From Polaribacter pectinis (GTDB lineage: Bacteria; Bacteroidota; Bacteroidia; Flavobacteriales; Flavobacteriaceae), in the NCBI RefSeq assembly GCF_014352875.1, contig NZ_CP060695.1, positions 2,511,501 through 2,575,500 on the forward strand: 64,000 bases of DNA, written 5' to 3'. Of the stretch, positions 1 to 64,000 are shown in pieces; the first letter of the stretch is position 1, and each line of letters begins with the position of its first letter. The position numbers and the translations under genes were made by a program. Under the pieces are notes generated by a model, which saw only the letters and a program-made list of their open reading frames with translations, was not told where the DNA came from and did no database searches.

Positions 1-173
1 GAAATATTACAAGAAAAATCGTCTGTACAAAAAAGTGTTTCAACTTTAAATGCAGAATTTAATAATTCATTTACCACTTTTACACCTTCAGCAATAAATA
101 AATTATGCTTTTGTCTATACTTTTTTTGTGATAAACTTGTTATTAATTTTAGTTGATTTTTTGATATGCTCAT
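1..173 (-). CDS. SpoU/TrmH-family RNA 2'-O-methyltransferase, N-terminal fragment
   Basis: The gene starts with ATG at 171-173 on the minus strand and runs off the left edge, so only about 57 N-terminal residues are visible. They read MSISKNQLKLITSLSQKKYR, followed by a stretch containing NLFIAEGVKVVNELL. This is the typical substrate-binding start of SpoU-class rRNA methyltransferases: basic helices, then F-x-x-E-G-x-K-x-V. Such enzymes methylate the ribose 2'-OH of rRNA or tRNA using SAM. The SPOUT catalytic domain lies outside the window, so the exact target cannot be named. The gene is divergent from tamL, with 69 bp between the starts. Confidence 0.75.
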   Translation of the reverse strand, partial: MSISKNQLKLITSLSQKKYRQKHNLFIAEGVKVVNELLNSAFKVETLFCTDDFSCNI

Positions 174-187
174 TAATTGATTGTATA

Positions 188-219
188 TTGAAATAAACCG
201 CCGAAAAATACTATTTTTG
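188..219 (+). promoter_or_regulatory. Bacteroidota-type promoter of tamL
   Basis: A -7 box TATTTTTG (212-219) matches TAnnTTTG. A TTG at 188-190 lies 21 nt upstream, in the place of the -33 element. The start codon follows 23 nt after the -7 box. Confidence 0.5.
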
Positions 220-242
220 ATTTTGATAGCACTGCTAAAGTA

Positions 243-2720
243 ATGAAAAAACTTTCTTTTTACTTTTTATTAGTTTTCATTTTGGTTTCATGTAATTCTA
301 CAAAACATGTTGCTGAAGATGAACACATGCTTACACAAAATTATATTTTTGTAGACAGTGTTAGAGATAAAAGTACAGAACTACAAAAATATGTCTTACA
401 GAAACCCAACCCACGTTTATTAGATCTACCTATTGCGTTGTATTTTCATAATATTGGTAATCATAACAAACCTAAAACACCTACAGAATGGGGTGAAAAA
501 AACCCACGTTCTTATAATTTTATTAAAAACGTTTTTTCTGAAAAACAAAGTATTGCTTATGCAAAATCTTTTATCAATTTAAATAATTGGTTTTTAAAAT
601 ATGACGGACCTGTAATTGTAAATGAAAAAAAAGTAGAGAATACAGAAAATAATTTATGGGCATATTACAAAACTCAAGGTTTTTTTAAATCTAAAGTTGT
701 ATCAAAAATTAATAGATATGATGATAAAAAAGCAACAGTAGATTATTACATAGATAAAGGTAAACCAACAATTTTAGATACTATAAAACTAAAAATAGAT
801 TCGCCTGTTTTAGATTCTATTTATAAAAATTCTGGCATTAGTTCTTTACTAAAAACGGGAGACCAGTATAATGATAAGACCTTTAGAGACGAAGCTAGCA
901 GTGTTTTAAAACTTTATAGAAATAACGGAATTTATCATTTTACAGAATCTGCTTTGGGCTTCTACGTAGATTCTACAAGAACAGATTATAAAACCAATGT
1001 AGATTTCTTGATTTCTAAAGATCGATTAATTTCTGAAAACGGAACTTATATAAAAAAACCATTTAAGGTTCATAAAATAAGAGAAGTAAATGTAATTACA
1101 GATTATTCCTACACTAAAAAAGACGAAGTACATACAGATTCTATTTCTTACAAAGGGATTAACTTTTTAGCACATGGTAAAATTAAATACAACCCTAAAT
1201 ATTTAGCGCAATCTATTTTTTTAAAACCAGATGAAATCTATAAAGACACTTTAAGAAACTTAACTAGAAGTCATTTAAAATCACTTAAGAACTTTAAATC
1301 TAGTAACATTATCTTTACTCCTATTGGTGGTTCTGGAGATGAACTAAAAATGGATGTTTTTTTATCTCCTTTAGAAAAATATACACTAGGTTTTGAGACT
1401 GAATTAACACATTCTAATATTAGAGAAATTGGAACTTCAGCCAAATTTTCTATTACAAATAGAAATGCTTTTAGAGGTGCAGAATTATTAAAACTATCTT
1501 TTTTAGGTTCTTATTTTACATCTAATAATGGTCCTGGTTGGGAAATTGGTGTAGATGCTTCTTTAGAAATACCAAGGTTTGTAGCTCCTTTTGGTTTGGC
1601 AAAATTGGTTCCTAAAGAAATGTCTCCAAGAACATTATTTTCTATTGGTTCTAGTTTTCAAAAAAACATTGGTTTAGATAGACAAACGTTTACTTTTTTA
1701 TCAGATTATAGATGGCAGTACAATCGTAAGAAAACAATACAGCTAGAGATATTTAATACACAGTACATTCAAAACCTAAATATTGATCGATTTTTTAATA
1801 TTTATAGTTCGGAATACAACAATCTAAATAGTGTAGCCCAAACATATTATAATGACCCAAATAGAGAACTTAATTTACCAGCTGAAGCTGTAAGTTTTAT
1901 GAGTACTGTATCTAATGACAATAGTTTTAAAACCTCTAATCCAGAAGAATACAATACTACACTTAATATTTTAAATAGATATAATATTGTTACTTCAGAT
2001 TTTTTAATTCCTGTTTTAGCTTATTCTTACACTTATAATAGTCAAAATAGTTTTAAAGATAACAACTTCAAATTTTTCAAGGCTAGAATTGCAAACTCTG
2101 GAAATGTTTTAGGCCTTTTTTCTAAAGACTATAACAATAAAGGTAAAAAAACATTTGCTAAAATACCTTTAGCTCAATACTTTAAAACCGATTTAGAGTA
2201 TAAACAATTTTGGGGTGTAGGAGAAAATTCAGTATTCGGTTTTAGAACATTTTTAGGTGCAATTTTAACCTATGATAATTCAGACATTCCTTTTACAAAA
2301 AGTTACTTTGCTGGTGGCTCTAATGATATTAGAGCTTGGCAAACGTACGGGTTAGGCCCTGGAAGTAAAAATACAGGTTTAGAATATAATGTAGGTAGTT
2401 TTAAATTTCTAACAAGTGCAGAATATAGATTTAACGTAGTTAGTAAATTAAAAGGAGCATTATTTGTAGATGCAGGAAATATCTGGGACATTACAGGTTC
2501 TTCTTTTGTAGACGAAGATGCAAAATTTAAAGGCCTTTCTTCATTAAAAGACATTGCAGTTGGTTCTGGTTTTGGTGCAAGATTAGACTTTAGTTTTCTT
2601 ATTCTTCGAGTAGACGTTGGTTTTAAAACTTATGAACCATACCTAAATAATAGCAAATGGTTTAAAAATTACAACTTTGCAAATGCCGTTTACAATATAG
2701 GTATTAACTATCCTTTCTAA
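243..2720 (+). CDS. tamL: TamL-type lipoprotein Omp85 (translocation and assembly module)
   Basis: An 825-residue BamA/TamA-superfamily outer membrane protein. The N-terminus is a lipoprotein signal ending LVSC, with Cys17 as the lipidated residue. This is the mark of Bacteroidota TamL rather than BamA. POTRA-like segments follow, for instance around residues 275-390. The C-terminal half is a 16-strand-type barrel with the Omp85 features FAGGSNDIRAWQ (about 685-700), GALFVDAGNIW and a final aromatic strand ending YPF. It probably inserts or assembles outer membrane proteins. No tamB lies next to it here. Its own promoter lies 23 nt upstream and fbaA follows 119 nt downstream with a separate promoter. 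The lipoprotein Omp85 call is secure; the TamL name is by family resemblance. Confidence 0.85.
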   Translation: MKKLSFYFLLVFILVSCNSTKHVAEDEHMLTQNYIFVDSVRDKSTELQKYVLQKPNPRLLDLPIALYFHNIGNHNKPKTPTEWGEKNPRSYNFIKNVFSEKQSIAYAKSFINLNNWFLKYDGPVIVNEKKVENTENNLWAYYKTQGFFKSKVVSKINRYDDKKATVDYYIDKGKPTILDTIKLKIDSPVLDSIYKNSGISSLLKTGDQYNDKTFRDEASSVLKLYRNNGIYHFTESALGFYVDSTRTDYKTNVDFLISKDRLISENGTYIKKPFKVHKIREVNVITDYSYTKKDEVHTDSISYKGINFLAHGKIKYNPKYLAQSIFLKPDEIYKDTLRNLTRSHLKSLKNFKSSNIIFTPIGGSGDELKMDVFLSPLEKYTLGFETELTHSNIREIGTSAKFSITNRNAFRGAELLKLSFLGSYFTSNNGPGWEIGVDASLEIPRFVAPFGLAKLVPKEMSPRTLFSIGSSFQKNIGLDRQTFTFLSDYRWQYNRKKTIQLEIFNTQYIQNLNIDRFFNIYSSEYNNLNSVAQTYYNDPNRELNLPAEAVSFMSTVSNDNSFKTSNPEEYNTTLNILNRYNIVTSDFLIPVLAYSYTYNSQNSFKDNNFKFFKARIANSGNVLGLFSKDYNNKGKKTFAKIPLAQYFKTDLEYKQFWGVGENSVFGFRTFLGAILTYDNSDIPFTKSYFAGGSNDIRAWQTYGLGPGSKNTGLEYNVGSFKFLTSAEYRFNVVSKLKGALFVDAGNIWDITGSSFVDEDAKFKGLSSLKDIAVGSGFGARLDFSFLILRVDVGFKTYEPYLNNSKWFKNYNFANAVYNIGINYPF

Positions 2721-2795
2721 AAAAATTCACTTCTTACCCTATAACGTTTTCGTTATTTTATAACTTCAACAACAATAAAAGAGGCTAATTTTTAG

Positions 2796-2803
2796 TACTT
2801 TTG
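2796..2803 (+). promoter_or_regulatory. -7 box of fbaA
   Basis: TACTTTTG is a perfect TAnnTTTG. It overlaps the upstream TTG (2801) that could open a longer reading frame, so transcription should start after that codon. This supports the ATG at 2840 as the real start. No clear -33 element is visible. Confidence 0.55.
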
Positions 2804-2839
2804 ACAAGTAATAGTATCAATTTATTTAAAACAATAATT

Positions 2840-3907
2840 ATGAGTCATAATATAAAACCTGGTGTTGCAACAGGAAAAGAAGTTCAAGAAATTTTTAAAT
2901 TAGCAAAAGAAAAAGGATTTGCTTTACCAGCTGTAAACGTTGTTGGTTCTAACACAATTAACGGTGTTTTAGAAACTGCAAGAGATTTAAATGCTCCTGT
3001 AATTATTCAGTTTTCAAATGGTGGTGCTCAATTTAATGCAGGTAAAGGTTTATCTAATGAAGGTGAAAAAGCAGCAATTGCTGGTGCAATAGCTGGTGCA
3101 AAACATATTCATGAATTAGCTGTAGCTTACGGAGTTCCTGTAATTTTACATACAGATCACGCTGCAAAAAAATTATTACCTTGGATAGACGGTTTATTAG
3201 ACGCTTCAGAAAAACATTTTGCTGAAACTGGTAAATCTTTATATAGCTCACACATGATAGATTTATCTGAAGAGCCTTTAGAAGAAAACATAGCAATTTG
3301 TAAAGAATATTTAGCTCGTATGAGTAAAATGGATATGACTTTAGAAATTGAATTAGGAATAACTGGTGGTGAAGAAGATGGTGTAGATAATTCTGATGTA
3401 GATGCATCTAAATTATACACACAACCAGAAGAAGTAGCATATGCTTACGAAGAGTTACTAAAAGTTTCTCCACAGTTTACAATTGCAGCAGCTTTTGGTA
3501 ATGTACATGGTGTTTATAAGCCAGGTAACGTAAAATTAACTCCAAAAATCTTAAAAAATTCTCAAGAATTTATTTCTGAAAAATATGGAGTTGGACACAA
3601 TCATATCGATTTTGTATTTCATGGAGGTTCTGGTTCTACAGTAGAAGAAATTAGAGAAGCAATTGGTTATGGTGTTATAAAAATGAATATTGACACTGAT
3701 TTACAATTTGCTTTTACAGAAGGGATTAGAGATTACATGCAAGGTAAGGCTGATTATTTAGCAACCCAAATTGGTAATCCTGATGGAGCAGACCAACCAA
3801 ACAAAAAAACGTATGACCCAAGAAAATGGTTACGTGAAGGAGAAGCTACTTTCATTACACGTTTAAAGCAAGCTTTCCAAGACTTAAATAATGTAGACAC
3901 TTTATAA
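2840..3907 (+). CDS. fbaA: Class II fructose-1,6-bisphosphate aldolase
   Basis: A 355-residue class IIA aldolase (E. coli FbaA has 359) that cleaves fructose-1,6-bisphosphate to DHAP and glyceraldehyde-3-phosphate in glycolysis, and runs the reverse in gluconeogenesis. Zinc-site segments are visible: PVILHTDHAAKK, LEIELGITGGEEDG, AAAFGNVHGVYKPG and FVFHGGSGS. The phosphate-binding segment GVIKMNIDTDLQFAF is also present. The frame can be opened at a TTG at 2801, but that codon sits inside the promoter -7 box. The family N-terminus MSHNIKPGVATGKEV begins at the ATG at 2840. With fbp further on in the window it supports both directions of the pathway. A strong hairpin terminator follows directly. 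Confidence 0.95.
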   Translation: MSHNIKPGVATGKEVQEIFKLAKEKGFALPAVNVVGSNTINGVLETARDLNAPVIIQFSNGGAQFNAGKGLSNEGEKAAIAGAIAGAKHIHELAVAYGVPVILHTDHAAKKLLPWIDGLLDASEKHFAETGKSLYSSHMIDLSEEPLEENIAICKEYLARMSKMDMTLEIELGITGGEEDGVDNSDVDASKLYTQPEEVAYAYEELLKVSPQFTIAAAFGNVHGVYKPGNVKLTPKILKNSQEFISEKYGVGHNHIDFVFHGGSGSTVEEIREAIGYGVIKMNIDTDLQFAFTEGIRDYMQGKADYLATQIGNPDGADQPNKKTYDPRKWLREGEATFITRLKQAFQDLNNVDTL

Positions 3908-3925
3908 AAGCTACAAGAAATTTTT

Positions 3926-3967
3926 AAAAAAGCATTTTGATAGATTTCAAAATGCTTTTTTGTTTTT
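3926..3967 (+). terminator. Intrinsic terminator of fbaA
   Basis: A perfect 11-bp stem AAGCATTTTGA / TCAAAATGCTT (3930-3940 and 3947-3957) with a 6-nt loop. It is flanked by an A-tract upstream and a T-tract downstream. Confidence 0.85.
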
Positions 3968-4024
3968 ATAAAATTATTTTAAAAGATTAATTTCAAAGAA
4001 AATTTATAGTTCGCAAAAATCTTT

Positions 4025-4032
4025 TACATTTG
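4025..4032 (+). promoter_or_regulatory. -7 box of accD
   Basis: TACATTTG is a perfect TAnnTTTG, 52 nt before the accD start. The -33 region has no clear TTTG. Confidence 0.5.
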
Positions 4033-4084
4033 TAATTAAGATTACATTTAAAAAAGTAACAACTTTTATAAAATATATTGATTT

Positions 4085-4945
4085 ATGACAGCTTGGTTTA
4101 AACGTACAGATAAAGGAATACAGACTGCAACAGAAGATAAAAAAGACACTCCAAAAGGTCTTTGGTATAAAACTCCTAGCGGAAAAATAATAGATACTGA
4201 AGAACTAAAAAAGAACTTATATGTTAGTCCAGAAGATGGTTATCACGTAAGAATAGGTAGTAAAGAGTATTTCGAGTTATTTTTTGATGATAATAAATTC
4301 ACCGAATTAAATGCAACTTTAACTTCTAAAGACCCTTTAAAATTTGAAGACACAAAAAAATACCCAGACAGATTAAAGGCAGCTCAAGAAAAAACAAAGT
4401 TAAATGATGCTGTAAGAACTGCAGTAGGTAAATCTTTAGGTAAAGATTTAGTAATTGCTGCTATGGATTTCGCTTTTATTGGTGGTTCTATGGGTTCTGT
4501 TGTTGGAGAAAAAATTGCTCGAGCAATAAATTATTCAATAGAAAAGAAGATACCATTTTTAATGATTTCTAAATCTGGTGGAGCAAGAATGATGGAAGCA
4601 TCTCTATCTTTAATGCAATTAGTAAAAACATCTGCAAAATTAGCACAATTAGCAGAAGTTAAAATTCCTTATATTTCTTTATGTACAGACCCTACAACTG
4701 GTGGTACAACTGCTTCTTATGCAATGTTAGGTGATATTAATATAGCAGAACCAAACGCTTTAATTGCCTTTGCAGGGCCTAGAGTTGTAAAAGATACTAC
4801 AGGTAAAGAATTACCAGAAGGTTTTCAAAAATCTGAATTTGTTTTAGAACATGGTTTTTTAGATGCTATTTATGAACGTAAGAACTTAAAAAAGCAAGTA
4901 AATTTATATATCGATTTAATTCAGAACATTCCTGTAAGAGCATAA
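4085..4945 (+). CDS. accD: Acetyl-CoA carboxylase carboxyltransferase subunit beta, without zinc-ribbon cysteines
   Basis: A 286-residue beta subunit of the acetyl-CoA carboxylase carboxyltransferase, which makes malonyl-CoA for fatty acid synthesis together with AccA (not in the window). The crotonase-like core is well preserved: [56 protein letters not shown] and [17 protein letters not shown]. The N-terminal zinc ribbon is present in shape but has lost its ligands. Where E. coli has WTKCDSCG and VCPKCDHHMR, this protein has WYKTPSG and [10 protein letters not shown] (residues about 27-56). All four Cys positions read as Thr30, Gly33, Ser48 and Asp51. The length and surrounding residues are normal, so this is not a frameshift. 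I believe this is usual in Flavobacteriia. Confidence 0.93.
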
Positions 4946-4949
4946 TAAA

Positions 4950-4973
4950 AAGAACTACTTTAGTTAAGTTCTT
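4950..4973 (+). terminator. Weak hairpin after accD
   Basis: A 7-bp stem AAGAACT / AGTTCTT with a 10-nt loop and no proper T-run. It lies between the accD stop and the rpsO promoter, so it may act as an inefficient terminator. Confidence 0.35.
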
Positions 4974-4990
4974 ATTCAAAAAAATAATTA

Positions 4991-4998
4991 TATATTTG
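4991..4998 (+). promoter_or_regulatory. -7 box of rpsO
   Basis: TATATTTG is a perfect TAnnTTTG. The predicted transcript begins near 5004 and has a leader of about 50 nt. The leader opens with a small hairpin CAATGA/TCATTG at 5005-5021. S15 autoregulates through leader structure in other bacteria, so that hairpin is a possible control element. Confidence 0.55.
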
Positions 4999-5053
4999 CA
5001 GCTTCAATGAAAACATCATTGATATACATAAAAATCATTTAAATAATATTGGC

Positions 5054-5323
5054 ATGTACTTAACTAAAGAAGTAAAAGAAAGCATCTTCGAAAAACACGG
5101 TAAAGGAAAAAACGATACTGGTACTTCAGAAGGGCAAATTGCATTATTCACACACAGAATCAACCACTTAACTGAACACTTAAAGAGAAATCGTAAAGAT
5201 TTTAACACTGAACGTTCATTAGTAATGATGGTAGGTAAAAGAAGAAGTTTATTAGATTATCTTAAGAAATCTGATATTACTAGATATCGTGCAATAATTA
5301 AAGAATTAGGAATTAGAAAATAA
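5054..5323 (+). CDS. rpsO: 30S ribosomal protein S15
   Basis: An 89-residue S15, the usual length. It is a primary binder of 16S rRNA and forms intersubunit bridges. Characteristic stretches are GTSEGQIALFTHRINHLTEHL, HLKRNRKDFNTERSL and VGKRRSLLDYLKKSDITRY. It is followed by a strong terminator and then pnp. This is the classical rpsO-pnp neighbourhood, but here a terminator and a 218-nt leader separate the two. Confidence 0.97.
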   Translation: MYLTKEVKESIFEKHGKGKNDTGTSEGQIALFTHRINHLTEHLKRNRKDFNTERSLVMMVGKRRSLLDYLKKSDITRYRAIIKELGIRK

Positions 5324-5332
5324 TTCTTACAT

Positions 5333-5366
5333 AAAAGAGGCTCTATAAACGTGCCTCTTTTTTTTA
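5333..5366 (+). terminator. Intrinsic terminator of rpsO
   Basis: Stem AAAAGAGGC / GCCTCTTTT with an 11-nt loop, followed by a run of T. Confidence 0.85.
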
Positions 5367-5486
5367 TTTTAAAAAACTAATTTTTAAAGAGTAACAAACT
5401 TTAAAAATTTAAAGTCTGATTTTAACAACATCAGCAAGCAATATAAAAGATCGGAGTTACCAACAATAATTCTGTATTTCCATTGT

Positions 5487-5516
5487 AACAACAGACAACA
5501 ACACAACAACAAACAG
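5487..5516 (+). promoter_or_regulatory. CAA-rich unstructured leader segment of pnp
   Basis: About 30 nt composed almost only of CAA/ACA units, ending 25 nt before the pnp start. Such sequence cannot fold. It sits in a 218-nt gap with no ORF and no clear TAnnTTTG, so it is probably part of a long pnp 5' leader. The role is unknown. Confidence 0.35.
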
Positions 5517-5541
5517 TAATTAAAAATTAGAATTAAATTTT

Positions 5542-7773
5542 ATGATTCCAAAAGTATTTAGAGAGGTTATAGACCTTGGAGATGGAAGAACCATCTCATT
5601 AGAAACCGGTAAATTAGCGAAACAAGCGCACGGTTCTGTTGTTGTTCAAATGGGAAAAGCAATGTTATTATGTACAGTTGTATCTAGCTATAAAGCTGGT
5701 ACAGTAGACTTTTTACCATTAACTGTAGATTATAGAGAAAAATTTGCTGCTGCAGGAAGATATCCTGGAGGATTCTTTAAAAGAGAAGCAAGACCAAGTG
5801 ATGGTGAAGTATTAACAATGCGTTTAGTAGACCGTGTTTTACGTCCGTTATTTCCAAAAGATTATCATTCTGAAGTACAGGTAATGATACAATTAATGTC
5901 TCATGATGAAGATGTTATGCCAGATGCATTAGCAGGTTTAGCAGCTTCAGCAGCTATTCAATTATCAGATTTCCCTTTCGAATGTCCAATTTCTGAAGCA
6001 CGTGTTGCTAGAGTAAATGGAGAATTCGTAATCAACCCAACAAGAGCTCAATTAGCAGAATCTGACATTGATATGATGATTGGAGCAAGTGCTGATTCTG
6101 TAATGATGGTAGAAGGTGAAATGGATGAAATTTCTGAAGAAGAAATGGCAGACGCAATTAAGTTTGCACATGAAGCTATAAAAGTACAATGTGCTGCGCA
6201 AGTTCGTTTAGCTGAAGCTTTCGGAAAGAAAGAAACAAGAGAATACGAAGGTGAAAGAGAAGATGAAGAATTAGCAGCAAAAATAAACGACTTTTGTTAC
6301 GACAAATGTTATGCAATCGCTAAAAAAGGAACTTCTAAAGCAGAACGTTCTGCAGCTTTCGACGAAGTAAAAGAAGAATTAAAAGCTTCATTTACAGAAG
6401 AAGAATTGGAGGATTATGCAGAATTAGTTGGAAAATACTTCAACAAATCTCAAAAAAATGCTGTTAGAGAATTAACTTTAGCAGAAGGTTTACGTTTAGA
6501 TGGTCGTAAGACTGACGAGATTAGACCAATTTGGTGTGAGGTAGATTACTTACCATCTGTACATGGTTCATCAATCTTTACTCGTGGAGAAACACAAGCA
6601 TTAGCAACTGTAACTTTAGGAACTTCTAGAGATGCAAATAAAATAGACATGCCATCTTACGAAGGTGAGGAGAATTTCTATTTACATTATAACTTCCCTC
6701 CTTTTTGTACAGGTGAAGCAAGACCATTAAGAGGAACTTCAAGAAGAGAAGTTGGTCATGGTAACTTGGCTCAGCGTGGTTTAAAAGGAATGATTCCTGA
6801 TGATTGCCCATATACAGTAAGAGTTGTTTCCGAAGTTTTAGAATCTAATGGTTCTTCTTCTATGGCAACAGTTTGTGCTGGTACAATGGCATTAATGGAT
6901 GCAGGAGTTCAAATGACAAGACCAGTTTCTGGTATTGCAATGGGATTAATTTCTGACGGAGATCGTTACGCAGTTTTATCTGATATTTTAGGTGATGAAG
7001 ATCATTTAGGTGATATGGATTTTAAAGTAACAGGTACTTCTGAAGGAATTACCGCATGTCAAATGGATATTAAAGTAAAAGGACTTTCTTACGAGATTTT
7101 AGTGAATGCATTAAAACAAGCAAGAAGTGGTCGTTTACACATTTTAGAGAAATTGACGGATACAATTCCAACTGCAAACGAAGAAGTAAAAGCTCATGCT
7201 CCTAAAATGATCAACAGAAGAATTCCTAATGATATGATTGGTGCATTTATTGGACCAGGAGGTAAACATATTCAAGAATTACAGAAAGAAACAGGAACTA
7301 CAATTGTAATTACTGAAGATGCTGTAACTGAAGAAGGAATTATCGAAATTTTAGGAACAGACCCAGCAGGAATCGAACAAGTAATTGCTCGTATCGAATC
7401 TATGTTATTTAAACCAGAAGTTGGTAGCGCATACGAAGTAAAAGTTATTAAAATGTTAGATTTTGGTGCTGTTGTAGAATATGTGGAAGCTCCAGGAAAC
7501 GAAGTTTTATTACATGTTTCTGAATTAGCTTGGGAACGTACAGAAAATGTAACTGATGTTGTAAACATGGGTGATGTTTTTGATGTGAAGTACTTTGGTT
7601 TAGACCCAAGAACTCGTAAAGAAAAAGTTTCTAGAAAAGCATTGTTACCAAAACCTGAAGGTTATGTAGCAAGACCACCAAGAGACGATAAACGTTCTGG
7701 AGGTAGAGATAATCGCGGACGTGATAACAGACGTGATGATAGAAAGCCAAGAGCTCCAAGAAAAGAAGATTAA
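5542..7773 (+). CDS. pnp: Polyribonucleotide nucleotidyltransferase (PNPase)
   Basis: A 743-residue phosphorolytic 3'-5' exoribonuclease of mRNA decay. Domain order: first RNase PH domain (about 1-225, including [16 protein letters not shown]), linker helices, second RNase PH domain (about 300-540, with [15 protein letters not shown] and [16 protein letters not shown]), KH domain (about 555-620, GxxG as IGPGGKHI), S1 domain (about 625-700, [20 protein letters not shown]), then a basic Arg/Asp-rich tail with [11 protein letters not shown]. The tail is typical of flavobacterial PNPases and may bind RNA or partners. It follows rpsO but has its own long leader, and a terminator follows. Confidence 0.97.
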
Positions 7774-7794
7774 TTTCTTTCTTAAATTGATATT

Positions 7795-7826
7795 AAAAAT
7801 CGCTAATTAATTTTAGCGATTTTTTT
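7795..7826 (+). terminator. Intrinsic terminator of pnp
   Basis: A perfect 12-bp stem AAAAATCGCTAA / TTAGCGATTTTT (7795-7806, 7813-7824) with loop TTAATT, followed by further T. Confidence 0.85.
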
Positions 7827-7874
7827 CGTTTATAGGGTTTTTATAAAATGCTTTTATTTTCTTTGTATCACTTT

Positions 7875-8999
7875 ATGAATATAAAACATAATACATATTT
7901 ATCTTTAGGAACAAACCAAGGGAATAAGTTTGAAAACCTTCAAAATGCAATAAATTTAATTGCAAATGAAATTGGTGCTGTTCAAAAAATATCCTCTATT
8001 TATAGCACACCTGCCTGGGGTTTTGATGGTGATGATTTTTATAATATCTGTATTCAAGTTTTTACAAATCAAAATCCAGAGACCTTAATTATTTCACTTT
8101 TACAAATTGAAAAAGATTTAGGAAGACAAAGAAACAATTCTGGAGTATATCAAAATAGAAATATAGATATTGATATTTTATTGTTTGATGATGAAATTAT
8201 TTTATCAAAAGATCTAATTGTTCCTCATTCAAAAATGTTGAGTCGTAAATTTGTGATGGTTCCCTTGGCTGAAATTGCTCCGAACATAAATCATCCGATA
8301 GAAAAAAAACCAATTACTGTTTGTTTACAAAATATAGATGATGCTTCGGAAATAGAAAAAATTGAAAAAAAATTAAATCGTCCAATTCCGTTATCAGAAA
8401 AATATAATTATATAGCTATTGAAGGAAATATTGGTGCAGGAAAAACATCATTAGCAAAAATGATGGCAGAAGATTTTAATGCAAAATTAGTTTTAGAACG
8501 TTTTGCAGAAAATCCATTTTTACCAAAGTTTTACGAAGATAAAGAGCGTTATGCGTTCCCTTTAGAGATGAGTTTTCTTGCCGATAGATATCAACAGTTA
8601 AGCGATGATTTGGCTCAATTCGACTTATTTAAAAACTTTATAATTTCTGATTATTATATCTTTAAATCATTAATTTTTGCACAAGTAACACTTCAAAAAG
8701 AAGAATACTTATTGTACAGAAAAATGTTCGATTTAATGTACAAAGAAATTACAAAGCCAGATTTGTATGTATATTTGTACCAAAATACAGAGAGATTATT
8801 AGAAAATATTAAAAAAAGGGGAAGAAAATACGAGCAAAACATACAACCAGAGTATTTAGAAAAAATACATAATGGGTATAAAAGCTTTATAAACACTGAA
8901 CAAAATCTAAATTCATTAATAATAGATGTGTCTGAATTAGATTTTGTAAACGATAGTAATAATTATAATTACATAATTAAGAAAATCAGGAGTTTTTAA
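7875..8999 (+). CDS. folK: Fusion: HPPK (FolK) plus deoxynucleoside kinase
   Basis: Two enzymes in one chain of 374 residues. The N-terminal part (about 1-130) is 6-hydroxymethyl-7,8-dihydropterin pyrophosphokinase of folate synthesis, with TYLSLGTNQGNKFENL, DLGRQRNNSGVYQNRNIDID and VPHSKMLSRKFVMVPL. After a short linker, the C-terminal part (about 170-374) is a deoxynucleoside kinase: P-loop EGNIGAGKT, LERFAENPFLPKFY, a lid segment with IKKRGRKYEQ. It would salvage deoxynucleosides. The frame can be opened earlier (7848), but the family start MNIKHNTYLSLG is the ATG at 7875. A near-consensus -7 box TTTCTTTG (7858-7865) lies after 7848 and so also favours 7875. I recall this fusion from other Flavobacteriia. 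Confidence 0.9.
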   Translation: MNIKHNTYLSLGTNQGNKFENLQNAINLIANEIGAVQKISSIYSTPAWGFDGDDFYNICIQVFTNQNPETLIISLLQIEKDLGRQRNNSGVYQNRNIDIDILLFDDEIILSKDLIVPHSKMLSRKFVMVPLAEIAPNINHPIEKKPITVCLQNIDDASEIEKIEKKLNRPIPLSEKYNYIAIEGNIGAGKTSLAKMMAEDFNAKLVLERFAENPFLPKFYEDKERYAFPLEMSFLADRYQQLSDDLAQFDLFKNFIISDYYIFKSLIFAQVTLQKEEYLLYRKMFDLMYKEITKPDLYVYLYQNTERLLENIKKRGRKYEQNIQPEYLEKIHNGYKSFINTEQNLNSLIIDVSELDFVNDSNNYNYIIKKIRSF

Positions 9000-9010
9000 A
9001 AAAAAAATTA

Positions 9011-9018
9011 TACTTTTG
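9011..9018 (+). promoter_or_regulatory. -7 box of the OmpA-family gene
   Basis: TACTTTTG is a perfect TAnnTTTG, 12 nt after the preceding stop codon and 48 nt before the start. Confidence 0.6.
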
Positions 9019-9066
9019 CAACTTATATGATTCCCCCAAATTGTTAAACAAATATACTAGAATATA

Positions 9067-10548
9067 ATGAGGAGAATTTTTATATTTATTTTATTTAGTT
9101 GCTTAATAGCAACCAAATCATTTGGTCAATTTACTACAGACGAAATTACTTACGGAAACAGAATCGATTTAGAAAATTCTAACAGCTGGGCTGTAGGTGG
9201 TGGGTTTAGCAATTTTATTATGCATGGTGATTTGCGTTCTATAGGAACAGGAGATGACACCAATTACCTAAACTTTGGTGGTTTCTTATATGTAGACAAA
9301 ATGTTTAACCCTTTATTAGGTTTAGAATTAAAAGCTACATATAGTCAAATATCTGGTGGTGCACAGTACTTTAACAATTCTAGTCTTTACTACAATATAC
9401 AATATGCTGAAAGCGTAACCGATTTAAATAATACAAATTTTAAAGGTAGAGCTTATGGTGCTGAATTAAACTTGATTTTCAGTTTTACAAACTTATACCA
9501 AACAACAGCAAGTAAATGGCATGCTGCTGGTTATTTTGGTGTTGGTTATCACCAATACAATTCAGCTTTATATGAATACAAAAATGGAGATAATATAAAA
9601 ATACCTGATGCAGATTTTGGTAAAAACCCTGCTAGGAACAGTCAAAATGAGGCAAGTTCTATTTATTTATCTGCTCAATTAGGTATAAAAAGAAGAGTTA
9701 ATAAACGTGTCGATGTTGAGTTTAGAACAGGAATGTATTTTAACTATGAAGATCATTTAGATGCTGCTATTTCTAGAAAACAAGATTGGGAAACATTTTT
9801 TGTAACTAGTATAGGTGCAACTGTTAAACTTGGTAAGAAAAAAATATTTACTATTTGGGGAGATGAAAATAAAGGTGGTGGAAATGCTTTTAAAATTATT
9901 GACACAGATAAAGATGGTGTAATGGATCAATTAGATATTGAACCTAATACACCTGCAGGTGTAATGGTATATGGTAATGGTAAAGCTGTAGATTCTGACA
10001 AAGATGGTTTACCAGACTATAAAGATAAATGTCCTCTTAAATACGGACCTGTTTCTAATGAAGGATGTCCATTAAATGTAGATTCTGATGGAGATGGAAT
10101 TATGGATGGAGAAGACTTATGTCCTAACACACCAGGAACTGTAGAAAATAGAGGTTGTCCTAAACAAGAAGCTGTACAACCAAGTAACATTAACCAACAA
10201 ATTGGCTTGTTAGCTGCAAGTATCTATTTTGATACAAATAGCGACAGAATTAAAAGTATTTCTTTTGCAACAATTGATAAAATTATAACATTAATGAAGC
10301 AAGTACCAGATGTTAAGTTTGTTATTGAAGGACATACAGATGATAGAAATAGCGATAGATATAACTTATACTTATCTCAAAAGAGAGCTGCATCTGTTAG
10401 AAAATATATGATTCAACAAGGTATTGCCAATGAGAGATTAGACGCTAAAGGTTTTGGTGAATCTAGACCAAAATTCTCAAACGACAATGCTGGTGGTAGA
10501 CAGTTAAATAGAAGGGTAGAAATTAAACCTTCTGGCTCTTTAGATTAA
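9067..10548 (+). CDS. OmpA-family outer membrane protein with TSP3-type calcium repeats
   Basis: A 493-residue protein. A signal peptide ends around FGQ (residues about 1-20). An N-terminal beta-barrel region follows (about 25-270). Next come calcium-binding thrombospondin type 3-like repeats (about 275-360) with DTDKDGVMDQLD, DSDKDGLPDYKDKCP and DSDGDGIMDGEDLCP. The C-terminal OmpA domain (about 375-490) shows IYFDTNSDRI, IEGHTDDRNS and LNRRVEI, which bind peptidoglycan. It probably ties the outer membrane to the cell wall. It is a likely abundant protein: it has a strong -7 box and an exceptionally strong terminator. It is convergent with gldC. Confidence 0.93.
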   Translation: MRRIFIFILFSCLIATKSFGQFTTDEITYGNRIDLENSNSWAVGGGFSNFIMHGDLRSIGTGDDTNYLNFGGFLYVDKMFNPLLGLELKATYSQISGGAQYFNNSSLYYNIQYAESVTDLNNTNFKGRAYGAELNLIFSFTNLYQTTASKWHAAGYFGVGYHQYNSALYEYKNGDNIKIPDADFGKNPARNSQNEASSIYLSAQLGIKRRVNKRVDVEFRTGMYFNYEDHLDAAISRKQDWETFFVTSIGATVKLGKKKIFTIWGDENKGGGNAFKIIDTDKDGVMDQLDIEPNTPAGVMVYGNGKAVDSDKDGLPDYKDKCPLKYGPVSNEGCPLNVDSDGDGIMDGEDLCPNTPGTVENRGCPKQEAVQPSNINQQIGLLAASIYFDTNSDRIKSISFATIDKIITLMKQVPDVKFVIEGHTDDRNSDRYNLYLSQKRAASVRKYMIQQGIANERLDAKGFGESRPKFSNDNAGGRQLNRRVEIKPSGSLD

Positions 10549-10574
10549 CTTAAAAGAATTAATTAAATAGTAAT

Positions 10575-10606
10575 AAAAAAGGCTAACCTTAAGGTTAGCC
10601 TTTTTT
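10575..10606 (+). terminator. Perfect palindromic terminator of the OmpA gene
   Basis: A perfect 32-bp palindrome with 16-bp arms (A6 then GGCTAACCTT and its complement ending T6). It can end transcription in both directions. Confidence 0.9.
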
Positions 10607-10626
10607 ATTTACAACCACTTCCAAAA

Positions 10627-10666
10627 CAAAAAAAGTGTGTTTACTTTATAAAGTAAACACACTTTT
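10627..10666 (-). terminator. Second perfect palindrome, terminator of gldBC
   Basis: A perfect 36-bp palindrome at 10631-10666 with 18-bp arms (AAAAGTGTGTTTACTTTA and its complement). The A-tract on its left gives a T-run on the minus strand, so it fits termination of the gldB-gldC operon. It stands 24 bp from the OmpA terminator. Confidence 0.85.
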
Positions 10667-10692
10667 GCATAAATTTATTTAGTGTAAAAAAA

Positions 10693-11028
10693 TTACTTTT
10701 TTAATTCTAGCTTTTCAGCAAAGTAGTCGCAAAAATCACGCATTGTCGCACTCATTTTAGCGTCATCTGTTGCACGTTCAAAACTATCTGCCATAGATAC
10801 TAGTGTTTGATGATAGAATTGCTTCATTTCGTCTACAGGCATATCTTTAGTCCATAAGTCCATGCGTAAAGTATCTTTTTGTTTATGATCCCAAACTGAA
10901 ACCATTATTGCTTTAGATGCTTCATTATTTATTCCTCCATCTTTTGCAATCCAAGAGATTTCTTCTGGAACTTTGTTTTCATCTAAGCCAATCTTAAATT
11001 TTATTTCTGAAGTATGTTTTACTGACAT
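10693..11028 (-). CDS. gldC: Gliding motility protein GldC
   Basis: A 111-residue soluble protein matching GldC: KHTSEIKFKIGLDENKVPEE, then IAKDGGINNEASKAIMVSVW and a C-terminal helix with RDFCDYFAEKLELKK. In Flavobacterium johnsoniae gldC lies next to gldB and affects gliding efficiency; its biochemical role is not established. It starts 2 nt after the gldB stop codon, so the two form one operon. Confidence 0.93.
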   Translation of the reverse strand: MSVKHTSEIKFKIGLDENKVPEEISWIAKDGGINNEASKAIMVSVWDHKQKDTLRMDLWTKDMPVDEMKQFYHQTLVSMADSFERATDDAKMSATMRDFCDYFAEKLELKK

Positions 11029-11030
11029 TA

Positions 11031-11990
11031 TTATTTTTTTGGTTTGTATTTAGATTTATTAAATAAATCTGTTGCATTTATTTTTAATAATTCTTGCAAA
11101 GATACATCATTATGGTTCATATAAGAACGTACAATTTGCCAACCTAACCAAACACCTATTCTACCAGGAGATAAATTATCTTGTTCCATATAAAATTTAG
11201 AAAAAGGAGCTTTATCAATAAACCTTTTATTTAACTTGGTATCCGTACTGTATAATAATTCTTTTTCAATAAAATACATCCAAATTTGTTCTTCATTAGC
11301 AATTGCCCAATTCAGTTTATCTTGCTCAAAACCAATTTTTTCTTTATTAGAAACTTCTGGTAAATACATATCTAGTAAATACATTTTTTTTCCTTCATGA
11401 ATAATTTTACCTAAAAAATCTCTATTAATAGATGTTGATATTTGTTTCTCAATAAGTGTGTTAGCAACATCTACAATTAAATGTCCTTTAGTATTGTTTT
11501 CTTTAATATAATTAGGATAATCTGCATAAAATTGGTGGTTCTTACCTAAATAAACATCTAAAGATATTATTAGTAAACTATCTGCATAAATAACCCTACT
11601 ATCATAATCTATGTTAGTTAGCATTGTTATTACATTTGGTGCTTTAAATTTTGGGTTGTAATATTTTACATGTTTAAATAATGATGTTAGCTCGTTTTTC
11701 CTTGAAGAAAAGTCTTTATATATTTTTTGAGTTTCAGAAAATAATTCTTGCTCATCTGCATTAGCAATTTTTGATAAAGAAATACTATCTGTAATTTCAT
11801 TAGGGAAAAAGAACGGGTATTTCTCTTTTAACCTTGGCAATGTTTCTTTTGTTGAAGTATAAAAATCTACATCAAATCTTTCTACGGAAAAGTTTACATC
11901 AATATCAGAAACATCAATTTTCTTATTTTTATCTGAATTACATGATAAAAACATTAATAAAACGATAAAAACTGTTATAAAAAACCTCAT
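11031..11990 (-). CDS. gldB: Gliding motility lipoprotein GldB
   Basis: A 319-residue lipoprotein with signal ending MFLSC (Cys17). The mature part shows FDVDFYTSTKETLPRLKEKY, PEVSNKEKIGFEQDKLNW and a C-terminal region with LSPGRIGVWLGWQIVRSYM, as in GldB. GldB is essential for gliding in F. johnsoniae and is thought to act in the envelope with the T9SS/gliding machinery. The gene is divergent from nadE, with 58 bp between starts. I see no clear TAnnTTTG in that gap. Confidence 0.93.
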   Translation of the reverse strand: MRFFITVFIVLLMFLSCNSDKNKKIDVSDIDVNFSVERFDVDFYTSTKETLPRLKEKYPFFFPNEITDSISLSKIANADEQELFSETQKIYKDFSSRKNELTSLFKHVKYYNPKFKAPNVITMLTNIDYDSRVIYADSLLIISLDVYLGKNHQFYADYPNYIKENNTKGHLIVDVANTLIEKQISTSINRDFLGKIIHEGKKMYLLDMYLPEVSNKEKIGFEQDKLNWAIANEEQIWMYFIEKELLYSTDTKLNKRFIDKAPFSKFYMEQDNLSPGRIGVWLGWQIVRSYMNHNDVSLQELLKINATDLFNKSKYKPKK

Positions 11991-12048
11991 AAACTTTGTA
12001 TCTTGCTGTTAGAATTACAAACGATAAAAATACTAAAATAGTTTATCA

Positions 12049-12837
12049 ATGAAGACCGAAAAAGTTGCAGAATACATTATAAGTTGGTTAAAAGAATATG
12101 CTGAAAATGCAAAAGTAAAAGGATTTGTAGTTGGTGTTTCTGGTGGAATAGACTCTGCATTAACATCTACTTTATGCGCTAAAACGGGTTTTCCAACACT
12201 TTGTGTGGAAATGCCCATTCATCAGGCTCAAAGTCAAGTTACTAGGGCAGAAGAACATATTAAACAATTGAAACAAAAGTTTTCTAATGTTTCTGAAGTT
12301 AGAGTAGATTTAACTTCTACTTTCGAAGATTTTAAAAATGTAGTTCCAGCTGCAGAATCTTCTCCAAAAGTAGATTTGTCTTTAGCAAATACAAGAGCAA
12401 GGTTAAGAATGACAACCTTGTATTATTTTGCAGGTTTACATAGTTATTTGGTTGCAGGAACTGGAAATAAAGTAGAAGATTTTGGTGTTGGTTTTTATAC
12501 TAAATATGGAGATGGAGGTGTAGATTTAAGTCCGATTGCAGATTTAATGAAATCTGAAGTGTATGATTTAGCAGCATTTTTAGATGTACCTAATTCCATA
12601 CAAAAAGCGCAACCTACAGATGGTTTGTTTGGAGATAGCAGAACAGATGAAGATCAAATAGGTGCTTCTTATGACGAATTAGAATGGGCAATGAAAATGC
12701 AAGATGCAGGTAAAACTGAAAATGATTTTAGTGGAAGAGAAAAAGAGGTTTACAAAATCTATGAAAGATTAAATAGAATTAATCAACATAAAATGGTTCC
12801 AATTCCTATTTGTGAAATTCCTGATAATTTAAAATAA
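12049..12837 (+). CDS. nadE: NAD+ synthase (ammonia-dependent type)
   Basis: A 262-residue NAD synthase that converts nicotinic acid adenine dinucleotide to NAD with ATP and ammonia. The PP-loop SGGIDS is at residues 31-36. Other marks are LANTRARLRMTTLYYFAG, VAGTGNKVEDFGVGFYTKYG and DGGVDLSPIADLMKSEV. There is no glutaminase domain, so it uses free ammonia. It is divergent from gldBC and is followed by a terminator. Confidence 0.95.
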   Translation: MKTEKVAEYIISWLKEYAENAKVKGFVVGVSGGIDSALTSTLCAKTGFPTLCVEMPIHQAQSQVTRAEEHIKQLKQKFSNVSEVRVDLTSTFEDFKNVVPAAESSPKVDLSLANTRARLRMTTLYYFAGLHSYLVAGTGNKVEDFGVGFYTKYGDGGVDLSPIADLMKSEVYDLAAFLDVPNSIQKAQPTDGLFGDSRTDEDQIGASYDELEWAMKMQDAGKTENDFSGREKEVYKIYERLNRINQHKMVPIPICEIPDNLK

Positions 12838-12854
12838 TATTTGTTTTTGAAACA

Positions 12855-12888
12855 AAAATGCCTTCAATCTAATTGAAGGCATTTTAAT
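12855..12888 (+). terminator. Intrinsic terminator of nadE
   Basis: A 14-bp stem AAAATGCCTTCAAT / ATTGAAGGCATTTT with loop CTA. The T-run is short. Confidence 0.75.
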
Positions 12889-12906
12889 TAGGTTTTTAGA
12901 TGAATG

Positions 12907-13038
12907 TTACAATAAATTTGCTGCAACCATCATTTTTTTGATTCTCATGTAAGCTCTTTTCTTGGAACCTTTAGAGATTTCAAATGGTAATAGAATAAAT
13001 AACTGAACAATTTTTAATAGTTGTAAAAGTCTTTTCAT
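12907..13038 (-). CDS. Possible 43-residue basic, hydrophobic small protein
   Basis: In the 303-bp gap between nadE and dnaG an ATG frame of 43 codons runs on the minus strand. It begins MKRLLQLLKIVQLFILLPFE, a basic start followed by a hydrophobic helix. It continues with a Lys/Arg-rich half containing KKRAYMRIKKMM and ends AANLL. This pattern (one amphipathic or membrane helix plus a basic tail) is what small membrane-binding proteins look like. I do not recognise a family. It lies downstream of dnaG on the minus strand's opposite side of a 102-bp gap. The rest of the gap holds the nadE terminator. Comparison between species would decide whether it is real. Confidence 0.4.
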   Translation of the reverse strand: MKRLLQLLKIVQLFILLPFEISKGSKKRAYMRIKKMMVAANLL

Positions 13039-13140
13039 AGTTGATCGTTTTTCTCATTAGCGGGAGCAATATACAAAAAAACTATTTATTACTTAATTTT
13101 TGCTATAGGGGAAAACACCTAATTTTACAATTTAATAATA

Positions 13141-15147
13141 TTAAACAACTCTATTTAGCTTTTCAAAGAGTCTGATTTTTAAGCCAGTATAACCTTTTAT
13201 AGTTTCCAAATCTATTGTCATCTCTTCACCAGCTTGCTTTACCAACTCCTCAATTTTCTTCCCTATTAAAATTCTTCTCAAATTAAAAACGGCATCTATT
13301 ACTAATTTTGGAAGTACTTCAATTTCCTTTTTTACTTCAATATGTTTACTTTCCCAATTACTTAATTGGTATTTTTCTTCATCCATTAAAATAGAAGTAA
13401 CTGTATTTGATATTTCAGAATTTTTATGATTTACTAAAGAATCTGTTTCAACTTTTTCTAATTGATTTAGTTGATGAATTATTTCAGTATAAATCTCTTG
13501 AAAAATAACATTTGTAAATTCTGTTTCATCATCTTGCAAATGCACATAAATTTCTGCTGAAACATTGTTATTATATTTTCTATTTGTTATTGTAACTTTT
13601 CCTTCTTCATCTTCTGTTTCTACTTCTTCGATAAATTCTGCTTCTTCATTACCATATAACAGTAAAATTCGAATAATTTCTTTCTCTAAAATAGACAATT
13701 GATCTATTTTTTCTGAAGAAGATTTTCCTTTTACAATTCCCATTTGAGCCTGTTCTTGCTCTAAAAAATATTCTGGTGGTGGTTCATTTGGGTCTTGAGG
13801 TTGAGAATAACTCTGTTTTTTAGCAGCTTTACTTTTATCTTGAATATCCTTTTTTAATAATTGTGCTAACTCACTAAATAAAACACGTTCAGAAATATCC
13901 ATAATTCGAGCACATTCTTGCACATAAACTTCTCGCTGAATGCCATCTGGAATTTTAGAAATGCTACTTACAATATCTCTTATTACACTCGCTTTTTTAA
14001 TAGGATCATTATTAGAGTCTTGTAATAAAAGTGACACCTTAAAATTGATAAAATCTTGTGCAGATTCCTCTAAATATGCTTTTAATTCGGCTGTTGAATG
14101 TTTTTTAGCAAAACTATCTGGATCTTCGCCATCTGGAAACTGAACGACTTTTACATTCATTCCTTGTTCTAGAATTAAATCGATTCCACGAATGGAAGCT
14201 CTAACTCCTGCAGCATCTCCATCGAAAAGAACTGTAATATTTTTTGTTAATCTGTTTACCAAACGAATTTGGTCGGATGTTAAAGCTGTTCCTGAAGAAG
14301 CAACCACATTTTCTACGCCAGATTGATTGAAAGAAATTACATCTGTATACCCTTCTACCAAATAACAATTGTCTTGTTTTGCGATTTCTTTTTTGGCTTG
14401 AAATAATCCGTATAAAATTTTACTCTTGTGGTAAATATCGCTTTCTGGTGAATTTAGATATTTTGCTGCTTTTTTATCTGCAGTTAAAATTCGTCCTCCA
14501 AAACCTAAAATACGCCCAGACATGGAATGTATAGGAAACATTACACGTCCTTTAAAACGGTCGAATTGTTTGTTTTCTTTTACAATGGTTAAACCTGTGG
14601 AAGCTAAATATTTTAAATCGTAACCTTTTGCCAAAGCTGCGTTTGTAAAACCATCCCATTCGTCTAAACAATAGCCTAATTCAAACTTTTCTATGGTTTC
14701 GTTTGTAAAACCTCGTTCTTTAAAATATGAAAGTCCGATTGCTTTTCCTTTGTTGGAATTTAGCATGGTTTCATGAAAATAATCTTTGGCGAATTTAGAG
14801 ACCAAAAACATACTTTCTCGCTCATTCATCTGCGCTTTTTCTTCAGATGTTTGCTCGGTTTCTTCGATTTCTATATTATACTTTTTGGCCAACCAACGTA
14901 ACGCTTCTGGATACGTATAATGTTCATGTTCCATTAAAAATGAAACTGCGTTTCCTCCTTTTCCTGTAGAGAAATCTTTCCAGATTTGTTTTACAGGTGA
15001 AACCATAAATGAAGGTGATTTCTCGTCTACAAACGGACTTAAACCTTTAAAGTTACTTCCTGCTTTTTTCAATTGTACAAATTCGCCAATAACCTCTTCT
15101 ACTCTCGCAGATTCGAAAACACGGTCTATGGTACTTCTTGAAATCAT
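13141..15147 (-). CDS. dnaG: DNA primase, zinc ribbon ligands lost
   Basis: A 668-residue replicative primase that lays RNA primers at the fork. The N-terminal domain keeps the fold pattern (GLSPFVDEKSPSFMVSPVKQ, GGNAVSFLMEHEHYTYPEA). The CHC2 zinc ligands are gone: the positions of E. coli Cys40, His43, Cys61 and Cys64 read Ser37, Val40, Asp58 and Thr61. The catalytic RNA polymerase and TOPRIM domains are intact, with RFKGRVMFPIHSMSGRILGF, VEGYTDVISF and FDGDAAGVRAS. The C-terminal region (about 440-668) would bind the DnaB helicase. I believe the zinc loss is shared with other Flavobacteriia. Confidence 0.95.
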   Translation of the reverse strand: MISRSTIDRVFESARVEEVIGEFVQLKKAGSNFKGLSPFVDEKSPSFMVSPVKQIWKDFSTGKGGNAVSFLMEHEHYTYPEALRWLAKKYNIEIEETEQTSEEKAQMNERESMFLVSKFAKDYFHETMLNSNKGKAIGLSYFKERGFTNETIEKFELGYCLDEWDGFTNAALAKGYDLKYLASTGLTIVKENKQFDRFKGRVMFPIHSMSGRILGFGGRILTADKKAAKYLNSPESDIYHKSKILYGLFQAKKEIAKQDNCYLVEGYTDVISFNQSGVENVVASSGTALTSDQIRLVNRLTKNITVLFDGDAAGVRASIRGIDLILEQGMNVKVVQFPDGEDPDSFAKKHSTAELKAYLEESAQDFINFKVSLLLQDSNNDPIKKASVIRDIVSSISKIPDGIQREVYVQECARIMDISERVLFSELAQLLKKDIQDKSKAAKKQSYSQPQDPNEPPPEYFLEQEQAQMGIVKGKSSSEKIDQLSILEKEIIRILLLYGNEEAEFIEEVETEDEEGKVTITNRKYNNNVSAEIYVHLQDDETEFTNVIFQEIYTEIIHQLNQLEKVETDSLVNHKNSEISNTVTSILMDEEKYQLSNWESKHIEVKKEIEVLPKLVIDAVFNLRRILIGKKIEELVKQAGEEMTIDLETIKGYTGLKIRLFEKLNRVV

Positions 15148-15220
15148 TTATTGTTTGTTTGGAAAAGTGATGACAAATATAAGAATTAGAAGTTTCATTT
15201 TTTGAAATTTATAAAATGAA

Positions 15221-15253
15221 AAACCTCAAAGGTTTTAAAAACCTTTGAGGTTT
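15221..15253 (-). terminator. Hairpin repeat (CCTCAAAGG type), copy 1
   Basis: A 15-bp perfect stem AAACCTCAAAGGTTT / AAACCTTTGAGGTTT with a 3-nt centre. An almost identical hairpin occurs at 32505-32535. Each lies downstream of a minus-strand gene (here clpX), with T residues after the stem on that strand. It is therefore a terminator built from a dispersed repeat. Confidence 0.75.
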
Positions 15254-15305
15254 GTATTAATTCTAAAAGTTGTTTTTACGAACTTCCTTTTTTAGTTTGC
15301 AATAC

Positions 15306-15385
15306 GCGTTAAGGATTGAGCAATTGTTTGAGCTCTTTTTTGTTTTTCACAAAAAAAGCGAGTGCGAAAGCCTGTTAAAACGCCC
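15306..15385 (+). repeat. Intergenic imperfect-hairpin repeat, copy A
   Basis: An 80-bp element with ends GCGTTAAGG and TGTTAAAACGCCC, so GCGTT/AACGC form the outer stem. Inside are GATTGAGCAATTGTTTGAGC, a T-run, an A-run and GCGAGTGCGAAAGCC. It begins 8 bp beyond the clpX stop. Copy D (34369-34460) has the same core in the opposite orientation. Copies B and C have a different core between related ends. Confidence 0.8.
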
Positions 15386-15393
15386 AAAGAAAA

Positions 15394-16632
15394 TTAAGAA
15401 GCGGCTCTTAACTTTTTTAATGTTGTATTCGTCAATTTTGCTTCTGCGTATTCTTTGGTTACGTTGAATTCCTTCTCATCTGAACTTGGTAACTCGAACA
15501 TTGCATCTGTAAAAATCGCTTCACATAAAGAACGTAAACCTCTTGCACCCAATTTATATTCTACGGCTTTTTCTACGATGTAATTTAAAGCATCTTCTTC
15601 AATAGTAAAAGCAACATCGTCCATTGTAAACAGCTTCGAATATTGTTTAATTATCGAGTTTTTAGGCTCTGTTAAAATCGCTCTTAACGTAGTCGCATCT
15701 AAAGGATTCATATAACTTAAAACTGGTAAACGTCCAATAATTTCTGGAATTAAACCAAACGCTTTTAAGTCTGATGGAATGATGTATTGTAATAAGTTTT
15801 CCTCATCAACTTTATCGTCATCTAAAGATGCGCTAAAACCTACAGCCTGCATATTTAAACGCTTGCTAATAATTCTTTCGATTCCTGAAAATGCACCTCC
15901 TGCAATAAATAAAATCTCTTTGGTGTCTACTTCTACAAATTTTTGTTCAGGATGTTTTCTTCCGCCTTTTGGTGCCACATTTACAACAGTTCCTTCTAAT
16001 AATTTAAGTAAAGCTTGCTGTACACCTTCTCCAGAAACGTCTCTTGTAATTGACGGATTGTCTCCTTTTCTGGCGATTTTATCAATTTCATCTATAAAAA
16101 CAATTCCTCTTTGTGCTTTTTCTACATCGTAATCTGCAGCTTGTAAAAGACGACTTAAAATGCTTTCTACATCTTCCCCAACATAACCTGCTTGCGTTAA
16201 AACAGTCGCATCTACAATTGAAAAAGGAACATTTAACATTTTTGCAATTGTTTTTGCAACCAATGTTTTTCCTGTACCTGTTTCTCCCACTAAAACAATG
16301 TTCGATTTTTCGATTTCTACTTCATCTTCATCATCTTTTGTCTGCAATAATCTTTTATAATGATTATATACAGCCACTGCCATAGAACGTTTTGTTTCAT
16401 CTTGCCCAATGATATATTGGTCTAAAAATTCCTTGATTTGTAAAGGTTTTTTTAGCGTTAAATCTTTCGACAAGCTACTTGTTTTTGCTTCAGAAACCTC
16501 TTCTTCTACAATTCCATGCGCTTGTTCTATACATTTATCGCAAATATGAGCATCCATTCCTGCAATTAGCAAGTCGGTTTCTGCTTTTTTTCGTCCGCAA
16601 AACGAACATTCTAAATTTTCTTCTTTTGACAT
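15394..16632 (-). CDS. clpX: ATP-dependent Clp protease ATP-binding subunit ClpX
   Basis: A 412-residue AAA+ unfoldase that feeds substrates to ClpP. The N-terminal zinc ribbon is intact (Cys9, Cys12, Cys31, Cys34: CSFCG and CDKC). The AAA+ core has Walker A GETGTGKT, Walker [12 protein letters not shown], arginine finger region [17 protein letters not shown] and sensor 2 [10 protein letters not shown]. It is in tandem with clpP (71 bp apart) and tig on the same strand, the common tig-clpP-clpX order. Two repeat hairpins follow its stop codon. Confidence 0.96.
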
Positions 16633-16638
16633 TTAATT

Positions 16639-16699
16639 GGTTTTTGGTTGATAGTTTTTGGTTGCTGGATATAAACCATCAACCAAAAACCAAAAACTA
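16639..16699. repeat. Inverted and tandem GGTTTTTGGTTG spacer between clpP and clpX
   Basis: A 14-bp inverted repeat GGTTTTTGGTTGAT / ATCAACCAAAAACC (16639-16652, 16678-16691). Each arm is followed by a second partial copy (AGTTTTTGGTTG and CCAAAAACTA). It fills nearly the whole 71-bp gap. A similar simple motif (AAAAACTAAA) lies before rsmI. Confidence 0.6.
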
Positions 16700-16703
16700 A
16701 TAA

Positions 16704-17366
16704 CTATTTTTTTCTTGCTAAAATTTCATCAATCATTCCGTATGTTTTAGCTTCATCTGCTTTCATCCAATAATCTCTATCTGAATCGTTGTGAACTTTT
16801 TCGATTGATTGCCCTGAATGATTTGCTATAATTGCATACAATTCATCTTTCAACTTTAAGATTTCTCTTGCAGTAATTTCAATATCAGAAGCTTGTCCTT
16901 GAGCACCTCCTAATGGTTGGTGAATCATAATTCTTGAATGTGGTAACGCAGAACGTTTTCCTTTTTCTCCTGCACACATTAAAACTGCTCCCATAGAAGC
17001 TGCCATTCCTGTACAAATTGTTGCAACATCTGGTTTTATAAACTGCATAGTATCATAAATACCTAAACCTGCATAAACGCCTCCTCCTGGAGAATTGATA
17101 TATATTGAAATGTCTTTATTAGCATCTACACTTTCTAAAAACAATAATTGTGCTTGAATAATATTAGCAACTTGGTCGTTAATTCCTGTTCCTAAAAAAA
17201 TAATTCTATCCATCATTAAACGTGAAAAAACATCCATTTGTGTGATGTTCATTTGACGTTCTTCCATAATATATGGCGTTAAACTACTTGTTATTTTTGT
17301 ATAATTAGTACTACTAATTCCGTGATGTTTTGTTGCGTATTTTTCGAACTCTTTTCCGTAATCCAT
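16704..17366 (-). CDS. clpP: ATP-dependent Clp protease proteolytic subunit ClpP
   Basis: A 220-residue serine protease. The catalytic triad is readable at the right spacing: Ser124 ([10 protein letters not shown]), His149 ([14 protein letters not shown]) and Asp198 (DSDRDYWM). The N-terminus has about 30 residues before the usual beginning of the mature protein, so a propeptide is likely. It forms the barrel that degrades proteins delivered by ClpX. The 176-bp gap to tig holds a terminator, so clpP probably has its own promoter. The best candidate is the imperfect TATATTTA at 17395-17402 on the minus strand. Confidence 0.96.
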
Positions 17367-17439
17367 TTTCGTGATTCTTTTAATGTTTGATTTGTAAATA
17401 TAAGAACTATTCTCTTAATATTTTGTTAGAGTTTGTCGG

Positions 17440-17470
17440 TAAAAAAACCTGAATTTTACAATTCAGGTTT
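17440..17470 (-). terminator. Intrinsic terminator of tig
   Basis: An 11-bp stem AAACCTGAATT / AATTCAGGTTT (17445-17455, 17460-17470) with loop TTAC. The A7 tract at its left becomes a T-run on the minus strand, the direction of tig. Confidence 0.8.
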
Positions 17471-17494
17471 CTAATTTTTACATTCAGATTCTAA

Positions 17495-17523
17495 AGAGAC
17501 TTCTCGACTGCGCTCGAAGTGAC
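17495..17523. repeat. CTTCTCGACTGCGCTCGAAG repeat unit
   Basis: A GC-richer imperfect palindrome (GAGACTTCTCGACTGCG then CTCGAAGTGAC) in an AT-rich gap between tig and clpP. Its composition differs sharply from the surroundings. I recall the same string as a frequent dispersed intergenic repeat in Flavobacteriaceae. Only one copy is in this window. Confidence 0.55.
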
Positions 17524-17542
17524 ATGTTAGAATTAAAAATAT

Positions 17543-18865
17543 TTATTTATAAACTTCTTTGATGAAATCTTCGTAAGAAAGTTCTTTCGATTTAAAACTC
17601 ATGTTCTCTTTGTAAAAAGCCAATAATTTCTGACTAATTAATTGAGACTGTAATTTTTGAGCTTCTTCTTGGTTTTGTAAAATTCTACCAGCAATATCGT
17701 CCAATTCTTTTTCTTCTGGATTCATATTCCCAAATTGTGCCATTTGCGTGCGGATAAATCCTTTTGCATAGTCTACCAATTCTGCATAATCTAATTTGAT
17801 GTCGTTATCTTTCATCACTTTTCCTTCGATTAATTGATAACGTAAACCTTTTTCAGATTTTTCAAATTCAGCTTTTGCTTCTTCTGGAGATAATGGTTTT
17901 TCACCAGCAGTTGCTAACCACTTTTGCAAGAATTCTGCAGGTAAATCGAACTTTGTATTTTCTACTAAATGTTCTGTAACTGCATTTAATAATTGTTGAT
18001 CTCCTTGCTGTGCAAATTGCTTTTCTGCATCTTCTTTAATCTTGTCCTTTAATTCTGATGCTGTTTTTACACTTCCATCAGGAAATAATTTATCGAACAA
18101 TTCTTGATCTAAATCTGCAGGTTCAGTTTTTGTAATATCTTCAACAGTTAAAGTTACTTTGATGTCTAAATCGTGAATTTCTTCGTGAGCAACACCTAAA
18201 ATAGCTTGTAACTTATGGTCGTCTTTAAAAAGTTTTTTAGTTTCTAACTCAATTACATCACCAACTTTAGCGCCAACAACTTTCTTTTCGTTTTTCTTAC
18301 CCTCTAAATCGCTAACTAAAAAAGTTCCTTTTTTATTGATTTCTTTTTCTTCGTTTACGAAAGTACCTGTTACGTTTGCTTCTTTAGTAACTTCTTCTAA
18401 AGGAGACATTTTTCCATAACGAGTTTGAATATTCTTTACTTCTTCTTCTAATAATTCTTTAGTAGCAATGATTTTATATTCAGTAACTTTCTTTTTAGAT
18501 TTTAAATCTACATCGAATTCTGGTACTAAACCTAATTCGAATTCAAAAGAAAATTTATCTGCATCCCAATTGAAATCGTCTTGAACTCTTGGTAACGGAT
18601 TTCCTAAAATGTCTATTTTTTCTTCTGTAATAAATTTATTTAAAGACTCTTGTAAAAGCTTGTTTACCTCATCTATCATTATAGATTTACCATACTGTTT
18701 TTTAATCATTCCCATTGGCACATGCCCTTTTCTAAAACCTGGAACGTCTGCCTTTTTACGGTAATCTGTTAATAATTGGTCTACTTTTGCTTGATAATCG
18801 TCTGCAACAATATCAATCTTTACAACTGCGTTTAACGCATCTTTATTCTCTCTTGTAATATTCAT
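17543..18865 (-). CDS. tig: Trigger factor
   Basis: A 440-residue ribosome-bound chaperone. The N-terminal ribosome-binding domain carries the signature GFRKGHVPMGMIKKQYG at about residues 42-60 (family motif GFRxGKxP). The middle domain (about 155-245) is a divergent peptidyl-prolyl isomerase region. The C-terminal arms (about 265-440) are helical and charged. It catches nascent chains on the ribosome. A textbook promoter lies upstream and a terminator downstream. Confidence 0.95.
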   Translation of the reverse strand: MNITRENKDALNAVVKIDIVADDYQAKVDQLLTDYRKKADVPGFRKGHVPMGMIKKQYGKSIMIDEVNKLLQESLNKFITEEKIDILGNPLPRVQDDFNWDADKFSFEFELGLVPEFDVDLKSKKKVTEYKIIATKELLEEEVKNIQTRYGKMSPLEEVTKEANVTGTFVNEEKEINKKGTFLVSDLEGKKNEKKVVGAKVGDVIELETKKLFKDDHKLQAILGVAHEEIHDLDIKVTLTVEDITKTEPADLDQELFDKLFPDGSVKTASELKDKIKEDAEKQFAQQGDQQLLNAVTEHLVENTKFDLPAEFLQKWLATAGEKPLSPEEAKAEFEKSEKGLRYQLIEGKVMKDNDIKLDYAELVDYAKGFIRTQMAQFGNMNPEEKELDDIAGRILQNQEEAQKLQSQLISQKLLAFYKENMSFKSKELSYEDFIKEVYK

Positions 18866-18897
18866 TTATTTGTCTTTTATCTTGAAAAAATCGAGTG

Positions 18898-18928
18898 CAA
18901 AATTAAGCTTTTTAATTGATTGCACAAA
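18898..18928 (-). promoter_or_regulatory. Promoter of tig
   Basis: On the minus strand TTTG (18925-18928) and TAATTTTG (18898-18905) are separated by exactly 19 nt, the Bacteroidota consensus arrangement. The ATG follows 32 nt downstream. Confidence 0.7.
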
Positions 18929-18961
18929 TGTTTAAGTGGTTCTATTTCAGTGTTTATTTTA

Positions 18962-19318
18962 TTAATTCAACTGTTTTCTATCATCTTTTAAAAGCGAAAA
19001 TAAAGCCGATCTAAATATCGACAATAAAATACTAAAGAATAAGGCTGCCCAGAATCCTGAAACTGCAAAACCATCAACTAATTTATCTGCCAATAAAATT
19101 ATAATTGCATTTATTACAAAAATAAATAAGCCAAACGTAACAATAGTAGCTGGTAACGTAAAGAATATTAATAAGGGTCTTACAATCATGTTTAATAACG
19201 AAATTACTACTGCTACAATGATTGCTGACACATAACCTGCAACAGAAATTCCTGGTAAAATATTAGCTAAAACAATAACTGCAACTGCAGTTAATAATAT
19301 TTTTAAAAATGTTTTCAT
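18962..19318 (-). CDS. Phage_holin_4_2-type small membrane protein
   Basis: A 118-residue integral membrane protein with four hydrophobic segments (about 2-22, 25-45, 52-80, 88-110). Typical stretches are GISVAGYVSAIIVAVVISLL, NMIVRPLLIFFTLPATIVTF and the C-terminal SLLKDD. This is the widespread chromosomal family named phage holin 4_2 (PF04020), whose function is unknown. There is no phage context. The frame can be opened 15 codons earlier, but the promoter -7 box lies there, so the ATG at 19316-19318 is preferred. Confidence 0.75.
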   Translation of the reverse strand: MKTFLKILLTAVAVIVLANILPGISVAGYVSAIIVAVVISLLNMIVRPLLIFFTLPATIVTFGLFIFVINAIIILLADKLVDGFAVSGFWAALFFSILLSIFRSALFSLLKDDRKQLN

Positions 19319-19360
19319 TTTAATTGATTTAATTCTTCTGTTAAATAGCGAAAAGTGTAC

Positions 19361-19368
19361 CAAATTTA
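19361..19368 (-). promoter_or_regulatory. -7 box of the holin-like gene
   Basis: TAAATTTG on the minus strand is a perfect TAnnTTTG, 42 nt before the chosen ATG. Confidence 0.5.
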
Positions 19369-19432
19369 AAAACTGACAAAAGTGCAGTTTTGCTTAAATA
19401 TTACTAATTTCGTGAAAAATATATTGCTGAAT

Positions 19433-20131
19433 ATGTCCAATTCATCTCATCCTGAAAATCAAATTAATTTTGTTAAAAATTTTCATGACCTTTTAACCAC
19501 ATCATTTCAAAAGAAAATAAATGCAATTTGCTGGAAACGTGACTTAATTGGTAATTTTGGTGAAATTGTAAAAAAAGTGACATTTCAAGAAAATATAAAA
19601 TTATTAAATGAAGATGAACTTCAAGAACTCAAATTAAGCGAAAAAGGAAACCTTGCACGTAAAATTCTTTTAAATGATTTAAATGTTTTAAAATCTCATG
19701 GAGCGAAGCCAATTCTAAACATCATTAAAAACTACGAAAGAGATACTGATTTTCCGTTTTTACCAACGGATGTTTATTCTTTTCATGTAGATCGTTCTCC
19801 AATTCCTGTTGATACTTTTTTATGCACTTATTATGGTGAACCAAGTGATATAATTGCTAATGAACAAGCCACACAAAAAATTTTGATCCCAGAAATTCGT
19901 GAAGAACTCAAAAAATTATATGATGGAAATGATGCTGGTTTTGAAGCCTTTTTAAGTGAATACTTTTTTGATTTACATTATGCACCAAAACCAAATGCAA
20001 AACCAATAAGTTTAGGAATTGGGAATTTGTGGAAATTAGCAGTTGACCATCCTAAAAGTAACGTTTTACCATGTTTACATCGAGCGCCAAAAGAGAAAAA
20101 TGGACAAAGCAGATTGTTGTTAATTTGTTAG
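19433..20131 (+). CDS. DUF1826-like protein, possible Fe(II)-dependent oxygenase fold
   Basis: A 232-residue protein if it starts at the ATG at 19433; a GTG 17 codons upstream is less likely. I tentatively place it with DUF1826 because of the central HVDRSPIPVDTFLCTYYG and the C-terminal CLHRAP then SRLLLIC. The residues FHVD, later LHRAP and then an Arg resemble the His-x-Asp, His, Arg set of 2-oxoglutarate/Fe(II) oxygenases, but that is only an inference from spacing. No signal peptide, so cytoplasmic. It is divergent from the holin-like gene and convergent with the acyltransferase gene. Confidence 0.55.
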   Translation: MSNSSHPENQINFVKNFHDLLTTSFQKKINAICWKRDLIGNFGEIVKKVTFQENIKLLNEDELQELKLSEKGNLARKILLNDLNVLKSHGAKPILNIIKNYERDTDFPFLPTDVYSFHVDRSPIPVDTFLCTYYGEPSDIIANEQATQKILIPEIREELKKLYDGNDAGFEAFLSEYFFDLHYAPKPNAKPISLGIGNLWKLAVDHPKSNVLPCLHRAPKEKNGQSRLLLIC

Positions 20132-20150
20132 AAATTAAATTAATGAAGTT

Positions 20151-21965
20151 TTATTGTTTGCTATTCTGCAACTCTGTAGCTTTTCTTTCTAACTCTGCTT
20201 GAAATTCTTCCATCACAGGTTTTACAGTACTATCTGGAATGTCTGCCACTTTAATATACATTAATCCATCTACTGCATTGTTAAATTTTGGATCTACATT
20301 AAAAGCTACTAAACGTGCATTTTGCTTGACATATTTCTTAATTAAAACAGGAATTCTTAATGCTCCTGGTTCAATTTCATCAATAATTTTATCGAACTTT
20401 TGCATGTCTGCTTTTGTAGCGTCAAAAACAAAATCTTTATCTCCGTCTTTTAATTTTACTTTGTATTCTTTCTTCGGATAAATGTATTGTGCAATGTATG
20501 GATCGTAATAGTGAGATTTCATAAACTCAATCATTAACGATTTAGAGAAATCTGAAAACTGATTACTTATAGAAACTCCACCCATTAAATATTTATATTC
20601 AGGGTAACGTAAAGTCACGTGTACAATTCCTTTCCATAACAAGAATAACGGCATTGGTTTTTGCTGATATTCACCAATGATAAAAGCACGTCCCATTTCT
20701 ATGGTATTAGACATCATTTGGTGCAATTCAGGCTCAATTCTAAACAATGTTTGAATATAAAAACCGTTAATTCCGTACTTTTTATAAATCTCTTTTCCAA
20801 GTCCCATTCTGTATGCTCCAGCCAAACAATTTGCTTCTCTGTCCCACAATAATAAATGGTGATAATATTTATCGAACTTATCTAAATCTATCTCTTTATT
20901 AGTTCCTTCTCCAACTTCTCTAAACGTAATTTCACGTAATCGACCAATTTCGTGTAATAAATTAGGAATGTCTTTTGCGCTTGCAAAAAAGACTTCATAA
21001 TTTTTACTTTCTAATAAACGAACCTCTTTTTCTCTTAAAGCATTTATTTCCTTAACAAATAAGCTAGTGTTTCTTTGTGAGGTAATTTTTTTGGCTGGTT
21101 TCTTCGGAATTTTTATGTTCTGAGTAGAGATTAATTTGTGTGCTTTCTCAAAAGGATTTGCCAACATATAGGTTTTCTTCCTAATGAATTCATAAAAAGC
21201 AGGAATCTCTTTAAACTCATTTTGGTCTGCAACAGAAATTGGTTTCCCTATTCTTACTTTTATAACTCTGCCTCCTTGAGAAATAACTTCCGAAGGTAAT
21301 TTTGCTGTTCTTAAAGTATCTGAAATTTTAGATAAGAAATAAAATAAACGGCTATTTTTAGCGTGAAAATAAATAGGAATTACAGGAACATTTGCTTTTT
21401 TAATCAAACGAACTGCACCTTCTTCCCAAGGTTTATCTACTTTTAATTTTCCGTCTTTATATGTTGAAACTTCTCCTGCAGGGAAAATTCCCAATGGTTT
21501 TCCTTCTTTTAAGTGTGATAATGCACTTTTAATTCCTGCAACACTCGATTTTGCATCCTTTCTGGTTTCAAAAGGATTTACTGGCATTACATAAGGTTTT
21601 AAAGGCTCTACTCTATGCAATAAAAAGTTAGCAATTATTTTAAAATCTGTTCTTTTTTCAATTAACAATTTTAATAATAAAACTCCATCAATTCCTCCCA
21701 AAGGGTGATTAGAAATCGTTATAAAAGCTCCATCTTTTGGAATTCTTTTCAAATCTTCCTCTGGAATTTCAAACTTAATTTTACAATCGTCTAAAACACC
21801 ATTTAAGAAATCTAAATCTGATTTGTTTTTGTTCTTATTGTATATTTTATTGATGGCAGAAATACGAAGTATTCTTAATAATATCCACCCAATAAAAGTT
21901 CCCAAAAATCCAAGTTTCTGTAAACCAACTACTTGCGAGATTTCTTTAGAAGTAACTAATGCCAT
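20151..21965 (-). CDS. Bifunctional acyltransferase, OlsF-like ornithine lipid synthase
   Basis: A 604-residue protein with two acyltransferase halves. Residues about 20-275 are a PlsC-type membrane acyltransferase, with block I as SNHPLGGIDG (His87, Asp93; spacing one residue longer than the usual HX4D) and a later FPAGEVSTYK. Residues about 310-600 are a GNAT-fold hemolysin/OlsB-like acyl-ACP N-acyltransferase with REITFREVGEGTNKEIDLDK, CLAGAYRMGLG and IEMGRAFI. OlsF proteins of Flavobacterium and Serratia have two such halves and make ornithine lipids. The OlsF assignment is inference; lysophospholipid acyltransferase with an OlsB domain is the safe call. Confidence 0.75.
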   Translation of the reverse strand: MALVTSKEISQVVGLQKLGFLGTFIGWILLRILRISAINKIYNKNKNKSDLDFLNGVLDDCKIKFEIPEEDLKRIPKDGAFITISNHPLGGIDGVLLLKLLIEKRTDFKIIANFLLHRVEPLKPYVMPVNPFETRKDAKSSVAGIKSALSHLKEGKPLGIFPAGEVSTYKDGKLKVDKPWEEGAVRLIKKANVPVIPIYFHAKNSRLFYFLSKISDTLRTAKLPSEVISQGGRVIKVRIGKPISVADQNEFKEIPAFYEFIRKKTYMLANPFEKAHKLISTQNIKIPKKPAKKITSQRNTSLFVKEINALREKEVRLLESKNYEVFFASAKDIPNLLHEIGRLREITFREVGEGTNKEIDLDKFDKYYHHLLLWDREANCLAGAYRMGLGKEIYKKYGINGFYIQTLFRIEPELHQMMSNTIEMGRAFIIGEYQQKPMPLFLLWKGIVHVTLRYPEYKYLMGGVSISNQFSDFSKSLMIEFMKSHYYDPYIAQYIYPKKEYKVKLKDGDKDFVFDATKADMQKFDKIIDEIEPGALRIPVLIKKYVKQNARLVAFNVDPKFNNAVDGLMYIKVADIPDSTVKPVMEEFQAELERKATELQNSKQ

Positions 21966-22046
21966 AAAAAATAATTAGACGTAATTGCAAACTTACAAAA
22001 AAATGATAAAAGAAAACTCTGTTTTAAACAAATTGGTAAAAAGACG

Positions 22047-22643
22047 TTATTCATTAAACAGTATTGCTATATCTCTTTTTAATAATTTTATCTCTACTTC
22101 GTCTAATGAATCGTAAATTCCTCTAATTCTCATTTCTTTGTCTAATAAAACAACAGAACTTGTATGATAAAAATAACTATCATCATCCCCATCATTAGAA
22201 ATATGAGAAAGATAAAGCTTTGCTATTTTTTTTAAATCGGATTTATTTCCTCTTAAAAACAACCAATTTGTAGCATTTTCTGCAACAATCCTATGATGTT
22301 CTTTTAACACAGAAAAGGTATCTCTTTCTGGATCTATTGTAAAAGAAAGCAAAGGAATGTTTTCATTTGCCAAAACAACATCTTTTAAATTACTCTCCAT
22401 AACTGGGCAAATTGCAGTACAAGAAGCAAAGAAAAAATTTACAAGATGAATTTTACCCTTCAAACTATAAATAGGAAATTCTTCATTTAACTGACTCTTA
22501 AAAGACATTTTTTTAACTTCGGAAACATTTTCAGTTTCTACAAATGCTTTGCTAATTATAGGAAGTTTAATGTCACTTGAATCACAAGAAGAAAAAATTA
22601 AAATAATTAATATGTTTATAAAAAACGTATTTTTAAAAGACAT
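22047..22643 (-). CDS. Sco1/SenC-family copper chaperone lipoprotein
   Basis: A 198-residue lipoprotein (signal ends FSSC, Cys20) with a thioredoxin-like Sco domain. The copper-binding residues are present: Cys75 and Cys79 in CTAICP, and His160 in YFYHTSSVVLLD. Sco proteins deliver or redox-prepare copper, usually for the CuA site of cytochrome oxidase. Here the start codon directly follows the stop codon of a copper-monooxygenase-like gene with no gap. That suggests it serves that enzyme. No cytochrome oxidase gene is in the window. Confidence 0.88.
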   Translation of the reverse strand: MSFKNTFFINILIILIFSSCDSSDIKLPIISKAFVETENVSEVKKMSFKSQLNEEFPIYSLKGKIHLVNFFFASCTAICPVMESNLKDVVLANENIPLLSFTIDPERDTFSVLKEHHRIVAENATNWLFLRGNKSDLKKIAKLYLSHISNDGDDDSYFYHTSSVVLLDKEMRIRGIYDSLDEVEIKLLKRDIAILFNE

Positions 22644-23792
22644 CTAAACTTTATTTAATTTTGAATCTAAAGCTTTATCATAAAAATAAATAAACATACT
22701 TGCCATCATATCTGCTTCTTCTTTAGAAGTATTATTTACTTTCTGAATTAAAACATATTTATGATTTGGATACATTTTTATACCTTCTGTAGATGAAAAA
22801 CGAGTCATATCTTCAATTCCTTTTTTCCCTTTAGTATTTGTGATAATAGATTTAAAAACGGTAGTATTTGTAGTTTCGTCTTTCAACTCTAAAGAAGTTG
22901 CATAAGGATGTGCGTGTGCGTTAATAAAATGTACGGTTTCTATTTTTTGGAGATTCAACTTGCTTGTCATATCATTAATATAGGTGTTTTCTCCTGGAGG
23001 AATTTTCCAAAAAGCAGTAAATTTATCTCCATCTATATTTTCTGCTTCAAACCTATTATCTGAACTTGGCGCAGCACATTCTACAAAAGGTGCTCCTACT
23101 TCTAATTGTTTAGATGTAGTATAATTTTCTTCAGAATCGTCTGTGTAAGGTAAAGACAAAACCAAGTATTTCATGTATAAAGGTTTCAATTCTTTATGTT
23201 CATTCTTGGAATAATGTAATTTAAAATCGAAATTCACATTAAAATTAGCGTCTTTTTTATGCAAATTTAAAGCTTGAGAACTGATAAACATTTTCTCATT
23301 GGAGTAAATAGGATATGCAAATCCTTCAGGAAATTCTAGTAATAAAGTTCCATCTGTTAAGGTGATTAATCTAGAATCTTGCAAGTTTATTCTCTCTTCG
23401 AAACCCAATCTAGCAAAATGCTCTTCGTTACTATGAAATAAATTCATATGACATATAAAATCATTAGAATTAAATTTGCTGTTTGCTGTTCCTTTAAATT
23501 TTGTTACCCAATATAACTGGTCTTCTTTTTCATTCAATTTAAACTTCTCATTGGTGTGAGGACCTTGCATAGAAGTGTAAATATTGTCTATAAATAACGT
23601 TGGAGATTCGAATGTAGTAATATATTCACCTTCTTTTTCTTTGGTTGAAATTGTCCAATCTGCAGACAAAATACCCGTTTTATGTAACACAAAATTTTTA
23701 ACTTGATTTTGTTTTACTTTAGAAAATGACATATAATAAAGAGAAATTCCAAGAAAAAAGACTCCTAAAAATATCAGCGTTTTTTTAAGCAT
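22644..23792 (-). CDS. Divergent PHM/DBH-type copper monooxygenase-like protein
   Basis: A 382-residue protein with one N-terminal membrane anchor (about 4-22) and a periplasmic body. I do not know a name for it, but it reads like peptidylglycine and dopamine beta monooxygenases. Residues 114-119 (CHMNLF) fit the CuA motif HHMLLF, with Cys114 for the first His. His178 fits the third CuA ligand. HAH at 293-295 fits the CuB HxH. Met363 in DMMASMFIYF, after a KVNNTSKEE stretch, fits the CuB Met in family DEMCNLYIMY. The next gene, sco1, abuts it without a gap. The order of the ligands is convincing, but the catalytic activity is inference. Confidence 0.6.
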   Translation of the reverse strand: MLKKTLIFLGVFFLGISLYYMSFSKVKQNQVKNFVLHKTGILSADWTISTKEKEGEYITTFESPTLFIDNIYTSMQGPHTNEKFKLNEKEDQLYWVTKFKGTANSKFNSNDFICHMNLFHSNEEHFARLGFEERINLQDSRLITLTDGTLLLEFPEGFAYPIYSNEKMFISSQALNLHKKDANFNVNFDFKLHYSKNEHKELKPLYMKYLVLSLPYTDDSEENYTTSKQLEVGAPFVECAAPSSDNRFEAENIDGDKFTAFWKIPPGENTYINDMTSKLNLQKIETVHFINAHAHPYATSLELKDETTNTTVFKSIITNTKGKKGIEDMTRFSSTEGIKMYPNHKYVLIQKVNNTSKEEADMMASMFIYFYDKALDSKLNKV

Positions 23793-23910
23793 CTTATTTT
23801 TTTAGATTTTAACATTATAAATGAAATATATGCTAAAAAAATTAATAATCAAATCTTTTTAATAGATAATAGTGCTTGAAAAATTTAGTTGAAAAAAAAT
23901 ATGATAAATA

Positions 23911-25164
23911 TTAATTCGCTGCCAAAACTATTTGAATCGTTTCTTTATTTACTTGCGTTAGTAAAGACGTTCCTTTTTCTTCTATACTTGTGATGGCTTT
24001 GTCATCGAAATGACGAACCGTAAACATGTCTACTCCTTTTTGAACTTCAATTTTAAACTCCTTTTTTAAGTCGTTGTAAAAGGCATCAAAATTTTTGAAT
24101 TTATTATCAATACAAACAGAAAAACTAATCGCAGAATTCTGAATTAAATTTACTTTTAATTGATATTCATGTAATTTTTGAAAAATATAACTGATGTTGT
24201 TTTCCACCATAAAAGAAAAATCTAATGCAGAAATGGATACCAAAATTTGGTCTTTTTTCACAATAAAACAAGGAATTAATGGCTCTAAATCCGATCCTTT
24301 AGAAATTCTTGTTCCTGGTTCTTTTGGGTTGATAAAAGAACGAACTAATAAAGGAATTTCTTTCCTTTCTAATGGTTGTAATGTTTTTGGGTGAATTACA
24401 GAAGCACCATAAAATGCCATTTCAATTGCTTCTTCATAAGAAATTTGTCTTAATAAAGTGGTGTCTTCAAAAACTCTTGGATCTGCATTTAAAACTCCTG
24501 GAACATCTTTCCATATCGTAACATTTTCTGCATTTAAACAATATGCAAAAATTCCTGCTGTATAATCTGAACCTTCTCTACCTAATGTTGTGGTGTTTTC
24601 TGTATCATTTGCTGCAATAAAACCTTGAGTAATATTTAATTTAGATGCATCTAATTTTTCATTGATAATGTCTTGCGTTAATTCCCAATTTACCTTTGCA
24701 TCTCTATAATTACTATCCGTTTTAACATAATTTCTTACATCGAACCAATTATTTTCTACGCCTATTTTTGTTAAATAAGCACTTACTATTTTGGTTGATA
24801 ACAATTCTCCAAAACATATAATTTGGTCATAAACATAGTTATATCTTTGTGATGTATTTCTTGCCAAAAACCAGCTTAATTCCCCTAAAAGAATATCAAT
24901 TTCTTTGTAAATTTCATCATTTGCATCAAACAAATCACTCATTAAACTTTTATGAAAATCTTCTATAACGCCTAATTTTTCTGATAATTTATCAGTCTTA
25001 TTATAATACGCATCAATAACTTCCTCAAATGCATTGGTAATTTTTCCCATTGCAGAAATTACAACTACTGTACTTTCTGTTCCTTCACTTTGTAAAATGT
25101 TTGTTACATTTTTTACGCTTGCTGCATCTTTTACAGATGCTCCTCCAAATTTAAAAATCTTCAT
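23911..25164 (-). CDS. lysC: Aspartate kinase (monofunctional)
   Basis: A 417-residue aspartate kinase, first step of lysine, threonine and methionine synthesis. The N-terminus MKIFKFGGASVKDAASVKNV holds the kinase KFGGxS motif. Further marks are TLGREGSDYTAGIFAYCLNA and DPRVFEDTTLLRQISYEEA. The C-terminal ACT-type regulatory region (about 290-417) suggests feedback control. No homoserine dehydrogenase is fused. It starts 2 nt after the GNAT gene and is probably co-transcribed with it. Confidence 0.93.
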   Translation of the reverse strand: MKIFKFGGASVKDAASVKNVTNILQSEGTESTVVVISAMGKITNAFEEVIDAYYNKTDKLSEKLGVIEDFHKSLMSDLFDANDEIYKEIDILLGELSWFLARNTSQRYNYVYDQIICFGELLSTKIVSAYLTKIGVENNWFDVRNYVKTDSNYRDAKVNWELTQDIINEKLDASKLNITQGFIAANDTENTTTLGREGSDYTAGIFAYCLNAENVTIWKDVPGVLNADPRVFEDTTLLRQISYEEAIEMAFYGASVIHPKTLQPLERKEIPLLVRSFINPKEPGTRISKGSDLEPLIPCFIVKKDQILVSISALDFSFMVENNISYIFQKLHEYQLKVNLIQNSAISFSVCIDNKFKNFDAFYNDLKKEFKIEVQKGVDMFTVRHFDDKAITSIEEKGTSLLTQVNKETIQIVLAAN

Positions 25165-25166
25165 TT

Positions 25167-25646
25167 TTAATTATTTTGAATATATGTTGATAAATTTTCT
25201 TTGTTCATTTGTACTACAGACCAATCGTTTAAATAGGTTGCTCCTGTACTTTTATAAAAATCAATTGCGTTGGTGTTCCAATCGATAACTTCCCATGCAA
25301 CTCTGTTAAAACCATTGTCATGAGCATATTTTAAAACTGCAGAATACAATGCTTTTCCTGCACCAATTTTCTGCTTGTTTTTGGTAACAATTAAATCTTC
25401 TAAATGAATCGTTTTTCCTTTCCAAGTTGAATAACGCTCATAAAAAAGTGCAATTCCAATAATTTTAGAATCTTCTTCTGCAACAAATAAATTGAATCTA
25501 GGTTTATCAGAAAAACCATCTTTCAATAAATCTTCTACAGTAATTTCTACTGCTTCTGGTTCTTTCTCGAAAACTGCCAATTCTGTAATTAAATCAAATA
25601 CAGATTGTACATCTTTTTCTTCGCCTTTTCTTATGATAAAACTCAT
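25167..25646 (-). CDS. GNAT-family N-acetyltransferase
   Basis: A 159-residue acetyltransferase of the diamine/thialysine N-acetyltransferase-like group. The acetyl-CoA segment reads KNKQKIGAGKALYSAVLKYA, and NTNAIDFYKSTGATYLNDW follows. The substrate cannot be read from sequence. It is the first gene of a two-gene unit with lysC and is divergent from fbp, an arrangement I recall from other Flavobacteriia. Confidence 0.88.
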   Translation of the reverse strand: MSFIIRKGEEKDVQSVFDLITELAVFEKEPEAVEITVEDLLKDGFSDKPRFNLFVAEEDSKIIGIALFYERYSTWKGKTIHLEDLIVTKNKQKIGAGKALYSAVLKYAHDNGFNRVAWEVIDWNTNAIDFYKSTGATYLNDWSVVQMNKENLSTYIQNN

Positions 25647-25663
25647 TTGTTGTAAATTTTGGT

Positions 25664-25671
25664 CAAAGATA
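25664..25671 (-). promoter_or_regulatory. -7 box of the GNAT-lysC unit
   Basis: TATCTTTG on the minus strand is a perfect TAnnTTTG, 17 nt before the ATG. Confidence 0.55.
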
Positions 25672-25861
25672 GTTTTTTTGTTTCCGCTCTAAAATATTTG
25701 AATATTTTATACAGTTAATCTTATTTTGTTTAAATTTTTCTGAAAACAGAATTATCTAATTCATAATTAATTAGGGTAATTTTTACAAAAAAAATAGTTA
25801 CGAAATCGGTGTAGTTGGCTAAATTTTAGCATCTTTGTAACACAAACCATACTCATTAAAA

Positions 25862-26872
25862 ATGACTGTAAAAAAACAAACTTTAGGCGAATTTATTATT
25901 GAAAACCAACATTCTTTTAAATACAGTTCTGGAGAACTTTCCAGTCTTTTAAACTCTATTAGATTAGCTGCAAAAGTGGTAAACCACGAAGTAAACAAAG
26001 CAGGTTTGGTAGATATTATTGGTGCTTATGGCGATACTAATATTCAAGGTGAAGACCAACAAAAATTAGATGTTTACGCGAATGATAAGTTTATACAAAC
26101 CTTAACTCGTAGAAATATTGTTTGTGGAATTGCGAGTGAAGAAGAAGATAGTTTTATCAGTATTAATAGTATAGATGAGAATCATCAAAATAAATATATT
26201 GTTTTAATAGACCCTTTAGATGGTTCTTCTAATATTGATGTAAATGTTTCTGTAGGAACCATTTTTTCTATTTATAGAAGAGTAACTCCTGTTGGAACTC
26301 CTGTTCAATTAGAAGACTTTTTACAAAAAGGAAGTGAGCAAGTTGCTGCTGGTTATGTGGTTTATGGAACATCTACAATGTTGGTGTACACAACTGGAGA
26401 TGGCGTAAATGGTTTTACATTAAATCCTGCAATTGGTTCGTTTTATTTATCGCACCCAAATATGACTTTCCCAGAAGATGGAAATATGTATTCTGTGAAT
26501 GAAGGAAATTATTTAGATTTTCCTTTAGGTGTAAAAAAATACATAAAATACTGTCAGGAAGAAGAAGGAGACAGACCTTATACAAGTAGATATATTGGTT
26601 CTTTGGTTTCCGATTTTCATAGAAATATGATAAAAGGTGGAATTTATATGTATCCTAAAGGCTCTAGAAACCCAAATGGAAAACTACGTTTATTGTACGA
26701 ATGTAATCCTATTGCTTTTATAGCAGAACAAGCCAATGGAAAATCTTCTGATGGTTATACAAGAACTATGGATGTAGAACCTACTGAATTACACCAAAGA
26801 GTTCCTTTTATTTGCGGAAGCAAAAATATGGTAGAAAAATTAGAAGCTTTTATGCAAGAATTTGGAGAATAA
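25862..26872 (+). CDS. fbp: Fructose-1,6-bisphosphatase class 1
   Basis: A 336-residue class I FBPase, the gluconeogenic phosphatase. Metal and phosphate-binding segments are clear: [47 protein letters not shown] and [18 protein letters not shown]. The length matches the family. The 215-bp divergent gap to GNAT holds a near-consensus CATCTTTG (25830-25837) 24 nt before the start. With fbaA it allows growth on gluconeogenic carbon. Confidence 0.96.
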
Positions 26873-26912
26873 AGACTCTTTATACCATTATAAGTTAAGA
26901 AAGCCTTAATAT

Positions 26913-26944
26913 TTTGGGAAACTGTTCCATATTGATTAAATTTA
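26913..26944 (+). promoter_or_regulatory. Candidate promoter of sodB
   Basis: TTTG (26913-26916), 20 nt spacer, TAAATTTA (26937-26944, one mismatch from TAnnTTTG), then 38 nt to the ATG. Confidence 0.45.
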
Positions 26945-26982
26945 CATCAGAAAACTAATATTAACTTTTAAAAAATAAAAAA

Positions 26983-27588
26983 ATGGCTTTTAAACTACCA
27001 GAATTAGGATATGCTTATGATGCTTTAGAACCTAATATTGATGCAAGAACTATGGAAATTCACCACAGTAAACATCATAATGGATATACAAATAATTTAA
27101 ATAATGCAATTGCAGGAACTGATTTAGAAGGAAAATCTATAGAAGATATTTTAACTACTTTAGATTTAGATAACAAAGCTGTAAGAAATAATGGTGGTGG
27201 TTTTTACAATCACTCTTTATTCTGGACAGTTTTAAACCCAAATGATAGAGGATATTTATCTGGAGAATTAAAAGATGCTATTGAAGCCGCTTTTGGTTCT
27301 AAAGAAGCGTTTATCGAGGCTTTTTCTAAAGCTGCAGCAACACAATTCGGTTCTGGTTGGGCTTGGTTATGTGTAGATAAAGGAGGTAAAGTCTCTGTTT
27401 GTTCTACGCCAAATCAAGACAATCCTTTAATGCCTAATGGTTGTGGAGGAACTCCAATTTTAGGTTTAGATGTTTGGGAACATGCATATTACTTAAACTA
27501 CCAAAACAGAAGACCAGATTATATTAATGCGTTTTTTAATGTTATTAACTGGAACGAAGTTGAAAAACGTTACGCAGCTGCAAAGTAA
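26983..27588 (+). CDS. sodB: Superoxide dismutase (Fe/Mn family)
   Basis: A 201-residue Fe/Mn superoxide dismutase, cytoplasmic (no signal peptide). The metal ligands are His27, His76 (FYNHSLFW), Asp162 and His166 (signature DVWEHAYY). The metal preference is not certain from sequence. It stands alone with its own promoter and terminator. Confidence 0.95.
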
Positions 27589-27667
27589 GCAACACAGGCA
27601 ACACAGTTGCTTTTTGTATTTCACTCATAATTAATTGATGTGGTGGATTTCAAAAAAAATTATAAAA

Positions 27668-27702
27668 TAAAAAAGCATCCAATTTATTTGGATGCTTTTT
27701 TT
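27668..27702 (+). terminator. Intrinsic terminator of sodB
   Basis: Stem AAAGCATCCAA / TTGGATGCTTT with loop TTTAT, flanked by A-tract and T-tract. Confidence 0.85.
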
Positions 27703-27765
27703 ATGAAATTTATTTCTCTAAATTGACACTCTCAAATTAACTACTTTTACAATTAAAATTATTCT

Positions 27766-28740
27766 ATGTTTCCATCAATTGCATCAAAAAAACAGAGTGA
27801 TAAAATTACAACCATCGCATTTTATAATGTTGAAAATTTATTTGACACTATTGATGATCCAAAAACTTTAGATGACGATTATACTTTAGATGGAAAATAC
27901 AAATGGACGAATAAACGTTATAAAATAAAACTTAAGAAATTAGGCTCTGTAATTTCTCAATTAGGCATGAATCGTTCTAAAAATCCACCAGCAATTGTTG
28001 GTTTGGTTGAAGTTGAAAATGCCAAAGTTGTAGACGATTTGGTAAATGCTACCAATTTAAGAAAACATCATTATGGTTTTGTTCATCACGATTCTCCAGA
28101 CGAACGTGGAATTGATGTTGCACTTTTATATAACAAACTTGTTTTTGAATTTTTAAGTTCAGAAACCTTTGTTTTAGAAATAGAAAATGAGCCAGGTGTT
28201 AGAGATTACACAAGAGATGTTTTAAAAGTTACTGGAAATTTACATGGCGAATTGATACATGTTTTAGTAAATCATTGGCCATCTAGAAGAGATGGTTATG
28301 AAGCTACAGAGCCAAAAAGATTAAAGGCAGCAGCATTAAATAGAACTATTATTTCCCAAATTAAAGATAAAAATTACGATGCTAAAATTATAATTATGGG
28401 AGATTTTAATGACGACCCAGCAAGCATTAGTTTGAAAAATTTAACTTCTGATGATTTTATAAATCCCATGGAGAAACTCTTAAACAAAGAGAAATTTGGA
28501 ACTTCTACCTACAACAAAAAATGGAACTTATTCGATCAAATTATTTTTAGTAAAAACTTTTTAGAGAAAAAAGAAGGTAAATTATATTTTAAACATGCAG
28601 AAGTTTTCAATAAAAAATGGTTAAAAGTCTTTAAAGGAAAACTAAAAGGAAGTCCTTTTAGAACTTATATTGGTCCTTGGTATCAAGGTGGTTTTTCCGA
28701 CCATTTTCCAGTGTATGCTTTTTTGAAAAAGGAAGATTAA
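27766..28740 (+). CDS. Endonuclease/exonuclease/phosphatase-family hydrolase
   Basis: A 324-residue protein of the EEP superfamily. Catalytic segments are FYNVENLFDT, VGLVEVENAKVV, VNHWPSRRDG, IIMGDFNDDPAS and the final SDHFPVYAF. No signal peptide is visible from this start. The substrate is open: DNA repair, nucleotide or lipid phosphate hydrolysis are all possible in this superfamily. Its stop codon overlaps the stop of the convergent small membrane gene by 4 bp (TTAA). Confidence 0.85.
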   Translation: MFPSIASKKQSDKITTIAFYNVENLFDTIDDPKTLDDDYTLDGKYKWTNKRYKIKLKKLGSVISQLGMNRSKNPPAIVGLVEVENAKVVDDLVNATNLRKHHYGFVHHDSPDERGIDVALLYNKLVFEFLSSETFVLEIENEPGVRDYTRDVLKVTGNLHGELIHVLVNHWPSRRDGYEATEPKRLKAAALNRTIISQIKDKNYDAKIIIMGDFNDDPASISLKNLTSDDFINPMEKLLNKEKFGTSTYNKKWNLFDQIIFSKNFLEKKEGKLYFKHAEVFNKKWLKVFKGKLKGSPFRTYIGPWYQGGFSDHFPVYAFLKKED

Positions 28741-28976
28741 TCTTTCCCTCTCTGATTAAAAGCATCTCTTAATTTTTGGTCATTAAGAATATATTTCTTG
28801 TATTTACCATCTTTATATCTATGATAAATGAAGATTGGCATTACTAAAAAAGAGAAATAGAAAATGCCTAAACCCATTACAATTTGTGCTTTCTCATGAT
28901 CTGTGTTTAGCAAGTAAATTCCAATTACCATCCAAATTAAAAAGACGATAAACATTATTTTTAATGTTAACTTCAT
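28737..28976 (-). CDS. Small membrane protein of unknown function
   Basis: A 79-residue protein with two hydrophobic helices (about 4-24 and 33-51), followed by a basic tail with HRYKDGKYKKYI. I do not recognise the family. A perfect -7 box TAGTTTTG lies only 4 nt before the ATG, so the mRNA may be leaderless. It is divergent from glpQ (36 bp between starts). Confidence 0.7.
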   Translation of the reverse strand: MKLTLKIMFIVFLIWMVIGIYLLNTDHEKAQIVMGLGIFYFSFLVMPIFIYHRYKDGKYKKYILNDQKLRDAFNQRGKD

Positions 28977-28980
28977 ATTG

Positions 28981-28988
28981 CAAAACTA
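28981..28988 (-). promoter_or_regulatory. -7 box of the small membrane protein gene
   Basis: TAGTTTTG on the minus strand is a perfect TAnnTTTG, with the start codon 4 nt after it. Confidence 0.5.
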
Positions 28989-29012
28989 CAAAAAGTCTAT
29001 CTTTAAAGATAA

Positions 29013-29993
29013 ATGAAATCAATTTTATTATTTTTGATTAGTCTGCTATTTATTTCTTGTAATGAAACTAAAAAACAATCTCCAATGAACAAAAAATTAG
29101 TAATTGCTCACAGAGGCGCTTCTGGCTATTTGCCTGAACATACAATGGAATCTAAAGCTATGGCTTTTGCAATGAATCCTAATTTTATTGAACAAGATGT
29201 TGTTTTAAGTAAAGATGATGTGCCAATTGTTATACATGATATTTATTTAGACGATGTTACAGATGTTGCAACAAAATTTCCAAATAAAAAAAGAGAAGAC
29301 AATCGTTTTTATGTGATAGATTTTACTTTTAAAGAATTGCAAACTTTAGCAGTTTCTGAACGTTTTAACCCAAAAACTGGTGAACAATTTTACCCAAATA
29401 GATTTCCAAAAGGAAAAGGTTATTTTAAACTCCATTCTTTACAACAAGAAATTGAATTGATACAAGGTTTAAACAAATCTACTGGAAAAAACATCGGTAT
29501 TTACCCAGAAATTAAAGAACCTGAATTCCATAAAAAAGAAGGAAAAAACCTAACAGAAATTGTTTTGAAAACACTTTCTAATTATGGTTACAAAACAAAA
29601 AAAGACAATTGTATTTTACAATGTTTTGATGCGAAAGAATTAGAGAGAATTCGTAAAGAATTAAAGTCCAAATTATTTTTAGTACAATTAATGGAATTCC
29701 CTGAGGAAACCAAAAACTTAAAACATTTTGCAAATTATGCAGATGGAATTGGACCTTGGTACAAACAAATTTTAGATAAAAAAGTAGATGGACAATGGGA
29801 ATTTACCTCTTTAGTTTCTGAAGCTCATAAATTCGATTTAAAAGTACATCCTTATACTTTTAGAGCAGATCAATTAGATGAGTTTTCTTCGTTTAAGGAA
29901 ATGATGCAAACTTTATTAATTGATGCAAATGTAGATGGTGCTTTTACGGATTTTCCTGATTTAGTTGTTGAATTTGTAAATTCAATTTATTAA
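29013..29993 (+). CDS. glpQ: Glycerophosphodiester phosphodiesterase lipoprotein
   Basis: A 326-residue GDPD of the periplasmic GlpQ type with a lipoprotein signal (ends LFISC, Cys16). Catalytic residues are in IAHRGASGYLPEHT, FIEQDVVLSKDDVPIVIHD and YPEIKEPEFHKK. It hydrolyses glycerophosphodiesters from phospholipid head groups to glycerol-3-phosphate and an alcohol. The stop overlaps that of the convergent ClC gene by 4 bp. Confidence 0.93.
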   Translation: MKSILLFLISLLFISCNETKKQSPMNKKLVIAHRGASGYLPEHTMESKAMAFAMNPNFIEQDVVLSKDDVPIVIHDIYLDDVTDVATKFPNKKREDNRFYVIDFTFKELQTLAVSERFNPKTGEQFYPNRFPKGKGYFKLHSLQQEIELIQGLNKSTGKNIGIYPEIKEPEFHKKEGKNLTEIVLKTLSNYGYKTKKDNCILQCFDAKELERIRKELKSKLFLVQLMEFPEETKNLKHFANYADGIGPWYKQILDKKVDGQWEFTSLVSEAHKFDLKVHPYTFRADQLDEFSSFKEMMQTLLIDANVDGAFTDFPDLVVEFVNSIY

Positions 29994-31765
29994 GAAGTAA
30001 CTTCAATCAACTTATTTCTGTAGGCAGTTAATAATTTAGATTTAGAAATAAAACCAATATACTTTTCGTCTTTAACAACTGGTAAATTCCAAGCATTACT
30101 GTCTTTAAATTTTTGCATTACTTTTTCCACAGTATCATCATGAAAAATAATTTCTGGTGCAGACTTCATAAAATCAGCAACAGTGGCAACTTCATATTGT
30201 GTTTGATCGAACATCATAGGTCTTATATCATCTAACAAAACAATTCCTAAAAAGCGTTTTTCTTCATCTAAAACAGGAAAAATATTTCGTTTCGATTTTG
30301 CAACCGATTTTTTAAGCATTTCTCCAAATGTCATTTCTGGTGTAATTGGTTTGAAATTCTTTTCAATTAAAGTGTCAATTCGCATCATCATTAACACATT
30401 TTTATCTTTATTATGTGTTATCAATTCTCCTCTTTTTGCCAATTCAACTGTATAAATGGAGTTCGAAATAAAGTATTTTGTAAACGCAAAACTAATAGCA
30501 GCAACCAACATTAAAGGAACAAAAAGCTCATAACCTCCAGTAATTTCCGCAATTAAGAAAATCGCAGTTAATGGCGCATGTAAAACTCCTGCCATTAAAC
30601 CTGTCATTCCTATCAGTGTAAAGTTCGATTCAGAAACTGAGAAACCCAACTGATTTATAATTTTGGCAATCGCATTTCCCAATGCGGAACCCATAAAAAT
30701 GGTAGGAATAAAAATTCCACCAACTCCACCAGCTGCAAATGTAGTTGTCATTGCAATTGCTTTAAATATTGCAATAATCAATAACATGAAAGCAACCATA
30801 TAAACGTTATTTAAATCGATATTATATGGAATATCGTTCAACGCTTTTGCAGTATTTCCATTTAATAAATTATTGATTAATCCATATCCTTCTCCATACA
30901 AAGGCGGAATTAAATACAACATAACTCCTATCGCAATTCCTCCTATAATTAGTTTTTTAAATGGACTTTTAAATCGTGCAAAAAAACGAGTAATTGCAAA
31001 GTACATTTTAGAAAAATATACAGAGGCAATTCCTGTAAAAAAAGCCAAAACTATGTAAAACGGAATGTCTTCAACTTGAAAAACATCTACCAATTTAAAA
31101 CCGAATAAAACATCTGTTCCCACAAAAAAGTAACTTGTAATTACTGCAGAAACTGATGCCAATAATAGTGGAACTAATGAAGCAAAAGCCAAGTCTAAAC
31201 TAAAAATTTCCACAGCAAAAATAATTGCTGCAATTGGTGCTTGAAACATAGAAGACATTGCACCAGCAGTTGCACAACCCACTAATAACATTCGGGTTTT
31301 TGCATTCATGTGAAACAACTGTGCAACGTTAGAACCCAAAGCTGCTCCTGTACTTACAGCAGGACCTTGCAAACCTGCAGAACCTCCAAAACCAACTGTT
31401 AATGGCGCTGTAATTAAGGAAGCAAACATTTTATAACGTTCTATAATTCCGTTTCTTTTAGAAATAGAATGTAAAGTAGTAGAAATTCCGTGTCCTATTT
31501 CTTTTTTTAGGATGAATTTCTTAATCGAGTACACCAAAAACAGTCCAATAATTGGAAAGATAAAATAAAGCGAATAATGATAATCTTTAATAAATTTACC
31601 TTCTAATAATTCTTCAATTATAAAGGTTAAATCTTTTAGAATAAAGGTTCCTAAACCTGCTAAAAACCCAACTAAAACACTTAAAACATAGACAAATTGT
31701 CTTTCGGAAATATATTTATATCTCCAAATTAAAACCTTTTTAAGTATTTTATATTTTGTTGGCAT
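29990..31765 (-). CDS. ClC-family chloride channel/transporter with CBS domains
   Basis: A 591-residue ClC protein: a membrane part of about 10-12 helices (about 25-440) and two C-terminal CBS domains (about 455-590). The selectivity segments include GSAGLQGPAVSTGAALGS and GVGGIFIPTIFMGSALG. In the gate motif GxEGP the Glu is Gln133. The place of the internal proton Glu (E203 in E. coli ClC) reads VEIFSLDL, with Ile at that position by my alignment. Both changes point to chloride flow not coupled to protons. The start directly follows the stop of the DUF6503 gene, so the two are co-transcribed. Confidence 0.9.
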   Translation of the reverse strand: MPTKYKILKKVLIWRYKYISERQFVYVLSVLVGFLAGLGTFILKDLTFIIEELLEGKFIKDYHYSLYFIFPIIGLFLVYSIKKFILKKEIGHGISTTLHSISKRNGIIERYKMFASLITAPLTVGFGGSAGLQGPAVSTGAALGSNVAQLFHMNAKTRMLLVGCATAGAMSSMFQAPIAAIIFAVEIFSLDLAFASLVPLLLASVSAVITSYFFVGTDVLFGFKLVDVFQVEDIPFYIVLAFFTGIASVYFSKMYFAITRFFARFKSPFKKLIIGGIAIGVMLYLIPPLYGEGYGLINNLLNGNTAKALNDIPYNIDLNNVYMVAFMLLIIAIFKAIAMTTTFAAGGVGGIFIPTIFMGSALGNAIAKIINQLGFSVSESNFTLIGMTGLMAGVLHAPLTAIFLIAEITGGYELFVPLMLVAAISFAFTKYFISNSIYTVELAKRGELITHNKDKNVLMMMRIDTLIEKNFKPITPEMTFGEMLKKSVAKSKRNIFPVLDEEKRFLGIVLLDDIRPMMFDQTQYEVATVADFMKSAPEIIFHDDTVEKVMQKFKDSNAWNLPVVKDEKYIGFISKSKLLTAYRNKLIEVTS

Positions 31766-32473
31766 TTATTTTTTTGCTGATAAAATATCCGTTCCTAAAT
31801 AACCATTGTCTTTATTATAATACCAAGCTCTGTTTTTTGGCATTTTTACACCATTAATCGTTTCTAAACCAGATAATAAAATATATTCTCCACTATCTTT
31901 TGCTTCTTTAAAAAACTGATACACTTCCATTGCATACGTTTTTGGATCGAAATAAAAGTACCAAGTATCTTTACCTACTTCTTTAGAGTATGTGGCTTTT
32001 AACACTAAATATTCTTTTCCTTTAAAGGTTTTTCTTTCTACTTTTTCTTCGATAATTGTGCCTTCATCTTTCAATTTCATTGGCAAACCATATAAGTAGG
32101 TGTAATAATTTTTATACAAATTTGCGCGTTCGCAACTTAGACTATGTTTCTTTTTTAGCTCTTCAGACGGATTTGTATTTCCGTTAATTGCCATACTACA
32201 ATCGCCTTTATGAATCGCATATTCTGTTACGATTGTGTCTTTTACAGCTTTCACTAAAAAATATTGTTCAGGTAAATTAATTCTGATTCTACTTTTTCTT
32301 GGAGAGCTTTTAGGCATTTCCATCGTTACAAAAAGTTCGCCTTTAAAGGTTTCCCAATTTCCATTTGGGTCGTGAAATTTAATTGCTTTTTCTAATAATT
32401 GATTTCCTGTGATTTCTTGAGAAAATGAAATTATTGATATGAAAAGCAGTAAAAATGTGAATAGTTTTTTCAT
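31766..32473 (-). CDS. DUF6503-family exported protein
   Basis: A 235-residue protein with a signal peptide (about 1-18, cleaved near SFSQ). It has a LolA-like series of beta strands, with NWETFKGELFVTMEMPKSSP, WYFYFDPKTYAMEVYQFF and a C-terminal PKNRAWYYNKDNGYLG. I assign it to DUF6503, a Bacteroidota family of unknown function. Its stop codon abuts the start of the ClC gene. Confidence 0.75.
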   Translation of the reverse strand: MKKLFTFLLLFISIISFSQEITGNQLLEKAIKFHDPNGNWETFKGELFVTMEMPKSSPRKSRIRINLPEQYFLVKAVKDTIVTEYAIHKGDCSMAINGNTNPSEELKKKHSLSCERANLYKNYYTYLYGLPMKLKDEGTIIEEKVERKTFKGKEYLVLKATYSKEVGKDTWYFYFDPKTYAMEVYQFFKEAKDSGEYILLSGLETINGVKMPKNRAWYYNKDNGYLGTDILSAKK

Positions 32474-32498
32474 AATTTAAAAGTAGTAAAATTCTAAC

Positions 32499-32535
32499 AA
32501 AAAAGACCTCAAAGGTTTTCAAAACCTTTGAGGTC
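32499..32535 (-). terminator. Hairpin repeat (CCTCAAAGG type), copy 2; terminator of aspS
   Basis: A perfect 15-bp stem GACCTCAAAGGTTTT / AAAACCTTTGAGGTC around one C, followed on the minus strand by T6. It lies 21 bp after the aspS stop. The core matches the hairpin at 15221-15253. Confidence 0.85.
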
Positions 32536-32556
32536 TAAATATTTACAAAATATATT

Positions 32557-34320
32557 TTACTCTTGAATATTCAATTTCAAACTTAATTCTTTCAATTGTT
32601 CATCATCTATAAATGCAGGTGCATCAATCATAACATCGCGTCCTGAATTATTTTTAGGAAACGCAATAAAATCACGAATTGTTTCTTGTCCACCTAAAAT
32701 AGCAACCAATCTATCCAAACCAAAAGCCAAACCTCCATGAGGTGGTGCTCCATATTCGAATGCATCCATTAAGAAACCAAATTGCGCTTTTGCATCTTCT
32801 TCAGAAAAACCTAAATGCTTCAACATGGTTGCTTGCATTTGCTTATCGTGAATTCTAATAGAACCTCCACCAATTTCATTTCCGTTTAAAACCAAATCAT
32901 AAGCATTTGCTTTTACAGCTCCAGGATCTGTGTCTAACAATTCGATTTGCCCAGGTTTTGGAGAAGTAAATGGATGATGCATTGCATGATAATGCCCTGT
33001 TTCTTCATCTAATTCTAATAATGGAAAATCAATAACCCAAAGTGGTGCAAATACTTTTGGATCTCTCAATCCTAAACGCTCTGCCAATTCCATTCTTAAA
33101 GCCGATAATTGTGCTCTTACTTTATTTGTTTCTCCAGACAAAACACAAACTAAATCTCCAGGTTTTGCATCTGTAGCTTCTACCCATTTTGCTAAATCTT
33201 CTTGGTCATAGAATTTATCAACCGAAGATTTAAAACTTCCATCTTCGTTTACACGACAATAAATCATTCCTAAAGCACCAACTTGTGGTCTTTTAACCCA
33301 TTTTATAATATTGTCAATTTCTTTTCTTGTGTAAGAATTTCCTCCAGGAACAGCAATTCCAACTACCAATTCTGCGTTATTAAAAACACCAAAATCTTTG
33401 TGTTGAGTAACTGAATTTAATTCAGCAAATTCCATCCCAAAACGGATATCTGGTTTGTCATTTCCGTACAAACGCATTGCATCATCATATAACATTCTTG
33501 GAAACTTCTCCACCTCTACTCCATTTACTTCTTTTAGTAAATGACGCGTTAATCCTTCAAAAATATTTAGAATATCTTCTTGCTCAACAAACGCCATTTC
33601 ACAGTCAATTTGTGTAAATTCTGGCTGTCTGTCTGCACGTAAATCTTCATCTCTAAAACATTTTACAATCTGAAAATATTTATCCATTCCACCAACCATT
33701 AATAGCTGTTTGAATGTTTGTGGAGATTGTGGCAATGCGTAAAACTGACCTTCATTCATTCTTGAAGGCACTACAAAATCTCTTGCTCCTTCTGGCGTAG
33801 ATTTTATTAAATAAGGTGTTTCAACTTCAATAAATTCTTGGTCAGACAAGTATTTACGAACTTCCATCGAAACTTTATGACGAAAGATTAAACTGTCTTT
33901 TACCGGATTTCTTCTAATATCCAAGTATCTGTATTTCATTCTTAAATCGTCTCCACCATCGGTTTTGTCTTCAATTGTAAAAGGCGGAGTAATAGAAGCA
34001 TTTAAAATTTCTAATTTAGAAACCAAAACTTCCACATTTCCAGTTGGCATTTTACTGTTTTTCGACTCACGCTCAATAACAGTTCCAGTTACCTGAATTA
34101 CAAACTCTCTTCCCAAAGATTTTGCTTTCTCCATCATTTCTTTTGGCGTGCGTTCTTCATCAAACATTAATTGCGTAATTCCATAACGATCGCGTAAATC
34201 TACCCAAATCATAAACCCTTTATCGCGCGATTTTTGTACCCAACCAGCCAAGGTTACTTCTGTATTTATATGCGAATCTCTTAACTCGCCACAAGAATGA
34301 CTTCTATACATTTCTTTCAA
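32557..34320 (-). CDS. aspS: Aspartate--tRNA ligase
   Basis: A 587-residue bacterial-type aspartyl-tRNA synthetase. The N-terminal OB fold binds the anticodon ([20 protein letters not shown]). The class II core holds motif 2 ([18 protein letters not shown]) and motif 3 ([13 protein letters not shown]). The bacterial GAD insertion lies between them. The start is at the family N-terminus [15 protein letters not shown] weak -7 box TAATTTCG (34333-34340, minus) lies 12 nt upstream. The gene is divergent from the cupin gene across repeat copy D. Confidence 0.96.
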
Positions 34321-34368
34321 TAATTTAAGTTGCGAAATTAATCATTTTCCGTTAAATATTAATGTTTT

Positions 34369-34460
34369 GGGCGTTCATTTCTAAACAGAAATGCCCCGCT
34401 TTTCGCACTCGCTTTTTTTAAACAAAAAAGAGCTCAAACAATTGCTTCAATCGGTAACGC
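34369..34460 (-). repeat. Intergenic imperfect-hairpin repeat, copy D
   Basis: A 92-bp element reading GGGCGTT to TAACGC on the plus strand, so it is inverted relative to copy A. It shares GCACTCGC, the T-run/A-run centre, GAGCTCAAACAATTG and the GATTGA end with copy A. It has an extra inner hairpin CATTTCT/AGAAATG (34376-34393). Unlike the others it sits in a divergent promoter gap (aspS/cupin), not after a gene. Confidence 0.75.
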
Positions 34461-34480
34461 AGAATCCGTCCAATTCTTTG

Positions 34481-34488
34481 TAAATTTG
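34481..34488 (+). promoter_or_regulatory. -7 box of the cupin gene
   Basis: TAAATTTG is a perfect TAnnTTTG and ends only 5 nt before the ATG at 34494, so transcription should begin at or next to the start codon. Confidence 0.55.
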
Positions 34489-34493
34489 TCTTT

Positions 34494-34853
34494 ATGAGTG
34501 TAATTAATATTCAAGAGAAATTTAAATTGTTTCAAGACTTATGGTCTCCAAAAAAAGTTGGGCAATTAAACGGACAACAAATATTATTAGCCAAATTAAA
34601 AGGAGAATTCGTTTTTCATAAACACGATAATGAAGACGAGTTATTTATGGTTATTAAAGGAACTTTAGATATCGAGTTTCGTGATAAAACGATTACTTTA
34701 AACGAAGGCGAATTTTACATTGTACCTAAAGGAGTAGAACACAAACCTATTGCAAAAGAAGAAGTCCATATTGTTTTATTTGAGCCTTTAAGTATAAAAC
34801 ACACAGGAGATATTATTGCAGATATTACTGTTGATGAATATGAATCGATATAA
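34494..34853 (+). CDS. Cupin-domain protein
   Basis: A 119-residue single-domain cupin. The first metal motif is HKHDNEDELFMVIKG (two His and a Glu) and the second is EGEFYIVPKGVEHKP. Its partner or substrate is not readable. The family N-terminus (INIQEKFKLFQDLWSPKKVG) fits the start at 34494, although the -7 box is only 5 nt upstream. This makes a leaderless mRNA likely. Confidence 0.88.
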   Translation: MSVINIQEKFKLFQDLWSPKKVGQLNGQQILLAKLKGEFVFHKHDNEDELFMVIKGTLDIEFRDKTITLNEGEFYIVPKGVEHKPIAKEEVHIVLFEPLSIKHTGDIIADITVDEYESI

Positions 34854-34861
34854 AAAGTTTT

Positions 34862-34919
34862 GAGTGTTGAGTTGTGAGTTTTAAGTTCACTAAAAACTAA
34901 ACATTAAAAACTAAAAACT
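34862..34919. repeat. Simple-repeat spacer before rsmI
   Basis: The 73-bp gap consists of GAGTGTTGAGTTGTGAG-type repeats, followed by three copies of AAAAACTAAA-like units (34891-34919). It resembles the spacer between clpP and clpX. No promoter box is obvious. Confidence 0.45.
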
Positions 34920-34926
34920 TTAAATT

Positions 34927-35598
34927 ATGAGTAAATTATATATAGTTCCAACACCAATTGGTAATCTAGAAGACATCACTTTTAGAGCGATTCGTGTTTT
35001 AAAAGAAGTCGATTTTATTTTAGCAGAAGACACACGCACAAGTGGAAAACTATTAAAACATTTTGAAATTGCTACACAAATGCACAGTCACCATATGCAT
35101 AATGAGCATAAATCTGTAAAAGGTGTTGTGCAGAGAATTCAGAATGGAGAAACGTGTGCATTAATTTCAGATGCTGGAACGCCAGCAATTTCAGATCCTG
35201 GTTTTTTACTAACAAGAGCTTGTGTAGAAAATAATATCGAGGTTGATTGTTTACCAGGTGCAACTGCATTTGTACCAGCTTTGGTAAATTCTGGTTTGCC
35301 AAATGATAAATTTGTTTTTGAAGGATTTCTTCCAGTTAAAAAAGGAAGACAAACACGTTTTTTAATATTGGCAGAAGAAACAAGAACGATGATTTTTTAT
35401 GAATCTCCACATAAATTGGTGAAAACATTGGGTCATTTTGTAGAATATTTTGGTACAGAAAGAAGAGTTTCTGTTTCCAGAGAACTCACAAAAATGTTTG
35501 AAGAAACCATTAGAGGAACTGCCACAGAAGTGTTGGCACATTATACTGCAAAACCACCTAAAGGAGAAATTGTTGTGATTGTGGAAGGGAAGAAGTAA
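34927..35598 (+). CDS. rsmI: 16S rRNA (cytidine1402-2'-O)-methyltransferase RsmI
   Basis: A 223-residue tetrapyrrole-methylase-fold enzyme that methylates the ribose of C1402 in 16S rRNA. Marks: LYIVPTPIGNLEDITFRAIR, AEDTRTSGKLLKHF, LISDAGTPAISDPGF, CLPGATAFVPALVNSGLP and FYESPHKLVKTL. The length is slightly shorter than E. coli RsmI because the C-terminal extension is missing, which is common. It may be co-transcribed with the small lipoprotein gene 6 nt downstream. Confidence 0.95.
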   Translation: MSKLYIVPTPIGNLEDITFRAIRVLKEVDFILAEDTRTSGKLLKHFEIATQMHSHHMHNEHKSVKGVVQRIQNGETCALISDAGTPAISDPGFLLTRACVENNIEVDCLPGATAFVPALVNSGLPNDKFVFEGFLPVKKGRQTRFLILAEETRTMIFYESPHKLVKTLGHFVEYFGTERRVSVSRELTKMFEETIRGTATEVLAHYTAKPPKGEIVVIVEGKK

Positions 35599-35604
35599 TT
35601 CATT

Positions 35605-36006
35605 ATGAAAAAAAATATTGTATTAATATTATCAATTATTTTATTACAATCCTGTTATTTTGGAGCAGGTTTAATTGAAGAGGAACTTCCAGGAAGTTTT
35701 ATGTTATTTGCTAATAACTCAATAGAAGAATTATCAATTATAAATAACTCTAACAATAAATCAATTTACAACATTGTCGTTGATGAAGCAGTTTTTGCAG
35801 TTGGCTTTAATAAAGAATATATAATTGCTAAAAGTTATTCTGTAAATAAGAACTTAATTCTTTACCATATAATTGAAGTTGAAAAGGAGTTAAATCAAAT
35901 TAACTTAAATTTATCCTTTCAAGATTATAAATTAAAGAGAGAAAGTTTAAAGTTACCTTATGACTTAAACTTTACTTTAGTTTATCATGAAATTGCAAAA
36001 AATTAA
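35605..36006 (+). CDS. Small lipoprotein, possibly DUF3997-like
   Basis: A 133-residue lipoprotein (signal ends LLQSC, Cys17). The mature part contains LPGSFMLFAN and VDEAVFAVGFNKEYIIAKSY, which remind me of the DUF3997 lipoprotein family. I am not sure of the match. The gene starts 6 nt after rsmI and ends 14 nt before the HopJ gene. Confidence 0.7.
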   Translation: MKKNIVLILSIILLQSCYFGAGLIEEELPGSFMLFANNSIEELSIINNSNNKSIYNIVVDEAVFAVGFNKEYIIAKSYSVNKNLILYHIIEVEKELNQINLNLSFQDYKLKRESLKLPYDLNFTLVYHEIAKN

Positions 36007-36020
36007 AAAAAAAGCTAATT

Positions 36021-36362
36021 ATGATCATCCAAGAATTCAAAACAATACTAAAATCAAACCCAACAGCAATTACTTTTTCAGATACAATGCAAGTAATTGA
36101 AGATAATTACAATTTCACTCCAACTACTTTTACAAACGGAGAAATAAAAAACAACGCTGGTGAAAATTCTGGTTCTTGTAAATTATTTGCGTTTGCAAAA
36201 CTTCAAAAATTAACAAAAGAAGAAACTTTATTTTGCTTTGGCGAACATTATAAATCTGTTTTAGAAGATGAAAATGGAGATTCTCATCAAAATATTAGAA
36301 ACTTTATGAAAACTGGTTTTGATGGTTTATCTTTTGAAGGTGAAGCTTTAGAATTAAAGTAA
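36021..36362 (+). CDS. HopJ-family protein
   Basis: A 113-residue protein of the HopJ type III effector family (PF08888): FSDTMQVIEDNYNFTPTTFT, NNAGENSGSCKLFAFAKLQ, FGEHYKSVL and NIRNFMKTGFDGLSFEG. The family name comes from Pseudomonas syringae, but it is widespread in bacteria with no type III secretion. None is visible here. The cellular role is unknown. Confidence 0.85.
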   Translation: MIIQEFKTILKSNPTAITFSDTMQVIEDNYNFTPTTFTNGEIKNNAGENSGSCKLFAFAKLQKLTKEETLFCFGEHYKSVLEDENGDSHQNIRNFMKTGFDGLSFEGEALELK

Positions 36363-36372
36363 AAATTATTTT

Positions 36373-36849
36373 ATGCATCAACTTATCTCTCAAAACATAA
36401 AAAATCCATCAGATTTATCTTGTAAATTCTTTTCAAAAGAAAAAAATACTGAAGACAATACAGATGTTTTGATTGTTAGTTTCTCTGGAGAATATCCAAA
36501 TGGATCTTCTGGAAAAGAACATGGAGAATTTATAGCTAGAAAAGCAATTGAAGGATTGATGTCTTTTGAAGCTGAAGCTATTGTATTAGATTTTAGAAAG
36601 ATGAAATATTCTTACGGAAACACATTGTTAAAAGTTTTTCAAGATATCTCTCAATTTAAAGATGCTGGAAACAATATCGATGAACCAGAATTCCCCATAA
36701 TTGTTGTTACTTCAGAAAAATGTGTTAAAGGAATTTTAACTTTGTTAACTCCTACAAATTCTGAAGAAAATCCTAATTGGCAGTTTAACGATATTCATAA
36801 AGCTATTAATTTCGCTACAAAAAAAGGAAAATATTGGTTAGATTATTAG
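36373..36849 (+). CDS. Protein of unknown function, alpha/beta
   Basis: A 158-residue cytoplasmic protein that I do not recognise. The visible pattern alternates strands and helices: VLIVSFSGEYP, EAEAIVLDFRKMKYSYGN, FPIIVVTSEKCVKGIL and INFATKKGKYWLDY. A STAS-like or crotonase-like fold is conceivable, without motif support. It follows the HopJ gene after 10 nt and is convergent with the HTH regulator. Confidence 0.7.
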   Translation: MHQLISQNIKNPSDLSCKFFSKEKNTEDNTDVLIVSFSGEYPNGSSGKEHGEFIARKAIEGLMSFEAEAIVLDFRKMKYSYGNTLLKVFQDISQFKDAGNNIDEPEFPIIVVTSEKCVKGILTLLTPTNSEENPNWQFNDIHKAINFATKKGKYWLDY

Positions 36850-36876
36850 ATGGAAACAAATTAGCGGTTAAAAAAA

Positions 36877-37845
36877 CTACCCTAGTTCTATTTGTTTTTT
36901 CAACATATTAATTCTCTCGTAAAGAGTGTTAAAAAAAATGGTTCTTTCTATTTCTGCATTTCCAGACAATTGTTTAGAAAACTGTAATTGTTTTAAAAAA
37001 TATTTTTCTATTGTATTACAAGTATCTTCATCAGATATTTTTAAATAAGAGAGTGTTGTAAACGGTATAAAAAGTTTTTTTTGCTTTACTGCTCTAAAGA
37101 AAACAGTATTATTTAAATTTAAAATTTCGTTATTAAATAGCTCATATTTTTTGTTTTCGTTTCCTCTTTTTTCAGAAACACACTGGTTTTCTATTCTTTT
37201 AATTACCTTTCTTAAATCACAACAAATTTCTAAAGCACTTTCTTTATCTAATAATTTAATTTTAAAAAAATATAAAATTTGATTTATAGAACTTGTTAAA
37301 GTATTCTCGCTCCAAATTTCAGTTGTATGAATACTTTCGTACGATTTTTCTAATTCATAAATCTTACTAACAAGGACATTTTCTTTATCAAAGTCTTTAA
37401 ATGGCAATTTTTCAAACTTAAAATCTTCTGCCAAAACATTTAAAAAAGTATACATTTTAAACTTTCTAAACAAACCAGAAGAATAATAAAAAGGTAGGTC
37501 TTTTGCTGCAAAAAGCATATCTGAATCATTGAACTTCGAGAATTCTTTTGTTTCATTAATTACATAATCAAAATATTTTTTTAATTCTTCTATAGAATTA
37601 ACATTACCAGATTTACTAACACTAATAACTTCTTTGTTTTCAGAAAAAACATCTGAAATTACAAAATTATAATGTTTTGTAAGTTTTAAAATTTCTGATA
37701 AAGTTACAGCTGTTTTCCCTTTTATTCTCCTGTAAGCTGCATCGTAACTAACATCTAAAACGTCTGCAATTTCCTCTATAAAAGAAACATTTTTAGGTAA
37801 TTTTTGTTGTATAAAATTAAATAGTCTTTCTTCAACTTTTAGCAT
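36877..37845 (-). CDS. HTH transcriptional regulator (BetR-like N-terminus)
   Basis: A 322-residue protein with an N-terminal helix-turn-helix (about 18-62: SFIEEIADVLDVSYDAAYRR, then IKGKTAVTLSEILKLTKHY). A helical C-terminal body of about 240 residues follows and has no known catalytic motif. Such proteins are common in Flavobacteriia with unknown targets. The upstream gap (189 bp) holds a plus-strand promoter and terminator unit that may be a small RNA. Confidence 0.8.
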   Translation of the reverse strand: MLKVEERLFNFIQQKLPKNVSFIEEIADVLDVSYDAAYRRIKGKTAVTLSEILKLTKHYNFVISDVFSENKEVISVSKSGNVNSIEELKKYFDYVINETKEFSKFNDSDMLFAAKDLPFYYSSGLFRKFKMYTFLNVLAEDFKFEKLPFKDFDKENVLVSKIYELEKSYESIHTTEIWSENTLTSSINQILYFFKIKLLDKESALEICCDLRKVIKRIENQCVSEKRGNENKKYELFNNEILNLNNTVFFRAVKQKKLFIPFTTLSYLKISDEDTCNTIEKYFLKQLQFSKQLSGNAEIERTIFFNTLYERINMLKKQIELG

Positions 37846-37929
37846 AAGGCCTTTCTTTTTTACTTAAAATTTACAAAAACAGAAAAATGATTTTGCAAAA
37901 TTCACAATAGCAAAACTTCATGTTTTCAC

Positions 37930-37937
37930 TATTTTTG
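37930..37937 (+). promoter_or_regulatory. -7 box of the candidate small RNA
   Basis: TATTTTTG is a perfect TAnnTTTG on the plus strand. No annotated plus-strand gene follows for almost 3 kb. Confidence 0.45.
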
Positions 37938-37942
37938 ATTTA

Positions 37943-38012
37943 TGAATTTAAAGAGGTTGGGGGACCTTAATATTTTTTTAGCCTTCTCATTTTTACATGA
38001 GAAGGTTTTTTT
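37943..38012 (+). ncRNA. Candidate small RNA of about 70 nt with intrinsic terminator
   Basis: The predicted start is 6 nt after a perfect -7 box. The transcript would contain a small hairpin AGGT-TGGGGG-ACCT (G5 loop; 37953-37968), a T-rich linker and a 9-bp terminator stem CCTTCTCAT/ATGAGAAGG (37982-37990, 37997-38005) followed by T7. The T-run is on the plus strand only, although both neighbouring genes are on the minus strand. That is why I read this as an independent transcript. No Rfam family is recognised. Confidence 0.45.
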
Positions 38013-38034
38013 AAAAAAATTAAAAATACTTTTT

Positions 38035-38625
38035 TTATTGATGTTTTCCTACATTAAAACCATGTTTCCCTAGATATTTATTTCCGCTTTCTATAGCGTC
38101 TTCTTCAAGGGTTGTTCCCATAGAATCGTTCCAACGATTTAAATATCCAAAAAGAGAAATTACTCCTAACATTTCTACAATTTCACCTTCGTTCCAATAT
38201 TTATATAGTTCTTCTTTTATAGAAGCATCTACAGCATTTGGCACCATAGAAGCAGCCAAAGAAAAATCTAATGCGGCTCTTTCAGCATCAGAAAAAGCCT
38301 TGTGCGTTTTATATTCCCAAATATTATCTAATTGTTCTTGTTCTGCACCATAACGTTCAGCAGCTCTAATTGCATGTGCTTGGCAATATCTACAACCTGT
38401 TGCATTACTAGAAACCCAAGCAATCATTCTTTTTAGGGCAGATGTAACTCTACCTTCATTTGCCATTACAGCTTTATTTAAATTAATAAATGCTTTAGAT
38501 ATTGCAGGTCTGCGCTGCATTGTTAAAACTGAATTTGGGCAAAAACCCAAAGTTTCATTAAAAAATTCTGCTAGTTCTTTTGTTTCTAAATCGTGTTCTG
38601 ATGATAGTGGTGTTACTAATGCCAT
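38035..38625 (-). CDS. Carboxymuconolactone decarboxylase/AhpD-like peroxidase-related protein
   Basis: A 196-residue all-helical protein of the AhpD-like fold. The redox motif is CRYCQAHAI at about residues 78-86, and a second helical half carries the FLGVISLFGYLNRWND-like stretch (EMLGVISLFGYLNRWND). Such proteins reduce peroxides or act as redox partners. It starts 7 nt after the stop of the T9SS cargo gene and may be co-transcribed with it. Confidence 0.88.
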   Translation of the reverse strand: MALVTPLSSEHDLETKELAEFFNETLGFCPNSVLTMQRRPAISKAFINLNKAVMANEGRVTSALKRMIAWVSSNATGCRYCQAHAIRAAERYGAEQEQLDNIWEYKTHKAFSDAERAALDFSLAASMVPNAVDASIKEELYKYWNEGEIVEMLGVISLFGYLNRWNDSMGTTLEEDAIESGNKYLGKHGFNVGKHQ

Positions 38626-38632
38626 ATTTTTT

Positions 38633-40795
38633 TTAATTTCTAATTAAGCTAATACTTCCTTTTTTCTCTACTGAAAGTCCGTTTTTATCTGTTAAAATTG
38701 TTTGAAACCAATAACTATTGGGTGGTAATTTTTTTCCATTATAGGTTCCGTTCCAACCAGAACTTCCTGCGTCTATTTTATATATTAAAACTCCAAACCT
38801 ATTATAAATATAAATATCGGTTACAGTGTATTGATCTTTGTTGTATCCTTTAATGTTCCACATATCATTTTTCCCATCATTATTTGGTGTAAAAAATTTT
38901 GGATATTCTAAAATTGAGAACGTGTATTCTATTATTCCACAACCACCCATATCTTTTATAAATAATACATGAGTTCCTGTAGAAATATTTTCAAAAAAAC
39001 CAACATCTTTATATGACCCAAATTTATCATCAATAGAAAACTGATACTCTCCTATTCCTAAATTAGTATTTATTATTTGTATAGAATTATTATTTGAGTC
39101 ATCAATAATTAAAATATCTTCTTTGGTAATTGTTGCAATTTCAGAATCATTAACTAAAATTGTTTTAGGTTTAGATTCACAGCCTGCAATTGAAATAGCT
39201 TTTACACTATAATTACCTGAAGTGTTTATTGAAATTGAAGCAGAATTCCCTGCAATAACTTCACCTTCTTTAAACCATTGATATACATAATTATCTTGTG
39301 AATTTTCAGTTTCTAGAGTAATTGAACCAATATCTTTGCATAAAACATACTCACTTTCTACTAAATCAAACTCGGGTATTCTTGTATCTAATTCTGCAAT
39401 TACTTCTGTTCTAGAAGAAGATTTACAGTCAAAATATCTTGCTTCTACATAATATGAAGTTGTAGCTGTTAAGTTTGGAGTTTTAAAATTATTTCCTGTA
39501 AAAATAGGGGTTGTACTTGTTAAAGAATCGTACCAAAAAACACTTCCATCAGATGTTTGTGCTGCTAAATTTGCAGATCCACTACAAATTAAATCGTTTG
39601 AAGTACTTGTTATTGTTGGTCTTTGAATAACAGTAACCATAACCGGTTTTCTTTCAAAAGTATTACAACCATTTACAGAAACAGTTGCATAATAGGTTGT
39701 AGAACTAGTTAAAACTGGTGTTGTAAAATCATTCCCAGCAAATAGTAATGTTCCTCCTGTTTGAGCATCATACCATAAAACTTGTCCTTCAGTAGGTATT
39801 GCATTTATTGTTGCTGATCCAGTTTCACATACTGATGCATCTGTTGTAGAATCAATTTTAGGGATATAAATACTTGTGGTTGCAACAATATTTAGAACTG
39901 GATCACTTGGTTTCCCATATTCAACAATATAACCTTTTGGAATATACAAATCTGTTCCACCTATATTTGGCAAGTCATTCCAAGCCCCAACAATTCCAAT
40001 TGAAGGGTCTGTTATATGTGCATAATCTTCTCCTGTAGTGTTATCCTCTCTATGATCATTAGGTTCATTATTGTTCCAATTTGCATAATTAGGTGTGGTT
40101 CCATTTACTTGTCCATTCCAAAAAATAGTTCCAGCCTCTGGCCCAGTAACCCATTTCCAAACACCTTCTGTTTCTTCATCACTTCCACCAATCCAACCTG
40201 CACCAGAAGCTTGTTCTCCTGCAAATTGTGCTTCTTCTGCACTTGTTAAAGTTGCCAAATAACCTTGTCTTCCATAATAAGTTCTGTTTTCTGCTGCTAT
40301 TCTTGCATCACTCCATGTAATGCTTAAATCAGAAATAAATTCATAAAAATGGTCTGTAGATGGTAAATAATTTGCATCACCAATTGTTAATGAGAAAAAC
40401 TTATCTTCAGTAATTGTTGTTGCGGTAGTTGAAAAAACAACCTCTTTAACAGCTTTTTCTAAATCAGTAAGTAAAATTTTACTAGTTCCAATACCTGTTA
40501 AACTTAATTTTCCTTCAGTTGCATTCCAATCAGAATTTATTGTTGGATGATTTCCTGTTAATGATAGCTCATCAAACCCAGATTGGTAGCCAGCAGATAT
40601 TTGAATAAAAAAAGACGATAATTCTGTATCATCTTCATCTGTTATTGTAAAATCTGTAACAATATTAATCTGGCTTTGAGGGCAAAAAACTTGCCTCCCA
40701 GTTGCAGTTAATACTGGTGGTTTGTTCGTTTGTGAATTCAACTGAAAAAACGTTAATAATATTACAATTGATAAAAAGGAGTTTTTAATATTCAA
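38633..40795 (-). CDS. T9SS type B cargo protein with C-type lectin domain
   Basis: A 720-residue secreted protein. A signal peptide (about 1-21) ends QLNSQ. A C-type lectin-like domain spans about 150-295 (TWSDARIAAENRTYYG, GWIGGSDEETEGVWKWVTG, YANWNNNEPNDH, GAWNDLP). Two Ig-like modules follow with the repeated LWYDAQTGG/FWYDSLTS pattern and STTYY motif. The C-terminus is a T9SS type B sorting domain (about 635-720) starting FFTPNNDGKNDMW. It would be exported across the outer membrane and may bind glycans or surfaces. The start codon is TTG at 40795, since the nearest upstream ATG is in another frame and no later Met keeps the signal peptide. Confidence 0.9.
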   Translation of the reverse strand: MNIKNSFLSIVILLTFFQLNSQTNKPPVLTATGRQVFCPQSQINIVTDFTITDEDDTELSSFFIQISAGYQSGFDELSLTGNHPTINSDWNATEGKLSLTGIGTSKILLTDLEKAVKEVVFSTTATTITEDKFFSLTIGDANYLPSTDHFYEFISDLSITWSDARIAAENRTYYGRQGYLATLTSAEEAQFAGEQASGAGWIGGSDEETEGVWKWVTGPEAGTIFWNGQVNGTTPNYANWNNNEPNDHREDNTTGEDYAHITDPSIGIVGAWNDLPNIGGTDLYIPKGYIVEYGKPSDPVLNIVATTSIYIPKIDSTTDASVCETGSATINAIPTEGQVLWYDAQTGGTLLFAGNDFTTPVLTSSTTYYATVSVNGCNTFERKPVMVTVIQRPTITSTSNDLICSGSANLAAQTSDGSVFWYDSLTSTTPIFTGNNFKTPNLTATTSYYVEARYFDCKSSSRTEVIAELDTRIPEFDLVESEYVLCKDIGSITLETENSQDNYVYQWFKEGEVIAGNSASISINTSGNYSVKAISIAGCESKPKTILVNDSEIATITKEDILIIDDSNNNSIQIINTNLGIGEYQFSIDDKFGSYKDVGFFENISTGTHVLFIKDMGGCGIIEYTFSILEYPKFFTPNNDGKNDMWNIKGYNKDQYTVTDIYIYNRFGVLIYKIDAGSSGWNGTYNGKKLPPNSYWFQTILTDKNGLSVEKKGSISLIRN

Positions 40796-40836
40796 TATTT
40801 ATTCATTTTTAATCACTAACTTAAAGGTCTTGTTCT

Positions 40837-40844
40837 TATTTTTG
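40837..40844 (+). promoter_or_regulatory. -7 box of osmC
   Basis: TATTTTTG is a perfect TAnnTTTG, 57 nt before the osmC start. Confidence 0.5.
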
Positions 40845-40901
40845 TAAGAAAGCACAATTTAATACTTCAAATCTTAAAACACCAAAATAAAACCATCTAA
40901 T

Positions 40902-41342
40902 ATGGCAACAAATACAGTTACTACAGTTTGGGCACAAAAAGAACAATTTGAATCTGACAACCCAAGTGGACATAAATTAACAATGTTTTCTGTGGCAGAT
41001 GAAGAAAACAAAGACACAACTGGTTATGGACCAAAAGCTCTAATGCTTTCTTCTTTAGCTGGTTGCTCTGCTTTAGATGTAATTTCTTTATTGAAAAAAA
41101 TGCGAGCAGAAGTAGAAGATTTTAAAATTGAAATAACTGCAGAATTAACAGATGAACACCCTAAATTTTACAACAAAGTAAAAGTAGATTACCATTTTTC
41201 AGATGCAGAATTACAACCAGAAAAAATACAAAAAGCAGTAAATTTATCTGTTACAAAGTATTGTGGTGTTATGGAAATGTTTAGACAGTTTGCAGATGTA
41301 AAAACAGAAATATTTTTACATGAAATTACCGTGAAAGAATAA
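40902..41342 (+). CDS. OsmC-family hydroperoxide reductase-like protein
   Basis: A 146-residue OsmC/Ohr-superfamily protein of the YhfA-like branch. The two redox cysteines are in SSLAGCSALDVISLLKKM and VTKYCGVMEMF. It probably reduces organic hydroperoxides with a thiol partner. The recJ gene starts 20 nt downstream, suggesting co-transcription. Confidence 0.88.
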   Translation: MATNTVTTVWAQKEQFESDNPSGHKLTMFSVADEENKDTTGYGPKALMLSSLAGCSALDVISLLKKMRAEVEDFKIEITAELTDEHPKFYNKVKVDYHFSDAELQPEKIQKAVNLSVTKYCGVMEMFRQFADVKTEIFLHEITVKE

Positions 41343-41362
41343 AGTACTATTAAAAAATTGCT

Positions 41363-43048
41363 ATGAGATGGACTTTAAAAAAACCACCAAATAAAGAAAA
41401 AATCGCACAACTTGCCAAAGACTTACAAGTTAATAAAACAATTGCTACAATTCTTTGTCAAAGAAATATTGAAACTTTCGAAGAAGCAAAAAAGTATTTT
41501 CGTCCTAGTTTAGAAGATATTCACGATCCTTTTTTAATGAAAGATATGGATTTGGCTGTGGAAAGAATTGAAAAAGCAATTTCAAACAACGAAAACATCC
41601 TAGTTTTTGGCGATTATGATGTGGATGGAACAACAGCTGTTTCTTTAGTTTCTTCATATTTAAAAACGATTCACCCAAATATTGCAACTTATATTCCTGA
41701 TAGATATGCAGAAGGTTATGGCGTTTCTTATATGGGAATTGATTTTGCACAAGACAATGATTTTTCTTTAATTATTGCACTAGATTGTGGTATAAAAGCC
41801 ATTGAAAAAGTTGAGTATGCAAAAGAGAAAAACATCGATTTTATTATTTGCGATCATCACAAACCTGGAAAAGAAATTCCAAAAGCGGTTGCTGTTTTAA
41901 ACGCAAAACAAGAAGATTGTACGTATCCTTTTGATGAACTTTGTGGTTGTGGAGTTGGTTTTAAATTGATACAAGCTTTGGGAGTTTCCAGAAACCAAAC
42001 AATTGAACATTTTGTGCCTTATTTAGATTTGGTGGCTACTGCAATTGCTGCAGATATTGTACCAATGAATGGCGAAAACAGAACTTTAGCTTATTTTGGT
42101 TTACAAGTAATTAATTCGCAACCAAGAAACGGAATTAAGGCCATTATTCTTCAAGTTAAAAAAACAGAACTTACAATTACTGATGTCGTTTTTATAATTG
42201 CGCCAAGAATTAATGCTGCAGGAAGAATGAAACATGGTAATTATGCTGTGGAATTATTAACTGAAATGGATTTAAATTCTGCCATTGAATTTGCTGCTGC
42301 TATTGAAATTAATAATGCTGATAGAAAAGAATTAGATAAGAAAATAACCAACGAAGCTTTAATTCAGATTATTGATAATGACGAAGAAGAGCGTTTTACC
42401 TCTGTCGTTTTTCAAGAAGATTGGCACAAAGGTGTAATTGGAATTGTAGCTTCTAGATTGATCGAAAAATATTATAGACCAACGTTAGTTTTTACAAAAA
42501 GTGGCGATAAATTAGCCGCTTCTGCACGTTCTGTAAAAGGTTTTGATGTGTACAATGCATTGGAGGCATGTAGCGAATTTATAGAACAATTTGGTGGACA
42601 TAAATATGCTGCTGGTTTGACTTTACTACCAGAAAACTACGAGAATTTTAAAAACAAATTCGAAGAAATTGTCCAAAAAACAATTGATAAAGAATTACTA
42701 ACGCCAGAAATTGCGATTGATGCAGAAATAGATTTATCAGAAATTACAGATAAATTTTTTCGAATCATTCAGCAAATGGCGCCTTTTGGTCCAATGAATA
42801 TGAAACCAACTTTTAAATCTACTTGTGTAAGAGATAATGGTTATGGAAAACAAGTTGGCGCAGATAAAACCCATTTAAAATTAAATGTTTTTCAAGGTGA
42901 TAATAAAAAAACCTACAATGCCATTGGTTTTAATTTAGGAAATAAAATAGAATTTGTACAAGACGAATTTGACATTGTCTATGCTTTGGATGAAAATGAA
43001 TGGAATGGTTATAAAACTGTGCAATTGTTGTTGAAGGATTTGAAATGA
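41363..43048 (+). CDS. recJ: Single-stranded-DNA-specific exonuclease RecJ
   Basis: A 561-residue 5'-3' ssDNA exonuclease of recombination and mismatch repair. The DHH domain shows VFGDYDVDGTTAVSL, IIALDCGIKAIEKV and ICDHHKPGKEIP. The DHHA1 domain shows KGVIGIVASRLIEKYYRPT, SARSVKGFDVYNALEAC and FGGHKYAAGLTL. A C-terminal OB fold follows. The length matches the family and the stop is TGA. No clear terminator follows; a 6-bp stem AGTCTA/TAGACT at 43087-43111 lacks a T-run. Confidence 0.95.
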   Translation: MRWTLKKPPNKEKIAQLAKDLQVNKTIATILCQRNIETFEEAKKYFRPSLEDIHDPFLMKDMDLAVERIEKAISNNENILVFGDYDVDGTTAVSLVSSYLKTIHPNIATYIPDRYAEGYGVSYMGIDFAQDNDFSLIIALDCGIKAIEKVEYAKEKNIDFIICDHHKPGKEIPKAVAVLNAKQEDCTYPFDELCGCGVGFKLIQALGVSRNQTIEHFVPYLDLVATAIAADIVPMNGENRTLAYFGLQVINSQPRNGIKAIILQVKKTELTITDVVFIIAPRINAAGRMKHGNYAVELLTEMDLNSAIEFAAAIEINNADRKELDKKITNEALIQIIDNDEEERFTSVVFQEDWHKGVIGIVASRLIEKYYRPTLVFTKSGDKLAASARSVKGFDVYNALEACSEFIEQFGGHKYAAGLTLLPENYENFKNKFEEIVQKTIDKELLTPEIAIDAEIDLSEITDKFFRIIQQMAPFGPMNMKPTFKSTCVRDNGYGKQVGADKTHLKLNVFQGDNKKTYNAIGFNLGNKIEFVQDEFDIVYALDENEWNGYKTVQLLLKDLK

Positions 43049-43136
43049 TGAAATTTTCTAACAAATGTAATTCTAGTATTGGCAGAAGTCTACACAAAAT
43101 TTTTATAGACTCCTTAACAGTACCTTGCCAAAAAAA

Positions 43137-45536
43137 TTAACTTTCTAAAGATTTTAGAACCATACGTATTTCAGAATAAGTAAAATCTTTATCAAGCTTT
43201 TCCTTTAATTCAGTTAAGCTTTTAAACTCAACATTATCTATCGATTTTACAATTTTTTTGTACTTTTCTATTGGAATTAATTCCAAAATATCTACATCTC
43301 CAGAAGGAATATAGCTAGATAAATGACTTGTTACAGTTCCTGTTGTTAGCTTACGCTCTTTAGCAATTTCTAAAACTGACATTCCAGATCTAAAAAGTTC
43401 TAATGAAATCTGTTTTGTATTTTTTTTATCTTCTTTTTTCTGCTCGTTTAATTTATTTATTCCGTTTTCTGAACAGTATCTATTAATTACATCTAAAACT
43501 TCATCTCCATATTTTGCAACGCGAGTTTTACCCATTCCAACAATATTAAGTAGATCTTTTTCGGTTCTTGGCAATGAATCGCACATTGCATATAAAGATT
43601 CTTGGGTAAATATTTGAAACGCTGGAATGTTTTCTGCAACTCTAATTTCGTCTCTTAATTCTCTTAATTTTAAAGCTAAAATTGGGTCGCGTTTGGAAGC
43701 TACTTTTTTCTTCTTTTTTGGCTCCATTTTTTGCAAAACTGCTTTTGCTCTTACTTCTAAATACGACTGAACTTTAAAACCAGTCGTCATTTTTTGCAAC
43801 GCAAATAACTTTTCTTCTAATTTTTCCTGAAGTGAATCGAACTGTTTAGAAAAATCTGCTTTTACAGCTTTATTATCTGTTGAAAAATTAATTGCATCTA
43901 AAGGCTTCTGAATATTATTTTGTGTGTGATTTAAAAAATAAGCAACTGCTTTTGTAAATCGCTCATGAATTGTAGAACTATTCTCTGGCAAAACATTGTC
44001 TTCTGAAAGTACTTTTAACTGATTCTTAAATCCGTTGGAAACTTTCATTAGAGCAACAATTCCATCGTCTTTTATGGTTTGTAAATGATCTATTACATCA
44101 CCTTTTATACTTGTTTGGTTTTTGTAGAAAATATCAATTAACCTTGTAATTGGATATAAAAAAGGTTGATAATCGAACAATTCTGAAATTAAATTCAATT
44201 GAAATTCAATTTCAGATTGGTTCAAAATACTTTCATCTGGGTGATTTTCTTCTACACTTAAATTGAAAACACTTACAGTTTTATCATTAATAATTGCGTT
44301 GCTTGTAATTGGTGTTTTTAAAACCAATCCTTCCAAAGAAGTACACCTACTTAACGCAACATAAGTTTGCCCATGTGCAAATGAAGCTTCTGCATCGATT
44401 ATTGCTTTTTCGAACGTTAAACCTTGACTTTTATGGATAGTAATTGCCCAAGCCAAACGTAATGGAATCTGCGAAAAAGCACCAACTAAATCTTCTTTTA
44501 TTTCTTTGGTTTCTTCATTAATCGAATAATTAATATTAGACCAAGTTTCTTTTTCTGTTACAATTTCATCAGCTTCATTTCCACATTGTACAGTTACAGA
44601 TGTTTTAGAAATGTCTGTAATAATTCCTATTTTCCCATTAAAATATCTTTTTTCTTGAGAAGAATCATTTTTGATAAACATTACTTGTGCACCAACTTTT
44701 AATTCTAATTTTGCGGCATTTGGGTACGAATTTTCGTTAAACTTACCAGAGATTTCAGCATCAAAAAAGCGACTTTTATTGGTGATTTTATTGAGTTCAG
44801 AATCGTTTATTAAATTCGCTCTGTTATTATGAGTTGTTAGTGTAATATAACCTTCTTCTTTACTTGGAGAAAAAGTTGGATTGTAACGTTCATTTAAAAT
44901 TTTAGCAGACTTTTCTGATAAATTATCGTTTCTAATTTCATTTAAAATAGTAATAAAATCTTCGTTTTTCTGACGATAAATATGCTTCAATTCAATTGAA
45001 ACTACATTTGCTTCTTGAAAAGCTTTTGAACTAAAAAAATAAACAGTATTGTAATGCTGTTGTAACAAACTCCATTCATTTGGTCTTACAACTGGCGCTA
45101 ATTGTTGCAAATCGCCAATCATTAAAATTTGTGCGCCACCAAAAACTTTATTTCTGTTTTTATAACGACGCATTACTTGATCTATTCCATCTAGCAAATC
45201 TGCACGAACCATAGAAATCTCATCTATAATTACTAAATCTAACGATTTTATAATATCAATTTTTGTTTTCGAAAAACGTCTTTGTTGGTTATTTGGCGGC
45301 TGATTTGGTAAAATAGGACCAAAAGGCATTTGAAAAAAAGAATGAATGGTAACTCCTTTTGCATTAATTGCAGCAACTCCTGTTGGCGCAACAATTACCA
45401 ATCTTTTTAATGATTCGTTTTTAATTTGATGTAAAAAAGTAGTTTTTCCTGTACCTGCTTTTCCAGTAATAAACAGATTTCTATCCGTTTTTTCAATGAA
45501 ATTTAAGGCTAGTTCTAATTCAGGATTTGTTGACAT
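43137..45536 (-). CDS. Pif1-like SF1B helicase with HRDC and HTH C-terminus
   Basis: A 799-residue ATPase. The N-terminal half (about 1-430) is a RecD/Pif1-type helicase: Walker A GKAGTGKT, then GVAAINAKGVTIHSFFQMPF, Walker B LVIIDEISMVRADLLD, GDLQQLAPV and the C-terminal AITIHKSQGLTFEKAIID. An HRDC domain (about 610-690) and a RecQ-like helix-turn-helix C-terminus (about 705-799, with ISLELFRSGMSVLEIAKE) follow. The combination suggests work on replication or recombination intermediates. An earlier TTG is possible, but the ATG at 45534-45536 (MSTNPELELAL) fits the family. The upstream region repeats at 48 kb. Confidence 0.88.
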   Translation of the reverse strand: MSTNPELELALNFIEKTDRNLFITGKAGTGKTTFLHQIKNESLKRLVIVAPTGVAAINAKGVTIHSFFQMPFGPILPNQPPNNQQRRFSKTKIDIIKSLDLVIIDEISMVRADLLDGIDQVMRRYKNRNKVFGGAQILMIGDLQQLAPVVRPNEWSLLQQHYNTVYFFSSKAFQEANVVSIELKHIYRQKNEDFITILNEIRNDNLSEKSAKILNERYNPTFSPSKEEGYITLTTHNNRANLINDSELNKITNKSRFFDAEISGKFNENSYPNAAKLELKVGAQVMFIKNDSSQEKRYFNGKIGIITDISKTSVTVQCGNEADEIVTEKETWSNINYSINEETKEIKEDLVGAFSQIPLRLAWAITIHKSQGLTFEKAIIDAEASFAHGQTYVALSRCTSLEGLVLKTPITSNAIINDKTVSVFNLSVEENHPDESILNQSEIEFQLNLISELFDYQPFLYPITRLIDIFYKNQTSIKGDVIDHLQTIKDDGIVALMKVSNGFKNQLKVLSEDNVLPENSSTIHERFTKAVAYFLNHTQNNIQKPLDAINFSTDNKAVKADFSKQFDSLQEKLEEKLFALQKMTTGFKVQSYLEVRAKAVLQKMEPKKKKKVASKRDPILALKLRELRDEIRVAENIPAFQIFTQESLYAMCDSLPRTEKDLLNIVGMGKTRVAKYGDEVLDVINRYCSENGINKLNEQKKEDKKNTKQISLELFRSGMSVLEIAKERKLTTGTVTSHLSSYIPSGDVDILELIPIEKYKKIVKSIDNVEFKSLTELKEKLDKDFTYSEIRMVLKSLES

Positions 45537-45577
45537 TTTAGCTTTTTGATGCAAGGTAAATAATCAAATAAAATTAC
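45537..45577. repeat. Promoter-like direct repeat, copy 1 (before the helicase)
   Basis: Contains ATGCAAGGTAAATAAT (45549-45564). On the minus strand it reads TTATTTACCTTGCAT, a variant -7 box (TACCTTG) just before the helicase start. Copy 2, at 48003-48045, is identical at 15 of 16 core positions. Confidence 0.4.
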
Positions 45578-45609
45578 TTTACTTTTTAATGATAATTATT
45601 ATAAATTCT

Positions 45610-46482
45610 TTAGTTTTTAGTAGCATTAAATAAATCAACAGTAAAAATTTCTGCTCCTTTCCTATTCAAATGACCACAATTATAAAATAAAGAATCATTA
45701 TATCCAGAAGATAAATCTATTAATCCTGGTACTTTCTTTTTTAATTTAGTTATATAATCTAAATTGTTAGTCTTACTGCAAAAAGGTGAAATATAAAGAG
45801 TAAGTGAAATATTATATTTGCTACATATTTCAATAATTTCTTCTAATACCTTATTGCTCTTGCGAATATTTTCTGGTAAACTCTCTCCTTTAAAAGGTAA
45901 TTTTTTTCCATACATTGGCGTGAAACCTGTACTTGAATTTACCCTAGGTTTTTTATTTGCTAAAGAGAAGATAAACTCTCTAAATCCTATTTTAGGATCA
46001 TTAACAGCATATCTGTAAAAAGGTAAATACTGAAGTTTATTAAAGTTTTTAAAATTGTCTTTTAAATGGTTTTTGATGATATTATTTCTTAAAAAAGGCA
46101 TTGCTTCCGAAATTGAAATATTGGATGGAGAGACACCTTCGAAGTTAAAATCGATTTGTAAAAAAATATTAGAAACAGTGTTCTTATCTAATAATAGCTT
46201 TAGTTGCAATAAATTGTCATTTAAACCTGCTCCTTCTACTCCTAAATTAATAGTTTTCTTTTGTGATAGACTATTAAACAACTTGGTATCTATATGATTT
46301 GCAACTCTAGAAGACCCTAAAAAAACGATATCAAATTTTTTACCTTCTGTCTTTAAAATATATTGGAGCTTATTTCTAGGATTAGCATTAAGATATGCTT
46401 TTGTGTAAATAAAATCACACAAATAAAGCAGACCTATGGTTAGAGATAAAATTGATAATAAATATTTAATAAACTGTTTCAT
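45610..46482 (-). CDS. SGNH-hydrolase-like membrane protein, MBOAT partner
   Basis: A 290-residue protein with one N-terminal membrane helix (about 5-25) and a periplasmic body. SGNH features are visible: block I as IVFLGSSRVANHID and the C-terminal block as GHLNRKGAEIF. The usual Asp of the DxxH pair is less clear (YNCGHLN). It starts 6 nt after the MBOAT gene. Such MBOAT plus SGNH pairs (AlgI with AlgJ/AlgX, or DltB with DltD) transfer acyl groups to envelope polysaccharides. The acceptor here is unknown. Confidence 0.72.
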   Translation of the reverse strand: MKQFIKYLLSILSLTIGLLYLCDFIYTKAYLNANPRNKLQYILKTEGKKFDIVFLGSSRVANHIDTKLFNSLSQKKTINLGVEGAGLNDNLLQLKLLLDKNTVSNIFLQIDFNFEGVSPSNISISEAMPFLRNNIIKNHLKDNFKNFNKLQYLPFYRYAVNDPKIGFREFIFSLANKKPRVNSSTGFTPMYGKKLPFKGESLPENIRKSNKVLEEIIEICSKYNISLTLYISPFCSKTNNLDYITKLKKKVPGLIDLSSGYNDSLFYNCGHLNRKGAEIFTVDLFNATKN

Positions 46483-46488
46483 TAAAAA

Positions 46489-47925
46489 TTAAAATTGAAA
46501 ATAAATAAAATCAGTAACATCTGAATATACACCTAATGTAATTAAGCCTAATAAGGTAAAAACTATTTTTAAATGCACCCATTTACCAAAAAAAGGGTGT
46601 TCATTTTCTCTAGAATTCCATTCTACTAAAACAAAAAATAGAATTAAAATTATTAGTTCGGGTGCGTACCTTTCAATTGATAAATATTGAAAACCATTCT
46701 TAAAATTAAATGAAAATAATTTTTGTAAATATTTAACTGCTATTAAAACTGAATCTGCTCTAAAAAAAACCCAAGCAACAACTGTTAAACTAAAAGTAGT
46801 AATCATAAATACAAACTCTTTTAAAGTTGGAAAAATTCTATTTTTTGCAACTGTATCTAAATTATTACGATTGTTATTAGTTATTAATAAAGGTAAAAAG
46901 TAAAGTGCATTTAATGTACCCCAGACAATAAATGTCCAATTTGCTCCATGCCAAAAACCACTTACTAAAAAGATAATAAAAGTGTTTCTTATCTTCATTT
47001 TTAAACCTCCTCTACTGCCTCCTAATGGAATGTAAAGATAATCTCTAAACCAGGTTGACAAAGATATGTGCCAGTTTCTCCAAAACTCTGCAATGTCTCT
47101 AGAAAAATAAGGAAAATTAAAGTTTCTCATAAGATTTATACCAAATAATTTAGATGTTCCTATTGCTATATCTGAATATCCACTAAAATCTCCATAAATT
47201 TGAAAGGCGAAATAAATAGCTCCCAAAGCTAAACTTAATGAGTTCATATTCTCGTAATTAGAAAATATTTCATTTGCATAATTTGCACAAGAATCTGCAA
47301 TAACAATTTTCTTAAAAAGACCCCAAAGAATTAAATGCAAACCATCTATTGCTTTTTTATTATCAAAAAATCTTTCCCTTTTAAATTGCGGTAATAAATT
47401 TGTAGCCCTTTCAATTGGCCCAGCAACTAATTGAGGAAAAAAACATACAAAAGCAGAAAATGCTATAATATCTTTTGTTGGTTCTAGTTTATTTCTATAA
47501 ACATCTATTGTATAACTTAATGTTTGAAAAGTATAGAAACTAATACCAACTGGAAGAATAATATTTAACGAACTACTATTTATAGATGTACCAAAAAAGG
47601 AAAAAGCAGTAACAAAATTGTCGAGAAAAAAATTGTAATATTTAAAAAAGCCTAAAAAACCAAGATTAACAATAATACTTGTCCATAAAAGTAATTTTCT
47701 TTGTGCTTTACTTTCTGTCAATTTTAACTTTCGACCAATTGAATAATCTACAAGAGTACTAAAAATAATAAGAATTAAAAACCTCCAATCCCACCAACCA
47801 TAAAAAAGATAACTTGCAAAAACTATTAATAAATTTTGAGCCTTTAAACTCTTATTTACTAAAAACCAATACAATATAAAAACTACTGGTAAAAATACTG
47901 CAAAGTCAATTGAGTTAAATAACAT
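46489..47925 (-). CDS. MBOAT-family O-acyltransferase (AlgI-like)
   Basis: A 478-residue polytopic membrane protein. MBOAT signatures are FFPQLVAGPIERATNLLPQF, FQIYGDFSGYSDIAIGTSKL, FWRNWHISLSTWFRDYLYIP and FLVSGFWHGANWTFIVWG with the catalytic His. It would carry acetyl or other acyl groups from the cytoplasm to the periplasm for polysaccharide modification with the next gene. No exopolysaccharide synthesis genes are adjacent, so the target lies elsewhere. Confidence 0.92.
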   Translation of the reverse strand: MLFNSIDFAVFLPVVFILYWFLVNKSLKAQNLLIVFASYLFYGWWDWRFLILIIFSTLVDYSIGRKLKLTESKAQRKLLLWTSIIVNLGFLGFFKYYNFFLDNFVTAFSFFGTSINSSSLNIILPVGISFYTFQTLSYTIDVYRNKLEPTKDIIAFSAFVCFFPQLVAGPIERATNLLPQFKRERFFDNKKAIDGLHLILWGLFKKIVIADSCANYANEIFSNYENMNSLSLALGAIYFAFQIYGDFSGYSDIAIGTSKLFGINLMRNFNFPYFSRDIAEFWRNWHISLSTWFRDYLYIPLGGSRGGLKMKIRNTFIIFLVSGFWHGANWTFIVWGTLNALYFLPLLITNNNRNNLDTVAKNRIFPTLKEFVFMITTFSLTVVAWVFFRADSVLIAVKYLQKLFSFNFKNGFQYLSIERYAPELIILILFFVLVEWNSRENEHPFFGKWVHLKIVFTLLGLITLGVYSDVTDFIYFQF

Positions 47926-48002
47926 TCTCTAATTTAATTTTTTGCTTATTTTTTTATAATACATAAATAATATTTTAACCTAGAATTATCTGTTTAAAAG
48001 AT

Positions 48003-48045
48003 TCATTTTTAATTTTATGCAAGGTAGATAATTAAAAATTATTTT
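48003..48045. repeat. Promoter-like direct repeat, copy 2 (before the MBOAT gene)
   Basis: Core ATGCAAGGTAGATAAT (48017-48032); on the minus strand TTATCTACCTTGCAT followed by a short A-rich stretch and AAAATG. It resembles the helicase promoter and start at 45.55 kb. The two copies flank the MBOAT-SGNH pair in direct orientation. Confidence 0.4.
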
Positions 48046-48074
48046 ATAAAATGTTTTAAAATTTGTCCCATAAT

Positions 48075-49259
48075 TTACAGAGTATTTAAATGTTTTGCTA
48101 AATAAAAACCCATACTAAAACTTCCTTGTAATAAATAACCACCTGTTGGAGCATACCACTCTAACATTTCTCCAATTGTGTAAGAATTCGGTATTTTTTT
48201 TAGTTGAAAATTCTCATCAACCTCGTCTAAAGAAATTCCGCCTAAAGTAGAAATTGCTTTGTCTATTTCTTCTGCAGATTTTAAAACAATAGGAAGCGAT
48301 TTTATAGCTTTTACAAGTAAATCTTCATTAGAAAAAGTTTCTTTGTCTGTAAAATGTTTTAAAATACTTATTGAAGTTCTATCTAAATTTAAATCCTTTT
48401 TTAAAATTTCTGTTACTTTAGAAAGCTTCGTTTTTTTGTACTTTGTTTTTAATTGTTCAACAGTTAATGTTGGTTTTAAATCGAGATGAATAGTAGTATT
48501 TTCTTCTGTTAATAATGTATTTTGAATTTTTTCACTTATAGCATATAATGCATTTCCTTCCAAACCAAATTTAGAAATCACCAATTCGCCTTTTGCAGAA
48601 TGGTTCTTGTAAGTAAGTGCAATATTTTTTAAAGGTTTTCCTTCTTGAGTTTTTATAAAGTTTTTATCCCAATCTACAGAAAAAGCACAATTTGCTGCTC
48701 TAAATGGTTTTACTTCAATGTTTTTATCCTGAAATTTTTCACTCCATTCTCCATCTGAACCTGTTACTTTCCAACTAGCGCCACCCAAAGCAAAAACCGT
48801 AATATCAGATTTAATTTCTTTGGAGTTTTCGAAACATAAATTTCCTTTTTCATTCCAACCAATCCATTTTTTGTTGAATTGGAATTCCACGCCTTTTTCT
48901 TTTATTAACGTTACAATTCTTTTTAAAACTTCACTTGGTTTTAAGCCTTGTTCAGGAAAAACACGATTGCTTGAACCTGTAAATGTTGGTATTTTATGTT
49001 TGTTCAACCAATTTACTAAATCTTCATTTGTAAACTTGCGAATAGCAGCATCCATAAATTCACTTGGCGAATATTGATTGATAAGCGCTTCTAAAGTTGA
49101 ATTGAAAGTTAAATTTAAACCACCTTCTCCAGCAACTAAAAATTTACGTCCAACTGTTTTTTTCTTTTCACAAATGGTAACTTTATATTTTTTGATATCA
49201 ATTTCTGCTGCGAGCATTAATGCAGCTGGACCTCCACCAATTATTGTTATGTTTTTCAT
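48075..49259 (-). CDS. BaiN/YhiN-like FAD-dependent oxidoreductase
   Basis: A 394-residue flavoprotein of the HI0933/YhiN family (TIGR03862-like branch). The FAD Rossmann motif is IIGGGPAALMLAAE at the N-terminus. It is followed by VGRKFLVAGEGGLNLT, ALGGASWKVTGSDGE and the C-terminal FAD contact APTGGYLLQGSFSMG. The physiological substrate is unknown. It lies alone between two repeat-containing gaps of 149 and 295 bp. Confidence 0.88.
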   Translation of the reverse strand: MKNITIIGGGPAALMLAAEIDIKKYKVTICEKKKTVGRKFLVAGEGGLNLTFNSTLEALINQYSPSEFMDAAIRKFTNEDLVNWLNKHKIPTFTGSSNRVFPEQGLKPSEVLKRIVTLIKEKGVEFQFNKKWIGWNEKGNLCFENSKEIKSDITVFALGGASWKVTGSDGEWSEKFQDKNIEVKPFRAANCAFSVDWDKNFIKTQEGKPLKNIALTYKNHSAKGELVISKFGLEGNALYAISEKIQNTLLTEENTTIHLDLKPTLTVEQLKTKYKKTKLSKVTEILKKDLNLDRTSISILKHFTDKETFSNEDLLVKAIKSLPIVLKSAEEIDKAISTLGGISLDEVDENFQLKKIPNSYTIGEMLEWYAPTGGYLLQGSFSMGFYLAKHLNTL

Positions 49260-49417
49260 TTAGTAATAAACTGTTGTTTTGGCTTATTTTGATTTATAGA
49301 TGCGAAAAAAATATCATATTTTAATAAAAGCTCAATTTTATTAACAAGTAAATATAGCTAAAATTCAAGTAAAAATTAGATAACTTTAATGTATGAAAAG
49401 AGCTAGCAAACATATTT

Positions 49418-49489
49418 AGCCCTGATTGAAATGGCATCCTTTTTTTGATTTTTCTTCAAAAAAAGATATAATGGAAAGCAGGAAATAGC
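49418..49489 (+). repeat. Intergenic imperfect-hairpin repeat, copy B
   Basis: About 72 bp from TAGCCCTGATTGAAA to GGAAAGCAGGAAATAGC. The core GGCATCC, T7, GATTTTTCTTC, A7, GATATA and TGGAAAGC is almost identical to copy C in reverse. Its outer ends (AGCCCTG / CAGGAAATAGC) differ from the GCGTTAA ends of A and C. It lies 66 bp after the sucB stop in a 295-bp gap that otherwise holds only the sucB terminator. Confidence 0.75.
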
Positions 49490-49494
49490 TTCAA

Positions 49495-49529
49495 ATAAAA
49501 AAACCTTCTTGATTTCTCAAAAAGGTTTT
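49495..49529 (-). terminator. Intrinsic terminator of sucB
   Basis: Stem of 13 bp with one mismatch (AAAACCTTCTTGA / TCAAAAAGGTTTT), loop TTTC, followed on the minus strand by T7. Confidence 0.8.
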
Positions 49530-49554
49530 AATATCTATAAGTCAAAAATTTTGA

Positions 49555-50772
49555 CTACATTTCTAATGCTTTTGTAGGATTGTTATCCATCAATAACTCA
49601 ACAGGATTTTCTAACGCTTCTTTTACTGCCACTAAAAAACCTACAGATTCTCTACCATCTACAATTCTGTGATCATAAGACAATGCAACATACATAATTG
49701 GCTGAATTACAACACCGCCATTTACTGCCATTGGTCTGTTTACAATATTGTGCATTCCTAAAATTCCACTTTGTGGAGGGTTTATAATTGGTGTAGACAA
49801 CATAGAACCAAATACACCACCATTGGTAATTGTAAACGTTCCACCAGTCATTTCATCAATAGTTATTTGCCCATCTCTTGCGCGTAAAGCCAAACGTTTT
49901 ACTTCGCTTTCTACACCTCTAAAAGATAAGTTTTCTGCATTTCTAATTACAGGAACCATTAAACCTTTTGGCCCAGAAACTGCAATAGAAATATCTTGAA
50001 AATCGTGTTTTATTTGAAAATCTCCATCAATCATAGAGTTTACATCTGGGTACATTTTTAATGCTCTAACAACTGCCAAAGTAAAGAAAGACATAAACCC
50101 TAAACCAACTCCGTGTTTTGCTTTAAAATCTTCTTTATATTCTTTACGTAAATCGAAAATTGGCTGCATATTCACCTCGTTAAACGTTGTTAACATTGCT
50201 GTTTCGCTTTTTACAGCTACCAAACGTTCTGCAACTTTTCTACGCAACATAGACATTTTCTTACGCTCTGTTCCACGAGATCCGTTAGCTGGTTGTGTTC
50301 CCATAGAAGGTACTGCTTTTACAGCATCGTCTTTGGTAATTCTACCATCTTTTCCTGTTCCTTTTATAGAAGAACCATCCATCCCTTTTTCTGCTAAAAC
50401 TTTTTTAGCAGCTGGTGATGCAACTCCAGAAGCGTATGTTTCTTTTTTCTCAACACTTGGCGCAACTTTTTCTTCTTTTGTTGGCGCTTCTTTTGTTGAT
50501 TGCTTTTCTGAAGCATCTCCTTCAGGTTTTGCTGCACTTGTGTCTATTAAACACACAACTGCTCCAACCTCTACAGCATCTCCTTCTTCCGCTTTTAAAG
50601 TGATAATTCCACTTTCTTCCGCTGGCAATTCTAAAGTTGCTTTATCAGAATCTACTTCTGCAATTGGTTGATCTTTTTCAACATAATCTCCATCTTCAAC
50701 TAACCAAGTTGCAATTTCTACTTCTGTAATCGATTCTCCTGGAGAAGGAACTTTCATTTCTAAAACACTCAT
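49555..50772 (-). CDS. sucB: 2-oxoglutarate dehydrogenase E2 (dihydrolipoyl succinyltransferase)
   Basis: A 405-residue E2 subunit. The lipoyl domain (about 1-75) carries the lipoylated Lys44 in [14 protein letters not shown]. An Ala/Glu/Lys-rich linker, an E3-binding domain (about 115-155: [20 protein letters not shown]) and the catalytic domain (about 175-405) with the active-site [14 protein letters not shown] follow. It transfers succinyl groups to CoA in the TCA cycle. It follows sucA after 143 bp that contain repeat copy C; copy B lies beyond its end. E3 (lpd) is not in the window. Confidence 0.95.
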
Positions 50773-50835
50773 GGTTTCTTATTTTACTTGCGCCGAAATT
50801 ATTTCAGCATTTAATTATTTTAACTTTTATTTTTT

Positions 50836-50913
50836 GGGCGTTTTAACAGGCTTTCCACTATATCTTTTTTTGAAGAAAAATCAAAAAAAGGATGCCGTTT
50901 CAATCCTTAACGC
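50836..50913 (-). repeat. Intergenic imperfect-hairpin repeat, copy C
   Basis: A 78-bp element between sucA and sucB, ends GGGCGTTTTAACAGGC and CAATCCTTAACGC on the plus strand. It starts 2 bp from the sucA stop. Its ends match copy A and its core matches copy B, so it links the two subtypes. It is inverted relative to copy B, so sucB is flanked by inverted copies. Confidence 0.8.
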
Positions 50914-50915
50914 GC

Positions 50916-53648
50916 TTACTCATTACTAAAAACACTATCAATAACACCTTTATGACGTTTTTTGAATCTTGTGCTTGAACCTGCTGCAGGAACTGCATAG
51001 TATTTACGAGAACGAACATTTAATTTTACTAAATCGAAACGTTCTAACATAAAACTCCAAGCTCCCATATTTCTTGGTTCTTCTTGTGCCCAAACGTAAT
51101 CTTTCACATTCGGATATCTATCTATTACCTTTTGTAATTTCTCTAAATGCAGAGGAAATAATTGTTCAATTCTAACCAAAGCTACATCTTCTCTTTCTAA
51201 ATTTTCTCTTTCTTCTAATAAATCATAATAGAATTTACCCATACAGAAAACTAACTTTGTTACTTTTTCTGGATTTATTGTATCATCAATTACTTCTTGA
51301 AATTCACCGGTTGCTAAATCTTCAATTGAAGAAATTACTTTTGTATGTCTTAATAGACTTTTCGGAGTAAATACAATTAACGGTTTTCTATAATCACGTT
51401 TCATTTGACGACGCAATAAATGATAGAAATTCGCAGGTGTTGTACAATTTGCAAGTGTCATATTATCAGTTGCACACAATTGTAAATAACGTTCTATTCT
51501 TGCAGATGAATGTTCAGAACCTTGCCCTTCATAACCATGAGGTAATAGAACCACGATTCCGTTTTGTAATTTCCACTTATCTTCTGCTGCAGAAATGTAT
51601 TGATCGAACATTATTTGTGCTCCGTTAGAGAAATCTCCAAACTGTGCTTCCCAAATTGTTAATGTGTTTGGGTTACCCATTGCATACCCATAATCGAACC
51701 CAAGAACTCCATATTCAGATAATAACGAGTTGTAAATCGTCATTTGTCCTTTACTCTTTGGATTTCTATTTAATAAGTTAATTCTCTCTTCTGAAAGTTC
51801 GTCACGTAATATAGCGTGCCTATGAGAAAAAGTTCCTCTTTCTACATCTTGCCCAGAAATACGTACATTAAAACCTTCTTCCATTAAAGAACCATAAGCT
51901 AAATTTTCTGCCATTCCCCAATCTAATTGATTGGTTTCGAAAGCCATTTTTGCCCTTCCTTGTAAAATACGTTCTGCTTTTCTAACAAATTTCACACCTT
52001 CAGGAACTGTGGAAACTACTTTTGCAATATTTCTTAAACCATCAGCTGTATATTTTGTATCAACAGGTTGCAACATCGCAGGTAATTCCTCACGATCGAA
52101 GCCTTCCCAAGTAGATTGCATGAATTCTTTTACTTTCGATGTTTCTACTTTTTTAGATTCATCGAATTCAGTCTCCAACATACTCTTGAATTCTGTAGTA
52201 ATTTCAGCTAAATAATTTTTATCTATACTTCCTTCTTGTAATAATTTTTCAGCATAAATCTCTTTTACATTTTCATGTTTAGAGATTGCTTTGTATAATT
52301 TTGGCTGTGTAAAACGAGGTTCATCACCTTCATTATGTCCGTATTTTCTGTAACCTAAAAGATCTATAAAAATATCGGTTTTAAATTTCATTCTAAACTC
52401 TAAAGCCATTTGCATTGCGTGACAAACTGCTTCTGTATCATCTGCATTTACGTGTAAAACTGGCGATAAAGTTACTTTTGCAACATCTGTACAATAGGTA
52501 CTTGAACGTGCATCTAAATAGTTTGTGGTAAAACCGATTTGGTTATTTACAACAATATGTATAGTTCCTCCTGTTTTATAACCATTCAATTTTGCCATTT
52601 GAACAACTTCATAGGCAATTCCTTGACCTGCAATTGCAGCATCTCCATGAATAATTATTGGAAGAATCTTACTTGAATCTCCATCGTATTTTCTATCGAT
52701 TTTTGCTCTTGTAATTCCTTCAGCAACTGCTGCAACAGTTTCCAAGTGAGATGGATTTGGAACCAAATTCATTTTTATTTCATTACCATCTCTATAAGTT
52801 TTACTTAACGTTAAACCTAAATGGTATTTTACATCCCCATCAATATCTTCATCTTCGAAATCTTTTCCTTCGAACTCGCTAAATAAATCTCTAACTGGCT
52901 TTTTAAAGATATTTACTAAAGTATTTAAACGACCTCTGTGTGCCATTCCTAAAACACATTCTTTCACTCCAAAAGTTTCTGCTGCTTCTCTTAAAACAAC
53001 TGCCATTCCTGGAATTAAAGATTCACCTCCTTCTAAAGAAAAACGCTTTTGCCCTACATATTTTGTTTGCAAAAAGCTTTCAAAAGTAACTGCTTGGTTT
53101 AATTTTCCTAAAATATATTTTTTAGATTCAATAGAATAATTAGGATGGTTATCGTTGGTATTTAATCGATCCTGCCACCATTTTAATTTTATTGGGTTGC
53201 GCATATACATGTACTCCACTCCAATAGAATCGCAATAAATAGTTTTTAAGTGACTAATTATTTCAGAAAGTTTTACTCTTCCTAAACCTAAAACATCTCC
53301 TGCAGAAAATTCTTTATCTAAATCGTTTTCGGTTAAACCGAAATTTTCGATTTCTAAAGTTGGTTGATATTGCCTCCTATCTCTAACCGGATTTGTTTTT
53401 GTGAACAAATGTCCACGTGTTCGATAACCGTTAATCAAGTCTACCACCAAAAATTCCTTCTTTACTTCTTGTGGAATTTCTAATGAAGTAACTTCATCTT
53501 TAAAGGAATAATCTTCATTTGCCAAATCATATCCTTGAAAAAAGCTTCTCCAACTTGGTTCAACAGAATCTGGGTTGACTAAATATTGATCGTATAAATC
53601 GGCTATAAAGCCTGTATGTGCTGCGTTTAAGAACGAAAATTTGTCCAT
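50916..53648 (-). CDS. sucA: 2-oxoglutarate dehydrogenase E1
   Basis: A 910-residue thiamine-diphosphate enzyme that decarboxylates 2-oxoglutarate in the TCA cycle. Marks: the N-terminal LNAAHTGFIADLYDQYLVNP, then GMAHRGRLNTLVNI, IIHGDAAIAGQGIAYEVVQM with the ThDP GD motif, VNNQIGFTTNYLDARSSTYC, YRKYGHNEGDEPRFTQP and FSHRHAILRDE. The C-terminal VWAQEEPRNMGAW contact also fits. The length is close to E. coli SucA (933). A promoter lies 39 nt upstream. sucB follows across repeat copy C. Confidence 0.96.
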   Translation of the reverse strand: MDKFSFLNAAHTGFIADLYDQYLVNPDSVEPSWRSFFQGYDLANEDYSFKDEVTSLEIPQEVKKEFLVVDLINGYRTRGHLFTKTNPVRDRRQYQPTLEIENFGLTENDLDKEFSAGDVLGLGRVKLSEIISHLKTIYCDSIGVEYMYMRNPIKLKWWQDRLNTNDNHPNYSIESKKYILGKLNQAVTFESFLQTKYVGQKRFSLEGGESLIPGMAVVLREAAETFGVKECVLGMAHRGRLNTLVNIFKKPVRDLFSEFEGKDFEDEDIDGDVKYHLGLTLSKTYRDGNEIKMNLVPNPSHLETVAAVAEGITRAKIDRKYDGDSSKILPIIIHGDAAIAGQGIAYEVVQMAKLNGYKTGGTIHIVVNNQIGFTTNYLDARSSTYCTDVAKVTLSPVLHVNADDTEAVCHAMQMALEFRMKFKTDIFIDLLGYRKYGHNEGDEPRFTQPKLYKAISKHENVKEIYAEKLLQEGSIDKNYLAEITTEFKSMLETEFDESKKVETSKVKEFMQSTWEGFDREELPAMLQPVDTKYTADGLRNIAKVVSTVPEGVKFVRKAERILQGRAKMAFETNQLDWGMAENLAYGSLMEEGFNVRISGQDVERGTFSHRHAILRDELSEERINLLNRNPKSKGQMTIYNSLLSEYGVLGFDYGYAMGNPNTLTIWEAQFGDFSNGAQIMFDQYISAAEDKWKLQNGIVVLLPHGYEGQGSEHSSARIERYLQLCATDNMTLANCTTPANFYHLLRRQMKRDYRKPLIVFTPKSLLRHTKVISSIEDLATGEFQEVIDDTINPEKVTKLVFCMGKFYYDLLEERENLEREDVALVRIEQLFPLHLEKLQKVIDRYPNVKDYVWAQEEPRNMGAWSFMLERFDLVKLNVRSRKYYAVPAAGSSTRFKKRHKGVIDSVFSNE

Positions 53649-53687
53649 ATAATAGTTTGTGCTTTGTATATAAGCTAATTCTTAAAA

Positions 53688-53695
53688 CAAAAATA
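53688..53695 (-). promoter_or_regulatory. -7 box of sucA
   Basis: TATTTTTG on the minus strand is a perfect TAnnTTTG, 39 nt before the ATG. Confidence 0.55.
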
Positions 53696-53770
53696 CAATA
53701 TTTGAAATAAAAGAGGAATTAATTTCAGTTATAATAAAGTGAAAAAAAAATAATTTTTTTTTGAAATATA

Positions 53771-53801
53771 TTTGGAGATGTATTAAAAAGAATTATATTT
53801 G
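53771..53801 (+). promoter_or_regulatory. Promoter of tRNA-Asn
   Basis: TTTG (53771-53774), a spacer of 19 nt and TATATTTG (53794-53801) form a textbook Bacteroidota promoter about 30 nt before the tRNA. The TTTG is itself the end of another TATATTTG (53767-53774), so a second, earlier start is possible. Confidence 0.75.
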
Positions 53802-53830
53802 CACTCGCTAATCACAAATGTGATGCAAAC

Positions 53831-53904
53831 TCCTCTTTAGCTCAGTTGGTTAGAGCATCTGACTGTTAATCAGAGGGTCCAAGGTTCGAGTCCTTGAAGA
53901 GGAG
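53831..53904 (+). tRNA. tRNA-Asn (GTT)
   Basis: A 74-nt tRNA. Acceptor stem TCCTCTT/AAGAGGA, D-arm GCTCAGTTGGTTAGAGC, anticodon stem-loop CTGACTGTTAATCAG with anticodon GTT, T-arm CAAGGTTCGAGTCCTTG and discriminator G, as in Asn tRNAs. The CCA end is not fully encoded (CA follows). A perfect terminator begins 2 nt later. Confidence 0.97.
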
Positions 53905-53905
53905 C

Positions 53906-53937
53906 AAAAAAGTCTTACCATTTGGTAAGACTTTTTT
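53906..53937 (+). terminator. Terminator of tRNA-Asn
   Basis: A perfect 14-bp stem AAAAAAGTCTTACC / GGTAAGACTTTTTT with loop ATTT. Confidence 0.9.
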
Positions 53938-53980
53938 ATTTTTAACAAAAATCAAGAATTTTATATAAAATATTGAGCAT

Positions 53981-54015
53981 AAAAAAAGTGGTAATTTTTA
54001 ATTACCACTTTTTTT
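53981..54015 (-). terminator. Terminator of hemD, bidirectional
   Basis: Stem A7GTGGTAATT / AATTACCACT7 with a 3-nt T loop. It lies 37 bp after the hemD stop and has A and T tracts suited to either strand. Confidence 0.85.
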
Positions 54016-54051
54016 ATTTTAAAATTGTTTCAATCTATATTGAAAAAACTC

Positions 54052-54798
54052 TTATTTTTTATTTGCTTGTTTAATGTACTTGTCTAAAGCCATTGTCATA
54101 GAAGGTGTCTCTGGGCTTGGTGCTTGTATATCGCACTTTAAACCTGCTTCTGTAACTGCATTAACAGTTGAGTTTCCAAAAGCCGCAATTCTTGTATCGT
54201 TTTGCTTAAAGTTTGGAAAATTTTTGAATAACGATTCAATTCCTGATGGGCTAAAAAACACTAAAACATCATAAAAGACATTCTCTAAATCAGATAAATC
54301 ACTTATTACAGTTCTATATAAATCTACTCTTGTCCAAGTTACCCCTAATTTATCTAATTCTTCTGGGATTAAAGGTTTTAATTTATCTGAAGATGGTAAT
54401 AAAAATTTTTCAGTTTTATGTTTCTTAATTAGTTTTGTTAATTCTGGAAAAGTTCTGTTACCTACATAAATTTTTCTTTTTCTGTAAACAACATATTTTT
54501 GCAAGTAGTAAGCTACTGCTTCTGACTGACAAAAATATTTCATCGCATCTGGCACTTTAAAGCGCATTTCTTCAGCAATTCTAAAAAAATGATCTACAGC
54601 ATTTCTACTTGTTAAAATAATAGCAGTAAAATTTTTTAAGTCAATTTTTTCAGCTCTAACTTCTTTTACAGAGATACCTTCTACATGAATAAATGATCTA
54701 AAATCGATCTTTACTTTTTGTTTATCAGATAAATCGAAATAAGGAGAAGTTTCTGTCTTTGGTGCTGGTTGAGATACTAAAATCGTTTTCACTTTCAT
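54052..54798 (-). CDS. hemD: Uroporphyrinogen-III synthase
   Basis: A 248-residue HemD-family protein of haem synthesis. The family is poorly conserved. Visible marks are VKTILVSQPAP at the N-terminus, FTAIILTSRNAVDHFFRIAE, LLPSSDKLKPLIPEELDKLG, DVLVFFSPSGIESLFKNFP and AAFGNSTVNAVTEAG. It closes hydroxymethylbilane with inversion of ring D. It follows DUF4271 after 17 nt, a pairing I recall from other Bacteroidota. Confidence 0.9.
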   Translation of the reverse strand: MKVKTILVSQPAPKTETSPYFDLSDKQKVKIDFRSFIHVEGISVKEVRAEKIDLKNFTAIILTSRNAVDHFFRIAEEMRFKVPDAMKYFCQSEAVAYYLQKYVVYRKRKIYVGNRTFPELTKLIKKHKTEKFLLPSSDKLKPLIPEELDKLGVTWTRVDLYRTVISDLSDLENVFYDVLVFFSPSGIESLFKNFPNFKQNDTRIAAFGNSTVNAVTEAGLKCDIQAPSPETPSMTMALDKYIKQANKK

Positions 54799-54815
54799 AA
54801 GCTTTCGTTTTGTAT

Positions 54816-55457
54816 TTAAAACATCAATTTAAACAGTATAAATAGCGGTGCTATTTCGAAGGCGCAAATGTACAAAATAAAATAAAACAACTTATTAAAA
54901 ATCAGGTTTTTGTTATTTATAATGTGAAAAATAAATCGCATTAAAAACAACAGTGTTGTAAAGGTTGTTAAAAAAGTGATATTTAGTTTTGTGTATTGCA
55001 GTAAAACCAAGGAAACAAACAAGTAAAAGGAGATATTATAAAGATAACTAGATTTAGAAACTAGAAAAAAACGAACCTCTTTTCTTATTAAAAAAAGTAA
55101 AGACAATAAGTATTCTAAACTCCTTTTTATTAGGAAATAGAAAAAAACTGTTAAAAAAGTAATCCCAAAAAGATAAAACCCATCTATTTTTGTTTCAGAA
55201 AAATAGATTAAACAATAATAACAAACTAATGATAAAACTGTAATTGAGAATAAAAACATTAATATTTGAAATGCTTTAGGAAAAGTACTGTTTTCTTCAA
55301 CTTCATTTTCAACAAAACCTTTATTAAACAGAGCAAAAACATATCCTTTTAATTTTACAGCATCTAATCCTTTTAGAAAAAAAATAGTACCTAATAGCAA
55401 TACCAATAAAATGGTAATCCAATCTGTATTTATAAATATTTTCTCTAATGCCTGCAC
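54816..55457 (-). CDS. DUF4271-family membrane protein
   Basis: A 213-residue integral membrane protein with about six hydrophobic segments, DWITILLVLLLGTIFFLKGL first. A Cys- and Phe-rich C-terminus ends LFILFKLMF. It matches the Bacteroidota family DUF4271 by arrangement and by position upstream of hemD. The function is unknown; a link to haem synthesis is suggested only by the linkage. Confidence 0.8.
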   Translation of the reverse strand: MQALEKIFINTDWITILLVLLLGTIFFLKGLDAVKLKGYVFALFNKGFVENEVEENSTFPKAFQILMFLFSITVLSLVCYYCLIYFSETKIDGFYLFGITFLTVFFYFLIKRSLEYLLSLLFLIRKEVRFFLVSKSSYLYNISFYLFVSLVLLQYTKLNITFLTTFTTLLFLMRFIFHIINNKNLIFNKLFYFILYICAFEIAPLFILFKLMF

Positions 55458-55482
55458 TTTTTATGTTTTGGTAAGATTAACA

Positions 55483-55490
55483 CAAAATTA
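55483..55490 (-). promoter_or_regulatory. -7 box of DUF4271-hemD
   Basis: TAATTTTG on the minus strand is a perfect TAnnTTTG, 25 nt before the ATG. Confidence 0.5.
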
Positions 55491-55504
55491 GTAATTAAAT
55501 AATG

Positions 55505-55512
55505 TATATTTG
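55505..55512 (+). promoter_or_regulatory. -7 box of the glycosyltransferase operon
   Basis: TATATTTG is a perfect TAnnTTTG, 26 nt before the ATG. It is divergent from the DUF4271 box, which lies 14 bp away. Confidence 0.55.
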
Positions 55513-55538
55513 CTTTCTTACTACATGAAAATTTATTT

Positions 55539-56258
55539 ATGTCAGACGCCTTAGTTATCATCCCAACTTATAACGAAAAAGAAAATATAGAAGCTATTAT
55601 TAGAGCTACTTTTAGCCAGAAAAAAGCATTTCATATTTTAATTGTTGATGATAACTCTCCAGATGGAACTTCAGAAATTGTAACTGACCTTATGAATGAG
55701 TTTCCTAATCAACTTTTTTTAGAAAAAAGATTGGGAAAAAACGGATTAGGCACAGCTTATATTCATGGTTTTAAATGGGCATTAGCTAGAAAATACGACT
55801 ATATTACAGAAATGGATGCAGATTTTTCTCACAATCCAAAAGATTTAGTTCGCCTATACAATGCTTGTTCTAAAAAAGGAGCAGATGTATCTATTGGTTC
55901 TAGATATTCGCAAGGTGTTAATGTTGTTAATTGGCCAATGAAAAGAGTCCTTTTATCTTATTTTGCTTCAAAATATGTACGTTTTATTACTAGAATTCCG
56001 GTTTTTGATACCACTGCTGGTTTTGTTTGCTGGAAACGAGAAGTTCTAGAAACCATTAATTTAGATAAAATTAAATTTATTGGTTATGCCTTTCAAATTG
56101 AAATGAAGTTTAAAGCATGGAAACACAACTTTAATATAAAAGAAGTTTCTGTTGTTTTTACAGACAGAACTTTAGGGGAATCTAAAATGAGTGGCAATAT
56201 TGTATCTGAAGCTTTATTTGGTGTGATAAAGATGAAAATAAATGGATTACCAAAATAA
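55539..56258 (+). CDS. Polyprenol monophosphomannose synthase-like glycosyltransferase
   Basis: A 239-residue GT2 enzyme of the DPM1 type. Marks: VIIPTYNEKENIEAIIRATF, ILIVDDNSPDGTSEIV, GLGTAYIHGFKWAL, EMDADFSHNPKDL (DxD-like), GSRYSQGVNVVNWP and the C-terminal FTDRTLGESKMSG. It lacks the C-terminal membrane helices of longer relatives. It would load a sugar onto a polyprenyl phosphate for envelope glycan or glycoprotein synthesis. It heads a tight unit with GNAT, dihydroorotase and DUF4296 (gaps of 3, 8 and 1 nt). Confidence 0.9.
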   Translation: MSDALVIIPTYNEKENIEAIIRATFSQKKAFHILIVDDNSPDGTSEIVTDLMNEFPNQLFLEKRLGKNGLGTAYIHGFKWALARKYDYITEMDADFSHNPKDLVRLYNACSKKGADVSIGSRYSQGVNVVNWPMKRVLLSYFASKYVRFITRIPVFDTTAGFVCWKREVLETINLDKIKFIGYAFQIEMKFKAWKHNFNIKEVSVVFTDRTLGESKMSGNIVSEALFGVIKMKINGLPK

Positions 56259-56261
56259 TTT

Positions 56262-56723
56262 ATGGAAACAGTTTCTACAAGACCAGCAAAAATTGATGAT
56301 CTAGAAATCTTGTTAGAATTTGAACAAGGGGTTATAGAAGCAGAAAAACCACTAGATCCTTTTTTAAAAAAATCACAAATTTTTTACTATAACATTAAAG
56401 AATTAATAGCTGCCGATAATACCCATTTAATTGTAGCCATGTTTAATGATGAAGTTGTTGGTTCTGGCTATGTTAGAGTTGAAAATTCTAAACAATATCA
56501 TAAAAACCAAAAAAACGGTTATGTGGGTTTTATATATGTAAAACCAGTATTTAGAGGAAAAAGAATAAGTATTACAATATTAGAATCATTAAAATCTTGG
56601 GCAAAAAGCAAAGATTTAAACGAATTAAGGTTAGATGTCTATCACAACAATCCTTCTGCCATAAAATCTTATGAACGTTTTGGTTTTAATAAAAGTATGA
56701 TTAACATGAGAATGGAAATTTAA
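56262..56723 (+). CDS. GNAT-family N-acetyltransferase
   Basis: A 153-residue acetyltransferase. The acetyl-CoA region reads VGFIYVKPVFRGKRISITIL, followed by LDVYHNNPSAIKSYERFGF. The substrate is not known. It starts 3 nt after the glycosyltransferase stop and lies 8 nt before the dihydroorotase gene. Confidence 0.88.
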   Translation: METVSTRPAKIDDLEILLEFEQGVIEAEKPLDPFLKKSQIFYYNIKELIAADNTHLIVAMFNDEVVGSGYVRVENSKQYHKNQKNGYVGFIYVKPVFRGKRISITILESLKSWAKSKDLNELRLDVYHNNPSAIKSYERFGFNKSMINMRMEI

Positions 56724-56731
56724 TTTAGAAA

Positions 56732-58072
56732 ATGACAAAATCAACTTTAATAAAAAACGCAATTATAGTAAATGAAAACAACTCTTTTAAAGGTGATGTT
56801 CTCATTGAAAACGAAATTATAAAAGAAATTTCTTCGGAAATTACTGCACCCAAAAACACAGAAATTATTGATGCAAAAGGTAGCTATTTAATTCCTGGTT
56901 TTATAGACGATCAAGTGCACTTTAGAGAACCTGGTTTAACACATAAAGCAAATATTGCTACAGAAAGTAGAGCTGCAGTTGCTGGTGGAATTACCACTTT
57001 TATTGAAATGCCAAACACAGTACCACAAGCAACTACACAAGATTTATTGGAAGATAAATTTAAAATTGCTGCTAAAGATTCCTACGCAAATTATTCTTTC
57101 ATGTTTGGTGGTACAAATGATAATTTAGAAGAATTACTTAAAACTGACCCAAAAAAAGTAGCTGGAATTAAATTGTTTTTAGGTTCCTCTACAGGAAATA
57201 TGTTGGTTGATAATGAAGCGGTTTTAGAGAAAATATTCTCATCAACAAAAATGATTATCTCTGTGCATTGTGAAGATGAAGCGACAATCAGAAAAAACAC
57301 AGAAGAGTTTATTGAAAAATATGGAGAAGATATTCCTGTTAAATATCACCCAATAATTAGAAGTGAAGAAGCTTGTTATTTATCTTCATCCAAAGCAATT
57401 GAACTAGCTAAAAAAACAGGTGCAAGATTGCATATTTTCCACTTGTCTACAGAAAAAGAAACCCATTTATTTAGAAATGATATTCCTATTGAAGAAAAGC
57501 AAATTACAGCCGAAGTTTGTATTCATCATTTATGGTTTTCTGATAAAGATTATGGGGAAAAAGGAACGCATATTAAATGGAACCCTGCCGTAAAAACGGA
57601 AAAGGACAGACAAGGTTTATGGAAAGCTTTATTAGATGACAGAATTGATGTTTTGGCAACAGACCATGCACCACATACTTTAGAGGAAAAAGACAATATC
57701 TACACCAAAGCCCCAAGTGGAGGCCCATTAGTACAACATGCAGTTATGGCTATTTTAGAAAAAGTAAAAGAAGGTGTAATTTCTATTGAAAAAGCAGTGG
57801 AGAAAATGAGCCATAATCCAGCAAAATTGTTTCAAATAGAAAAAAGAGGGTTTATAAAAGAAGGTTTTTATGCAGATTTAGTATTGATAAATTCTAACGA
57901 ACCTCAAACTGTTTCCAAAGATAATATTTTATATAAATGTGGTTGGTCTCCGTTCGAAGGAACAACTTTTTCATCCACCATTACACATACATTTGTAAAC
58001 GGTAATTTAGTTTATAATAACGGCGTTTTTGATGATGTTACAAAAGGAAAAAGACTAACTTTTAATAGGTAG
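56732..58072 (+). CDS. pyrC: Dihydroorotase (amidohydrolase family), first metal His replaced
   Basis: A 446-residue dihydroorotase of the long, type I-like class, for the third step of pyrimidine synthesis. The metal motif reads DDQVHFREPG, so the first His of HxH is Gln61 while His63 remains. The other ligands are present: Lys147 (GIKLFLG, to be carboxylated), His179 (ISVHCEDE), His237 (LHIFHLST) and Asp311 (ATDHAPHT). I recall the same DDQVHFREPG in Bacteroides dihydroorotases, so this is a lineage trait rather than decay. A hydantoinase-like activity cannot be excluded by sequence alone. Confidence 0.87.
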   Translation: MTKSTLIKNAIIVNENNSFKGDVLIENEIIKEISSEITAPKNTEIIDAKGSYLIPGFIDDQVHFREPGLTHKANIATESRAAVAGGITTFIEMPNTVPQATTQDLLEDKFKIAAKDSYANYSFMFGGTNDNLEELLKTDPKKVAGIKLFLGSSTGNMLVDNEAVLEKIFSSTKMIISVHCEDEATIRKNTEEFIEKYGEDIPVKYHPIIRSEEACYLSSSKAIELAKKTGARLHIFHLSTEKETHLFRNDIPIEEKQITAEVCIHHLWFSDKDYGEKGTHIKWNPAVKTEKDRQGLWKALLDDRIDVLATDHAPHTLEEKDNIYTKAPSGGPLVQHAVMAILEKVKEGVISIEKAVEKMSHNPAKLFQIEKRGFIKEGFYADLVLINSNEPQTVSKDNILYKCGWSPFEGTTFSSTITHTFVNGNLVYNNGVFDDVTKGKRLTFNR

Positions 58073-58073
58073 T

Positions 58074-58502
58074 ATGAAGAATTTACATTACATATTTGTT
58101 TTTATATTTTTGCTTTCTTGCACAAGTAATACCATTTTTGAAAAACCTAAAGATTTAATTCCAAAAGACACTATGAGTCTTATTATTCAAGAATTAATGA
58201 TTGCTTCTTCTGCAAAATTTATTAAAAATAAAAGTCTAGAAAAGAATGTTAATTACATGCCTTTTGTCTATGATAATTTTAAAATAGATAGTTTAAGATT
58301 TGATGCAAGTAACACTTATTATATCTCTAAAGTAGATGCTTATGAGGATATTTTAACAGACGCTAAGAATAATCTTGAAAAAAGAAAAGAACAGGTTACT
58401 AAATTAAAGGGAACTCAAGATTCACTTAGGAGAGATTCAATTAAAAAAGCGAAATCACCTTTAAAAAAATTAGACAAAGAAGTAGATTCTTTATCTAATT
58501 AA
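58074..58502 (+). CDS. DUF4296-family lipoprotein
   Basis: A 142-residue lipoprotein (signal ends FLLSC, Cys16). The mature part begins with EKPKDLIPKDTMSLIIQELM, contains FDASNTYYISKVDAYEDILT and ends in a charged helix. This pattern matches DUF4296 of Bacteroidota, function unknown. It follows dihydroorotase after 1 nt. Its stop overlaps that of the convergent epimerase gene (TTAA). Confidence 0.82.
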   Translation: MKNLHYIFVFIFLLSCTSNTIFEKPKDLIPKDTMSLIIQELMIASSAKFIKNKSLEKNVNYMPFVYDNFKIDSLRFDASNTYYISKVDAYEDILTDAKNNLEKRKEQVTKLKGTQDSLRRDSIKKAKSPLKKLDKEVDSLSN

Positions 58503-59500
58503 TTGTTAGAATATCTTTTACAAGCTCTGTTTATAACGGTTTCAATTTTTTCAAAATCAAAATTTAAAGTTTTTTCTATTTTTTCTGAAGAGTATTTAGA
58601 AATATTATGAGCCGATCTTGCAGAATATTTACTTAATAAAGGTTCTTTACCTGTAATTTTTGAAATGAGCGAGGAAATTCTCCAAAATATTGCAGTTTGC
58701 CACTTACTAATTTTTTTAAACGGTCGCTTTTTATTGAAAGCATCTGCAATTAAAAATAAGATTTCTTTAAAAGATTTATTTTCTGAAACTAAAATGAAAC
58801 GTTCGTTTTTAACATCAGAATTCATTAATAGAATCATGGCTTTTACAACATCTTTTACTCCAACAAAACCAGTAATTCCTTCTGTATAATATTTAAAATC
58901 ATTATAAACTTGACTAAATAATTTTCCAGAACCAGCATTCCAAAATCCACTTCCTAAAATTACTCCAGGGTTTACAATTGCAACTTCTATTCCTTCTTGG
59001 CTTGCTCGCCAAACTTCCATTTCTGCACCAAATTTAGTAATTGAATAACCACTATTGTCTGCTTCTTTATTCCATTCATTTTCTTCTGTAATTAAATTCC
59101 CTTTTAAAGAATCGCCAACAGAAGCAATTGAGCCTACAAAACAAAGTTTATCAATTTTTGCATCAATAGAAAGATTTACAATAATTGCTGTTCCATGTAT
59201 ATTTACTTTTCGCATTTCTCTATAATCTTTCGGATTAAAAGAAATAAAAGCGGCACAATGATACACTTTTTTAATACCAACAAAAGCAGGAATCATCGCA
59301 GGAACATCAGTAATATCTGCTTTATACCACTCAATTTTAGAAATTAGGGTTTCATCTTCAGAATAATAAGAAAACACTTTTTTTACGGCTTCTATTTTTT
59401 CTTCAGAACGATAAATAGCACGAATTTTTTCATCACTTTTTACCAAATGATACAATAAATGTGCGCCTACTAAACCTGTTCCTCCAGTTACTAAAATCAT
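58499..59500 (-). CDS. NAD-dependent epimerase/dehydratase-family protein
   Basis: A 333-residue extended short-chain dehydrogenase. The NAD(P) motif is ILVTGGTGLVGAHLLYHLV. Further marks are KVYHCAAFISF and the catalytic Y-x-x-x-K as YSITK, with IVNPGVILGSGFW downstream. It is closer to 3-beta-HSD/dihydroflavonol reductase-like members than to sugar epimerases, but the substrate is not readable. It is divergent from tyrS. Confidence 0.87.
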   Translation of the reverse strand: MILVTGGTGLVGAHLLYHLVKSDEKIRAIYRSEEKIEAVKKVFSYYSEDETLISKIEWYKADITDVPAMIPAFVGIKKVYHCAAFISFNPKDYREMRKVNIHGTAIIVNLSIDAKIDKLCFVGSIASVGDSLKGNLITEENEWNKEADNSGYSITKFGAEMEVWRASQEGIEVAIVNPGVILGSGFWNAGSGKLFSQVYNDFKYYTEGITGFVGVKDVVKAMILLMNSDVKNERFILVSENKSFKEILFLIADAFNKKRPFKKISKWQTAIFWRISSLISKITGKEPLLSKYSARSAHNISKYSSEKIEKTLNFDFEKIETVINRACKRYSNN

Positions 59501-59533
59501 ACTGCTAATTTATGGTTTTTTGATTGATAAGTT

Positions 59534-59541
59534 TATCTTTG
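59534..59541 (+). promoter_or_regulatory. -7 box of tyrS
   Basis: TATCTTTG is a perfect TAnnTTTG, 24 nt before the ATG. Confidence 0.55.
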
Positions 59542-59565
59542 CAACCATAAAAAGAGACGATTAAA

Positions 59566-60858
59566 ATGACAAATTTTGTAGAAGAATTACGCTGGAGAGG
59601 TTTATTGCACGATATAATGCCAGATACAGAAGAGTATTTATTAAAAAATAAAACTGCTGGTTATATTGGTTTCGATCCAACTGCAGACTCACTTCATATT
59701 GGTAGTTTGGTTCAGATTTTTATTTTGAAACATTTCCAAAATGCTGGACACAACCCAATTGCTTTAATTGGTGGTGCAACTGGTATGGTTGGAGATCCTT
59801 CTGGAAAATCTGCTGAAAGAAATTTGTTAGATGAAGCAACTTTAGCGAAAAATATTGCTGGTGTTCGTGAAAATTTAGAGCGCTTTTTAGATTTTGATGC
59901 TTCTGCTGATAACAAAGCTGAATTGGTAAACAATTACGATTGGATGAAAGATATTTCATTAATCGATTTTGTAAGAGATACTGGAAAACACATCACTGTA
60001 AATTACATGATGGCAAAAGATTCTGTAAAAAAACGTTTAAGTTCGGAATCTTCTGTGGGAATGAGTTTTACGGAATTTACCTACCAATTATTTCAAGGAT
60101 ACGATTTCTACCATTTATACAAAGAGAAAAATTGCATGTTGCAAATGGGTGGTTCAGATCAATGGGGAAATATTACTACTGGAACTGAATTAATTCGTAG
60201 AAAAGCACAAGGAAAAGCATATGCAATTACAGTTCCATTGGTTACAAAGGCAGATGGAACAAAATTCGGAAAAACCGAAGGTGGAAACGTTTGGTTGAAT
60301 GCAGACAGAACTTCGCCTTATAAATTTTACCAATATTGGCTAAATTCTTCGGATGAAGATGCAGAAAACTTTATTAAGAAATTTACATTTTTAGACAAAG
60401 AAACAATTGAGAATTTAATCGCAGAACATAAAGAGAACCCGCATTTACGTTCACTTCAAAAAAAATTAGGAGAGGAAGTAACAACAATGACGCATGGAAA
60501 AGAAGCGTATGAAAATGCGTTAAAAGCATCTAATATTTTATTTGGAAAATCTACAGCGTCCGATTTAAAATCTTTAGATGAACAAACGTTTTTAGATGTT
60601 TTTGATGGCGTTCCTCAAGCAACAGTTTCTACAACAGATATTGAAGAAGGTTTAGATATGATTGGTGCTTTATCTGCCAAAACTAACTTTTTAGGTTCTA
60701 ATGGCGAAGCAAGAAGAGCGTTAAAAGAAAACGCTATTTCTGTAAATAAAGAAAAAGTAAAAGAAGATTTTACAATTACAAAAGAAGATTTAATTGCGAA
60801 TAAATATGTGCTTTTACAACGTGGTAAAAAAACCTATTATTTATTAGTTGTAGCATAA
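59566..60858 (+). CDS. tyrS: Tyrosine--tRNA ligase
   Basis: A 430-residue class I tyrosyl-tRNA synthetase. The HIGH motif appears as [10 protein letters not shown] and the KMSKS loop as [24 protein letters not shown] and [11 protein letters not shown] also fit. A C-terminal S4-like RNA-binding domain (about 370-430) ends [15 protein letters not shown]. The sterol-desaturase-type gene starts 10 nt later. Confidence 0.96.
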
Positions 60859-60868
60859 TTATTAGTTT

Positions 60869-61639
60869 ATGAATGATAAAATTACAGAAATCGATTTTAG
60901 TAATATTTTTGTAATTATACCTTTAATTTTAGTTTTTTCGGCAATTATATTCGTTAGATATTTAGCATTTTCTGGTGTTTATCATTGGGTATTCTTGAAT
61001 AAATTTAGAGAAAAACTAAAACATAGAATTTTAAATAAAAAACCACTAAAAAAGAAACAGGTTCGTAAAGAAATCTACTGGTCTTTAGTTAGTGGTTTTA
61101 TTTTTGGCGCAATTGCAGTTTTCATTTACTATTTGTGGTCCATTAATTACACTGCAATTTACTTGGATTTCGATACCTATGCTTTGTGGTACATCCCTTT
61201 AAGTATTTTCGCTTTTTTGTTTATTCAAGACACCTATTATTACTGGATTCATAGATGGATGCACATACCTAAAATCTATAAATTCTTTCATAAAATTCAT
61301 CATAAAAGTGTGAATACCACTGTTTTTACAGCGTTTTCTTTTCATCCTTATGAAACTATTTTGCAAGCGATTTTCTTGCCTGTAATTGTAATTTTCTTAC
61401 CCTTACACTTATATGCTTTGTTTGCTGTTTTGTTAATTATGACGCTTTCTGCAACCATAAACCATGCAGGAATTGAAGTATATCCTTCAGGAAAACTAGG
61501 GAATTGGTTTAGAAAATGGATTATTGGAGCTACACATCACGATTCTCATCACACAAAATTCAACTTTAATTATGGGTTATATTTTACGTTTTGGGACCGA
61601 TTGATGAAAACTGAATTGGAAGAAAAAAGCCCTAAATAA
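60869..61639 (+). CDS. Sterol desaturase/fatty acid hydroxylase-family protein
   Basis: A 256-residue membrane di-iron enzyme with about four to five membrane segments. The histidine boxes are WIHRWMH, FHKIHHKS, INHAGIE and THHDSHHTKFN. Such enzymes hydroxylate or desaturate lipids; in this lineage the substrate may be a carotenoid, fatty acid or ether lipid, which the sequence does not tell. It follows tyrS closely and may be co-transcribed. Confidence 0.88.
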   Translation: MNDKITEIDFSNIFVIIPLILVFSAIIFVRYLAFSGVYHWVFLNKFREKLKHRILNKKPLKKKQVRKEIYWSLVSGFIFGAIAVFIYYLWSINYTAIYLDFDTYALWYIPLSIFAFLFIQDTYYYWIHRWMHIPKIYKFFHKIHHKSVNTTVFTAFSFHPYETILQAIFLPVIVIFLPLHLYALFAVLLIMTLSATINHAGIEVYPSGKLGNWFRKWIIGATHHDSHHTKFNFNYGLYFTFWDRLMKTELEEKSPK

Positions 61640-61656
61640 ATTCAAGGCTTTCTTAA
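61624..61656 (+). terminator. Weak hairpin overlapping the end of the hydroxylase gene
   Basis: Stem AAAGCC / GGCTTT with the stop codon in the loop, followed by TCTTAATT. The T-run is poor. Confidence 0.35.
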
Positions 61657-61678
61657 TTATTATCAAAAAAAAGAAAGT

Positions 61679-62125
61679 TTACATTTCTTTTTTCTGAATT
61701 TTCGTCCAATTAATATCTGCTTGTTTCTTTAATTTTTCTGCACCTTCTTCTTTCCAATTTTTTAGAGTATTATTAAACCAAGCATCATAAAAAAGATATA
61801 GTTTTCCGTCTCTAATTTCAAATGTTTTGGGATTAACATCAACTTTTTCACCATTTTTACCTATTGCATAAGCACAATATCCACCATATTGAGGGATATA
61901 TTTTTTTGGGGATTTTTTAAATTTCTCTAAATTTTCTTTTGATGAGAACTTGAATTTTACACCATCGTATTCTGAAATAAAATCTTTATTACCTTCTTTT
62001 GGTTTGTTATCAAAATAAGAAACAACATCATAACCTTCTGCAACATAGCCTTTCTTTAAGTTGTAATCTTGACCAAAAAAAGTAGTTGAAGTAATTAATA
62101 ATAAAAATGCAAAAATATTTTTCAT
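61679..62125 (-). CDS. YHS-domain exported protein
   Basis: A 148-residue protein with a signal peptide (about 1-19, ending FFGQ). A YHS-type domain follows: VAEGYDVVSYFDNKPKEGNK, FSSKENLEKFKKSPKKYIPQ and GGYCAYAIGKNGEKVDVNP. YHS domains are linked to metal binding and handling in some proteins, but this one has only one Cys. Its role is unknown. Confidence 0.82.
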   Translation of the reverse strand: MKNIFAFLLLITSTTFFGQDYNLKKGYVAEGYDVVSYFDNKPKEGNKDFISEYDGVKFKFSSKENLEKFKKSPKKYIPQYGGYCAYAIGKNGEKVDVNPKTFEIRDGKLYLFYDAWFNNTLKNWKEEGAEKLKKQADINWTKIQKKEM

Positions 62126-62207
62126 CGTGTTTGTTTTTAATTTGGTCGATGAAAACTTTAATTAATTACAGATAAATTAGTTGTATTTAATTCCTATGTT
62201 TATATAA

Positions 62208-62831
62208 TTATTTAGCTATAAAATTAAAAGAAATTTTAATTCCTTCTATTATCATACCTGTACCAATTATTGCAATAATTAATCCCATTATTTTACCAAT
62301 AACAGAAATTACATTATTACCAACTAACTTAACAATAAGATCACTTAACTTAAAAGTAAAGTAAGTTAATAAACTCATTGACCCAAAAATTGCAATTACT
62401 AAAAATAGTTGTAAAGGCGCTGCATTAGAAACAAAGTTCATTGCAGTAACAATGGTTCCTGGACCTGCTAAAATTGGAATTGCTAATGGAGAAACAGCAA
62501 TATTTTCATCGATATTTACATTTTTAAGGCTTTTTACATTAGACTGTTTAGATTGTAGCATTTCAAAACCTATAAAAAATATTAAAATTCCACCTGTAAT
62601 TTTAAAGGCTGGAATACTGATATTAAATAATTCGAAAATATATTTACCTAAAAGAATAAAAACAGTAACAATAATAAATGCTATTAAATTAGCTCTTTTA
62701 TTAATGTCATTTTTTGTTTTCTTATCTGCACCTTGAGTTAAAGACACAAAAACTGTCATGTTAGAAATTGGGTTGGTTATTGCAAAAAAAGCAGTAAAAA
62801 CAGTTATTGAAAACGTTATTAAATTATCCAT
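62208..62831 (-). CDS. MarC-family integral membrane protein
   Basis: A 207-residue protein with six hydrophobic helices. MarC marks are FFAITNPISNMTVFVSLTQG, FKITGGILIFFIGFEMLQS and SPLAIPILAGPGTIVTAMNF. The family was once linked to multiple antibiotic resistance; its function is unresolved. A promoter box lies about 70 nt upstream, between it and mscL. Confidence 0.88.
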   Translation of the reverse strand: MDNLITFSITVFTAFFAITNPISNMTVFVSLTQGADKKTKNDINKRANLIAFIIVTVFILLGKYIFELFNISIPAFKITGGILIFFIGFEMLQSKQSNVKSLKNVNIDENIAVSPLAIPILAGPGTIVTAMNFVSNAAPLQLFLVIAIFGSMSLLTYFTFKLSDLIVKLVGNNVISVIGKIMGLIIAIIGTGMIIEGIKISFNFIAK

Positions 62832-62901
62832 TTATTATTTTATTAGCACTCATTAAATTGATTTTTTTTTAATTTAAATAAAAATATTCACTTTGTAGCA
62901 C

Positions 62902-62909
62902 CAAAAATA
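62902..62909 (-). promoter_or_regulatory. -7 box of marC
   Basis: TATTTTTG on the minus strand is a perfect TAnnTTTG, 70 nt before the marC start and just after mscL. Confidence 0.45.
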
Positions 62910-62924
62910 AATGCCAAAAAAAAT

Positions 62925-63386
62925 TTATTTTTTCTCTCCCAAAACCTTCATTAAATAAGCATTTTGTTTTTCTAAAAGTTCATTGGTTTTATTCATTAAC
63001 TCGATATTTTTAGGCGTAACAACTTTGGTGTTTTTTGGGTCGTCTGCTTCTTTTTTCAAAGAATTCATCACTTTAACAACTATAAAAACGGTAAAAGCAA
63101 TTACTAAAAAATCTACTCCAGCTTCCAATAATTTTCCGTAACCAATGGCAATTTCCTCTGGATTTGCTTTTCCATCAACCATAATAGCTTCTCGCAAAAC
63201 TATTTTTCTGTTTTCCCAATTTGCACCATCTGTCATAAAAGATAAAGGTGGCATTAAAACCTCTTTTACCAATACATTTACCACTTTATTAAATGCTGTA
63301 CCAATGATAACACCAATAGCGATGTCTATCATATTTCCTTTTACTGCAAATTCTTTAAACTCTTTAAATAACTTAAATTTCATCAT
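62925..63386 (-). CDS. mscL: Large-conductance mechanosensitive channel
   Basis: A 153-residue MscL. The first membrane helix with the gate reads MIDIAIGVIIGTAFNKVVNV, followed by VLMPPLSFM. The second helix is VDFLVIAFTVFIVVKVMNSL and a charged C-terminal bundle follows. It opens under hypo-osmotic shock to release solutes. The periplasmic loop is a little longer than in E. coli. Confidence 0.95.
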   Translation of the reverse strand: MMKFKLFKEFKEFAVKGNMIDIAIGVIIGTAFNKVVNVLVKEVLMPPLSFMTDGANWENRKIVLREAIMVDGKANPEEIAIGYGKLLEAGVDFLVIAFTVFIVVKVMNSLKKEADDPKNTKVVTPKNIELMNKTNELLEKQNAYLMKVLGEKK

Positions 63387-63449
63387 CTTTTTTTCTTTAT
63401 TCTATTCTCTTAATTTTTTTCTCTTTAATCTTTTTGCTCTTTTCTGAAA

Positions 63450-64000
63450 CTATAAAACCATTAAATTACAACCACGAATATCAGAATTATCAAAACGTCC
63501 AATAATTTCAAAAGTTCCATTTTCATGAACTTTTCCTAAATCTTGGGTAGCAATAAATGAGCATGAATTGTAATTGGCCAAATCTATTACGTTAATTCCA
63601 CCATTTTTTCCTGCAGAATTTATTGTAAGTGCATCTTCTGTATCTCTTGTAAGAATTTTCATCCAAGGTGGCGTTTCAAAAACTCCATTTCCTTTAGAAT
63701 AACCTTGACTTAATAATTCTGTCATTCCATATTCTGAATGAATTTCTTCAACTCCAAATCCGTTTTTTAAAATACTATGTAATTCTTCTCTAATCAACTC
63801 TTTTCTTCTACCTTTCATTCCACCTGTTTCCATAATTATGGTGTTTTTTAGGTTGAATTGTTGTTTTTCTATTAAATCTAACAAAGCAAAAGAAACACCA
63901 ATAAGTAACGTTTTTTGTCCTTTTTTATCTAATTCCGATAATTTTTCAGCTAATTCATCAATATTATTGAGATAAAAACCACTTTCTTCGTTTTTAGATT
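63450..64000 (-). CDS. LuxE-like acyl-protein synthetase/acyl transferase, C-terminal part
   Basis: The frame is open to the right edge, so only about the last 183 residues are visible. TIIMETGGMKGRRKELIREE, VEEIHSEYGMTELLSQGYS and the final GRFDNSDIRGCNLMVL match the LuxE family (PF04443), an adenylate-forming fold. The Bacteroidota members have about 320-330 residues and an unknown acyl substrate. A TTG at 63884 is an internal Leu codon, not the start. Confidence 0.75.
   Translation of the reverse strand, partial: SKNEESGFYLNNIDELAEKLSELDKKGQKTLLIGVSFALLDLIEKQQFNLKNTIIMETGGMKGRRKELIREELHSILKNGFGVEEIHSEYGMTELLSQGYSKGNGVFETPPWMKILTRDTEDALTINSAGKNGGINVIDLANYNSCSFIATQDLGKVHENGTFEIIGRFDNSDIRGCNLMVL

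Follow-up and report, generated by a model that had tools for sequence, protein, structure and literature searches.

Two copper sites, CuH and CuM, have been described in the monooxygenases of the PHM/DBH type. In PHM, CuH is held by H107, H108 and H172, and M314 is a residue of CuM (PMC6123673). Replacement by alanine of any one of the three CuH histidines is enough to inactivate the rat enzyme, and the part of that source consulted here presents the two coppers as 11 Å apart, a separation of which it is unknown whether it is a mechanistic requirement (PMC6123673). A second system of interest is the maturation of CuA. The copper-binding cysteines of bacterial CuA, on the periplasmic side, need reduction before copper insertion, and TlpA in bacteria and SCO2 in mitochondria are described as CuA cysteine reductases, in the sections of the review considered here (PMC8773535).

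The gene and its surroundings

The locus examined here belongs to Polaribacter pectinis and lies in a window of 64,000 nucleotides (contig NZ_CP060695.1, positions 2,511,501 to 2,575,500), whose numbering is used below. A previous sequence-only reading had described an anchored protein of 382 residues carrying the whole PHM ligand set in order, followed with zero intervening bases by sco1. The open reading frame exists, the residues were correctly placed (CHMNLF at 114-119, His178, HAH at 293-295 and Met363), and the stop TAG directly precedes the ATG of a second frame that matches PF02630. The features are as follows.

22644-23792, minus strand: PHM-like gene, a 382-aa ORF of an unnamed family
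23727..23780, minus strand: N-terminal hydrophobic segment, residues about 5-22, read by eye from the sequence
23442..23453, minus strand: C114-H115-M116-N117, proposed counterpart of PHM CuH His107-His108
23274..23276, minus strand: Gln173, aligned with PHM CuH His172
23076..23078, minus strand: Cys239, invariant second cysteine (254/254 rows)
22908..22916, minus strand: His293-Ala-His295, putative counterpart of the PHM CuM HxH, from conservation and profile alignment
22704..22706, minus strand: Met363, putative counterpart of PHM CuM Met314 (254/254 rows), pairing with the methionine of DEM
22641..22646, minus strand: abutting stop TAG (22646-22644) and start ATG (22643-22641), zero gap
22047-22643, minus strand: Sco gene, a 198-aa ORF matching PF02630 (E 5e-20, above cut-off)

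The PHM-like gene is present in a single copy in the P. pectinis genome, and residues about 5-22 of its product are probably a membrane anchor. No Pfam or NCBIfam model matches the 382-aa protein above cut-off, and a search of PDB sequences gave no credible match. The PDB hits that ranked first, to viral nucleoproteins (E 0.35 over 30 residues), were judged to be noise, and a match to MucBP_2 (E 0.011) was dismissed, being below cut-off.

A patchily distributed family

A first search returned 42 rows, including the window protein or a near-identical one. A profile built from 38 members gave 294 family matches and another, from four distant members, at least 241 at E<=0.01, the best 120 being listed in each case; the three sets overlap. 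Among the matches listed, the named rows are mostly Flavobacteriaceae, and two rows from the search with the four distant members are named Acidobacteria or Acidobacteriota. The proteins listed are called 'hypothetical' or 'uncharacterized', if anything, and carry no precomputed Pfam domain. One locus of typical Flavobacteriaceae organization comes from a metagenome-assembled genome titled Bifidobacterium breve (L095), a record name that looks wrong.

Across genomes the distribution is patchy. With P. pectinis itself counted, the gene occurs in 17 of 199 genomes of the taxonomic family and in 4 of 146 of the genus. Scanning of 345 genomes of the phylum gave three strong matches (E below 1e-150), one at E 7e-4 with internal stops, and seven between 0.04 and 1. 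In GTDB species genomes 129 stretches encode the family, and the best 80 of these were analysed. No relative was found in scans of IMG/VR, nor in a plasmid collection searched with the family member P0154.

The family is covered by no Pfam or NCBIfam model, and a literature search restricted to open-licence papers found no description of it. The earlier suggestion of something 'new for this group' agrees with these searches for models and papers, but the family is spread over many genomes. As part of the explanation that we tentatively favour, with somewhat less than an even chance for it as a whole, the protein would belong to a new, unnamed branch of the PHM/DBH superfamily and would be periplasmic and anchored in the membrane.

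The CuM half

Conservation was assessed on an alignment of 254 sequences, namely 18 near the window protein (itself included), 116 mid sequences of other Flavobacteriaceae type, and 120 distant ones. These rows were drawn from the best 120 of the 294 and the best 120 of the 241 matches, one of them, P0001, being identical or nearly identical to the window protein; 3 of 257 sequences had been dropped because they fell outside 300-460 aa. H115, C239, H293, H295 and M363 occur in all 254 rows, C114 and N117 in 253 each, H288 in 250 and Q173 in 248. In a smaller set of 38 aligned sequences, window included, C114, H115, H293, H295 and M363 are invariant as well. Thus, the residues singled out previously are kept (at least 253 of 254 rows each), with the exception of the variable His178, and Cys239 had been overlooked.

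The Pfam models PF01082 and PF03712, with which the sequence-only reading had proposed to verify the kinship, match neither the window protein (E<=10) nor any of 38 members (E<=1). A bridge was provided by bacterial proteins that do match PF03712, found in 23 of 247 genomes of the same phylum at E<=0.001, 21 of them over the cut-off. PF01082 exceeded its cut-off in one of 296 genomes and added nothing to the comparison. The bacterial PHM set was assembled from 23 of 25 PF03712 loci, two loci without a matching frame being omitted. In an alignment of 15 of these 23 proteins (A3), HH, H, HxH and EM are invariant (15/15). A3 retrieves DBH (4zel, E 7e-17) and PHM (1opm, E 1e-10) among PDB sequences, its ligand residues corresponding, in the animal sequences, to the blocks HH, VHY, HxH and DEM/EEM. 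We take the HxH motif to be the CuM ligands of PHM together with the methionine.

The occurrence in Bacteroidota-type genomes (L098-L122) of PF03712 proteins with full PHM ligands deserves mention in its own right, since one paper, in the portion consulted, describes PHM as widespread in eukaryotes. These bacterial proteins have an N-terminal cytochrome c-like part.

Compared with the profile of the 23 bacterial PHM proteins, the 254-row family profile gives a score of 42.8 (P 1.2e-4, HHalign probability 54%), in an alignment that pairs the family HxH with the PHM HxH and M363 with the methionine ligand. With this mixed PHM set, 200 column shuffles reach at most 27.3, so that none attains 42.8, and 18 real decoy families taken from neighbouring genes reach at most 21.9. 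The type-2 PHM subset scores 40.2, equalled by none of 200 shuffles, and the type-1 subset alone scores 27.6, equalled by one of 200 and not significant. Taken by itself, the distant clade (120 rows) again pairs HxH with HxH and Met with Met, and places Gln on the third CuH histidine, with either PHM set, mixed or type-2 (P 2e-4 and 1e-3). In the mid clade alone, HxH pairs with HxH of both sets and Met with Met of one. The near clade alone (18 rows) pairs HxH with neither set and Met363 with one. Profile alignments made globally over the PHM core were set aside as uninformative or wrong; when forced on the mixed set, they paired the C-terminal half of the family with the N-terminal half of PHM.

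Could this resemblance be due to chance, the protein being an unrelated beta-rich periplasmic protein in which HxH and Met happen to be arranged as in PHM? Such a coincidence would fit with the want of any credible single-sequence, Pfam or PDB-sequence match, with an HHalign probability that is at best the value given above and with the non-significant type-1 subset. It is nevertheless considered improbable, because neither the shuffles of the mixed and type-2 sets (0/200) nor the decoys (0/18) reach the observed score, and because the mid and distant clades agree on the HxH register when each is aligned separately. The weakness of the N-terminal profile matches counts against the favoured explanation. 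Kinship with PNGase F, a glycosidase without copper that shares clan and fold with PHM according to the relevant part of PMC8812541, appears highly improbable. The best profile scores of the family with PNGase F (PF09113) sets are 15.0 and 17.7, at background level; this comparison has little power, since the clan-mates PHM and PNGase F themselves score at background (12.6-18.2). The invariance of metal-type residues in the family also speaks against a copper-free glycosidase.

Since H293, H295 and M363 are invariant and are aligned by profile to the PHM HxH and Met with no shuffle in 200 doing as well, the CuM part of the sequence-only reading holds, and with it the distant relation to PHM/DBH seen through the bacterial PHM set. 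At the level of sequence comparison, these three residues of the C-terminal half are thus shown to be in the PHM register as the predicted CuM ligand set.

The CuH half

The situation is different for CuH. The family segment FPxGFGxP...SNExL...TQxLN runs without gap along the PHM strand that ends at the third CuH histidine, and Gln173 then falls on this histidine. In whole-family alignments this pairing arises in second matches (P 0.016 and 0.08); when the N-terminal half is compared alone, P becomes 0.0008 and 0.009. It is recovered in five of six subclade comparisons, the near clade giving it with one of two PHM sets and placing Gln173 elsewhere in a second match. With the type-1 subset, the match to the N-terminal half ends before the third histidine. 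A shift of two residues would bring Leu175 to this position, so that neither register offers a histidine.

His178, proposed earlier as a ligand, is mostly replaced by Asn in the family, and it is Gln173 that aligns with the third CuH histidine. Among the 18 near rows, column 178 has Asn nine times, Tyr six times and His three times; the 116 mid rows have Asn throughout, and of the 120 distant rows 108 have Asn and 4 have His. A family-wide role of His178 as third CuH ligand was rejected on this lack of conservation. The adjacent column 177 fared no better. It is His in 116/116 mid rows, but Leu in 18/18 near and 107/120 distant rows (the other 13 having His), and His177 was rejected as well. 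Columns 188 and 261 each hold His in 235 of the 236 mid and distant rows and an aromatic residue in all 18 near rows; the clade of the window protein is thus without a histidine pair kept elsewhere in the family.

The invariance of C114-H115, their order along the chain, and coupled columns lead us to infer that they are the counterparts of PHM H107-H108. In a direct coupling analysis, the column pairs 118-173 and 119-171 rank within the 60 strongest, which would set the CH strand antiparallel beside that of Gln173; the effective number of sequences being 136, these couplings carry modest weight. Where low-scoring alignments span the CH motif, CH does not fall on the PHM HH. As proposed in the sequence-only reading, where the site is called CuA, its first histidine is apparently replaced by Cys114 (253/254 rows). 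The invariant Cys239 sits in an extra stretch between the two halves.

Sequence comparison thus shows the classical three-histidine CuH site to be absent from the family as aligned. The claim of a whole PHM ligand set in order is right for the CuM HxH and Met, and wrong for CuH, where two of three histidines are apparently replaced. Because the three-histidine CuH site is lacking, the protein is PHM-like by its CuM half and stands outside PHM/DBH proper. A rebuilt site may mean loss of PHM chemistry, given that a single His-to-Ala change at CuH inactivates rat PHM.

The main rival to a rebuilt copper site, which we regard as unlikely without being negligible, is a relative of PHM with one copper. 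CuM would work alone, CuH would have given way to a structural C114-C239 disulfide, Sco would act as thiol-disulfide reductase or as supplier of CuM, and H2O2 or an external electron donor would be used. The apparent loss of two of three CuH histidines and the retention of the two cysteines (253 and 254 of 254 rows) in an apparently exported protein suit this scheme, as does the statement, in the part of the source consulted, that H2O2 can bypass O2 and extra reductant in PHM (PMC6123673). A plain disulfide would, however, not need H115 (254/254) and N117 (253/254), nor a Sco protein that retains all three copper ligands in each of 34 linked rows.

Linkage to Sco and other neighbours

The genome of P. 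pectinis has five PF02630 matches in all, one of which is the Sco gene next to the PHM-like gene. Translational coupling of the two may be inferred from their spacing. Elsewhere, 80 loci with flanks were considered, of which 78 were usable, two being without anchor ORF. Sco is the next same-strand gene in 27 of the 78. All 27 belong to the 38 loci with titles other than Flavobacterium (in one of these the sequence stops short of a next gene), and none to the 40 titled Flavobacterium. In 24 of the 27 linked loci (among L018-L097), the two frames share 1 to 14 bases, the starts being mechanically chosen.

In a tree, the linked Sco proteins (41 sequences, 34 distinct) lie on one side of a branch (95/99) that separates them from 50 other Sco sequences. 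The latter, from 42 genomes, comprise 30 loci and 20 hand-picked rows and are thus a sample of Sco genes; one of them (L204) has a long branch and its placement is unsure. C75, C79 and H160, the copper ligands of Sco, are kept in all 34 linked rows. Sco also accompanies the PHM-like gene in different chromosomal settings. The dedicated metallochaperone imagined in the sequence-only reading corresponds in this respect to a real linkage with a distinct Sco clade, which supports a functional link between the two proteins. In one genome (L170, about 9330-9524; G565:C1:2273329-2273523), a 65-residue stretch upstream of Sco is 60% identical to the C-terminal end of the PHM-like protein, which suggests a past tandem duplication.

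Linkage to Sco, together with the remodelled CuH, would also fit a non-catalytic protein on the PHM fold, binding copper or transferring electrons, for example a copper carrier partnered by Sco. No equivalent of the PHM substrate arginine, which presumably lies before HxH, was seen in the family, in line with such a function. This possibility is judged rather improbable, between the one-copper enzyme and mere chance, since the CuM set is kept in 254/254 rows, Flavobacterium rows included, although Flavobacterium-titled loci are without linked Sco.

Other genes vary around the family gene. In what we take, from reading the sequences, to be its common setting, an aconitase gene lies upstream and MoxR/SurA-type genes downstream. 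The chromosomal setting in the window differs from this. One further relative in the genus shares the setting of the window, with Sco and then the family gene, and two genus relatives show a third one, running from the family gene through acyltransferase_3 to Sco. One BLAST cluster is represented no more than three genes away from the family gene in 75 of the 78 loci (L018-L097). One member of this cluster, as well as its counterpart in L168, is an acyltransferase_3 (PF01757). The acyltransferase_3-type gene is divergent from and adjoins the family gene in 63 loci, and in L168 and L169 it separates the family gene from Sco. In the window no acyltransferase_3 gene adjoins, the neighbour at 20151-21965 being of another kind. 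These neighbourhoods also suggest, more weakly than for Sco, that acyltransferase_3 and the PHM-like protein are functionally linked. In 12 of the 78 loci (L019, L020, L022, L025, L027, L028, L029, L042, L046, L053, L061 and L062), 11 of which also carry a linked Sco, a MauE-like cluster (PF07291, one member checked) lies close to the family gene.

A possible mechanism

Considering these data, the explanation that we prefer, though with a little less than even confidence, is that of a copper oxygenase of the PHM superfamily in which CuM is kept and CuH is rebuilt as a Cys/His site, possibly with Gln and Cys, served by Sco. Slightly more tentatively, the same may be proposed for the widespread family as a whole, with a cysteine copper site made of Cys114, His115, Gln173 and Cys239 that would be loaded by Sco in many members. 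In such a model, CuM (His293, His295 and Met363) would bind copper and activate O2 or H2O2. At the rebuilt CuH position, a copper held by Cys114 and His115, and possibly Gln173 and Cys239, would pass the second electron. By analogy with the Sco-type systems that serve CuA, the linked Sco would deliver copper to the cysteine site, keep the cysteines reduced, or both. As to the substrate, the acyltransferase_3 neighbour in many relatives might faintly point to a lipid or glycan of the envelope, in preference to a peptide.

If this were true, a family that keeps CuM and differs at CuH would offer a natural test of the role of the second copper. For Sco proteins it would mean a client other than cytochrome oxidase, and many proteins now annotated as hypothetical or uncharacterized, the named ones mostly from Flavobacteriaceae, could be given a likely role.

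Comparison with known systems

With PHM/DBH, the family shares the CuM HxH and Met, whose register is seen by way of the bacterial PHM set, with an FPxG strand before and an NNT block after, in the same order. It differs by having Cys and Gln as the counterparts of His107 (a position deduced indirectly) and His172, by the additional invariant Cys239, and by the absence of a Pfam match. Furthermore, the family is bacterial, membrane-anchored as far as can be predicted, and often linked to Sco.

The bacterial Cu2_monoox_C (PF03712) proteins are found in the same phylum and have the same CuM block and FPxG strand. Unlike the PHM-like family, they keep the CuH HH...H (15/15) and match PF03712. The distance from the third CuH position to HxH is also different, about 120 residues in the family against 67-71 in these proteins.

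Finally, the linked gene resembles the Sco/SenC proteins in being a Sco with CxxxC and His, but falls in a clade separate from the 50 further Sco sequences of the sample. The client site described for Sco, in the part of the review consulted, is a copper bound by cysteines (PMC8773535), as would be the case here. The difference is that the client would be a PHM-like protein instead of a CuA domain.
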